A stretch of 38,247 nucleotides of DNA, taken from a virus. Under the pieces are notes generated by a model, which was not told the DNA's origin, made no database searches, and saw nothing but the letters and a program-made list of their open reading frames with translations. Shown piece by piece: positions 1-38,247 of this stretch (position 1 is its first letter; the number at the start of each line of letters is the position of its first letter). The stretch lies in IMG/VR virus record IMGVR_UViG_3300012931_000043, positions 1 through 38,247 of that record, one strand, 5' to 3'. The position numbers and the translations under genes are program-made.

Positions 1-237
1 GCCTGGGGGAATGCCTCCGTCGTGGCCAGGGGGAATGCCTCCGTCGTGGCCAGGGAGAATGCCTCCGTCGTGGCCTGGGAGAATGCCTCCGTCGTGGCCT
101 GGGAGAATGCCTCCGTCGTGGCCAGGGAGAATGCCTCCGTCGAGGCCTGGGGGAATGCCTCCGTCGTGGCCAGGGGGAATGCCTCCGTCGTGGCCAGGGA
201 GAATGCCTCCGTCGTGGCCTGGGAGAATGCCCTAGTG
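1..237 (+). repeat. 24-bp in-frame tandem repeat (about ten units)
   Basis: Ten consecutive 24-bp units run from the window edge, phased at 1, 25, 49 and so on; the tenth (217-240) is degenerate. Units differ only at a few positions (tgg/agg, ggg/gag, one gtg to gag). Because 24 is a multiple of three, copy-number change keeps the reading frame. The units encode an eight-residue repeat of the form A-(W/R)-(G/E)-N-A-S-V-V. The array probably continues left of the window. Confidence 0.95.
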
Positions 238-738
238 CGTGCCTTCTCGGCTGGCATCAAGCTCGCCCTGCATGGGTTTTCAATCCTCTCCATGCCCTTC
301 GATATGGCGTTGGATTTCAAGATCGAAAAGACCTGTGTCGTTCAGAAATACAAACCCCTGCCCTTTTTTGATCGCGAAGGGATTGAAAAGAAGCGCGGCA
401 AAGTCATCCTCTTCAAGCGCGTTTCGAAGGATTTCAAAACCCAGGAGGGAACCCCGCGCGAAACGCTCTGGGAGATCGGCAGCACAGTTACTCATCCGGA
501 ATGGGATCCCACGAGCGGTGAATGTGGGGCGGGAAAGTTCCACGCGTGTTCGCGTCCCTATTTCTGCGACGAGTTCAGGGATCGCCCCGGTGACAGATAC
601 ATCGCCGTCGAGATCAAAGTGGCGGACCTGTTCGAATGGAAAAATGAGCCGGCCTATCCCCATAAGATTGCCTTCTATGAGGGAACGGTCCTTTACGAAT
701 GCGACAAGCACGGCAGGAAAATGAAACAGGATAAATAG
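1..738 (+). CDS. octapeptide-repeat phage protein, 5' truncated by window edge
   Basis: The frame is open from base 1, so the true start lies outside the window; the GTG at 22 inside the repeats is not a convincing start. The first 79 codons are the A-x-x-N-A-S-V-V repeats, whose regular small/hydrophobic pattern suggests a beta-solenoid. A globular C-terminal domain of about 165 residues follows, with a G-K-F-H-A-C motif and a terminal C-D-x-H-G-R-K segment. Similar repeat proteins with an F-H-A-C-type domain occur in phage early regions and have no established biochemical role; that comparison is from memory. The next gene starts 8 bases downstream behind a GGAGG, so this gene heads or lies within the early operon. 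Confidence 0.8.
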   Translation, partial: AWGNASVVARGNASVVARENASVVAWENASVVAWENASVVARENASVEAWGNASVVARGNASVVARENASVVAWENALVRAFSAGIKLALHGFSILSMPFDMALDFKIEKTCVVQKYKPLPFFDREGIEKKRGKVILFKRVSKDFKTQEGTPRETLWEIGSTVTHPEWDPTSGECGAGKFHACSRPYFCDEFRDRPGDRYIAVEIKVADLFEWKNEPAYPHKIAFYEGTVLYECDKHGRKMKQDK

Positions 739-746
739 GAGGCCCC

Positions 747-932
747 ATGACTACCTACGAACCCATGGTCAAATTCAACGGGAAATGGATCACCCTTGAC
801 GAATTTCAGCTCACCAAGCGACGGGCTAAGACGACCATCTGCCGGGGGATCAAGGCCATTGTCTATCTGGCGATGATCACGGCCGTCGTCGTGCTCGTCA
901 TTCCGGGGATTTGGAACATTATCAGGGGGTGA
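747..932 (+). CDS. small single-span membrane protein
   Basis: A 61-residue protein with an AGGAGG ribosome site 5 bases before the ATG. Residues 1-35 are hydrophilic and basic (K-R-R-A-K, then R-G-I-K). Residues 36-57 form one hydrophobic span rich in V, I, A and L, followed by a two-residue tail. By the positive-inside rule the basic N-terminus would be cytoplasmic. Not recognised as a named family. It is tightly linked to the next tiny membrane ORF (2 bases apart). Confidence 0.65.
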   Translation: MTTYEPMVKFNGKWITLDEFQLTKRRAKTTICRGIKAIVYLAMITAVVVLVIPGIWNIIRG

Positions 933-934
933 AT

Positions 935-1009
935 ATGCGAGGCATGATCTTTGGGATCCTGTTGTGTCTCCCAGTGTGGGCGGTAATTCTGTTTTTCGTG
1001 ATGAGGTGA
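935..1009 (+). CDS. 24-residue hydrophobic miniprotein
   Basis: ATG to TGA gives 24 residues: a short M-R-G start, a hydrophobic core of about 18 residues and a final M-R, i.e. a minimal transmembrane peptide. It begins 2 bases after the previous stop with AGGGGG upstream, and its stop is 4 bases before the YopX-family start. Support is position in a gap-free operon plus membrane-peptide composition. It could be untranslated spacer. Confidence 0.45.
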   Translation: MRGMIFGILLCLPVWAVILFFVMR

Positions 1010-1013
1010 GGAG

Positions 1014-1496
1014 ATGAGCCGGGAAATCAAATTCAGGGCGTGGGATAAGGAACGTAAAGAAATGGTATATGTTCTCGAAATGCGGTTTCTTTTCGAGAAG
1101 CTGAACGGAATTATGGTGAGCGGTTACGACAATGAAGTTATTGATCATGAAATTTTCCCTGAAGCCCTTGTCCTCATGCAGTTCGCCAGCCTTCTCGACA
1201 AGAACGGTAAGGAGATTTATGAGGGGGATATTGTCCTCACCCAAGAATATACTGACAAGCCCCTGTCGAGACGTAAGAAGCACAAGCGGCATATCGGGGT
1301 GGTTGTGTATTTCATCGGACAGGGAGATGGATTTTATAGCGAATCCTCTAAGAAATTCGACCGCCATGATGAATATGAGGCGAGATGGGATGTCAAAATA
1401 GCGGACAAGGGGATTTTCACATGCTCAAATTGGGGTCCGTTTTATGACTGCGAAGTTATCGGCAACATCTACGAGCAACCGGAGCTAATCCCATGA
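1014..1496 (+). CDS. YopX family protein
   Basis: 160 residues, full length for the family. It opens with the hallmark R-E-I-K-F-R-A-W-D-K, has the central L-D-K-N-G-K-E-I-Y-E-G-D-I-V segment (residues about 62-75) and ends with C-E-V-I-G-N-I-Y-E-Q-P-E-L. YopX proteins are widespread in phages and prophages (named from Bacillus SPbeta) and form a beta-rich fold of unknown biochemical function. A GTGAGGAG stretch precedes the ATG. The stop overlaps the next start (ATGA). Confidence 0.9.
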   Translation: MSREIKFRAWDKERKEMVYVLEMRFLFEKLNGIMVSGYDNEVIDHEIFPEALVLMQFASLLDKNGKEIYEGDIVLTQEYTDKPLSRRKKHKRHIGVVVYFIGQGDGFYSESSKKFDRHDEYEARWDVKIADKGIFTCSNWGPFYDCEVIGNIYEQPELIP

Positions 1497-1597
1497 CCCT
1501 CTACCTAATCCCTTACCGGGCAGTCCCGAAAGAGGTCAAGCCGCCCATTGTGCGGGGCGGGAAGAGGCCGACACGCAAAGAAAGCGAGGAATCGTGA
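1493..1597 (+). CDS. 34-residue basic miniprotein
   Basis: Starts with an ATGA overlap on the YopX stop and ends in a TGATG overlap with the next start. The peptide is basic and proline-rich (R-G-G-K-R-P-T-R-K-E). No family recognised. The stop/start overlaps at both ends suggest translational coupling and are the main support. Confidence 0.5.
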   Translation: MTLYLIPYRAVPKEVKPPIVRGGKRPTRKESEES

Positions 1598-1770
1598 TGA
1601 GTATTGAAATGGATAATCCCCAAACGGCATTAGAAAAGGCCGATGCCATAACCAACCTTATCCAACAAATGCAGATCGCGCACAGCATCAAAGACAATGT
1701 CATGTTCAATAATGCATTTGAAAAAGCGTCATCTATAGGATCGGAACTTGTCGAAATGCTGGATCAGTAA
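1597..1770 (+). CDS. 57-residue helical phage protein
   Basis: Start overlaps the previous stop (TGATG). The product is mostly predicted alpha-helix, acidic to neutral, with A-L-E-K-A-D-A-I-T-N-L-I-Q-Q-M-Q near the N-terminus and a second amphipathic helix to the C-terminus. Resembles small helical early phage proteins; no function assigned. Confidence 0.6.
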   Translation: MSIEMDNPQTALEKADAITNLIQQMQIAHSIKDNVMFNNAFEKASSIGSELVEMLDQ

Positions 1771-1799
1771 GAAGCCGACCCCCGAGGCGAGGGAGAACG

Positions 1800-2090
1800 A
1801 TGTTAATGCCTACACAAGAACAGTATGAGCAATCAGACGCTGGGAAAGTCGAGCAGAAAAGGATAATGGACCACTTTGTAGAAATGTTCGCACCGCAAGG
1901 AGTGGAAATGAAAAAGTATCCCTGTCCGTTGTCGATAACCGGAACCTGCGAACAAGGCGGGAATAAGCATTACAACTATGGATTCGCGAGCGGGACATCG
2001 CCATTCTGCAGACAACTCGGAAGATGGATCGTTGACATGAAGGAGTGTCCAAAGCCGACCCCTGATGAGGCGAAGGAGGAAAAATGTTAA
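1800..2090 (+). CDS. hypothetical protein with cysteine pairs
   Basis: 96 residues; GAGGGAGAACG precedes the ATG. The N-terminal 35 residues are helical (E-Q-Y-E-Q-S-D-A-G-K-V-E-Q-K-R). The rest carries four spaced cysteines (in P-C-P, T-C-E, F-C-R and E-C-P) that could bind a metal, and a fifth as the last residue. Not recognised. Its 3' end overlaps the next start by 7 bases and also supplies that gene's AGGAGG. Confidence 0.65.
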   Translation: MLMPTQEQYEQSDAGKVEQKRIMDHFVEMFAPQGVEMKKYPCPLSITGTCEQGGNKHYNYGFASGTSPFCRQLGRWIVDMKECPKPTPDEAKEEKC

Positions 2091-2245
2091 TCCGAAGCTG
2101 GATAGCACGGACGGAAATCAAGTTACTACTCAAATACTACCCCTTTCAGGTGCGTGACATTCTGGCCGAGCAAAAGAAGCATCTGGCCTACAATCCGGGG
2201 TGCAAGCCGGTGGAGGGGGAAGTATCCGAGGAGGTTCAATCGTGA
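2084..2245 (+). CDS. 53-residue basic hypothetical protein
   Basis: ATG sits 4 bases after an AAGGAGG and overlaps the previous gene's last codons. Residues 1-35 are basic and helical (R-S-W-I-A-R-T-E-I-K-L-L-L-K), the tail acidic. The stop overlaps the GTG of the next gene (GTGA). Unknown function; called from ribosome site strength and coupling. Confidence 0.6.
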   Translation: MLIRSWIARTEIKLLLKYYPFQVRDILAEQKKHLAYNPGCKPVEGEVSEEVQS

Positions 2246-2451
2246 AAGACGGAGATTGCAAGAACTGTGGACATTACGACCTTTTGAAAATGATAACGAG
2301 CGGTGAGCCGTTTGGATACTCGGGGGATATTCCCTGTAGGCGGTGTGCCCGTTTCAGACGCCAAGAAAACGACGAGTTTGTTCCCAAAAATGCCGATAAG
2401 GGAATCTCTCAATTTTTTACCAATCGGGAGGCCGAGGAGGTTCAGCCATGA
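2242..2451 (+). CDS. zinc-ribbon miniprotein
   Basis: 69 residues from GTG at 2242, which overlaps the preceding TGA and has GAGGAGG about 8 bases upstream; an in-frame GTG at 2200 lacks such support. Two C-x-x-C pairs (D-C-K-N-C-G-H and P-C-R-R-C-A) about 27 residues apart form a likely zinc-binding ribbon. Possibly a small nucleic-acid or protein-binding phage factor. No named family recognised. Confidence 0.65.
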   Translation: MKDGDCKNCGHYDLLKMITSGEPFGYSGDIPCRRCARFRRQENDEFVPKNADKGISQFFTNREAEEVQP

Positions 2452-2513
2452 AATTCCATGTCCCTTTGGAGGAAAACTTTCGGGCGCAGTGGAGATGGGA
2501 GGCGAGGACGTGA
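2448..2513 (+). CDS. 21-residue candidate leader/coupling peptide
   Basis: Begins in an ATGA overlap with the upstream stop behind GAGGAGG and ends in a GTGA overlap with the next start. The 21-residue product is W- and R-rich. It may act only to couple translation between its larger neighbours. Confidence 0.35.
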   Translation: MKFHVPLEENFRAQWRWEART

Positions 2514-3100
2514 GGGAACACCCGATTATATTCAGCGGTTCCATGGTCCGCGCCACCCTTGAAGATCGAAAGACCATGACGCGGCGAGTTGTGAAGCCGC
2601 AGCCGGAAGAAGGGACCGATTGCCCCTATCATGTTGGCGCGGGGGAAGACAGGAAGGCTCGTATTTGCCCCTACGGCGTCCCCGAAGACCGGCTGTGGGT
2701 GCGGGAAACTTTTGCATCAGTAACCATTCATGGGTTTACGGACACACACGGAGAGCAAGATACTGAACAGATGATTTATAGGGCCGACGAATGGAAACCG
2801 ACAGGCAAAGGGTATCGAATTAAATGGACTCCTTCGATTTATATGCGCCGCCATGAATCCCGCCTCACCTTTGAAATCGTATCCATCCGGGTGGAGCGGT
2901 TGCAGGAGATCACGGAGGAGGATGCAAAAAAGGAAGGGACGCAAGAATGGTATCCCGATCCCCGGAAACCTAATGGAGCACCATACGGGACAAACAAGAG
3001 GCGATTTCAAGACCTTTGGGACTCCCTAAACGGAAAAAAATATCCGTGGTCAAGCAACCCTTGGGTGTGGGTGATCGAATTTCGGAGGATTAAGCCATGA
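2510..3100 (+). CDS. conserved phage protein, possible ASCH/PUA-like fold
   Basis: 196 residues from GTG at 2510, with GGGAGGCGAGG upstream and a GTGA overlap; the longer frame back to 2303 only shadows other genes. The order of motifs is that of a common phage protein: P-I-I-F-S-G-S-M-V-R-A near the N-terminus, K-T-M-T-R-R-V-V-K-P-Q, then D-R-L-W-V-R-E-T-F, a W-x-P-S-I-Y-M segment, V-E-R-L-Q-E-I-T-E-E-D-A, and C-terminal N-P-W-V-W-V-I-E-F. Homologues are usually left hypothetical. An RNA/nucleotide-binding ASCH-like fold is my inference from the pattern. Confidence 0.75.
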   Translation: MREHPIIFSGSMVRATLEDRKTMTRRVVKPQPEEGTDCPYHVGAGEDRKARICPYGVPEDRLWVRETFASVTIHGFTDTHGEQDTEQMIYRADEWKPTGKGYRIKWTPSIYMRRHESRLTFEIVSIRVERLQEITEEDAKKEGTQEWYPDPRKPNGAPYGTNKRRFQDLWDSLNGKKYPWSSNPWVWVIEFRRIKP

Positions 3101-3294
3101 AAGAAACCTACCACTGTGACTCCTGCCTCTGGTCCGGCGACCACGCGCAGACCCTTAAACTTACCGACCACAGGAGTAATATCGAGCACACCTATTGCCC
3201 CGACTGCCGGTCTGAAATCTTCCCGGCCCCTACGGAGCTTGAACGGAAGGCCATTGAGCCGGGGATTAGGTGGATTGAGGAGGCGAGGGGATGA
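3097..3294 (+). CDS. small zinc-ribbon protein
   Basis: 65 residues, ATGA overlap with the previous stop. C-D-S-C and C-P-D-C pairs at residues about 7-10 and 34-37 bracket a short H-containing loop, a plausible zinc ribbon. The acidic C-terminus overlaps the next ATG. Function unknown; one of several C-x-x-C proteins in this operon. Confidence 0.65.
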   Translation: MKETYHCDSCLWSGDHAQTLKLTDHRSNIEHTYCPDCRSEIFPAPTELERKAIEPGIRWIEEARG

Positions 3295-4283
3295 AAGTCT
3301 ATGCAGTCAAGGTTAAAGACGGGTTCTATTTATCGACAGCCCCAGAAAACAGATATTATTCAGCCAATGATGGGGATAGGCTGCATAAGATGTTGATTGA
3401 CGGTTTTCCTCCCGGACCCACGTTTCACAAAAACTGGGTTTTTGTGGACCACGAGCCCATGAAGATTTCCCATATGCAGACCCAACCAAGTATAAACCAC
3501 CGCTACGAACTTATCGACAAAACGCTTGCATCTGATCGTTTTCCGGCAATGTTTGTGCGGGATGATGTGGCATATTTCCATGAAGGCGAGTGGTGCTGGA
3601 AGGAAGAGTTCGTCCCTCTCCGCTCCCTCTACAACAGCGTTTCTGATGAACAACCTGATATTGAGGTTGAAGATCCCCTTGATCTTATCATCGTGGCGTC
3701 TGTTGAAGCAGTATCTACCCCGGAAAGAATCAATTACGTTGTTGCTGCTGGAAGATGGGATTCAGACGGGAAAACGACCATCACAAACGGTAGTGTAGAG
3801 CATCAACTATATGACAAGATCGCTTTCCCGAGCTTAATCATTCATGAAAAACCGTGCCGTCTTTCTTCAAAAGAAAGCTACGACATCATTAGGGAACACG
3901 TCAAGAACAACATCAATCCGATGGCTGCCTCCGTGACAAGTGACTATAATTTTTGCTTCACGGTTCAGAAGCGGGCCCCGAAAGCGAAGCCGTATCACTA
4001 CACGGTGGACGTGAATAACAGTATTTTTGACAAACGAAAGCGACGCCCAAAGTATCAAGAGCGGGTACAAAAAGACGTTTTCTTCCCGTGTTTTGAAATG
4101 ACGTGGAGCCCGGAAAATTACAAAGGATATACACCAATAGAAGGATTTAAAGCCGAAAACGAAACGGCGCTCAAGGAAACCATTGATTCCTATCTTGCTC
4201 ACCTTATGGCGGCGATCAATGAACCGATGAAAGAGTGTCCGACTTGCGAGGGGGTTGGATATTTGAAGGTGGAAAATCCATGA
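3291..4283 (+). CDS. 330-residue hypothetical phage protein with C-terminal CxxCxGxG knuckle
   Basis: ATGA overlap at the start. The first 110 residues look like a beta-rich domain with many aromatic residues. The middle, about 110-240, mixes acidic strands and helices. The last 20 residues contain C-P-T-C-E-G-V-G-Y, a DnaJ-type zinc knuckle half-site common at the end of small phage proteins. No family recognised. The stop overlaps the next ATG. Confidence 0.65.
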   Translation: MKVYAVKVKDGFYLSTAPENRYYSANDGDRLHKMLIDGFPPGPTFHKNWVFVDHEPMKISHMQTQPSINHRYELIDKTLASDRFPAMFVRDDVAYFHEGEWCWKEEFVPLRSLYNSVSDEQPDIEVEDPLDLIIVASVEAVSTPERINYVVAAGRWDSDGKTTITNGSVEHQLYDKIAFPSLIIHEKPCRLSSKESYDIIREHVKNNINPMAASVTSDYNFCFTVQKRAPKAKPYHYTVDVNNSIFDKRKRRPKYQERVQKDVFFPCFEMTWSPENYKGYTPIEGFKAENETALKETIDSYLAHLMAAINEPMKECPTCEGVGYLKVENP

Positions 4284-4435
4284 CCCAAGAAATCGGCCGC
4301 CCACTTTCCTGGTACGACTGCGCCCCGGACTACCTGGACGGCGAGGAAGACCTTCAACAAGAGGATGAGCGGCGACGGCAGGAGGCGGAGGATGATCATA
4401 TTGACGAAATTTTGATGCAGAGAGAGGGGAACTAG
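4280..4435 (+). CDS. 51-residue very acidic protein
   Basis: Starts in ATGA overlap with the previous gene and ends directly against the exonuclease start (TAGATG). W-Y-D-C-A-P-D-Y near the N-terminus is followed by a long D/E/Q/R helix. Acidic miniproteins beside phage recombination genes can be DNA mimics or inhibitors, but nothing here proves that. Confidence 0.6.
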   Translation: MTQEIGRPLSWYDCAPDYLDGEEDLQQEDERRRQEAEDDHIDEILMQREGN

Positions 4436-5338
4436 ATGAACGAAGGTCCGCAGTGGCTTGAACAAAGAAGGAAAGGGGTTGGCGGTTCCGATGTCGCCGC
4501 TATCATGGGGTTGTCTCCTTGGAAGACGGCCTATCAGGTCTATCAGGAAAAAAGAAAGGAGGTTGTTGATTTCCAGGGTAACGAAGCAACCGATTGGGGT
4601 AAACGCATGGAGCCTGCTATCCGCCAATGGTACAGCGATGAGACAGGGCGATGCGTGAGACTTCCCGAAAAGATCATGGTTCATCAGAAATACCCGTTCA
4701 TGCTTGCCTCGCTTGACGGGTTCACGGACGATCCCCGTGGTGTGGAGATCAAGACGGCCCGTTCTCCTAAAGGATGGGGAGAGCCGGGAACAAACGAGAT
4801 CCCCGATTACTACATGCTTCAAGTTCAGCATTACATGGTGGTAACGGCCTTTCCGGTGTTCGATGTTCCCGTATCAATCGCGGGGGGTGCGCCGGCACTC
4901 TATGAAGTCCCTGCCGATAAGGAATTGCAGGAAATGATTATCGAAGCCTGCGCTGAATTTTGGCAACGGGTTGTTGATGGAAACGCGCCCGATCCGGTGA
5001 CATTCGCCGATGCCATTCAGAGATACGGCAGAAGTAAGGCAACCGGGGCCGTGGTTGCCTCTCCTGAGACAATATTCTCAATACACGACCTACGAGCCGT
5101 CCGAAAAGAAAAAGATGCTCTTGAGGCCAAAGAAGAAGAAATTAAGGGCAAACTGATTATTGCCCTCGGGGATCAGGGCGACACCATTATTGATGTTGAT
5201 GGGTCCGCACTTGTCACTTACAAGCTGTCGAACGGGCGGAAGATGTTGGACGCAAAGGCATTGGAAAAAGAAATGCCGGATGTCTATCAAAAATATCTCA
5301 AACAAAGCGAGCCGTGCAGACGGTTCCTTCTGAAGTGA
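4436..5338 (+). CDS. YqaJ-type viral recombinase / lambda-exonuclease-like nuclease
   Basis: 300 residues. The N-terminus has G-G-S-D-V-A-A-I-M-G-L-S-P-W (16-29), the standard YqaJ opening. Catalytic PD-(D/E)xK elements follow: E59 in M-E-P-A-I, D94 in A-S-L-D-G, E104-x-K106 in V-E-I-K-T-A, and Q129-x-Q131-H132. The family resects double-stranded DNA 5' to 3', leaving 3' single strands for an annealing protein. The last 80 residues form a charged helical region ahead of the next gene, a likely annealing partner. Confidence 0.92.
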   Translation: MNEGPQWLEQRRKGVGGSDVAAIMGLSPWKTAYQVYQEKRKEVVDFQGNEATDWGKRMEPAIRQWYSDETGRCVRLPEKIMVHQKYPFMLASLDGFTDDPRGVEIKTARSPKGWGEPGTNEIPDYYMLQVQHYMVVTAFPVFDVPVSIAGGAPALYEVPADKELQEMIIEACAEFWQRVVDGNAPDPVTFADAIQRYGRSKATGAVVASPETIFSIHDLRAVRKEKDALEAKEEEIKGKLIIALGDQGDTIIDVDGSALVTYKLSNGRKMLDAKALEKEMPDVYQKYLKQSEPCRRFLLK

Positions 5339-5352
5339 AAGGAAGATCGAAC

Positions 5353-6303
5353 ATGAACGAAGCAGCGATTTACGAAGCACCAGTAGCAACAAAGCCGCAA
5401 GGCCAAGCCCTTGTTGCCGTCGAGCAGGAAAGAGCAATGGCAGAGGTACAGGGGGCCATTATCCTGGCGAAGCGTTTTCCTCGCAATCAGATCGAGGCCA
5501 TGGATAAGATTTCAACCGCCTGCCAGCGGCCCGGATTGGCAGAGCAGGCCCTTTACTCCTACTCGCGGGGCGGGACCGAGATCACCGGCCCGTCTATCCG
5601 CCTTGCCGAAGCGATCGCGCAGAACTGGCAGAATCTCCAATTCGGTATCCGCGAACTCGAACAGCGCAACGGGGAAAGCACGGTCGAGGCCTTTTGTTGG
5701 GACGTGGAAACGAATACCCGCCACGTCAAGACCTTCCAGGTGAAGCATGAACGGCACACCAAGAAGGGGTCTTATCGGCTGGAAGATCCCCGCGACATCT
5801 ACGAACTGACGGCCAATCAGGGGGCGAGAAGGCTACGGGCCGCGATCCTGGCAATCATTCCCGGAGACGTGATTGAATCCGCCGTTACGCAATGCGAACA
5901 GACATTGAAGGCAAAGGCCGACACTTCCCCCGAGGCCCTGAAAAAGCTGGTTGACGCCTTCGCCCCGTACAGTGTGACGAAAGAGCAGATCGAGAAGCGC
6001 ATTCAGCGGCGACTCGATACCATCACCCCGGCCCAGCTCGTGAACCTTCGGAAGATTTACAATAGTCTCAGGGACGGAATGAGCGTCCCGGCGGATTGGT
6101 TCGAGGTCGAAGAGGCTAAGCCTTCATCCGGGACCGAAAGCCTGAAAGAGAAGATCAAGGCGAAGGGAAAAGCACCGGGCAAAGAGGAAACCGCCCCGAA
6201 CCCCTGTCCCGACAATCTGGAAACGACGTACCTGAAAAGCCACTGTGACAAATGCGGGAAACGCACCGATTGTCCCGCCTGGGAACCCGTTGACAAGAGC
6301 TAA
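5353..6303 (+). CDS. candidate single-strand annealing/recombination protein
   Basis: 316 residues from ATG at 5353 (AAAGGA upstream). A conserved phage family pattern is visible: R-G-G-T-E-I-T-G-P-S-I-R-L-A-E-A around residue 80, a G-I-R-E-L-E-Q-R-N-G-E-S segment, R-H-T-K-K-G-S-Y and A-N-Q-G-A-R-R-L-R-A. A helical middle, a lysine-rich linker near residues 260-280 and a C-terminal cysteine cluster (C-P-D..C-D-K-C-G..C-P) follow. I know of no characterised function. Position just after the exonuclease makes an annealing role the best guess. Nucleotide or ssDNA binding is untested. Confidence 0.65.
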   Translation: MNEAAIYEAPVATKPQGQALVAVEQERAMAEVQGAIILAKRFPRNQIEAMDKISTACQRPGLAEQALYSYSRGGTEITGPSIRLAEAIAQNWQNLQFGIRELEQRNGESTVEAFCWDVETNTRHVKTFQVKHERHTKKGSYRLEDPRDIYELTANQGARRLRAAILAIIPGDVIESAVTQCEQTLKAKADTSPEALKKLVDAFAPYSVTKEQIEKRIQRRLDTITPAQLVNLRKIYNSLRDGMSVPADWFEVEEAKPSSGTESLKEKIKAKGKAPGKEETAPNPCPDNLETTYLKSHCDKCGKRTDCPAWEPVDKS

Positions 6304-6374
6304 GCCAGGCTATCGGGCAGAATTAACATAACCACACCAACCCCGGCGCTTGACCGTGCCGATAGGGGGGAAGC

Positions 6375-6518
6375 ATGAGCCAAGAAAAATTGTACGAAAA
6401 AGCTAAAAAGGCGATCATGGATATCTACGAAGATCGTGAAACAGAAACCGAAGAAGTGATTATCAACCTTAAAACACTTCTCAGTGAAATAGAGAACTTA
6501 ATAATCTCCATTCAATAG
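6375..6518 (+). CDS. 47-residue acidic helical protein
   Basis: ATG behind GGGGGGAAGC. The peptide is almost entirely charged helix (E-K-A-K-K-A-I-M-D-I-Y-E-D) ending in a hydrophobic stretch. The 71-base gap before it contains an inverted repeat CTATCGG (6310-6316) / CCGATAG (6359-6365). Function unknown. Confidence 0.5.
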   Translation: MSQEKLYEKAKKAIMDIYEDRETETEEVIINLKTLLSEIENLIISIQ

Positions 6519-6554
6519 AAGGACGCCCTCAACATGGACATCTAGGAGGCAGGG

Positions 6555-7226
6555 ATGCGAAGATTTTATGCTGACAGAATGAGCGAACACCCGGAAGGCG
6601 GTCTTTGTCTCTACTCCGAAGCAATGGAGGAGATCGAGAACGAGCGCACCCGAAAAATGCTTGCCATCGCCGAATTAGGCCAAGTACAGGAAGCCCTCGC
6701 CGCCGCCGAGGAGGAAATAAAGATTCGCATAATCGATTGCGAGCTGGTGAATGACGAAATAACGGAACTATTCAACAAGATCGAAGGACAGAAACAGAAA
6801 TGCGCGATCCTGGATAATATGGTTAAAGGTAGAGATAAGAAAATATCCGAAATAGATTACGAGAGGTCAACGATCAGATATGAACGAGAAGAAGCCATAG
6901 AGGAAATTGCCGCTCTCAAGGTCGAACGGGACGCACTTAGGGAGCTAATTACTCCTATCGAAGGGGAGTGCCAACTTGGGAAAAAGCCCTGGCCCGAACA
7001 GTGCTGTTGCCAATGCAAGTTTCTCCTCGTAGATTATTGGTACTGCAGGAGGATGCCAGAATCCATAAAGGAAAAAGGCCATTGCGGATGCGAAAAGGTG
7101 CGCGGTTATATATGTACAGCCGGAGAAATCCACGGAAACGAAAGCGGACAATCCGGTTGGCCTCATCATTCAAAAGGATGTGAATGCTTCACGGAAAGAA
7201 AAGCCCTCAAGGAGGCCAACCCATGA
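6555..7226 (+). CDS. coiled-coil protein with cysteine-rich C-terminus
   Basis: 223 residues behind a perfect AGGAGG. Residues about 20-135 form a long coiled coil (E/K/R-rich with heptad I/L). Residues about 138-215 hold eleven cysteines, including the cluster C-C-C-Q-C and an H-C-G-C-E motif, suggesting a metal-bound module. This long coiled coil plus Cys tail is common in phage early operons and uncharacterised. The end overlaps the next ATG. Confidence 0.7.
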   Translation: MRRFYADRMSEHPEGGLCLYSEAMEEIENERTRKMLAIAELGQVQEALAAAEEEIKIRIIDCELVNDEITELFNKIEGQKQKCAILDNMVKGRDKKISEIDYERSTIRYEREEAIEEIAALKVERDALRELITPIEGECQLGKKPWPEQCCCQCKFLLVDYWYCRRMPESIKEKGHCGCEKVRGYICTAGEIHGNESGQSGWPHHSKGCECFTERKALKEANP

Positions 7227-7642
7227 ACCCTAAAACGCTCGCAATGCATAAGTCCCTCCAGCCGAAGATTAGGAAGGCGATGGGGCCGTTACAAAATAAT
7301 GACAGGCTGTATTGCCCTCATTGCAAGAAGGTTCATACACTTTTTAGCGGATCTCTGCATGATGTTGGTATGGACTGTTTAACTGCGGTCGGTAACATGG
7401 TCGTCACTCCCCTCACCGTCGATGACAGCAGCGAGGAGGCGAGAAAAAGGAGCCTTTGGGGAATGGTAGATTGGTCGGAAGATGCAATTCCCGCGGTAAT
7501 GCTTTGTTCCTGTCCTGATGGGAAAGTTAATTTGATTATTGATGCCGGGGAGGAGTTCAGGGAAAGCCATATACACGCGGATCTTACCGACGCCCTTCTC
7601 CTGGCCTTGTGCAAGCAGTGTGGAGTGGAGGTGGAGGGATGA
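7223..7642 (+). CDS. 139-residue hypothetical protein with CxxC motif
   Basis: Start chosen at 7223 because AAGGAGG lies 8 bases upstream and it overlaps the previous stop; the longer frame lacks a site. C-P-H-C near residue 33 and single cysteines later, including C-K-Q-C near the C-terminus, give a possible zinc site. The remainder is mixed alpha/beta. Not recognised. Confidence 0.6.
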   Translation: MNPKTLAMHKSLQPKIRKAMGPLQNNDRLYCPHCKKVHTLFSGSLHDVGMDCLTAVGNMVVTPLTVDDSSEEARKRSLWGMVDWSEDAIPAVMLCSCPDGKVNLIIDAGEEFRESHIHADLTDALLLALCKQCGVEVEG

Positions 7643-8121
7643 GAGGGGATAGTCATTTCTTGCGTAGATACTGCGGCGTTACAGATAGACCTGATTACGG
7701 TAATAGACCAAATGATGAAGATTATAAATGGGGGGTAAACGATATGAAAGAAGCATCAAATCACCTAACTGACGACCAACGAAAGATGCTGACACTCTAT
7801 TTGGGCGATTGCTGGCATGAGATATCAGGGTTAGTCCTTGATTTTCATTGCAGTTGTGGTGCAAAAATGATGTTTGCTTCTGAAGCAATGGATCATCAAT
7901 TAAAGAACCGCACCTTCATCACCGAATCCGACATGATGGCCCTCTATCGGGCGATCTGGAAGGCGAGAAAGTGGGAAGATTTCTGCGAATACGCCTACGA
8001 GCATTATGAGGCCAGATGGAAGCGATACGATGGGAAACTGTTCGCATGGATTATCTGCCTCTCCGGTGAGGGCTACGAGGAGCGGTGCGGGATGGTGGCT
8101 GACTGGCTGGAATCCAGGTGA
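7639..8121 (+). CDS. hypothetical protein, about 160 residues
   Basis: The ATGA overlap at 7639 is the coupled start. A second ATG at 7744 after GGGGGG is possible and would give 125 residues. The C-terminal two thirds is rich in W, Y and E with a C-S-C pair around residue 75. Its N-terminal 35 residues are low in hydrophobics. No family assigned. Confidence 0.55.
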   Translation: MRGDSHFLRRYCGVTDRPDYGNRPNDEDYKWGVNDMKEASNHLTDDQRKMLTLYLGDCWHEISGLVLDFHCSCGAKMMFASEAMDHQLKNRTFITESDMMALYRAIWKARKWEDFCEYAYEHYEARWKRYDGKLFAWIICLSGEGYEERCGMVADWLESR

Positions 8122-8145
8122 ACGGGAGGGGGTGAAGGAGGGGTG

Positions 8146-8331
8146 ATGGCTGAGACAGACAGAGAAATTTTGATCTGGTTCCATGAGCGGCTTGTCAATG
8201 TCCATGGAGAGTCGGAATTATACGACTATATGCACCGCCTTCGGGCAATTATCAGAGCGACCGGAAAGACGGCAACCCATCGCCAAGGGGGGTGCAACAG
8301 TTTAAAGGAAATGCTCAAAGAGTCCAAATAA
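8146..8331 (+). CDS. 61-residue hypothetical protein
   Basis: ATG at 8146 preceded by AAGGAGGGG; an alternative GTG lies 3 bases upstream. Helical, with L-Y-D-Y-M-H-R-L-R-A in the middle and a basic tail. Unknown function. Confidence 0.55.
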   Translation: MAETDREILIWFHERLVNVHGESELYDYMHRLRAIIRATGKTATHRQGGCNSLKEMLKESK

Positions 8332-8356
8332 ATGTTGACTGCGGAAAGGATGAGAA

Positions 8357-8614
8357 ATGAAAATATTTATTTTTATTGCGTTGACGGTGTGGAGCTTCTC
8401 GGGAAATCTTGGTGCGGACAAGCGGATAGTATCTTCTCCGGAAGAAGCCGCGATTATTGTTTGGCAAAGAGAGAACAGAAAAACACCGATTGTTGAGCCA
8501 GACAGGTATGTTTATGAGCTATGGGAGGTAGATCTTTCCGGCTCGCAAAAAACCGTTAAGCAAATCCCTATTCCTGAGCTATATTTTCGGACAGAATGCG
8601 GAAAGGGAAAATGA
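8357..8614 (+). CDS. small exported protein
   Basis: 85 residues. M-K-I-F-I-F-I-A-L-T-V-W forms a signal-peptide core, with a plausible cleavage after N-L-G-A near residue 20. The mature 65 residues are hydrophilic with a few strands. Followed by a second exported gene with an ATGA overlap, so the two form a pair. Function unknown; periplasmic location inferred from the signal only. Confidence 0.6.
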   Translation: MKIFIFIALTVWSFSGNLGADKRIVSSPEEAAIIVWQRENRKTPIVEPDRYVYELWEVDLSGSQKTVKQIPIPELYFRTECGKGK

Positions 8615-8910
8615 GAAAATCCATAATTATTTTCCTAACACTTGTGCTTCTGTGGACTTCCTTCGCAGCGGTCACGGAAAATAATAATCCAACAATCGAT
8701 TATTGGGTGGGATCAGGTCCATATCCCGCATGGTATAAAGTTGAAGGTGGTAGTGGTGAAAACAAATGGACTTATTTATTGTCCACATATAGAAAAACGA
8801 AAACCCACCACGTATGGGTGATAAGATCCGGCTTACTATATTATTACGAAAATGGAGAACCGTGCAGCCTATGGGATGGGCTGAGTAGCCTGTTAGAGAT
8901 AATGCCATGA
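8611..8910 (+). CDS. second small exported protein
   Basis: 99 residues from ATG at 8611 (GGAAAGGGAAA upstream; another ATG at 8596 would add five residues). N-terminus M-R-K-S followed by I-I-I-F-L-T-L-V-L-L-W is a typical signal peptide, ending near T-S-F-A. The mature part is aromatic-rich (many W and Y). It ends the plus-strand operon, 41 bases before the convergent HNH gene. No family recognised. Confidence 0.6.
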   Translation: MRKSIIIFLTLVLLWTSFAAVTENNNPTIDYWVGSGPYPAWYKVEGGSGENKWTYLLSTYRKTKTHHVWVIRSGLLYYYENGEPCSLWDGLSSLLEIMP

Positions 8911-8951
8911 CAGTAGAATGTATCTACAGCTTATCCCCCACGTTCTTTAAG

Positions 8952-9572
8952 CTATATCATTGCCAACGATGGTTGAAATGGCTTATCTAATCTTCCCTTC
9001 TTTTTGTGGTTATCTTCTGCCCATAATGGCTGTAAATTTTTTAATGACCAGCATTTTTTAAAGTCAATATCGTTAACCGAGGAAAAGTTAAACGCTGACA
9101 CGGGAATTATATGGTCGATATGCCATTGTCCGTAGTTGTCCCATGTCATCCCTGCCTGAAATTGCTTCTCAAGATGATGTCTTAGAATGTCAATCGAATA
9201 TCCCAATAATTCTTCCGTGCTTTTTCTGTTTTTACCTGAAGTTAATAAGGTATTAAGAACTCTCGAAACATTTTTGCGTAACCTGTATACAGGGTCCTTC
9301 GCTCGCCTTGCTACCCCTGAAAGCCTTTGGCTCTCCCTAACTTTGTCCGCATTTTGTGATCGGTATAGTTGATCTCTTTTCCTAATTTTATCCTTGTTTT
9401 TTTCATAATATTTTTTCCCTGTGTTTTTTATTCTTTCTTTATTCTCTTGGTAATAAAGTTTTGCCTTCTCCAATATTTTTTCACGGTTTGCGTGATAATA
9501 TTTATTTTCGATAGCATTAAGAAGCCCCCTATTTTTCTTTGCATATTGTCTATGATATTCTGTTCTGTTCAT
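8952..9572 (-). CDS. HNH homing-type endonuclease
   Basis: 206 residues. The HNH module is residues 150-192: W-H-I-D-H-I-I-P (H151, H154), then L-K-N-L-Q-P-L (N179) and E-D-N-H-K-K-K (N188). The N-terminal 100 residues are repeated Y-Y-x-x-N-K-x-K-I helices, a DNA-binding extension seen in free-standing phage HNH enzymes. The gene is visibly more AT-rich than its neighbours, has its own promoter and lies between convergent operons, all fitting a mobile homing gene. No ribosome site precedes the ATG. Confidence 0.9.
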   Translation of the reverse strand: MNRTEYHRQYAKKNRGLLNAIENKYYHANREKILEKAKLYYQENKERIKNTGKKYYEKNKDKIRKRDQLYRSQNADKVRESQRLSGVARRAKDPVYRLRKNVSRVLNTLLTSGKNRKSTEELLGYSIDILRHHLEKQFQAGMTWDNYGQWHIDHIIPVSAFNFSSVNDIDFKKCWSLKNLQPLWAEDNHKKKGRLDKPFQPSLAMI

Positions 9573-9578
9573 AAGTTA

Positions 9579-9607
9579 ACTATACATAATTTCTTACAAT
9601 TTGTCAA
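9579..9607 (-). promoter_or_regulatory. sigma70-type promoter for the HNH gene
   Basis: On the minus strand TTGACA (9607-9602) is followed by a 17-base spacer and TATAGT (9584-9579), a perfect -35 with a five-of-six -10. The start codon of the HNH gene is only 6 bases after the -10, so transcription should begin at or next to the A of ATG. This predicts a leaderless message. The promoter overlaps the end of the preceding gene. Confidence 0.75.
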
Positions 9608-9983
9608 GAACCTTCTTCTTGTGGTAAGCCGTCCAGCCGCCAAGCCTGACGCCCCAGTACATCGCATACCGGACAAAGAACCCCTTCCCCCGCTCTTTCA
9701 TTGCTTCAAGGAATAGATCGTCAACCGTGGATCTCTCCATCACAGGTATCGAGTCGCACCTGTATCCATAATCATGTAAGACCGCTTCCCGGTGCGCACG
9801 ATCGCCAAAAAGAGTGAAGAATACAGGGACGCGAGGAACGCTGGCGAAGTCCGTTTCAAATCCCTTCGGCACTTCGATCTTGCCCACGCCTTCAACGTCG
9901 CTTTCGTAAATCAGCGGGGAATCGAGTTTCCAGCATCCATCATTTATACACACAACGTCTAGCTCTGTAAAAAACTTGCTCAT
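9594..9983 (-). CDS. DUF1353 family protein
   Basis: 129 residues. Signature E-V-P-K-G-F-E-T-D-F-A-S-V-P (about 36-49), then H-R-E-A-V-L-H-D-Y and a late D-x-L-F-L-E-A-M segment typical of DUF1353. Members sit in phage lysis or tail ends; I recall a possible peptidase-like relationship but no proven activity. ATGA overlap with the transglycosylase gene and a GGAGG site. Context: last gene of the late operon, so a lysis or tail-end role fits. Confidence 0.85.
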   Translation of the reverse strand: MSKFFTELDVVCINDGCWKLDSPLIYESDVEGVGKIEVPKGFETDFASVPRVPVFFTLFGDRAHREAVLHDYGYRCDSIPVMERSTVDDLFLEAMKERGKGFFVRYAMYWGVRLGGWTAYHKKKVLDKL

Positions 9984-10345
9984 TTAAACACCTCCATATA
10001 ATTCACAACCCTTGACACGTAGAAATCCCGGTCATTCGGATCGCAGAATTTAGCCGTGGCCGCCTCCATAGTCTTATGGCGCTTCAGGAGAAGATGAAGA
10101 AATGCCAGCCCACAAGCTATGTCTATAAGGTCGTCGTCCTGCTTTTCCATCTCCTGCAGAAGGTCTTTCATGGCGATCGCGGACATTTGGAATACTCCCC
10201 GGCATCCCGTGGGGGATTTCTGCTTTTCCCCAAGCGAGCTTTCCACCATAGCGACTGCTAGGGCCCATGCTGGATCAAGGCCCATTGCCGCCGAGATTCG
10301 CCGAATCTTGATTTCCGTTTCGATTTGTCGCGTTGTAAGGTTCAT
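9980..10345 (-). CDS. lytic transglycosylase (SLT-type) muramidase
   Basis: 121 residues with the catalytic glutamate context A-M-V-E-S-S-L-G-E (E35), then the G-V-F-Q-M motif (50-54) and a helical remainder, matching the soluble lytic transglycosylase core. It would cleave the MurNAc-GlcNAc bond of peptidoglycan with anhydro product. No signal peptide, so either a virion-associated enzyme or an endolysin released via a holin. AAGGA precedes the ATG. Confidence 0.8.
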   Translation of the reverse strand: MNLTTRQIETEIKIRRISAAMGLDPAWALAVAMVESSLGEKQKSPTGCRGVFQMSAIAMKDLLQEMEKQDDDLIDIACGLAFLHLLLKRHKTMEAATAKFCDPNDRDFYVSRVVNYMEVFK

Positions 10346-10347
10346 TT

Positions 10348-10665
10348 CTAATCCTTATATTTCTTGATCGTGACCGTGTTTTTCTCGTGCGCCGTAAGAG
10401 CCTTTGCCACTTCGGATAGCCCCTTTTTCAACTCCTGGTTATCCTCTTTTTGGGTTTCTTCGATCCTCTCAAGGGTTGCTACGATATGGGGCAAAGTAGT
10501 TTCCAGGGCATTCACCTTGAGGGTTAGCGTCTTGCAATCTGCTTCAGTGGCTATTTGCCTAGCCTCTATGGAATTTATTCCCCTTACGACGAGAAACCCG
10601 ATAATAGTCAGGGCGAGCATTAGCCACCACTTCCACGTCGGATATCTTGATTCGTTGTCGCCCAT
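10348..10665 (-). CDS. membrane-anchored coiled-coil protein (holin or spanin candidate)
   Basis: 105 residues from ATG at 10665 (GGGGGATG upstream; the longer frame has no better site). One hydrophobic span at about residues 12-29 (W-W-L-M-L-A-L-T-I-I-G-F) followed by about 65 residues of coiled coil rich in E, K and T. Directly upstream of the transglycosylase. Could be a holin, an i-spanin or a tail-associated membrane protein. Confidence 0.55.
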   Translation of the reverse strand: MGDNESRYPTWKWWLMLALTIIGFLVVRGINSIEARQIATEADCKTLTLKVNALETTLPHIVATLERIEETQKEDNQELKKGLSEVAKALTAHEKNTVTIKKYKD

Positions 10666-10755
10666 TTGACATCCCCCTTCCGATTTGATAGTCACCTTTT
10701 TGGGGCGGGGCCGGAGACATCCCCGGTGCGTGGCTAGACGCAACCCGCCCTACCC

Positions 10756-11064
10756 TTACTCTCCCGGCATGATCGGCGGTTCGATGCTTTCTGTGTCCCC
10801 ATCATCGCCATCGTTTTCCGGCGTTCCCGTTCCGATCAGCGTCATCGCATATTTGCCTTCCCAGGTCACAACCGGACAAGAGATAATCCAGGGCGTTCCC
10901 GGTATATGGGTATCGTTGTAATGCTTCTGCAATTTTGCTTGGTATTTAAGCACTTTATCGTACTTGTTCGCTTTGTAAATCTTGAATTTCTTTTCGGCAT
11001 AGCAGTTTCCGAGCCCACAGGAGAAAAAGAAGATTATTGCGACGAAGAACAGTATTTTTTTCAC
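10756..11064 (-). CDS. small exported protein, possible lipoprotein
   Basis: 102 residues from GTG at 11064, behind GGAGGTGTAGAG. V-K-K-I-L-F-F-V-A-I-I-F-F-F-S-C-G is a strong signal core; S-C-G is a weak lipobox, and C-Y-A before E-K-K is a normal cleavage alternative. The mature protein is basic, then ends in an acidic D/E/G-rich tail. Unknown function, in the lysis end of the late operon. Confidence 0.6.
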   Translation of the reverse strand: MKKILFFVAIIFFFSCGLGNCYAEKKFKIYKANKYDKVLKYQAKLQKHYNDTHIPGTPWIISCPVVTWEGKYAMTLIGTGTPENDGDDGDTESIEPPIMPGE

Positions 11065-11075
11065 CTCTACACCTC

Positions 11076-11975
11076 CTATGGCTTCGTTATCGTGACGGTC
11101 CACGTTGCGATATTGGGGTTCACGCCGCCGTCGGTGACTGCCGAGAAGTTGGCCCCTGTGGTGTCGGCGGTGAGAACTTGTTTATTGCTCCACACCGCTG
11201 AATAATTTGTCGCTATATCGGCATTTGTCCTGAATCCTGTATATTGGGCAGATGTGCCTGTGAAATACGTCGTGTTGATGCCATTGACGTACGCCTTAGC
11301 CGTGACAATCCCTGCCCCCGCTAAATCAGACAACGCGTGGTAATAGAAGTCTGGTCCGCTTCCGCTGTTTAATGTGATGGTCGTTTCATTCTTGTATAGT
11401 TTTCCAGCGGGGTTGGCTAAGGCTGTAGCGTAGGCACGCATGATCGCATGAGAGCTATCCCCGATAGCCGAGTCAATGTTTTTCCCCGCACTGGAAAATG
11501 TTTCATACGGATATGGAGCATTGGAAGTCCACCCGGTTGTGAGTTCTGCCCCCAGCGTCTCCCCCGTCCCCGCCGACCCCCCGCTGAAAACGGCCGACTT
11601 GGTGCCGTCCGAGAAGGAGAACGAGGCGCCGGGAATCATGGCGTAGGGGCGAAGATCGACAGAGGATTGGGTGACGAGGCGAGGAGAGACAAGGGACAAT
11701 TTGGCGGTCACAGAGGCCAACGTAATTCCCGACCCGAACTTTACCAGCCGGATATTGTTGTCCAGGGTTGTGATAGTGGAGGCACTTACCCCCGACCATC
11801 CAACAAGGTCATAATAGGCCACCGTTTCGGCCTGAAGCATCGACCTATTCAACTTGGGCGAAAGATGCAGATTGCTTCTCAGCGGGAAGTTGTCAAAAGC
11901 CCCCGCCGTCGAAGCAGCCAACAGGAGGGCCGCGCAAAGAAATATTCTGAGGATTTTCTTCATGGGGGCACCCAT
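11076..11975 (-). CDS. exported beta-rich virion-locus protein
   Basis: 299 residues. The start at 11975 has GGAAGGA upstream; an ATG at 11963 would remove M-G-A-P. Signal peptide M-K-K-I-L-R-I-F-L-C-A-A-L-L-L-A-A-S, cleaved near A-G-A. The mature part is T/S/G-rich with short strands and looks like a fiber or tail-tip type protein. It ends with T-W-T-V-T-I, and its neighbour has a T-W-T-V-T stretch near residues 76-80. Function unknown; the export signal is odd for a virion gene. Confidence 0.65.
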   Translation of the reverse strand: MGAPMKKILRIFLCAALLLAASTAGAFDNFPLRSNLHLSPKLNRSMLQAETVAYYDLVGWSGVSASTITTLDNNIRLVKFGSGITLASVTAKLSLVSPRLVTQSSVDLRPYAMIPGASFSFSDGTKSAVFSGGSAGTGETLGAELTTGWTSNAPYPYETFSSAGKNIDSAIGDSSHAIMRAYATALANPAGKLYKNETTITLNSGSGPDFYYHALSDLAGAGIVTAKAYVNGINTTYFTGTSAQYTGFRTNADIATNYSAVWSNKQVLTADTTGANFSAVTDGGVNPNIATWTVTITKP

Positions 11976-11977
11976 TT

Positions 11978-12337
11978 TTATTCCTTCCAGATCACCACAT
12001 ATCCGGGACTCGGCGCTCCCGAAACGATATTCGCGTAAATCCCATTGACGAACCGTTCATTGTCAATCGGAAGTGTCTGAATTCTGTCCACGGATGAAGT
12101 CGTCACGGTCCACGTCGGGATAAGCCTTACGCCGCTTGGTGTAGAAGCGTGGTCGTAAAGATCAATAGTGACCGGCGTGTTTCCATCCGTCGAAACGATG
12201 ATCTGCTTGAGCATTCCCGGCCCAGCCTTGATTGCTGCGCTTCCGGTTTGCATCCCGCTTCCAAAGCTCCATTCCGCTCCGAAGGCAGGGACCGCCCAAA
12301 GCAGGATAATAATGATTGCCGCTAAAACTTTCTTCAT
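11978..12337 (-). CDS. exported small beta-sandwich protein
   Basis: 119 residues with M-K-K-V-L-A-A-I-I-I-I-L-L-W-A-V-P-A and cleavage near F-G-A. The mature region resembles a common small phage neck/tail domain (G-x-L-K-Q-I-I-V-S, then I-D-L-Y-D-H-A, a middle T-W-T-V-T and a final Y-V-V-I-W). That domain normally lacks a signal peptide, in my recollection. It is followed 2 bases later by the exported 299-residue gene. Confidence 0.65.
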   Translation of the reverse strand: MKKVLAAIIIILLWAVPAFGAEWSFGSGMQTGSAAIKAGPGMLKQIIVSTDGNTPVTIDLYDHASTPSGVRLIPTWTVTTSSVDRIQTLPIDNERFVNGIYANIVSGAPSPGYVVIWKE

Positions 12338-12352
12338 GGTGTGCCTCCTATT

Positions 12353-14731
12353 TCATTTTCCTTTCGGTTTTGTCTTTATGCCCTCCGGGGGGCGGGATGG
12401 GTTAGGGAGGATTTTTTCTTTCTGAATACCCTTCGCCCATTCTTCAATAATAGATGGGTTAGTATCTTTTTTGAATTGCTTCCAATATCCGGTATAGCCA
12501 CCGCGCTCATTTTTAACTTGTGTGGTTGCTTTTACAAAATCTCCCGTACCACTTAGAGTATATAGTTGTTTAGGTTTTTTAATCTGTGATAATGCAGCAA
12601 GGTCAACGTCTCCTATATACCCGATTACCTTTGCATCATTTAATACAATTTCTCCAATATCATTAAATATTTCATTCTTGCTTAGGTTTCCACTAACAAT
12701 GGCGACTTCATTGGCATCACCGTAGGGGGCAACATCTTTTAATGCCTTGCCTAAGCTAGCAATGAGGCTGTCCCTCGATAAATTATCCCAATTACCGACA
12801 AATTCTATGGCGGAAGTCCCGGAAAGTTTACGATTTGCATACGTTCCATCTTCAAACTCCCGCATGTCATTGGAGGGTTTGAGGTCTTTTTTTCCAAGTT
12901 CGTGCTTGTATATTCCGCGCAAACCAATAGTATCACCTGTTTTTTCTTTTTCGATATGGTCAATGAAATTATCCAATGACACATCATTAACGACATCAAG
13001 TTTTTTTATCCCGCCCACGGCCTTCGGGGTTGTCTCGGGGGAATTATTAAGTTTTGACCTTAAGGCCTGTTCTGGATTTACTTCCGATAGTTTCGATTTG
13101 AGGATTTCCATATTTCGGGCAACCTCTTGCGGAGGCAGTGCTTCCCTTGTCAATGCATTAAATGTCTTGCTCTTGAATCCCGCCGTCTGATTGTTTATGA
13201 GGCTTTCCGCATTCCCGAACATGGATTTAACAACGCGGTTTGGGTTATTCATGATTTTTATATATTGCTGAACACCCTTCCAAACCCCGCCCTTGAGAAT
13301 CATTCCAGGATTTTGAGTGGCAAGACCGGCAACAAGTTCCCCGGATGTATAGATGTCAGTGAAATCAACGAGTCCTTTGATATTCTTTCGGGCATCAACA
13401 ATAGCCCTATGTGTTACATCCTCTTCGATTTCCTTTAATGCACCATAGGAATTCTTAAGATCCTGATAGCCAGGACCGGCTAGAGTTTCGATTGATTTAT
13501 CAAGGGATTTCCTAAGATTGTTTGCTATAAGCGCATCAATCCCCGCCTTGCTGGCATTCTCATAAGAAGGGTTGCGATAATATGCCTCAAGGGATTTGTT
13601 GTATATGGCAATAGCGTCTTGAGCCTCTTCCGTCGTATAGGACCCCCGATTTTTAAATGCCACTGCTCTCGTTTGGGCATAAGAAGCCACTTCCGGGGCG
13701 TTGTCCTGCAAAACAACGCTTTTCCCTACCTTCTCAAGTTCATTTACTGCCGGATCAAGTTTAACTATTGCCCCATTCTCTCCGGCCTGTTTCGCCATAT
13801 CGTCATACTGGCGGAAAATGTTCTTTTTCGTCTGGTCAACGGCCTCTGAGAATTGCTTCAGGGATGAAGGTAATGCGCCCTTGATGGCGTTCCCTTCTGC
13901 ATCCGTCAGGACGAGATTTTCCTTGTTTGAAATGATGTCCTTGACGGCGCTAGTAGCCCTGTCATAATAGGACTTCATCTGTGGAGCGGTCCCTTTTCCG
14001 GCCACGCTTGGACGTAGGGCCTTTTCGACGCCGTAGCGGACCACGTTGTCAAGTTTCCGGGTGAATGACTCTTCTGCCGAACCGCCCGCGATTTTCGCTA
14101 CGTCCTTGGCGATATTGACGCCCTCTTTGCCGGCTGACAGGGAGCCTTTTCCGACTAGGGAAGCGCCCTTTAAAATCGGCAGCGCCCCCGTAATATTCGC
14201 AACCGCCTCCACATTCCGCATACCCTCGGGGAAACGTTCTTTTGCCCCTTCATAGGCCCCGGTCAGAGATTTCAGCGTCGATTGAACCGTAGGGCTTTCG
14301 GAGATCGCGGAAGCCTTCTCGCTCAAGTATTCCTGGGCCGATTTCGGAACAAACATCCGATATGCAGACTTAAGCCCTTCTGCGGTCACGTCATTGACAA
14401 GACCGGATCCTTGGCCGATTACCTGAAGTGCTCTCGAGGGGAGCTTGTTGACAGACCCCATGACCGACTCGTCGGCTGGAACGTTCTTGGTGAAGATGTC
14501 CGCCACGTTCCCGGAACGCTTTCCAATATCGCTACCAACTGAGGAGGCGAATCCTTTGGGTTCCTCGACCTTGGGCCGTTCATGCGTCGAAAGGTATTCA
14601 GCAATATCCGAAGGAGTTTTCCCGGACTTCACAGCGGCGTCAACGTCGAATCCAAGGGTCTGCCCCAAATAGGAGGCTATTTGATCGTCTGTCTTTCCGG
14701 CCTGTCTCGCGGCTGCTAAGTCAAAAGGCAT
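12353..14731 (-). CDS. large virion/ejection-type protein with N-terminal FDxxAA repeats
   Basis: 792 residues from ATG at 14731 (AGGTGA upstream; a TTG at 14752 would add seven). Two tandem repeats (about residues 3-24 and 28-49) share F-D-x-x-A-A-x-x-x-G-K-T-x-x-x-I-A-x-Y-L. The middle is long and helical. The last 200 residues or so, encoded by visibly AT-richer DNA, look globular and may be a separately acquired domain. Large helical proteins after the adaptor genes of podoviruses are usually ejected with the DNA. No enzymatic motif recognised. Confidence 0.65.
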   Translation of the reverse strand: MPFDLAAARQAGKTDDQIASYLGQTLGFDVDAAVKSGKTPSDIAEYLSTHERPKVEEPKGFASSVGSDIGKRSGNVADIFTKNVPADESVMGSVNKLPSRALQVIGQGSGLVNDVTAEGLKSAYRMFVPKSAQEYLSEKASAISESPTVQSTLKSLTGAYEGAKERFPEGMRNVEAVANITGALPILKGASLVGKGSLSAGKEGVNIAKDVAKIAGGSAEESFTRKLDNVVRYGVEKALRPSVAGKGTAPQMKSYYDRATSAVKDIISNKENLVLTDAEGNAIKGALPSSLKQFSEAVDQTKKNIFRQYDDMAKQAGENGAIVKLDPAVNELEKVGKSVVLQDNAPEVASYAQTRAVAFKNRGSYTTEEAQDAIAIYNKSLEAYYRNPSYENASKAGIDALIANNLRKSLDKSIETLAGPGYQDLKNSYGALKEIEEDVTHRAIVDARKNIKGLVDFTDIYTSGELVAGLATQNPGMILKGGVWKGVQQYIKIMNNPNRVVKSMFGNAESLINNQTAGFKSKTFNALTREALPPQEVARNMEILKSKLSEVNPEQALRSKLNNSPETTPKAVGGIKKLDVVNDVSLDNFIDHIEKEKTGDTIGLRGIYKHELGKKDLKPSNDMREFEDGTYANRKLSGTSAIEFVGNWDNLSRDSLIASLGKALKDVAPYGDANEVAIVSGNLSKNEIFNDIGEIVLNDAKVIGYIGDVDLAALSQIKKPKQLYTLSGTGDFVKATTQVKNERGGYTGYWKQFKKDTNPSIIEEWAKGIQKEKILPNPSRPPEGIKTKPKGK

Positions 14732-14739
14732 TCCGTCAC

Positions 14740-16227
14740 CTATTTTTTCCAAAAGGCATCCATGTCGTTTTTCGGGGCCGCGCTACCGCTTCCTGCTTGA
14801 CTCGCAACGCCGTATTTCCCCCGGTATTTGTCGAACATTTCCTTCTTGTACTGCTCCATCGTCTTTTCGCCCTTGACGACTTCCTGTGGATAGAGCGGAG
14901 ACAAGTCAACATCGACGCGGGCGATAAGGGCTTCCCGGAGGTTCGATATTGCGCCCCTAATCTGAGCGGGGGAGCGGGCCGATTTCAGGTTTTCCAATTC
15001 AATGACAATCCGCATGTCAGACGCCTGCGAAGACCCGGAAAGGGCAGTGTTCACTTCCTGAACGATGGCGTTTCGGTTCGATTCAAAGTTCGTATATTCG
15101 GGCTTTCCGAATTCCTTCGAGGTCGCCGCCATTATGCGGTTGATCGCGTTGATATCGACATTCGGAAGGGCAGAAAGCTGTTCATCCAGTGCCGTAAGAC
15201 GCGGGAGAGCACCCCCCGCGAAATTGATGGTCCGCTGGTTGACGGCGCTCTGTTTCCACTTGTAATTTGCATCCGCAAGGTCGAACCTGAATTTCGGATT
15301 TTTCTTCAAGACTTCCGTCTTGACCTTCGCCGCAAGAGGGTTCCCCATGGACCCCTTGATGGCGATGGGGGCGTCCTGCCCATCAATTACAGATTGAGCC
15401 AAGGCGGGAACGTCAAGTGCCTTATCCTTTTCTCCGGCCATTGCAGCGGCACCGGCGCGGGCCGTTTCTATCTTCCGGGCTTGCATGGCCTTGAGGATTG
15501 CCCCGGCTTCTTGGTCGCCCTTCAAAGCCCGTGCCGTAAGTTGTTCCTCAGACTGCGTTTTTCCTTCTGCACTGTACGGCTTTAATCCGTTCTCCTGAAT
15601 AACTGCGTTCGCGTTCGGATCGTTCTCGTTCACGATAACGAGTTGCCCTTGTGGATTGACGTATTGTTTATTGGAAAGAGGGTTTGACCTTTCCTTTTCC
15701 ATCATTTTTTTCTTTAGATATGCCGTGGACTGATAAGACAGGTTGTCCGCTTCCTGCGTCACTTGGTCGAGCTGCGCCTTGAGCTTTACCGCCTCATCCG
15801 GATTCTTTGCCTGGGCGACCGTCTGTGCGAGTTGATCCTTCTTCGCCAGAAGGTCTTTCAGTTGCGCCCCGATAAGCTCTTCTTTGTCGTTTGTTCCAAG
15901 AAAACTAAGAAACTCCTTCCCCTGCCCGCGTTTGAAGTATTGCCGTCCATCCACGCTGTTATAGAGAAGCCCCGCCGCTTCCGCCTTTGATTTCAGGGCA
16001 TTAAAAACGTTCTCCCCTATATTCGGATTGTTTTGTCGGTAAGTATCCAGAAATACCGGCTTTTCCTCCTCTTTCAACTTGTTCATGAGGAAGGTGTTCT
16101 TGTTCTTCTCCATTTCTGCGCGGTCGGCTTCCCGCTGTTCCCGCTGAATGTCATAGATGGTCTTTAAATTTTGGGCATTTCCCTGATTAATCCCGCCTGC
16201 AAACGCTCCGATTCCGCCCCAATCCAT
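14740..16227 (-). CDS. helical virion/ejection-type protein
   Basis: 495 residues. It opens with M-D-W-G-G-I-G-A-F-A-G-G, a glycine-rich start seen in podovirus internal proteins, then long charged coiled coil (Q-R-E-Q-R-E-A-D-R-A-E-M and similar) and a D/P-linked C-terminal half. AGGGGGG upstream of the ATG. Transcribed together with the 792-residue gene (8 bases apart). No specific family. Confidence 0.6.
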   Translation of the reverse strand: MDWGGIGAFAGGINQGNAQNLKTIYDIQREQREADRAEMEKNKNTFLMNKLKEEEKPVFLDTYRQNNPNIGENVFNALKSKAEAAGLLYNSVDGRQYFKRGQGKEFLSFLGTNDKEELIGAQLKDLLAKKDQLAQTVAQAKNPDEAVKLKAQLDQVTQEADNLSYQSTAYLKKKMMEKERSNPLSNKQYVNPQGQLVIVNENDPNANAVIQENGLKPYSAEGKTQSEEQLTARALKGDQEAGAILKAMQARKIETARAGAAAMAGEKDKALDVPALAQSVIDGQDAPIAIKGSMGNPLAAKVKTEVLKKNPKFRFDLADANYKWKQSAVNQRTINFAGGALPRLTALDEQLSALPNVDINAINRIMAATSKEFGKPEYTNFESNRNAIVQEVNTALSGSSQASDMRIVIELENLKSARSPAQIRGAISNLREALIARVDVDLSPLYPQEVVKGEKTMEQYKKEMFDKYRGKYGVASQAGSGSAAPKNDMDAFWKK

Positions 16228-16252
16228 GACTAGACCCCCCTAAAGAAAAGGC

Positions 16253-16280
16253 TTTACAATTCCCGCAGACGTGGGATAAT
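16253..16280 (+). promoter_or_regulatory. sigma70-type promoter for the M48 gene
   Basis: TTTACA (16253-16258), a 16-base spacer and GATAAT (16275-16280) with an extended -10 TG at 16272-16273. The GTG start at 16287 comes 6 bases after the -10, so the transcript probably starts at the start codon (leaderless). The 59-base gap also separates it from the divergently oriented 495-residue gene. Confidence 0.7.
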
Positions 16281-16286
16281 ATAGCC

Positions 16287-16928
16287 GTGAAAAAGTTGAT
16301 TCCGTTCGTCATTCTTTCCTTCCTATGCGGGTGCGCCGGAAGCCAGCAAGCCGCGAAAACTCCCTATACGATTCCCGCCAATATCAAGGCCCGGCCCACT
16401 GTAGCGATATATGAAACGCTTCATGACTGTATGCAGATTCCCTATAACTCTAAAAATATGCGTCTTTACCTTATGAGAGGACACGCCATCAATGCCGGTG
16501 TCAACAAAGATGGAAGGATATTTATCACCGAAGGCGCATTCATCCTTGACGACGAATCCCTGACTTTCATCCTTGCCCATGAGCTTTCGCATGTGAAACT
16601 TGACCATTACAACAACCGGGTAACGGCCAGCTACGCCGTCACTGGAACGATGCTTATTGTCAACAGGATCATTCCCGGTGCCGGATACCTTAATCACATC
16701 ATCAACCCCGCCATAGTTAACAACTTCAGCAAGACGCAGGAATACGACGCGGACAAAATGGCATCCGAAGCGTGCCAGCGATGTTTTAATATGTCGGTCG
16801 AAAAACAAGTTCATATTCTCAAAAACCTCAAAGCGCTTACCGTGGACGCGGGCGGGTTTTGGGATACCCATCCGGCTTGGGAAGATCGGATTAAGAACAT
16901 CAGCGAACCCTCCCCGACGCCTCCTTGA
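16287..16928 (+). CDS. M48-family metallopeptidase lipoprotein (moron)
   Basis: 213 residues. Signal peptide with a lipobox-like L-C-G-C (acylated Cys 16 expected). Zinc-peptidase motif H98-E-L-S-H102, second-helix E152-Y-D-A-D155 and a late T-H-P-A-W-E-D-R-I, all hallmarks of M48 peptidases of the LoiP/BepA type. The product is predicted to act in the periplasm on envelope proteins. It lies on the strand opposite the late operon, between two virion genes, has its own promoter and no ribosome site, and its 3' end overlaps the 460-residue gene by 29 bases. Substrate unknown. Confidence 0.88.
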   Translation: MKKLIPFVILSFLCGCAGSQQAAKTPYTIPANIKARPTVAIYETLHDCMQIPYNSKNMRLYLMRGHAINAGVNKDGRIFITEGAFILDDESLTFILAHELSHVKLDHYNNRVTASYAVTGTMLIVNRIIPGAGYLNHIINPAIVNNFSKTQEYDADKMASEACQRCFNMSVEKQVHILKNLKALTVDAGGFWDTHPAWEDRIKNISEPSPTPP

Positions 16929-18282
16929 TTTCGATGTTCGGCGTGTACTTCTGGAACAGTTCAATGGTTATCGCCTTGTAGAAACCAAACGCATCTTCCA
17001 TGCAATCCTTTTCGATCATCCCCACAACCGTGTCTACGAGGCCCTTTTTGAGCGTCAGGTAGAATTTGTAGAGATCGGCCTCTTGATCTTCGATCGCGTC
17101 AATCAGTTCGGGGCCATTGATGAAATAGGCTTGTAGCCATCCCCCGTGGTTCTTCTTCACGTACCTTCGGAGCTTCCGCAGAGCCTTCTTTTCTTCTTTG
17201 GTCACTCCGATATGTTTGTCTGCGGCTGTGCAAAGCCATGTGCCACCGCCGGAAATCTTGTTCATCAGGTATCCGCCAGGGTTAAATGCAACATCTATAA
17301 TTTCAGGAGTTTCTACTCCGAAAGCGGTTTCCGTCACTGCTTCAATAGGCCGCATGTAATCTTCACCTGTTATCCGTGCGCCCTGCTGAAAGACGTTGCT
17401 GCTTCCTTCTTCGCCGGGAGAATATTTTTCAAGGATGCCACCTAAAATCGGCATCCCGATACGAGCTGCGGCAACATAAGGTGCTGCTGTTCCCAAAACA
17501 CCGCCAATTGTCGCTCCTCCCACTTCCGCAGCCCCCGAGGTGGTCCCCGTTCCGACTTCTGCCCCCGTCGTTACCGGGGAAGACTCAACCGCTGCTCCTG
17601 GAATGGAAGTATCCATTGAGGGGGTACCCATTTCATACATTTCCGGAGTCGCTCCTGTAGGTTCTCCAAACATCCTATCAAGAGGCTTCAGCGTATCATC
17701 GGCACGGGGCTTTAGCCAATCCGGATAATTTTCGATGCTCGTCGGTGCCTCTGCGCCTACCCCTGCTATGGTGGAAGCGTTGGACGCGGTTGTGGATGTC
17801 GGCGTAGTGGGCTCAATCGTGGCCGAAGGCGGTAAATCGTTAAGTGTTTCCGTGGCTGTCCCCGGCGTCTTTTTGGTAATCCAGTCGTAAGCCTGTTTTC
17901 CGGCCAACACGGAAACGGGCAACTGCGTCACCATGCTTGCGATGCTGGACTTTCCTGCGTTGGCGATCTGCTCTTCTGTCAGGGCGCGATTAAGGTCGGC
18001 CTGTCTCTGCTGTTCCGCCAGGGACGTTGCGTATTGCTCTTTTTGAGTCGCAGCGTTGGCTTCGCTGAGAGCAAGACTGCGCGCCGCGTTTTCGGCGGAT
18101 GTTTTTTGCGCCTGTTCGCTAAGATCAAGGGCTCGCTCGGACCTTGCATTTCCCGCCGCTGTATTGATATTCGCTTCAAGAATATCATTGATGAAGCTCT
18201 GAGGAACGTATCCCCCAGCCGCCTTTCTTTGACGAAGTGACCGCAGGGCCCTTGTAAGATCCAAGCCGTATGACGTTGCCAT
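16900..18282 (-). CDS. virion/tail-type protein with coiled-coil N-terminus
   Basis: 460 residues. Residues about 10-110 are A/Q/E-rich coiled coil. A T/P/A-rich linker spans 140-300. The last 115 residues hold a W-L-C-T-A-A-D-K-H-I start and a basic helical domain (K-K-A-L-R-K-L-R-R-Y). That C-terminal module recurs in phage virion proteins I know. Convergent overlap with the M48 gene alters only the last codons. AGGAGG precedes the start. Confidence 0.6.
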   Translation of the reverse strand: MATSYGLDLTRALRSLRQRKAAGGYVPQSFINDILEANINTAAGNARSERALDLSEQAQKTSAENAARSLALSEANAATQKEQYATSLAEQQRQADLNRALTEEQIANAGKSSIASMVTQLPVSVLAGKQAYDWITKKTPGTATETLNDLPPSATIEPTTPTSTTASNASTIAGVGAEAPTSIENYPDWLKPRADDTLKPLDRMFGEPTGATPEMYEMGTPSMDTSIPGAAVESSPVTTGAEVGTGTTSGAAEVGGATIGGVLGTAAPYVAAARIGMPILGGILEKYSPGEEGSSNVFQQGARITGEDYMRPIEAVTETAFGVETPEIIDVAFNPGGYLMNKISGGGTWLCTAADKHIGVTKEEKKALRKLRRYVKKNHGGWLQAYFINGPELIDAIEDQEADLYKFYLTLKKGLVDTVVGMIEKDCMEDAFGFYKAITIELFQKYTPNIEIKEASGRVR

Positions 18283-18294
18283 CTCAAAACCTCC

Positions 18295-21200
18295 TTAACG
18301 CAAGTGTTCCCGTTCGACCTTGTAGAAAAATCCCATGTACAGCGGCTCGAAGCCGATTGTTTCATTATTCGTGGTCATGACAAACTTGGGTGAATGGAAC
18401 ACCCCGATTTTGGAATTGATGTTTGCAACCACGTTCGCAACACGTTTTCCACTCGAAACGGGCGACATCGTGAACGAAGTCCCGCTAGTCTCCGTGTCAA
18501 CGTAATGGGTGTATAAAACGCTGTTCGCGGTCGTGGTCTTTGCCACCATCGAAAGATTGACATACTGAGCACGTGTCTCGTAAAGCGGATTGTCGGCAAG
18601 GGCGAAGTCTCCGAGCTGGAACGTATGAACGATGTTCCCGCCGTCAAAGCTATTCCCGTATTCCAGGCGTTCGATATACCCGGCATTGATCGCCCCGTAG
18701 GTATAGTTGTTCCCGTAGGTATCCGTGACCTTGAAGCCGCATTGCAGCCGCTTCCCTGTTCCCCGGTCGATTTCAAACCATTTCCAACGTCTCAGGTCGA
18801 AAACGTATTCCTTATCAAGCGTCGCCGACGATCCACTTGCAAACAACCAATGATATTCAAGATTTTCATGGTCGATGAATCCGACGGAATCCGCAATTTT
18901 CGCCGTATTAATGGAAGCCGAGGACCGCTTGTCAAAGAGGTTCTTGATGTCCCCGTGAATAGGCGAGGGGGTCCGTCCGTCCGTGACATAAATCCCGTCT
19001 GCGCCCTGCCAGATTGCAATATGCCGACCGATATAGTTGGACACGCTATCCAAGGGAAGGCTCACCGTTTTCATGGTTTTGGGGGCTACGCAGCCGACCG
19101 TCCCGGAAATAAGTTGCAGTTCCCACACGGAAGGGTCTTTCCCGAAGAGCCGATAGGTCTGGTTCTTTTTCGTGATTATCAGTTGTTCCAGGGCCGAGGT
19201 CAGTACAAGGCTCAGAGTACAAGCGGCGGTCAATTCGGATTCGTCGCCTACGTACAACTCGCCCGAATCCTCTCCGTTAAAGGTGGACTCCATTGCCTCT
19301 GCCGAATAAAGCAGTTTGTTTTTCTTCCCGTTCTTGTCGCTTAGCAAGACCGTCCGGTTTTGGTACATGGTCGGAAAGGTATAAGGGGGAATCGCCTTCG
19401 GGAAAGGAATGCCCCTTATTTCCGACACCTTAACGTCCGCATCGAGTATGCCGGCAAATGAGACTTTGTAATAATAAAGCGGGACTTCGTTGGAGATGGT
19501 CGTGACAAACTCGCCTGTTTCCTTACCCTGCCAGATGACCGTCCCGCCCTTGCTCATCGACGTTGTAGTGGTAAGCGTCCCGTCGCTCAGGGCAACAACA
19601 TCTTCCCAGTTGTCGCCCTTCCAATATTTTGCAGTCATAGTCGTTGCGGCGGTCGTATTTTCCGATCCGGCAACGAAAGTAATGTCTAGGCCCTGCTGAG
19701 GCTGGGTAAACCCGACGACCAGAAAATGGGCCACCGCAAGGCTGCTTAGGTCTGCATAAGTGCTTTGGGAATCATCGGCAACTTCTATAGAATAATCGAT
19801 GTACGTAGTGCCATTGTACTTTAAGGTCTTGATGGCCAGCGACTCTTCGCCGCTCCAAGTGTTCGTTATGCTCTGAGCGGCAGCATTTGTCGTGACGTAA
19901 TAGATCGACGCCTGGCCGGCATCGAAGCTGAATTGATACCAGTAGAGCGAGACGCCGTTAATATACCGCTGTTTGGCCGCCCCGGATGCCGTCCAGTTTA
20001 TTGTGCCGGTAACTGCTAGGGTGGCCCCGGTATCGGTGTTATCCGTGACCGCAAGCGTCGCCCAGGTCGTTCCCTGCCATTCCTTTACGGTCATGGTCGA
20101 GGCAACGGTGTTTCCCGAATAGACGTATATTTTGACGCCCTTTAATTGCTTTCTTGAACCCACGAGAAACGTATTGGAGGCGTTCCCGTATGCCTGTGTC
20201 GGAAGGGATGAAGAGAAATCGCCCGTCCACCTGGCAACCCCTTTCGATATTCGAAGTTCATCGAGATCGCCGTTCAGTTCGCTTCCCGGCGTATGGCCGT
20301 CATACCCGAGATAGAGAGAACCGGCGACGTTCCCCAGGTCAGAAGATCCTATAGCAGTAGTAACGCTTAACGGGATATTTACCCCGCCGATATAGGCGTT
20401 GAGGGCCGTCCCGTTCCTGACAATCGCCAGATGGTACCAGGTATCCTGCACAATTCCCGGCCATCCTGCGGCAGAGGTATAATAAGCCTTGCTTACGCCT
20501 CCAATGGTGAACCTTATATACAGAATGTCCCCTGCGACATGGGATGTCTTATAGACCGACCAAAAGTTATTGGCATCCTGGTATTGAGAAATAATGTATT
20601 GTTCTGCCGCGATATTCGTGAATTTTACCCAGGTATCGATGGTGAAATTCCCGGTTCCGAAAGACCAATCATCGCTATCTGCAGAGGACAGGTAATCTCC
20701 GGGTGCGTTTTGCCAAGAGGAAGCCGTGCCGAAAACAAGCTGGCTTGTAATCGTCTTGGCCGCCCCATTGGCGGCCACGGCATGAAGCGAGGCGGAACTG
20801 TCGGTAAAAGTCGTGCCATTATTGGCCCCGTCCATGTGCAAGAGAAGAACCGTGTAGGCATCGTTCCCGCCGGACACGGAAAGGGTTGCGATCTGATCCG
20901 TTTCCGTTCTTGTGTTGTTTAGAATGTCGCTATAATCGTTAGAGTTTGTGACCGTATATGTCACGGCGGATGACGAGGTAAAGAAAGATGCAATTTCCGA
21001 TTCGTCCCCGCCATAAATGTATTGCTCGTTCCCGTTCGCAAAGACAACGTTGTCATTCGGGACGGTAGCGAAAAATCCATCAGCATAGGAGGTAAGAGAA
21101 ACGACCGGGGTAGCCTCGACAAAATCACCGCCCGCCGGAACGCTTGCCTCGCTTTCGATCAAGACCGCAGTAGTCCCAGTTGCATCATAGGCATGCAGGA

Positions 21201-21501
21201 GAACATGGCTTTCGGTCGGCTGAATCTTGTTGAAATGGAATGCGTTTTTGATATAGGGATAGGCCGAAAGGACCGTGGAATTAACCTTGGTCATCCCGCC
21301 CACGCCCTTTACATGGCTGTCCGTAGGGCGCAGATTTTGAAGCGTTTGAAAATTGGTTCCGATCTGGGTTGCGTCATCGGATTGAATGAGCTTTCCGTTA
21401 AGCGGGATGACCTTGCTTTTCAGCATCTCATCCGCAGCGGACGCAGGAAGAGCGAAGAGAAGCGCAATAATCAGACATGAAAGGACTCTAAAAAGCATCA
21501 C
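18295..21501 (-). CDS. exported large tail/stabilization-type protein with LamG-like domain
   Basis: 1068 residues. Signal peptide F-R-V-L-S-C-L-I-I-A-L-L-F-A-L-P-A-S-A. Residues 45-75 (G-T-N-F-Q-T-L-Q-N-L-R-P) resemble the start of podovirus stabilization/tail-needle adaptor proteins. Residues about 217-435 form a LamG/concanavalin-like sandwich (W-S-F-G-T-G-N-F-T-I-D-T-W-V-K and L-D-E-L-R-I-S-K-G-V-A-R-W-T), a carbohydrate-binding fold. The rest is repetitive beta structure with W-x-G-x-x-W. A four-base overlap joins it to the adaptor gene. The signal peptide is unexpected for a virion protein. Confidence 0.7.
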   Translation of the reverse strand: MMLFRVLSCLIIALLFALPASAADEMLKSKVIPLNGKLIQSDDATQIGTNFQTLQNLRPTDSHVKGVGGMTKVNSTVLSAYPYIKNAFHFNKIQPTESHVLLHAYDATGTTAVLIESEASVPAGGDFVEATPVVSLTSYADGFFATVPNDNVVFANGNEQYIYGGDESEIASFFTSSSAVTYTVTNSNDYSDILNNTRTETDQIATLSVSGGNDAYTVLLLHMDGANNGTTFTDSSASLHAVAANGAAKTITSQLVFGTASSWQNAPGDYLSSADSDDWSFGTGNFTIDTWVKFTNIAAEQYIISQYQDANNFWSVYKTSHVAGDILYIRFTIGGVSKAYYTSAAGWPGIVQDTWYHLAIVRNGTALNAYIGGVNIPLSVTTAIGSSDLGNVAGSLYLGYDGHTPGSELNGDLDELRISKGVARWTGDFSSSLPTQAYGNASNTFLVGSRKQLKGVKIYVYSGNTVASTMTVKEWQGTTWATLAVTDNTDTGATLAVTGTINWTASGAAKQRYINGVSLYWYQFSFDAGQASIYYVTTNAAAQSITNTWSGEESLAIKTLKYNGTTYIDYSIEVADDSQSTYADLSSLAVAHFLVVGFTQPQQGLDITFVAGSENTTAATTMTAKYWKGDNWEDVVALSDGTLTTTTSMSKGGTVIWQGKETGEFVTTISNEVPLYYYKVSFAGILDADVKVSEIRGIPFPKAIPPYTFPTMYQNRTVLLSDKNGKKNKLLYSAEAMESTFNGEDSGELYVGDESELTAACTLSLVLTSALEQLIITKKNQTYRLFGKDPSVWELQLISGTVGCVAPKTMKTVSLPLDSVSNYIGRHIAIWQGADGIYVTDGRTPSPIHGDIKNLFDKRSSASINTAKIADSVGFIDHENLEYHWLFASGSSATLDKEYVFDLRRWKWFEIDRGTGKRLQCGFKVTDTYGNNYTYGAINAGYIERLEYGNSFDGGNIVHTFQLGDFALADNPLYETRAQYVNLSMVAKTTTANSVLYTHYVDTETSGTSFTMSPVSSGKRVANVVANINSKIGVFHSPKFVMTTNNETIGFEPLYMGFFYKVEREHLR

Positions 21502-22400
21502 TTCATCCTCGGGTAAATACGGGCGTTATTCTTCGCCATCGCAATAGGAGTCTGACGCCGATATTTCGCTATTTCTGCCAGATAAGCCGCATAGAACCGA
21601 TCCCCGTAATCAGCCGCCTTGTCTTTGTATTTGTATTTCCAGGCCGCATAGTTGGCCAACGCCTCGGTATAATCGAAGTTTATCCGGAAAAGCCCATAAT
21701 CGTGATAAACCGGGTCCGGGGCCTGAAGGTATGGCACATAGACATAATCCCCAGCATCGTCGGCGGGCGGATCGAGGACGAGCATCAAACGGGCTCGGGG
21801 CTGGATGACAAAGGCGTCCGCGGCGCTAATATCGTTGTTAGTCCCGCCAAAGAGGGCGATATAGATGTTTTTCGTATCCGTGACGGAGAGGACAACGCCG
21901 TCCGAGGCATCCGTGGTGTTGTGAACCTGATCCCCCGCGCTGACGTTCGTGAATTTGTCCGTTAAGGTTGTCAGAAGGCATCTTCCCCCGGTAGCCGCTC
22001 CATCCGCATTCGCCGTGCCTGTCACCTGGGTGTAAAGGCTTCCGTAATCCCGAATGCTAAAGAAGCTAGGCACATCAACGGGGGTCGTATCATTTTCGTA
22101 ATAGCTTTCCGCATATTCCCGGAAATCGATGAATATGTAGTTTGACCCGTCGTAATATTTGACGAAATATTTTCCGCCGTGCTTGAGATAGAGCCCAAGA
22201 TAATCGGCGTTCAAGACATATTCCGATTGATGAGCTACGGTCGTTATGGTTTGTTCCTTGGTCAGGCATTGCGTCTGAATGACCCAGTCCCGAGCGGCGT
22301 CGTTCAAAAAGTCATAGGTCAGCCGGGAATTGATAATTGCGGAAGTGCTCGTCTCGTTCAGGAGTTGGAGAACCCTGCTTGTCATTGTTTTTCCGTCCAC
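21498..22400 (-). CDS. head-tail adaptor candidate
   Basis: 300 residues. The first 50 residues are helical (L-N-E-T-S-T-S.. L-N-D-A-A-R-D-W-V-I), as in adaptor/connector proteins that bind the portal. Beta structure follows, and residues 151-202 match a module in the neighbouring 141-residue protein (G-D-x-V-x-N-T-T-D, V-T-D-T, G-G-T-N). The Y-x-x-Y-K-Y-K end is helical. ATGA overlap with the next gene. Position between capsid and tail genes supports the call. Confidence 0.6.
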   Translation of the reverse strand: MDGKTMTSRVLQLLNETSTSAIINSRLTYDFLNDAARDWVIQTQCLTKEQTITTVAHQSEYVLNADYLGLYLKHGGKYFVKYYDGSNYIFIDFREYAESYYENDTTPVDVPSFFSIRDYGSLYTQVTGTANADGAATGGRCLLTTLTDKFTNVSAGDQVHNTTDASDGVVLSVTDTKNIYIALFGGTNNDISAADAFVIQPRARLMLVLDPPADDAGDYVYVPYLQAPDPVYHDYGLFRINFDYTEALANYAAWKYKYKDKAADYGDRFYAAYLAEIAKYRRQTPIAMAKNNARIYPRMK

Positions 22401-22402
22401 AA

Positions 22403-22828
22403 CTATCTCCTTTCGGGCTGCCCGGGTCCAAACGTGTTCTTGTCCTGCCGGTCAAGGTCTGCATCTTCGGGGCGGAAACCGTCCTCATCGAGAACGTCAC
22501 CTTTGACGACCTTCCATCCCCGGCTCCGGTCGGTGTCTATCGCAGAAAGAAAACCGTCCTTCGTCGCCGTCTTGTAGATATAGGCCGTATCACCATTCGT
22601 CCACGTGTTCGCCGCTCCCCCTGCCAGGGTGCATGTCACCTGCGTATCTGTGACCGCCGTTACAAGACCATTTGACCCATCCGTGTCGTTGTATATCGCC
22701 ACCCCGACCGCTATCCCGCAGAGTGCGAAATGGGCATCCTTGTTACGCAGGATTAGACCACCGTTCGGCCCCTTGTGCGTACAGGTAAGCTGGTAATCGC
22801 TATCAGTGTGCACTTCTTTGACTGACAT
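22403..22828 (-). CDS. beta-rich virion-locus protein
   Basis: 141 residues. Residues about 39-88 contain G-V-A-I-Y-N-D-T-D-G-S, V-T-A-V-T-D-T and W-T-N-G-D-T-A-Y-I-Y, a module repeated in the following adaptor candidate. Start has CAGGGGGAG upstream and overlaps the O-antigen ligase-like gene by 26 bases in a different frame. Possible neck or head-completion protein. Confidence 0.55.
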   Translation of the reverse strand: MSVKEVHTDSDYQLTCTHKGPNGGLILRNKDAHFALCGIAVGVAIYNDTDGSNGLVTAVTDTQVTCTLAGGAANTWTNGDTAYIYKTATKDGFLSAIDTDRSRGWKVVKGDVLDEDGFRPEDADLDRQDKNTFGPGQPERR

Positions 22829-24062
22829 ACTCCCCCTGGATCATGGCCATGAACAAAACCAAAACGATTAAAAAGCACCCCATCTGAAGCGTGAAAAATG
22901 CGTTTGCCGAAATCAGAATTGCAAGGGTAGATAGCCCTATAATGACATCCCGTCCTTTCGTCTTGATAAACGCGATGAAATGGGAAACGATGACCAGCAG
23001 AAGCAAGAATAGGCCGACAAACCCTGTATCGACCGTCCATTGCTCATAGTCGTTATGAAGATGAATCCAAAGGTATTCGATTTTGTTATTGAAATTATGC
23101 TTTTCCCTGTATAGCTTCTTGAAATCTTCCTTGTATAAAACCGAATTAGCCAGCTTTCCCACAATCTCGCGCTTTTGCTTTTCGGCATTCGCGTAGAGCG
23201 GAACGACGTAGAAACTCTGCCCGATCCCCCATCCGAAAATCGGCTTTTCCTTGATAAGATCAAGCGTGGCAATGTAGACTTCCATCCGTCCGGAAATGTT
23301 ACCCGTATGGATGAATTTCATGTATCCGGCAAGGGACCAGAAGGCCAAAGCGAAGCAGGATATGACGATCAGCATTCTTCCGTTTTTGTATTTCCGGAAG
23401 AGCATGTAGACGCCATAGGCGCATGAAACTATAATTGCCGTCATCGCTCCGTTTGTCGTATTGGCGAGGGCCAAACCAAGAGCTTGAGGGATAAGCCCCC
23501 ATGCCCATCTTTTCCTGAAAAAGAGGGGGGTCGTTATTGCCAGATAGACGGAAACCTCGTTCCTGTTCGCAAACCAGCCCGTCTCTAAATCAAGGCTTCC
23601 CGGCTTCGGATAGAAGAAAAAGTAGATCCCGTAATGCTGAAGAACCAGCCAAAGGACATTTACGAATGCGAAAATACATAGCGAGTTAATGAGAAGATCC
23701 CTATAAGGGCGAACGTAATCCTTATAGAACGTCACCGCGAGGAGATAGAACGCCAGATAAAATATGGATATCAGGAAGAATGTGTACGGGTCTGTCGTGA
23801 ACATAGCGACCGTATAAAGCAGGACAAACGCGCCAAGGATTCCTACCGTTCTGTTAGCCTTCGCATAGATAAGTCCGCAGATAAACAGGTAAATTGCCAT
23901 CATGGGAAAGAGCGATTTCTGCACGCGCAGATCTATGATCTTGCTCGGAAGAAAAAGAGCAACACCGCAAATGACAACGATTACCAGGAGGGGGAAATAC
24001 CGCTCCCCCTCCATGGTATCGGTTAGGAAATCACTGACTCGCCGTGTAATAGAACTCAACAC
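22803..24062 (-). CDS. O-antigen ligase / Wzy-type polymerase-like membrane protein
   Basis: 419 residues with about ten predicted membrane spans and one large extra-membrane loop (about residues 250-345). Loop hallmarks: S-G-R (257-259), P-I-F-G-W-G-I-G-Q (273-282) and H-L-H-N-D-Y-E-Q (334-341), plus G-W-F-A-N-R-N-E (162-169); this is the O-antigen ligase/polymerase (Wzy_C) pattern. Such enzymes join undecaprenyl-linked glycans or transfer them to lipid A-core at the periplasmic face. GTG start behind GAGGTGAAGG; both ends overlap virion genes (32 and 26 bases), so it is embedded in the late operon. A serotype-converting enzyme in a virion gene string is unusual. Confidence 0.85.
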   Translation of the reverse strand: MLSSITRRVSDFLTDTMEGERYFPLLVIVVICGVALFLPSKIIDLRVQKSLFPMMAIYLFICGLIYAKANRTVGILGAFVLLYTVAMFTTDPYTFFLISIFYLAFYLLAVTFYKDYVRPYRDLLINSLCIFAFVNVLWLVLQHYGIYFFFYPKPGSLDLETGWFANRNEVSVYLAITTPLFFRKRWAWGLIPQALGLALANTTNGAMTAIIVSCAYGVYMLFRKYKNGRMLIVISCFALAFWSLAGYMKFIHTGNISGRMEVYIATLDLIKEKPIFGWGIGQSFYVVPLYANAEKQKREIVGKLANSVLYKEDFKKLYREKHNFNNKIEYLWIHLHNDYEQWTVDTGFVGLFLLLLVIVSHFIAFIKTKGRDVIIGLSTLAILISANAFFTLQMGCFLIVLVLFMAMIQGEYVSQRSAH

Positions 24063-24729
24063 CCTTCACCTCAAGGTCGCCGGTTCCAGCCGCCGCGTTA
24101 TCCCGCCAAATCCGCAAAGTGACCCAATCGCCCGCCGCCAAACTCGCAAAATCCGTCGCCGGGGTCAGGGTAACGACAACCGGAGTCGCCGTGTAAGATC
24201 CCGTCCCGAGAGCAACCGGAGTCTGCCCAGTTGCGGCAGCATCAAGGGCCGATCCGCTTCTGTTGACGTACACATCGAAATCGACTTGGTTCGGAGTCGT
24301 AGAGTCGCTTTCCGTACACAGCAACCGGAAAGCCCCGCCGCTCGAATAGTCGGATGGCACCCTGAAAGTTGTGACTACAGGGGTCGTTTCGCCGTCCGCC
24401 CAAACGATGTTAGGGATAAGATCATCAATCTCGAGCCCCGGGTTCGATGATGTCGAAAGCGGACTTGCGTCCGTATCCGATAGAAAACCCATAAGCGGAA
24501 GAGGAATAGACCTTTCCCTTGAATTGCTCAGCGTCCCGGAAATGTAGGTGTTGCCTGAGCTGTCGACCGAGAAGACCCTCGTTCCGGAACTGTTCTGCAC
24601 TTCGATTTGATAGGTATCTTCCGAAAGAGCCTTGAGACGGACGGCGTTAAAATCCGTCTCTTCGGCAAATGCGGAAAATGCCGTCATCAGAACAGCGAGG
24701 ATTACGCTAATAAATACAAACCTCTTCAT
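24031..24729 (-). CDS. exported fiber-like protein next to the capsid gene
   Basis: 232 residues. Signal peptide M-K-R-F-V-F-I-S-V-I-L-A-V-L-M-T-A, cleaved near A-F-A. Then R-V-F-S-V-D-S-S-G-N-T-Y-I-S-G-T-L, a fiber/head-spike style repeat, and a C-terminal jelly-roll-like part with L-E-V-K-G-V-E-F-Y-Y-T. AAGGAGG before the ATG. Sits directly downstream of the capsid gene and overlaps the O-antigen ligase gene. A decoration or fiber protein made with an export signal is the oddity. Confidence 0.65.
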   Translation of the reverse strand: MKRFVFISVILAVLMTAFSAFAEETDFNAVRLKALSEDTYQIEVQNSSGTRVFSVDSSGNTYISGTLSNSRERSIPLPLMGFLSDTDASPLSTSSNPGLEIDDLIPNIVWADGETTPVVTTFRVPSDYSSGGAFRLLCTESDSTTPNQVDFDVYVNRSGSALDAAATGQTPVALGTGSYTATPVVVTLTPATDFASLAAGDWVTLRIWRDNAAAGTGDLEVKGVEFYYTASQ

Positions 24730-24747
24730 AGCTTCATCCTCCTTCCA

Positions 24748-25671
24748 TTAAGGAATGTTACCGTAGAAGCACTGCTCGTCCTTGATCTCCGCGCTCCACC
24801 GCTGATCCGCCTTGCACATCATGTCGCCGGTCTGGAAATCGCCTTCCCGTGCGAACCGGGTCTTGCGCCGCCAGAAGAAGACGATGCCCATGCCGTTGAG
24901 TTGCAGGACCCACATATCGGTGTCGGTCATGTGCGGCCAGACAACGATCTCAGTTTTCCCGCGTTTGCTGTCGGCAATGGCGCTGACGGCCCGGTTTCCG
25001 GTGTCGGGGCGGTCGGTCGAATGCAGGATCTCCCGGATAGCCCGCTCGCCCTGCGGAGGCACCCACGCCTTTTCCACCTTCTTGGTGATTCGCTGTTGCC
25101 GCTGGTTGTACTGATTCTCGGCGGATGCCAGAACGGACCAGTAGGTCAAGTATGTGAGGTCGGCATTGGTCGCGTAGTTCTGGAAGGTTGAACCGTCCAG
25201 GCGCGGGTGATCGGTCGCGAAAAGCGCCTTGCCAAACCGAGTCGTGTGATAGGTCGTCGCCGTGCTTGAGTTCAGAAACACGGCCATGCGGACTTCGATG
25301 TTGTCCGCCATGGATTCCCCGAGGTCGTAGAAGATTTCCTTGAGGTTGCCTTCCCCGCCGCCGTTCAACTCGTACAGGTTGTCGTCAATGGCCTCTTCGG
25401 AGATCCGCACGCCGAGCGCGTACACCTTGTGAGCCCATTTCTGCTTCGGGCCGCCGATCTGCACGTCATAGCTGATCGGGACACCTTCGCCCTTTTCCAC
25501 CGGAGTCCCGAGGCCGGACCGAATCGCATCCTCCTCGTATCCCTTCTTGCTGGTCTTCACCGTGACCAGCTTCATTCCCTGGCTTTCCGTTCTCTTGTTG
25601 ACGTACGAATCAACCGTGACGGTAAACAGGCCGGGGACCATCTCATTGACAAAACGTCCTCTGTTCCACAT
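24748..25671 (-). CDS. major capsid protein
   Basis: 307 residues, HK97-fold capsid of the Mu gpT-like type by pattern: F-G-K-A-L-F-A-T-D-H-P near residue 150, a charged W-V-P-P-Q-G-E-R segment near 200, W-P-H-M-T-D-T-D-M-W-V, then F-F-W-R-R-K-T-R-F-A, E-G-D-F-Q-T-G-D and a final Y-G-N at the C-terminus. AGGAGG site. Sits after scaffold and decoration-type genes, the usual order. Good confidence from motif order, no alignment available. Confidence 0.85.
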   Translation of the reverse strand: MWNRGRFVNEMVPGLFTVTVDSYVNKRTESQGMKLVTVKTSKKGYEEDAIRSGLGTPVEKGEGVPISYDVQIGGPKQKWAHKVYALGVRISEEAIDDNLYELNGGGEGNLKEIFYDLGESMADNIEVRMAVFLNSSTATTYHTTRFGKALFATDHPRLDGSTFQNYATNADLTYLTYWSVLASAENQYNQRQQRITKKVEKAWVPPQGERAIREILHSTDRPDTGNRAVSAIADSKRGKTEIVVWPHMTDTDMWVLQLNGMGIVFFWRRKTRFAREGDFQTGDMMCKADQRWSAEIKDEQCFYGNIP

Positions 25672-25686
25672 AGTCAGTCCCCTCCT

Positions 25687-26298
25687 TTAAATAGCCAGAC
25701 CGTCTGCCTGATAATGGCAATCCGGGTTGATTTTGACCACGAACCGGCAACCGGCCGCCGTGATGACATCCGCATCGGGATATGCCATCCGAAGAATGCG
25801 GAGCGGAATGGTCGCCGTGACAGCCGAACCAGCCGCCGCGATCTCCTGCTTGGAGACGCCGGTATTGGTGTTGCCCGCATTCAGGGCAACGGTCGTGATC
25901 TCGTGGTTAAGGTCCATGTTGGCCGCCGTGATAGCGCCATCCGATTGAGCCTCAAACTCCTGGCCGGGATCATCGGCAACGAGCAAATACCCGGCAACCG
26001 TCCCATCCCCGACCTCACCAGCCGCGATGTAGGAAACGGGAAGGCCATCCTCGTCCTCGATTCCGACGATTGCGCCATACAGCGGACGCGTATCTCCTTC
26101 AGTGGTCCCGATGACCGCCGCGTCATAGACTTCGGGAATGGTCCCGTACCCGTTCGTGCAGGAGATGAACGTGTTCGATCCCTGCACCATGTCCCCGTGA
26201 TAGAACCCGATCGTGGGGGCCGTGGGAACGGCATACCGTCCTACGTGCTTCAAGACTCCCCAAGGCTTGAAGCCATGGGGTGCATCATTATTACTCAT
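25687..26298 (-). CDS. head decoration/completion-type protein
   Basis: 203 residues. Opens with A-P-H-G-F-K-P-W-G-V-L-K, a pattern of capsid-associated proteins, and contains beta-strand segments with G-T-V-A-G-Y-L-L-V-A. No membrane or signal segment. Between scaffold-side genes and the major capsid gene, with ACGGAGG upstream. Likely a head surface protein; exact role unknown. Confidence 0.6.
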   Translation of the reverse strand: MSNNDAPHGFKPWGVLKHVGRYAVPTAPTIGFYHGDMVQGSNTFISCTNGYGTIPEVYDAAVIGTTEGDTRPLYGAIVGIEDEDGLPVSYIAAGEVGDGTVAGYLLVADDPGQEFEAQSDGAITAANMDLNHEITTVALNAGNTNTGVSKQEIAAAGSAVTATIPLRILRMAYPDADVITAAGCRFVVKINPDCHYQADGLAI

Positions 26299-26310
26299 GG
26301 TAATCCTCCG

Positions 26311-26940
26311 TTATTCCTCTTCGGAGAACCCTTCACCTTCCGGCTTGATTCCGGTCCGCGCCTCCACTTCCTTTTCCGGATCGAAGTCGAAAACGGTGTC
26401 CTTTCCTCCGATTTTGTTTCCTTCAACAAATTCCCCGCCGCCTACCTTTTCGCCATGCTTGGCCTTGAGATAATCGCCCTTATGGAGTTCCCTATCCGTG
26501 CGGGTTTTGAACGCTTGTTCCTTTTCGTACATCCAGTACGGTTTAAAGACGAGCATCTGGTCCAACTTGGAAACACAACCCAAAACCGGGTCAAAATGCC
26601 CCTTGAGGAACGGCGTGTTTACCTCGTTGCAGACCCACCACTTGAACGGAATGTCTTTGGTCCTCATCTCGTCCATGCGTTCCGGGGTCCGGGAGATCCA
26701 GCGGAAAGCAAACTGCTTTTCCGCCTTCATTTCCTTCGCGGGTCCGGGAAGCGCAAAGGGATCGTCGGCCATCTTGAAATCGCCGATGTCACTCTCCTTG
26801 ACGGACTTCCAATCATCTCTTTCAGCCAAAACACGGGCGGCGATAGCGGCCTCGTTCGACGTTAAGACGGTCCTACTCTCTGCCGTCTCCACAGGTGCCT
26901 CGCCTTTCGGCGGTTCTTCTTTGATTCTGCGTCCTTGCAT
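26311..26940 (-). CDS. conserved head-region protein, function unknown
   Basis: 209 residues. Acidic/basic N-terminal third, then F-R-W-I-S-R-T-P-E-R-M near 80, W-W-V-C-N-E-V-N-T-P-F near 103 and L-D-Q-M-L-V-F-K-P-Y-W-M, patterns I associate with hypothetical proteins beside podovirus scaffolds. Ends in a charged E-rich tail. Behind GGAGG. Probably a head accessory protein. Confidence 0.55.
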   Translation of the reverse strand: MQGRRIKEEPPKGEAPVETAESRTVLTSNEAAIAARVLAERDDWKSVKESDIGDFKMADDPFALPGPAKEMKAEKQFAFRWISRTPERMDEMRTKDIPFKWWVCNEVNTPFLKGHFDPVLGCVSKLDQMLVFKPYWMYEKEQAFKTRTDRELHKGDYLKAKHGEKVGGGEFVEGNKIGGKDTVFDFDPEKEVEARTGIKPEGEGFSEEE

Positions 26941-26944
26941 ATTC

Positions 26945-27859
26945 TTAGTCCTCCACAGATACGGTTCGGGCGGCCTTGCCGGTTAGTTGGGCGTAGATTT
27001 TAAGCTGCGAGGGAGTCATTCCCATTTGCTTCGCCGTCTCTCGCTGCTCTTTTGTCAGCCCTTCCACGCCGTTTTTTCCGCCGGTGCCTTTGCCCTTGGG
27101 GGTCAAGCTGGCTTCCTCGATTTTCTTCCCGCGGTTCTCTTCCGCCTTTCCCGCGAGGGCATCCTGCTTGCCCCGCTCGTAGGCGTCCTTGGTAATCTTG
27201 GAAAGGTTTTCGAGGACACGGGTGCCAACCGCAAAAAAGTCTCCATAGGGATGATCAACGATACCGAGATTGACCTTTACGGAGTCAATATCGGTCCTCG
27301 TTTCCGATCCGTCCTCATAGAGACTCGGGTAATTCTCAGAAAGAAACTGATTCATCGCCCGACTACGCTGCGAGGTGCCGACATCCGCAATCGCGATATC
27401 CTTGGCCTTCTTGGCTTCCAGATTCGCGACGTAACGAGCGACCCGCAACTGCGTTTCAGGGTCCGGGTTATCCCGAAGAATCTGAATAAGCTGATCGTCG
27501 TTCAGCGGCGTTTCGTCTTTTCCTTCCTTCGCTGTTGCCTTTTTCCCCTGCCGTTCCTGGTGGAGTGCCCTTTCAAGGTTCTTTTTCTTCTCCTTGAGGA
27601 TTGCGTTTTCTTCCCTCAAAGCCTTTTCCGCAGCAGTCTCGACTTTCTTTTCTCCCTTGTCGGCAGGGGGCTCCTCTCCGTCCTTTTTCTCCTTCTTTGG
27701 CGTCTCCTTGCCTTCCGGGTTGTCATCCCCGGTCACAAGGTCGTCCACATCGTCAACGCCCTTCTCGGGCTCGGCTTGGCCTTCTTTTTTCTCGGGAAGG
27801 CCTTCGTTGATCGTCAGACCAACTTCCGGTGTTTCAACTTCATCTGCCATAACCTTCAT
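26945..27859 (-). CDS. capsid scaffold-like protein
   Basis: 304 residues. Very acidic N-terminal 60 residues, a coiled coil at about 85-120 (E-K-A-L-R-E-E-N-A-I-L-K-E-K), helical middle and a basic C-terminal region with L-T-K-E-Q-R-E-T-A-K-Q-M-G-M-T. This acid-coil-base layout and the location between portal and capsid genes define a scaffolding protein. Start at 27859 (GAAAGGA upstream) or at 27850. Follows a terminator and a hairpin in its leader. Confidence 0.7.
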   Translation of the reverse strand: MKVMADEVETPEVGLTINEGLPEKKEGQAEPEKGVDDVDDLVTGDDNPEGKETPKKEKKDGEEPPADKGEKKVETAAEKALREENAILKEKKKNLERALHQERQGKKATAKEGKDETPLNDDQLIQILRDNPDPETQLRVARYVANLEAKKAKDIAIADVGTSQRSRAMNQFLSENYPSLYEDGSETRTDIDSVKVNLGIVDHPYGDFFAVGTRVLENLSKITKDAYERGKQDALAGKAEENRGKKIEEASLTPKGKGTGGKNGVEGLTKEQRETAKQMGMTPSQLKIYAQLTGKAARTVSVED

Positions 27860-27875
27860 TTCCTTTCTTTGATCT

Positions 27876-27892
27876 CAGCGTTTCGGACGCTG
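27876..27892 (-). other. leader stem-loop before the scaffold gene
   Basis: A perfect 6-bp stem CAGCGT/ACGCTG with a 5-base loop, 17 bases upstream of the scaffold start codon and just downstream of the terminator. It could cap or stabilise the 5' end of a processed transcript. No function shown by the sequence alone. Confidence 0.45.
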
Positions 27893-27900
27893 GCACCGAA

Positions 27901-27941
27901 ATAAAAAAGCCTCCCGGATCGATGTTCTGATCCAAGGAGGC
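27901..27941 (-). terminator. rho-independent terminator between portal and scaffold gene blocks
   Basis: Minus-strand reading gives stem GCCTCC (27941-27936) with GGAGGC (27914-27909), an inner GGATC/GATCC stem, an 8-base loop and then TTTTTT (27908-27903). It lies inside a same-strand operon, upstream of the scaffold gene, so it should reduce read-through from the terminase/portal block into the capsid block. No promoter is visible in the 40 bases that follow. Confidence 0.75.
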
Positions 27942-27999
27942 CTACGCGCTCTTGGCTTTACCCGCTACGTTTTATAGAGGCGGCGGGGAGTTATGAATA

Positions 28000-28173
28000 T
28001 TATTTCAATATAGCAAGATCACCTAATCCTTTTAGAAAACCTTCAAGACTTTCTATCATTTTCTGCGTTAACGTATCGCTTATAATAATATATCTCGATC
28101 CTTCCGGGACATCCTTATCAAGACCAATTCTCGGAGCGAGCTTCAAGCCGTCAATAATTTCTACCAAACTCAC
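28000..28173 (-). CDS. 57-residue hypothetical protein in the late operon
   Basis: GTG start with AAGGGGGAAAAGGT upstream and a GTGA overlap with the previous stop. Sequence is helical and charged, with R-I-G-L-D-K-D-V-P-E-G-S-R-Y and a K-M-I-E-S-L-E-G-F-L-K helix. Last gene before the terminator. Function unknown. Confidence 0.55.
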   Translation of the reverse strand: MSLVEIIDGLKLAPRIGLDKDVPEGSRYIIISDTLTQKMIESLEGFLKGLGDLAILK

Positions 28174-28271
28174 ACCTTTTCCCCCTTCTCAACCTTCCGC
28201 AGAAGACTGACTAAAAATAGCGCCGACCGAATAAGGGCGGTTATAAGTTGCGAAAAGCGATCGTCACTCAT
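28170..28271 (-). CDS. 33-residue miniprotein in the late operon
   Basis: Starts in an overlap with the stop of the 97-residue gene (ATGAGTGA) and its stop overlaps the next GTG. The peptide has one hydrophobic helix (A-L-I-R-S-A-L-F-L-V-S-L-L) and a basic/acidic tail, so it may be membrane-active. Double coupling supports translation. Confidence 0.5.
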   Translation of the reverse strand: MSDDRFSQLITALIRSALFLVSLLRKVEKGEKV

Positions 28272-28557
28272 CCAGTATCACCGACCTAAGAACGCTCGCC
28301 TCGATCTGATTAAACGCCGCCTCGGTCAACAGCTTCGCCTTTTCTTTTTCTTCCTTCGTCCGGGCCATATCAAGCGGCACTTTGACGATTTCCCGAAGCA
28401 TGTCCGTCACTCCCTTGAAATACTCGGGGTCGCGCTTCGTCAGGAGCACATTCTTAAAGAATGCCGCCCCCGCCTTTATCTCCGCATGGCGGTACTGTGC
28501 AAAATCGTTACTGAGCAACCACTCCGGATTTCTGGGGCTGTCTTGGTTTTCCGCCAC
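28264..28557 (-). CDS. 97-residue helical protein next to portal
   Basis: GTG start behind GGAGG, overlapping the end of the portal gene by 50 bases. All-helical, charged, with A-E-I-K-A-G-A-A-F-F-K and K-V-P-L-D-M-A-R-T-K-E-E. Resembles small portal-linked head proteins of unknown role. Confidence 0.55.
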   Translation of the reverse strand: MAENQDSPRNPEWLLSNDFAQYRHAEIKAGAAFFKNVLLTKRDPEYFKGVTDMLREIVKVPLDMARTKEEKEKAKLLTEAAFNQIEASVLRSVILDE

Positions 28558-30460
28558 TTAATTCGGCCTCCATCTGCATCTGTTTACCCATCTGCATGAC
28601 CTTCTGTTTTAATTGCGGGAAGGCCGTAAAAATCGCGATGAGCTGATTGACTTCCGGATTCAGGTATTCCTTCGGGTCATCCTTCCCGTATTGCTTCAGA
28701 ACGTCGGTCCTGATCTTGATTTGATCGATAATCGGGTCGTTGTTGTACATCATCTGGACATCTTCGGCCTCTTTGCGGGAAAGTAGCTTATTCGCCTTCT
28801 CGGTGCTCCCGGTGAGCCTGAATTTCACTTGTCGCCGCATGAACTGACGGGGGTAAAGAATCGTTTGCCCTTCAAACTCAATGGTCTTGTCGTAGGGCAT
28901 GTTCTTATAATATAGGTCATACATGGTCTTGAGGACGGAAAGAAATTCCTCCTTAAACGTATTGGCCTGATAGTTGTGCTTGATATTCCCTTCCTGAACA
29001 GCCGTGAGGATTCCCGTCGCAGTTTCCTTTTTGTCGGCAAGGCGGCCGATCTGCGGGTCGGCGATGCTGGTCAGGCGTTCCCAGAAGGTAACGACCGATT
29101 CAAAGACGGTAATCAGGCGGGTGGGGTCGCCGGCGAAGGTGGGGAACTTGATGCCCTCAATCGATTCAACCGGGACACCCGCACCAGGGAAGATCTCGTT
29201 CTTATCTTTCAGGCCCGAATTCTCATCATAGAAATACCACGGAATCATTCTGATCGTGGAATCATTGACGATCTGGTTGAATAGTTCGCTCCCCCCGTTC
29301 TGAAGAGACTTTATTTTTCCGTAAAGACATGTTCCGAAAGACCGATCAATCTCCGGAAACAACCGAACCCGCTTGATCATTTTTTCATTGCTGAAATTGA
29401 TTTGCCGCTGAAGAACAAGCCGGTACATTATTTCGGATTTAAGGGCAATCGTGACGATTATCTTGTCCTCTTCAAACGATTCCCGCTTGTCGCTCTCCGG
29501 CTCCTCCTCGCTGTCCAGCGGCAGGGGATACGAAAGATGGACCTCGATGCTCTCAATGGTTTCTTTTCCCGTGATTCCCGCATCGTCTAGTTTCTGCCCC
29601 GGTGTCTGTTGCTCGTTTTCGGTAGTCTGTGAAGCGGCGGCCTTTTCGCCTAACAGCCACTTGCCGATATTGACGTAGCCGAGCTTTCCGACCTTACCCA
29701 TTAACTCCGCATAAGTCGGGCGTACGATCCGGATAACCGGCTCTTTCTCCCAGGCTTCCGGCGTCCCTACATCATCGGCGCAAAGAATGTCCTTGAAAGG
29801 AACGAAATCGAATTTCCCGCCCTCAAAGACGGTTGTTTCTTGCTCTTCGGTAATGGCCTCACCGTTTTCGTTTATTGAAATCCTTCCGCTTGATTGAACG
29901 TTTCCTTTCTCATCAAGCACCGGAACATCAGCACCGTTCGCGTCTTTTTGAGTTTGCGGGTCGTATTTGAAATCAATGACTTTCCGTTTTTCCTTGTCAT
30001 ACTTCGGAACGGGATAGGCGGTCCCTTCAAGCAGAATCGTGTGCACGGTGTTCCTTGCGAGGTCTTCCACCATGCAAACGTCCTTCAGCTCCCGGTTGAA
30101 ATCATCCTGGATTCTGGTTATAACCGGGTCTTTCTTCGGGGACGCGCTTTGATCGAATGCGACAATAGGGTCAGTTCCGGTCAGCCCGGCGACAAGGCGA
30201 GGTTCGAGATTGTCCACCGAAATGGTAGTAAAAGGCATGATATAGTTAGCGGCATCCTTCCAAGGGAACGTTGCCTTTTCCGCCTTCTGCTCATAGACCC
30301 TATGCGATTCCTCGATTTCGGCGATCTTGGCTTTGCGATAAGGAGACTCCTTAAACTCCTTGTAGAGCTTCATGCAATGATCAACAAGGGCCTGAAATTT
30401 CCTGTTGTCGGGGGCCTGATCTAAATCGTTGTTCACGGAGGCTATTACTTCTTCGTCCAT
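28508..30460 (-). CDS. portal protein (podovirus type)
   Basis: 650 residues, the right length for a podovirus-type portal. Layout: helical N-terminus, an early F-P-W-K-D-A-A-N-Y-I-M-P-F segment (about 77-89), a large acidic/basic middle, long wing/stem helices and a C-terminal helical barrel with Q-F-M-R-R-Q-V-K-F-R. Position between head-side small genes and the scaffold gene fits. The ring threads DNA through the capsid vertex. Start behind GAGGACG. Confidence 0.85.
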   Translation of the reverse strand: MDEEVIASVNNDLDQAPDNRKFQALVDHCMKLYKEFKESPYRKAKIAEIEESHRVYEQKAEKATFPWKDAANYIMPFTTISVDNLEPRLVAGLTGTDPIVAFDQSASPKKDPVITRIQDDFNRELKDVCMVEDLARNTVHTILLEGTAYPVPKYDKEKRKVIDFKYDPQTQKDANGADVPVLDEKGNVQSSGRISINENGEAITEEQETTVFEGGKFDFVPFKDILCADDVGTPEAWEKEPVIRIVRPTYAELMGKVGKLGYVNIGKWLLGEKAAASQTTENEQQTPGQKLDDAGITGKETIESIEVHLSYPLPLDSEEEPESDKRESFEEDKIIVTIALKSEIMYRLVLQRQINFSNEKMIKRVRLFPEIDRSFGTCLYGKIKSLQNGGSELFNQIVNDSTIRMIPWYFYDENSGLKDKNEIFPGAGVPVESIEGIKFPTFAGDPTRLITVFESVVTFWERLTSIADPQIGRLADKKETATGILTAVQEGNIKHNYQANTFKEEFLSVLKTMYDLYYKNMPYDKTIEFEGQTILYPRQFMRRQVKFRLTGSTEKANKLLSRKEAEDVQMMYNNDPIIDQIKIRTDVLKQYGKDDPKEYLNPEVNQLIAIFTAFPQLKQKVMQMGKQMQMEAELSGGKPRQPQKSGVVAQ

Positions 30461-30654
30461 TTCGTCCTCAGATATTCAGGGAATGAAATAACCGTCTTGA
30501 GGTCAACCGTCTGCGGATGCAGCATACCTTCTGTGCTGATTCGCTGGCCCTCAAGGTAAATGAATTTCTCCGTGCTGTCCTTCGTGAACTTCACGACCTT
30601 CAGGCGGCTATAGTCCGTCCAGGCGTCGTTAAGCTGTTCCATCGTGAAGGTCAT
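30445..30654 (-). CDS. 69-residue hypothetical protein
   Basis: Ends 16 bases inside the portal start; begins with an ATGA overlap with the next gene upstream. A W-T-D-Y-S-R-L-K-V-V segment, a beta-type middle (K-F-I-Y-L-E-G-Q-R-I) and basic end (R-T-K-W-T-K-K). Function unknown. Confidence 0.55.
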   Translation of the reverse strand: MTFTMEQLNDAWTDYSRLKVVKFTKDSTEKFIYLEGQRISTEGMLHPQTVDLKTVISFPEYLRTKWTKK

Positions 30655-30815
30655 TTCTTCTCGCCCTCTTTCTTGTCCTTATGCGCTTCGGACCACATCC
30701 CGTAACACTGACCTAGGCATTCCTTTAATGGCCTATTCGGGTCCTCATGCTTCAAGGTCTGCACGCACCGGCTGACGTAATCGGACCTACTTTCTCCTTT
30801 TTCGGGGGTCGGCAT
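30651..30815 (-). CDS. 54-residue head-gene-associated miniprotein
   Basis: ATG at 30815 to a TGA overlapping the next ATG. Contains S-D-Y-V-S-R-C-V and C-L-G-Q-C-Y-G-M-W, a degenerate version of the S-R-C-V...A-I-C-Y-S-x-W motif found near phage head or prohead-protease genes. Role unknown; three cysteines could pair. Confidence 0.6.
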   Translation of the reverse strand: MPTPEKGESRSDYVSRCVQTLKHEDPNRPLKECLGQCYGMWSEAHKDKKEGEKK

Positions 30816-30840
30816 GGCTAGACCTTTTTAACCTTTCCCG

Positions 30841-31104
30841 TTATGAATATAACCGCTTCTCCGCTCCAAACCATGTACCCATCATCCTAAACCTAGACGG
30901 TAGGCGCGGCTTCGGGGGCGGCTTTAGGGGCGGTTCCGGAGGCGGCGGATTGAAAAATTCCTTTTCTAGTGCCGCTTTTTCTTCTTTATGCCGCCTTTCG
31001 GTACGGAACATAAGATTGTTCAGTTTTGCTGAACAATCTAGGCAAAGATCGTGACCATTAAGTCTCTTGGCATAACCTTTTATTTCATAAATAAAATCAT
31101 CCAA
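30841..31104 (-). CDS. 87-residue proline-rich protein
   Basis: TTG start at 31104 behind GGGGAAAGA; no ATG in a better place. C-L-D-C pair near residue 21, a charged helix, then a P-rich stretch (N-P-P-P-P-E-P-P-L-K-P-P) and a basic end. Possibly a binding-partner linker. Low specificity. Confidence 0.45.
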   Translation of the reverse strand: MDDFIYEIKGYAKRLNGHDLCLDCSAKLNNLMFRTERRHKEEKAALEKEFFNPPPPEPPLKPPPKPRLPSRFRMMGTWFGAEKRLYS

Positions 31105-31183
31105 TCTTTCCCCGTCCGAATCGGAATGCGAAAACGTCTTGATGTTCTTCCCGCTTGTCGCAATCGGTTGTAACCGTAATCAT
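31097..31183 (-). CDS. 28-residue candidate miniprotein
   Basis: ATG overlaps the previous stop (ATGA) with TGAAGGT upstream; the stop overlaps the next start region. 28 residues, mixed charge. Supported only by coupling. Confidence 0.35.
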   Translation of the reverse strand: MITVTTDCDKREEHQDVFAFRFGRGKIG

Positions 31184-31401
31184 ACCTTCACCGCCCGGAT
31201 TTCCTTGGTCGCCGCATTCTGCTGGATCTCGGCAAGGTGTTGGGCCCCGCCCGGGCCCTCGACATAGGTGCGGCAAATCTTGTTCCAGGTTTCGGTCGGG
31301 CCTTGGACCACGTTCAAAAACGCTTCCGTGGCCGTCACCTTCCCGTCCGGAACACCCGCCATAATTTTGGGTATTTTAAATTCCTTCTCTTTCTTCTTCA
31401 T
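31180..31401 (-). CDS. 73-residue hypothetical protein
   Basis: ATG at 31401 overlaps the GroES stop (TGATG), with GGGGGATAC upstream; a GTG at 31416 is less likely. Basic N-terminus (K-K-K-E-K-E-F-K-I-P-K), then helical with W-N-K-I-C-R-T-Y. Function unknown. Confidence 0.5.
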   Translation of the reverse strand: MKKKEKEFKIPKIMAGVPDGKVTATEAFLNVVQGPTETWNKICRTYVEGPGGAQHLAEIQQNAATKEIRAVKV

Positions 31402-31679
31402 CACAGTATCCCCCACACATCGTTTTCGCTCAGGATAAGAAACTTCTCTTCCTGGATCTCGACCTCCATTCCGGCATATTTCGCGTGCATTATTACGTCA
31501 CCGACCTTGACTTCCATAGGTGCACGCTTTCCGTTATCCAGGAGTTTGCCCTTTCCGACTTCAATCGCAGTGCCGGTCATACCCTTTTCCTGACAGCTAT
31601 CAGGGATGATTATCCCTCCCTTCGTGACGGTCGCCGCCTCAGTCCGCTTGACTAAAATCCGGTCATTCAGCATTCTCAT
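31401..31679 (-). CDS. groES: GroES-type co-chaperonin (phage)
   Basis: 92 residues from ATG at 31679 (AGGAG 9 bases upstream; the longer start at 31703 has no site). L-N-D-R-I-L-V-K-R opens it, the mobile loop with G-G-I-I-I is near residues 21-30, then A-I-E-V-G-K-G, V-K-V-G-D-V-I and a final I-L-S-E-N-D-V-W. This is a normal GroES layout (family about 97). Phage co-chaperonins (T4 gp31 is the known case) help fold the capsid protein with host GroEL. No GroEL gene is present here; portal and capsid genes lie downstream. Confidence 0.9.
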   Translation of the reverse strand: MRMLNDRILVKRTEAATVTKGGIIIPDSCQEKGMTGTAIEVGKGKLLDNGKRAPMEVKVGDVIMHAKYAGMEVEIQEEKFLILSENDVWGIL

Positions 31680-31696
31680 AAAGATTGTCTCCTGTG

Positions 31697-32140
31697 TCAG
31701 CATTTGAAATGCAGTATCACTCGCCCCGTAGTCGTCGCCCCGGCATTGGCGATAGTCAGCGTTATATCGTCGTCCAGGGCGATCGGCTGAACCGGAATAT
31801 ACTCTTCGGCTACCGTGCCACTTCGGTCCTTCACATACCCAGCGGCGATGTCCTGGCCATAAGAATCGAGCAGCGTCAGGTCATAGGCGGCCGTCGGCAG
31901 GGTCGTTGCAAGATCTCCGTTCAGGCCGGGGATTGTCTCCACCTTTACCAGTTTCCCGGTGATCTTCGACGGCTGCGGGGTCGAATAACCGAACTTCGCA
32001 AGGGCCGCCGCAGAATACAGGCTCATCAGCGCCCCGCTTGCCGCGCCACCCACCGTGGACAGCCAATCAATGACGATCTTGTTTTCTCCATCCCGAGCAA
32101 ACGGATTACTCATGCTTGTTACTGTCACGGTTCCGGCCAT
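31697..32140 (-). CDS. beta-rich head-region protein
   Basis: 147 residues behind TAGGAGG. N-terminal M-A-G-T-V-T-V-T and S-N-P-F-A-R, then strand-rich sequence with I-P-V-Q-P-I and G-R-V-I-L-H-F-K. No signal. Likely a head or connector accessory protein between terminase and portal. Confidence 0.55.
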   Translation of the reverse strand: MAGTVTVTSMSNPFARDGENKIVIDWLSTVGGAASGALMSLYSAAALAKFGYSTPQPSKITGKLVKVETIPGLNGDLATTLPTAAYDLTLLDSYGQDIAAGYVKDRSGTVAEEYIPVQPIALDDDITLTIANAGATTTGRVILHFKC

Positions 32141-32149
32141 ATTAACCTC

Positions 32150-32467
32150 CTAAGAACTTAGCTTAATAATCCTGCTTTCCGGCGGCTGTAAAATCGTCGC
32201 CTCGTTCTGCAACTTTTTGAGCCGCTGAAGATTTTCCGCCGCATAGATGTTGCCCATAATGTGCGAACATTTGGTGCACTGATAGAGGGCGATCCCAGGA
32301 ATAGGCATCCTGATTGTGATATAGGGGCCAAAACTACCATCAGGCCACTCTGTAGGGCGCAAATCCTGCTCGCAGTAATGGCAACGGGCAGGCGGCTCGT
32401 ATGAAAAACCATCCTCGACGGTCTTATGCGATGGGACGCGGATCATTTTGTTGGGCTGCTCTGGCAT
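32150..32467 (-). CDS. 105-residue zinc-ribbon protein
   Basis: ATG at 32467 (GGAGG upstream, TAATG overlap). C-H-Y-C near 32-35 and C-T-K-C near 68-71 form a zinc-ribbon candidate; helical C-terminus (Q-R-L-K-K-L-Q-N-E). Genes of this kind sit beside large terminase in some phages; exact role unknown. Confidence 0.55.
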   Translation of the reverse strand: MPEQPNKMIRVPSHKTVEDGFSYEPPARCHYCEQDLRPTEWPDGSFGPYITIRMPIPGIALYQCTKCSHIMGNIYAAENLQRLKKLQNEATILQPPESRIIKLSS

Positions 32468-32649
32468 TATTCCTCCCACTCAATAGTAACAACCGAATCT
32501 CTGTCTTTCGGCACGATATCCGCAACGGTCGCCTCCCAGGGGTAGCCGGACGGGGAAATGTAGGATATGGCTTCCCCTTGCTCGTTCCGGCGACATCCGT
32601 GAAAAACGACCTGCTTTTTCTTGGGCTCGGTCGTGTAGACGGTGCTCAT
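32467..32649 (-). CDS. 60-residue hypothetical protein next to terL
   Basis: ATGA overlap with the terminase stop and TAATG overlap with the next gene. Small beta-type sequence with K-Q-V-V-F-H-G-C and Y-P-W-E-A-T-V. Unknown. Confidence 0.55.
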   Translation of the reverse strand: MSTVYTTEPKKKQVVFHGCRRNEQGEAISYISPSGYPWEATVADIVPKDRDSVVTIEWEE

Positions 32650-34145
32650 GCCCTCACCTCGACATATCCGCCCGGCGCATCGGGAACGTGGCGGTTCTGC
32701 CAGTTGGAGAAGCCAGATGCTTGACGGCCCTTCGTCAATGCTCTTCCTTTTTGGTGAACGGGGTAGGCAAACGACAGGGCCAAGGCGTCCCCGCGCCCAG
32801 GAGACGGCAGGCCGCGCTTTTTCATATCCTTCTTGGCCTCTAATTGGAGGATTCCGTCACCGCGCGGGATCATTTCGGGGCCGATTAGATCGTTATAGAG
32901 CACGGTATCCTTGGGGATGCTGCCGCCCTCCTTGAGCCAGTCCCGCATCGCCTTCCACATTTCCGCACGCTTGTTCAGGCACCCGGGCCGCAAGGGCTTC
33001 TCCGCAAACCAAACTAGTCGCCAGTTGATGCGCTTGAGCAACTTACCGGCCGAGTAAATGCCCGTCCCGTACCCGGCATCGATGAACACGGCATCGGCAT
33101 TAATGGTGTCCTCAATGTCAGCGATGATGGACGCGACCTGCATGTCGTTATCGTTCTTGGGGATCACACGCATGATCTCAAACTTAATCCCCTGACGCAT
33201 ACCGATGACCAATTCATCGTCCCCTTCCCACGCAGGGTCACAAGTGATGATCTTTGGGGCGAAGGAATACTCTTGAATCCGCACTTCTCGCCCATACGCC
33301 TTATCAACATCATCCACGCTGATAAACTGGCGCATCGACAAGGACGGGAATATCCCACGAACACGGACCTTTACGAAATCGCTATCGAGTCCGTAGTCGT
33401 CAATCCACTCCTGGATTTTTTCTTTGTTGGTGTGCCGGCTATCCCGGCTATCGATCTGCCGCGTTACCCATCGGTGGCGGAACTTCCCGAAACACTCCTT
33501 GAACCGGCCGCTATTGCGGGTAGGGTTGCCAAACACACACCAAATCAGTTCAGTCCCCTCATCGGTCAGGGCCCCCTCGGAAACCTCATAGATCACGTCG
33601 GGGATTGCAGAGCCCTCATCAAACAGGAGAAGCACCCGCTTGCCTTTGTTATGCAGACCGGCGAATGCCTCTGTGTTTTTTTCACTCCACGGAACCTGAT
33701 CGATCCGCCATGTCCTGGAGTGATTGGGATCGACCGAGAACAATGACGTGGCGGTCATGGTGAACCAGTGGCGGTTGATAGCCAACCGGTGCCATTTTGA
33801 TAGCTCAGCCCAGGTCTTTGTTTTTAACTGGGTCTCGGTGTTGGCCGTGACGACACCCTTGCAGTCCTCGCACGTGCTCATTGCCCACAGGATGATCCAT
33901 GAGACGAGGGCGCTCTTACCTATCCCGTGCCCTGAAGCGACGGCGATCTGGATGGCCTCTTCCGGGGTAATTAGGCCATTGCCGATAGCCGTCAGGATCT
34001 CTACCTGCCAATCATCAGGGCCGTCCTCGTTTGCGAGTTCCCCTGTCCCCCAGGGAAACGCGAAATAGACGTATGACAGCGGGTCGTGCACCATCGTGCA
34101 GACCTGGTCTATGAGCTCATTTTCCGCTTTGTCAATTTTCGCCAT
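32646..34145 (-). CDS. terL: large terminase subunit
   Basis: 499 residues. Walker A G72-H-G-I-G-K77-S78, Walker B L-L-L-F-D176-E177, and the downstream RNase H-type nuclease with D303 in T-C-D-P-A-W and D356 in V-F-I-D-A-G. This is the packaging motor ATPase and headful or cos nuclease. It lies after terS in the late operon with a 171-base gap in between. A typical length for TerL. Confidence 0.95.
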   Translation of the reverse strand: MAKIDKAENELIDQVCTMVHDPLSYVYFAFPWGTGELANEDGPDDWQVEILTAIGNGLITPEEAIQIAVASGHGIGKSALVSWIILWAMSTCEDCKGVVTANTETQLKTKTWAELSKWHRLAINRHWFTMTATSLFSVDPNHSRTWRIDQVPWSEKNTEAFAGLHNKGKRVLLLFDEGSAIPDVIYEVSEGALTDEGTELIWCVFGNPTRNSGRFKECFGKFRHRWVTRQIDSRDSRHTNKEKIQEWIDDYGLDSDFVKVRVRGIFPSLSMRQFISVDDVDKAYGREVRIQEYSFAPKIITCDPAWEGDDELVIGMRQGIKFEIMRVIPKNDNDMQVASIIADIEDTINADAVFIDAGYGTGIYSAGKLLKRINWRLVWFAEKPLRPGCLNKRAEMWKAMRDWLKEGGSIPKDTVLYNDLIGPEMIPRGDGILQLEAKKDMKKRGLPSPGRGDALALSFAYPVHQKGRALTKGRQASGFSNWQNRHVPDAPGGYVEVRA

Positions 34146-34165
34146 TTATGGGTTGATCACTCCAC

Positions 34166-34297
34166 TATCAACAAGTAATGTCTCATAAGAGCTATTATGT
34201 ATCCCATTTTATGTCTACTTCTGATTATAAGTGATTGATTTACTTGGTGGAGGAAGTTATCAATAGGATGTTGATAGGTTGATAACTTTTTTATCAA
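34166..34297. repeat. TATCAA/TTGATA iterated and inverted repeats between terL and terS
   Basis: The 171-base gap holds five copies of TATCAA or its complement (34166-34171, 34258-34263, 34271-34276, 34279-34284, 34292-34297). Two of them form a perfect 10-bp inverted repeat AAGTTATCAA (34254-34263) / TTGATAACTT (34279-34288) with a 15-base spacer, followed on the plus strand by a T-run. Candidate terminase (pac/cos) or operator site; a weak plus-strand terminator is an alternative. Confidence 0.6.
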
Positions 34298-34316
34298 CAG
34301 GCTAGGATGTGCTGAA

Positions 34317-34862
34317 TTACCCATTGCGCCCCACTTTCGCCAATCTCTCGCGGGCAGCTTTTAACCTCTCTGTGAGATCTATTCCACCCGAATGTTCCAA
34401 TTTGTCAACCAAGTGTCCCTTGAGCCGTGCGGCAAATTGCACCATGTCTGATTGGATTCCGAGGGCCTCGACTTCTCTAGTCTCGATCACAATTCCCTTA
34501 TCCGAGAAAAACTTTGTTTCTTTTGCCGCACTTAGCTCTTTAATCCGGGCGGCGATGTGATCATCGGTGAGGCCGGCTGCATCGAGAATCTGGTGAAATG
34601 ATTGCTGAATCTTTGGGTTTCCGATGATATCGTCTTGGCGGGTTTTTGCGTAACTATCTGAATACCCGGCATCTTTACAGGCCTGTGTTGTTGACTTCCC
34701 TTCAAGGAGTGATTTTGCTATGATTCTACCCCGCCTTCTGAGGTCTGATTTTGATTTACTGAGTTGTGTTTTTGGCTGGTTCTGTTTTTTTCGATCCCCT
34801 GCGGGGGGCAGGCTCGTGGAACTCGCCTCTGAGTTGGGTGCCACTTTTGGGGGTCGTGCCAT
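34317..34862 (-). CDS. terS: small terminase subunit
   Basis: 181 residues. Basic P/S-rich N-terminus, then R-R-R-G-R-I-I-A-K-S-L-L-E-G-K-S-T-T-Q-A-C and D-A-G-Y-S-D-S-Y-A-K, an N-terminal helix-turn-helix DNA-binding segment. C-terminal helical multimer domain. First gene of the late operon, followed by terL. Weak GGTGACG site before ATG. Confidence 0.8.
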   Translation of the reverse strand: MARPPKVAPNSEASSTSLPPAGDRKKQNQPKTQLSKSKSDLRRRGRIIAKSLLEGKSTTQACKDAGYSDSYAKTRQDDIIGNPKIQQSFHQILDAAGLTDDHIAARIKELSAAKETKFFSDKGIVIETREVEALGIQSDMVQFAARLKGHLVDKLEHSGGIDLTERLKAARERLAKVGRNG

Positions 34863-34887
34863 ATCGTCACCGCGTTTCCGGTTATGT

Positions 34888-35055
34888 TCAGGCCCGGTGT
34901 ATATTCCGGGCTGGTCCCGGCTGGTGTCCGCCTCTCGGCTTGCGTTGTCCAGGCATCGGGGATCTTATGTTTGCTATCGGGTTTGGGTCTGCTGTATTTG
35001 CCGCCCGGTTAAGGGCGGGGTCGGGCTGTCGCCCTCCAAGGTGGATGGTGCCCAT
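34888..35055 (-). CDS. weakly supported 55-residue PG-rich miniprotein
   Basis: ATG at 35055 with GGGGA about 7 bases upstream and TGA 25 bases before terS. Product is P/G/R-rich with no core hydrophobics. The DNA also folds into GC-rich stem-loops, so structured leader RNA is an equal explanation. Confidence 0.3.
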   Translation of the reverse strand: MGTIHLGGRQPDPALNRAANTADPNPIANIRSPMPGQRKPRGGHQPGPARNIHRA

Positions 35056-35351
35056 TTTTTAATTCCCCTTTTATTCTCTATGTAGCAAGCCGTGTAAACC
35101 TCTTTTGATATATGGCTTTGATTTCATTCAGAAACATTTATTTTTTATGTAAAGCTGGGCTTCAGGATTGCCCATCCGTGATAATTCCAGATTTTCCCGT
35201 GATTTTCAAAGTTACCTTAACCTATAATTTCCTTGATGATTCCCCGAAAGTGTATACTTTTTATCCTGTGAGAATCACGGATTCCACCGTTATCCATACC
35301 TGTTAATAATTATCATAATAATATATTATAGGACGCATAATCGGGTAGTTA

Positions 35352-35365
35352 GCCCATTCATGGGC
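35352..35365. promoter_or_regulatory. palindrome GCCCAT-TC-ATGGGC, operator candidate
   Basis: Perfect 6-bp arms with a 2-base centre, ending 3 bases before the -35 of the putative plus-strand promoter. Suits a dimeric repressor or activator site. Confidence 0.45.
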
Positions 35366-35368
35366 CTG

Positions 35369-35397
35369 TTCACAACCTAATTGGCATACTCTATGCT
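35369..35397 (+). promoter_or_regulatory. putative promoter of the plus-strand operon
   Basis: TTCACA (35369-35374), 17-base spacer, TATGCT (35392-35397); five and four of six consensus bases. About 50 bases before the ATG at 35448. Weak but well spaced. Confidence 0.4.
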
Positions 35398-35447
35398 CAT
35401 AATAATCATAAAACGGATCACAAACCCAAACCGAAAGGAGAACGATC

Positions 35448-35918
35448 ATGGACATCAATAACCCGCAACACCTGAGCAATACTATGGAATTCGTAAACGC
35501 CGCAAACGCGACGGAAATCGAGCTTCCCCCGCCCGATGGGACACGAAACAGCACCGGAGGCGCCCACAGATACGCAGATTGTTGGTGGGATGAGCTGGTG
35601 CAATGGGGCAAGGATAACCCGGATAAGTGGATCGGGGATGCCAAAGGAGAGACGCCCAATGCCTCGGAGTTGATCGGCTACCATGTAACGATCAACGATA
35701 TCCCCGCCACGCTTGTTATTATGAGCTATAGCCAGGGCGGATTTGAAAATTGCGTCCTCTATCCCGGACATCTGCAAAACATGGATGACCTCATTGATGC
35801 TTGGTTTGGTGATGAGAGCATTGAGGATTACAAAGAGGGTTGGGAAAACGGGAATTCCCATGCAATCCTTGATTACACCGGTATTCCGGAGGAATGGGAG
35901 GCAGAAAATGAAGCCTAA
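35448..35918 (+). CDS. 156-residue acidic phage protein
   Basis: AAAGGAGAACGATC precedes the ATG, a strong site. Very acidic overall; C-W-W-D-E near 45, W-G-K-D-N-P-D-K-W near 53, and a D/E-rich tail (D-Y-T-G-I-P-E-E-W-E). No motif I can place. First gene of a three-gene operon ending in a terminator; perhaps an early regulator or DNA mimic, inferred from charge only. Confidence 0.6.
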   Translation: MDINNPQHLSNTMEFVNAANATEIELPPPDGTRNSTGGAHRYADCWWDELVQWGKDNPDKWIGDAKGETPNASELIGYHVTINDIPATLVIMSYSQGGFENCVLYPGHLQNMDDLIDAWFGDESIEDYKEGWENGNSHAILDYTGIPEEWEAENEA

Positions 35919-36051
35919 AACCTGCACCTGCCCTAAATGCGGCTACGAATGGGAGCCCCGCAAGGCCAACCCGAAGAGTTGCCCGAACTGTAAACAATAT
36001 TTGCACCGGACTGGGGTTAAGGGTGTACGAAAGGAGGGTAGTAATGAATAA
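35908..36051 (+). CDS. 47-residue zinc-ribbon protein
   Basis: Overlaps the upstream gene by 11 bases. C-T-C-P-K-C-G-Y and S-C-P-N-C-K form a C4 zinc ribbon, then a basic tail (V-R-K-E-G). Likely a small DNA- or RNA-binding factor. Confidence 0.65.
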   Translation: MKPKTCTCPKCGYEWEPRKANPKSCPNCKQYLHRTGVKGVRKEGSNE

Positions 36052-36316
36052 GCACACGCCGGGACCGTGGATTGTGTCAAAATTGGAAAATGAGAACATC
36101 ATATATCCACTTAACCACCCGGAAGAAAATATCTGTGAAGCAGTATGCAATATGGGCAATGCCCGCTTGATCGCCGCCGCTCCGGAGCTTTTGGAGGCGT
36201 GCCAAATTGCCTTAATTACATTGCAAGTAGTTGCGGCCGCAGACCCGAATAACATAGCGGCTAGATTGGATATCAGGAGAATGAAAGAGTCCATCTCCCG
36301 CGCAGAAGGCAAATAA
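36044..36316 (+). CDS. conserved small phage protein (NARLIAAAPELLEA type)
   Basis: 90 residues from ATG at 36044 (AAAGGAGGG upstream, overlapping the previous end). H-T-P-G-P-W near the start and N-A-R-L-I-A-A-A-P-E-L-L-E-A in the middle are the recurring marks of a very common phage protein with no defined function. Ends the plus-strand operon just before the terminator. Confidence 0.8.
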   Translation: MNKHTPGPWIVSKLENENIIYPLNHPEENICEAVCNMGNARLIAAAPELLEACQIALITLQVVAAADPNNIAARLDIRRMKESISRAEGK

Positions 36317-36323
36317 CCACCCC

Positions 36324-36350
36324 GGCCCGGCTCGCCTAGCGGGCCTTTTT
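36324..36350 (+). terminator. rho-independent terminator of the plus-strand operon
   Basis: GGCCCG (36324-36329) pairs with CGGGCC (36340-36345), loop of 10, then TTTTT (36346-36350). Placed 8 bases after the operon's last stop. Its last bases overlap the end of the convergent sigma-like gene. Confidence 0.85.
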
Positions 36351-36696
36351 AAATCTCTCTGAGCGCTCTGAGCGCCCGTAGTGCCTGGGAATGTTTTTCC
36401 GATACTGATTGCCGAGACATCTTTAGAATCTCAGCAATCTCTATGAATGGCAGGTTGATAAAATAATGCATTGATATTATTGTAGCTTGCACACTTGGCA
36501 GGTTTCTCACCCCATCAATAAGCCCCTTTTCGTCCCGATCATCCGGGAATTGCTCAAGCAGCGCCTGGGGGAGGATTTCACATTTAATAGTTTTGCGCTT
36601 AGCTGATTTCTTTTGGATATCCTTATATTTAGGGCATGATAGGCATACCTTTTGCCCCGCTCCGTGATTGTATTGCTCGCACTGGTGGCAGTTCAT
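36349..36696 (-). CDS. zinc-ribbon plus sigma-region-4-like regulator
   Basis: 115 residues. C3-H-Q-C6 and C18-L-S-C21 form an N-terminal zinc ribbon. Residues about 60-110 are a sigma70 region-4 type helix-turn-helix (L-P-S-V-Q-A-T-I-I-S-M-H-Y, then I-E-I-A-E-I-L-K-M-S-R-Q-S-V-S-E-K). Lacks regions 1-3, so it cannot act as a complete sigma. Comparable phage proteins are often suspected late-gene activators. Behind GAGGGG. Leftward operon, end at the terminator. Confidence 0.75.
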   Translation of the reverse strand: MNCHQCEQYNHGAGQKVCLSCPKYKDIQKKSAKRKTIKCEILPQALLEQFPDDRDEKGLIDGVRNLPSVQATIISMHYFINLPFIEIAEILKMSRQSVSEKHSQALRALRALREI

Positions 36697-36707
36697 TTAA
36701 CAGCCCC

Positions 36708-36935
36708 TCACGCCGGAAACGGCTTCCACCCGCCCAACATATCAGACCAAAAGTTATCAGTTACCCTAATCTCTACCGGGCCGCCGGGGTCCGCTAAAAA
36801 TTCAACATCCCCATTGCAGGTCTGGACCTTTATTGATATTTTCTCATATCCAGAATGGAACCTGCACCGCTCATACGCCGCAAATAATTCATCAAGCTCT
36901 TCTCTGGCTGTCCGTAAAAGCGACGTTTCGCACAT
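36708..36935 (-). CDS. 75-residue hypothetical protein
   Basis: GGGGTGGTGG precedes the ATG. Charged helical N-terminus (R-E-E-L-D-E-L-F-A-A-Y-E-R) and beta-type C-terminal part with S-I-K-V-Q-T-C-N-G-D-V-E-F. Not recognised; between the SSB-tail protein and the sigma-like gene. Confidence 0.55.
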   Translation of the reverse strand: MCETSLLRTAREELDELFAAYERCRFHSGYEKISIKVQTCNGDVEFLADPGGPVEIRVTDNFWSDMLGGWKPFPA

Positions 36936-37009
36936 TTCACCACCACCCCATCAATTCCCCGACCCGCCAGATAATCAGATCGGCGCAGAGGATTATGATT
37001 ATCCAACGG

Positions 37010-37255
37010 CTAAAACGGCAGATCATCTTTTTCTTCCTCTGGCTGTAAAACCTCATTGATGTTAACCGCATATCTCCGGTTTATTAAATCCTGCGCTATC
37101 TCGGCGTTTAGGCGGCGGGTTTCCCCTTTTAAAAGCCCTTTGATGTACCGGATGCGCATAAATTCATTATATTTTTCCTTTCTTGGGTTGATCTTGTACG
37201 TTTTCGCTTCCATAGGCCCCCTATATCCGATGTCCTTAAACGTTTCGCCACCCAT
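37010..37255 (-). CDS. 81-residue protein with SSB-like acidic C-terminal tail
   Basis: Ends in E-E-E-K-D-D-L-P-F, very close to the D-D-x-P-F tip that single-strand binding proteins use to recruit partners. Body is a charged helix and a few strands (Y-K-I-N-P-R-K-E-K), too short for a full OB fold. May bind the same sites as SSB or be a tiny ssDNA-binding protein. AGGGTGAG upstream. Confidence 0.6.
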   Translation of the reverse strand: MGGETFKDIGYRGPMEAKTYKINPRKEKYNEFMRIRYIKGLLKGETRRLNAEIAQDLINRRYAVNINEVLQPEEEKDDLPF

Positions 37256-37259
37256 ATTC

Positions 37260-37808
37260 TCACCCTGTTTTTTTCGTCCTGGGTTTCCTGGGAGGTTTCT
37301 TAATTATTGACGCTTCCCGTATTTCTTCAATAATTGCGTCGGTATTTGTTGATAGTGCCCATATTGGTATTCTGATAATTTCGTAGCCCATGCGCCTTAA
37401 GTACACGTCCCGGCTTGTGTCGTGTTTCACCATGCTTTCACTGTGATGGTGTGGCCCATCCAGCTCGATAATCACCCTTTCATTTACGATAAAATCAGCT
37501 GTGTAAGGCCCTATTTTTCTTTGGAATATACATTTAATGTCGTTGTCTGACAGCATCATGAGTAATATTTGTTCGGCTTTACTGTCGGCTGGTTTCTCAA
37601 TCACCGCATTAACTAACTTATCTATGCAAATAAATGCGGGTTTCCGGTAAAACTCTATTGTTTTTGCCCTCACGTGATTACCAAAGGCGTTGACTATTTT
37701 CTCCGGATCACACCCCTCACTGGCCATCTGTTCAATGACTGGCCCGAAGGTTTTTATTGCGTCATCCGTGATCTTTTTCGTAATCTCTTGCATTGAAATT
37801 CCCATCAT
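37260..37808 (-). CDS. DUF559 / Vsr-like PD-(D/E)xK nuclease
   Basis: 182 residues. The C-terminal 105 residues are the nuclease: E79, F-Q-R-K-I-G-P-Y-T-A-D105-F, V-I-I-E115-L-D117-G-P-H-H-H, then Y-L-R-R-M-G-Y-E-I-I-R-I. The N-terminal part is a helical extension. Homologues relate to very-short-patch repair endonucleases and to nucleases of mobile DNA. Overlaps the upstream gene by 47 bases; internal ATGs at 37805 and 37793 are possible. Confidence 0.85.
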   Translation of the reverse strand: MMGISMQEITKKITDDAIKTFGPVIEQMASEGCDPEKIVNAFGNHVRAKTIEFYRKPAFICIDKLVNAVIEKPADSKAEQILLMMLSDNDIKCIFQRKIGPYTADFIVNERVIIELDGPHHHSESMVKHDTSRDVYLRRMGYEIIRIPIWALSTNTDAIIEEIREASIIKKPPRKPRTKKTG

Positions 37809-38247
37809 CCTGTTTCATGATTGTGCAGCAGTACGCCCATGGATTATCTGGGGGGCGTATCAAGCAGCGCATTAGGCATTTCAAGACGGCTCTTTCGTTG
37901 CACCCCCTTTTCAGCATGGCGTTTTTGTAGGCATGAACCTTCAGCCATATTTTTTTTTCGTAAAGCTCATCGGCGGCCCGGTCTATGGTTTCTATGATTT
38001 TTGGTTTTGAGAAGTTTTCTAGCTCTTCTTTTGAGGGCAACCGGAACGGTTCAGATGATTCTTTTAAGCTACTCTTTGAAGGTGAAGATGAAGAAGAAGA
38101 TGAAGAGTTGCCTTCCGGTTGAGGCTTCGGTTTAACCGTGGTTGAACCGTGGTTCACTCTCTTTTCTCCGCTTTTAATTCCTTTTTTCCTTTGATTATCA
38201 ATAAAGTGGGATTGTTTTTCCCTCTCCTTTTCAAGGCGTTCATTAAC
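37762..38247 (-). CDS. replication-type phage protein, 5' truncated by window edge
   Basis: The frame stays open to the window edge (at least 161 residues in view); a GTG at 38157 is an unlikely start. Visible part: basic coiled segment, then a serine-rich linker (seven or more S), and a C-terminal helical domain with L-K-C-L-M-R-C-L and P-P-D-N-P-W-A-Y. This matches the tail half of DUF1376-type or O-like replication proteins, in my judgement. Divergent with the left-edge gene if the molecule is circular. Confidence 0.6.
   Translation of the reverse strand, partial: VNERLEKEREKQSHFIDNQRKKGIKSGEKRVNHGSTTVKPKPQPEGNSSSSSSSSPSKSSLKESSEPFRLPSKEELENFSKPKIIETIDRAADELYEKKIWLKVHAYKNAMLKRGCNERAVLKCLMRCLIRPPDNPWAYCCTIMKQDDGNFNARDYEKDHG

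Follow-up and report, generated by a model that had tools for sequence, protein, structure and literature searches.

Why would a virus keep a gene of the O-antigen ligase/polymerase kind among the genes that build its particle, and onto what could the encoded enzyme transfer a glycan? The window analyzed here, the whole 38,247-base contig of an uncultivated virus, carries such a gene on the minus strand (22803-24062). The gene starts with GTG and encodes a polytopic membrane protein of 419 amino acids with a Wzy_C domain, as judged from a Pfam match (PF04932), a profile match to WaaL and a structural model. An earlier note on this DNA had placed the ORF at these positions, overlapping its neighbours by 32 and 26 bases, within the late virion operon. 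The ORF and both overlaps were found to be exact, and the late position is right, the gene lying on the same strand as its two late neighbours and overlapping both of them. The note had also set the gene between the capsid block and the adaptor, which holds, but this interval contains two other genes as well. On the minus strand the order is the major capsid gene (24748-25671; PF25209, E 2e-7), a gene for a 232-amino-acid protein predicted to be exported (24031-24729), hereafter the partner, with which the enzyme gene shares 32 bases, the Wzy_C gene itself, a gene for a conserved protein of 141 amino acids whose start is conserved in relatives (22403-22828; 26 shared bases), and an SU10-type head-tail adaptor gene (21498-22400; PF24175, E 6e-7).

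The remainder of the late block is also on the minus strand. It includes a weakly matching small terminase (34317-34862), the large terminase (32646-34145), a GroES/Cpn10 co-chaperonin (31401-31703; E 3e-28) and a large protein without family match which, by its position, is the probable portal (28508-30460). Scaffold-region genes lie between the latter and the capsid gene, and tail-region genes follow the adaptor. HTVC023P and DSL-LC04 likewise carry GroES/Cpn10 in the late block. One tail-region protein (18295-21501, minus strand, 1068 amino acids) has a signal-peptide-like start, MMLFRVLSCLIIALLFALPASA, and a Laminin_G_3 lectin domain (E 7e-14); its counterparts in L035, L037 and L045 are without a signal-like start. 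Elsewhere in the window we noticed a Gad1 anti-Gabija defence protein in the early region (3291-4283, plus strand; PF25705, E 2e-68), a DUF559 nuclease-like protein (37260-37808, minus strand; E 7e-13) and, at 1-279, a tandem repeat of about 11 copies of a 24-base unit, which lies within the N-terminal part of ORF 22-738. The enzyme gene has a third-position GC of 0.58, versus 0.60-0.64 in the genes at 24031-24729, 22403-22828 and 21498-22400. On this value, near that of the neighbours, a recent import from the host was rejected, the enzyme gene showing no obvious sign of one.

The family of the enzyme was clearly recognized. Pfam Wzy_C matched residues 195-355 (22998-23480) with an E value of 2.2e-16 and 60.5 bits against a cut-off of 31.7, and the corresponding enzymes of L045 and L056, two related phages described below, matched it too. 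The enzyme of a further phage, L073, gave no Pfam Wzy_C match and is related to that of L056 (E 4e-10 for the pair). When a profile of the phage enzymes and five cellular relatives was compared with the WaaL structure 7TPG, the E value was 1.5e-13. The model of the enzyme, built from ten sequences, is of low confidence (pLDDT 57.8, pTM 0.48); its best match in the PDB was WaaL, with a VIA-align Z score of 13.0 over 299 residues at an rmsd of 4.5, and Foldseek returned WaaL as the sole match above noise (probability 1.00, E 0.02). The SEDS polymerases FtsW and RodA ranked after WaaL as structural matches. About 12 helical spans are predicted by the model, with a loop of some 85 residues ahead of span 10, a feature shared by WaaL; a simple count from hydropathy gave 10 spans and left their orientation unsettled. 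The call of a WaaL/Wzy-type gene, which the earlier note had tied to a Wzy_C match and a membrane topology of this kind, is thus borne out by the domain and profile matches and by the predicted spans. Used directly as a query against phages, plasmids, viral contigs and GTDB contigs, in searches that pick up only moderately close relatives, the enzyme found nothing, and tblastn against phage records, D3 included, gave no match.

Identity with WaaL is about 13% in the structural alignment. In sequence and profile alignments, His336 of the enzyme (codon 23055-23057) pairs with WaaL His313, the acceptor-activating residue, and Arg259 (codon 23286-23288) with the diphosphate-binding Arg265 (PMC10920833 for the roles of the WaaL residues). 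The His336 equivalent is kept in all four full-length phage enzymes; identities among the enzymes of the five phages are roughly 19-38%. The position of the first diphosphate-binding arginine of WaaL, R191, is occupied by N in the window and by T, V or K in relatives, and the PglL_A motif (PF15864) was not matched by the window enzyme in Pfam at E values up to 1. The Wzy_C histidine is also present in PglL, and PilO lacks the PglL_A motif as well (PMC3643930). Since the Wzy_C motif of D3 Wzy-beta, a phage O-antigen polymerase, contains an essential histidine (PMC4815439), this residue does not single out ligases, nor does it separate ligase, protein transferase and polymerase. With the histidine and one arginine present, and the other WaaL arginine and the PglL motif absent, sequence cannot decide between WaaL, Wzy and PglL. 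Membership of the Wzy_C (O-antigen ligase, GT-C type) superfamily is justified; filing the enzyme as WaaL, PglL or a D3-type Wzy is not.

The partner gene begins 18 bases after the capsid gene, so that its product is probably synthesized in large amounts during late infection. A Sec signal peptide, MKRFVFISVILAVLMTAFSAFA (24664-24729, minus strand), with cleavage between AFA and E, is predicted for it, followed by a fibre-like segment and a C-terminal jelly-roll domain resembling CBM6/35/36 (predicted, 24034-24522). In the partner copies inspected by eye, from the window and its relatives, the N-terminus combines a hydrophobic stretch with basic residues and an AxA-type site. All copies but that of L045 passed a crude script, which falls short of a true signal-peptide predictor. 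The partner model has a pLDDT of 68.8, reaching about 80 in the jelly-roll part, which aligned by VIA with the carbohydrate-binding module 7zvo (Z 12.4, 127 residues, rmsd 2.5). The same part also resembles ephrin receptors and Cry toxin domains, and the fold is therefore no proof of sugar binding. No match to the partner was found in phages, Pfam, NCBIfam at its cut-off, PHROGs or PDB sequences. A conserved S/T-x-P loop (residues 95-97) could be a candidate glycosylation site, and equally a metal-binding or structural loop.

The junction between the two genes (24031-24062, minus strand, frame +1) has the same architecture wherever they were found. In all five phages the final 23-32 bases of the partner gene contain the enzyme start, a GTG or TTG in the +1 frame. 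It comes right after the codons of a conserved E-L/V-K motif of the partner, which was read by eye, and bases of this motif also form the closest stop upstream in the frame of the enzyme. A weak start codon inside the end of the partner gene, with a constant frame relation in every case, indicates that translation of the enzyme is probably coupled to that of the partner. A programmed frameshift fusing the two proteins was considered on account of the +1 offset in 5/5 and set aside, start codon and coupling being sufficient. The common junction suggests a single ancestral cassette. Between the window and L072, non-synonymous change is lower than synonymous change in both genes, with pN 0.25 and a saturated pS of 0.77 for the partner, and dN 0.66 and dS 1.86 for the N-terminus of the enzyme.

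The five phages carrying the cassette, namely the window, L045, L056, L072 and L073, are all uncultivated and some are on short contigs. The other four were traced first by way of the capsid protein and then by a search with the partner. Among relatives whose capsid proteins are about 58-68% identical to that of the window, the interval from the capsid gene to the 141-amino-acid gene is a variable slot. Most of them have a 300-330-amino-acid protein there, one with a sub-threshold beta-helix match, and others have HNH genes or further proteins; L045 and L056 have the same two genes as the window. The slot is visible in 17 contigs of the capsid lineage, counting the window; 3 have both genes and 14 neither, a pattern expected by chance about once in 680 when calculated by hand and with kinship ignored. 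The search with the partner recovered L072 and L073, and in both the enzyme gene adjoins it. The capsid protein of L072 is only 24% identical to that of the window versus 67% for the partner; its enzyme, cut off by the contig end, is 36% identical over 114 alignment columns. L073 has two copies of the partner gene followed by one enzyme gene, downstream of a portal-like gene, unlike the slot after the capsid gene. From its occurrence beside such divergent capsid proteins and at another site in L073, the cassette is concluded to move as a unit. The recurrence of the gene pair and its junction in four other contigs also ruled out a chimeric contig or an assembly accident. A Wzy_C family search had no hit in the 33 records that terminase or capsid relatives had first led to. 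The scan with the adaptor yielded no confirmed relatives, and the terminase relatives were uninformative on the slot. Homing-endonuclease-like genes, recognized by eye, lie right after the capsid gene in L037 (707-1381), L044 (10019-10495) and L072 (2715-3164), and may hint at how the slot opened or spread. The same slot in L054 (10994-13895) contains a 524-amino-acid protein with fibre-like repeats, another protein that by eye is a possible methyltransferase, and a DUF7164 protein (E 6e-33).

The nearest cellular Wzy_C relatives (L067-L071) come from Vibrio europaeus, Enterovibrio, Pseudomaricurvus, V. aestuarianus and V. anguillarum, and are 22-26% identical to the enzyme over part of the protein. 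In 5/5 of them the Wzy_C gene is preceded by a small one whose product has a putative signal peptide; no such gene was seen upstream of 10 further Wzy_C genes from three of the same genomes. This pattern lends weak support, since the five probably form a single orthologous group; by inspection, the upstream proteins have no evident resemblance to the partner. The Wzy_C gene and its small upstream gene are possibly an undescribed two-gene unit. Some of these relatives lie near polysaccharide genes, a neighbourhood which leans towards a polymerase.

Partner and enzyme quite probably work together. As a working model, the enzyme gene would come second in a mobile cassette of two genes within the virion operon. 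The partner, produced in quantity late in infection, would leave the cytoplasm by the Sec system, and translation of its end would start enzyme synthesis at the weak codon. The enzyme would sit in the inner membrane with its putative active site (His336, Arg259) towards the periplasm, and would move a host sugar chain from undecaprenyl pyrophosphate to an acceptor. The roles that the earlier note had proposed, namely surface-glycan remodelling, virion release or exclusion of competing phages, had been framed without the exported partner, whose constant presence shifts the likely acceptor: by analogy with bacterial pilin/O-oligosaccharyltransferase pairs, the best candidate would be the co-made partner itself, and the product a phage protein bearing glycan, located in the periplasm, at the cell surface or on virions after release. 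Bacterial protein O-oligosaccharyltransferase genes mostly adjoin the gene of a likely target, 21 of 31 being beside pilin genes, and pilO adjoins its pilin gene (PMC3643930); the cassette has the same layout, and we therefore favour, tentatively, late glycan transfer onto the partner. The family and residues of the enzyme, the pairing in five phages, the junction, the double partner of L073 and the 67% identity of the partner speak for this reading; against it stand the missing PglL motif, the lack of an R191 equivalent, the ambiguous nature of the S/T-x-P loop, the low pLDDT of the enzyme model, the small number of phages, five, the low enzyme identities among them, and the surroundings of some cellular relatives, which fit a polymerase. 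Weighing both sides, we regard it as a plausible reading with something short of an even chance.

Close behind ranks the remodelling of host surface glycans put forward in the earlier note, in which the enzyme would ligate or polymerise O-antigen or capsule late in infection, the partner serving either as a lectin-like accessory or, independently, as an exclusion factor, and which would prevent re-adsorption to debris or exclude competing phages. The predicted fold and the motif of the enzyme are those of WaaL, carbohydrate-binding modules are similar to the partner model, polysaccharide genes lie close to some of the nearest cellular relatives, and a precedent exists in D3 Wzy-beta, which contributes to both serotype conversion and resistance to superinfection (PMC4815439). 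However, remodelling alone leaves unexplained why the enzyme is always paired with, and coupled to, an exported protein, expression from the late virion operon leaves little time to act, and no tblastn similarity links the enzyme to D3 Wzy-beta. Rather improbable is a reading in which the partner would serve as a decoration or fibre protein of the virion, with a mere signal-like anchor, and the enzyme would be a passenger of a permissive slot, contributing little or nothing to the particle. The variability of the slot, the cement protein annotated there in a distant cultured relative, the PurM gene of HTVC023P a few genes past the capsid gene, and the slot proteins of L034 and L035, which have hydrophobic N-termini yet no enzyme beside them, are all consistent with a passenger; nevertheless, the pair has been kept over a large divergence with the histidine motif and the junction intact and no stops, under the lower non-synonymous change described above. 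A further reading takes the window gene for a classical lysogenic-conversion moron placed by chance among the late genes. In its favour, the phage Wzy_C genes so far reported, those of D3 and VarioGold, were assigned to conversion or, putatively, to lysogeny (PMC4815439, PMC9658991). The D3 and VarioGold genes, however, run opposite to the late genes, whereas the window enzyme overlaps both late neighbours. Promoter and terminator signals around the enzyme gene were as frequent as in shuffled sequences, none above background, and no integrase was found among the window ORFs scanned; lysogenic conversion by this enzyme is accordingly unlikely, and of the readings considered we hold it to be the least probable.

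Returning to glycan transfer onto the partner, its consequences would be considerable. The pair would be, to our knowledge, the first phage-encoded one for lipid-linked protein glycosylation. More generally, a late, mobile and partner-coupled form in phages with no visible integrase would mean that phages, whose O-antigen enzymes are known from lysogenic conversion, also transfer glycans in the periplasm while particles are being made. A more doubtful extension is a phage-encoded protein glycosylation system, in which a Sec-exported protein of the virion operon would receive the host lipid-linked glycan from a co-translated Wzy_C transferase and reach the particle or the cell surface; if so, the phage would wear or display host O-antigen. 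A literature search for phage-encoded O-oligosaccharyltransferases or Sec-exported virion proteins returned nothing relevant. The cassette itself is a concrete two-gene signature which can be searched for.

Besides the cellular relatives above, known systems can be set beside the cassette. WaaL (CAZy GT121, 7TPG) has, like the enzyme, a Wzy_C domain with the catalytic histidine and the second arginine, and, like the enzyme model, a multi-span topology with a long periplasmic loop before the last spans (predicted for the enzyme); the enzyme differs in its unconserved R191 position, its place outside an LPS locus and its constant exported partner. PglL and PilO/TfpO are likewise Wzy_C-type enzymes, often beside a gene for an exported target in the same orientation; unlike these systems, the cassette has no PglL_A motif, its partner is not pilin-like and its acceptor is only inferred. 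D3 Wzy-beta and VarioGold VG_p25 are, like the enzyme, phage-encoded Wzy_C membrane proteins; their phages are temperate. Neither has tblastn similarity to the window enzyme; with D3 Wzy-beta as tblastn query only Pseudomonas phages and VarioGold were found, and a profile comparison between it and the enzyme gave a probability of 0.3. In VarioGold (L089, 2054-4203), VG_p26, a 299-amino-acid protein with a putative signal peptide, is encoded 14 bases upstream of VG_p25. By inspection VG_p26 has no evident likeness to the partner; the layout is that of the cassette, which is suggestive. Phage Wzy_C genes are thus already known from D3 and VarioGold, and it is their late, partner-coupled form that looks new.
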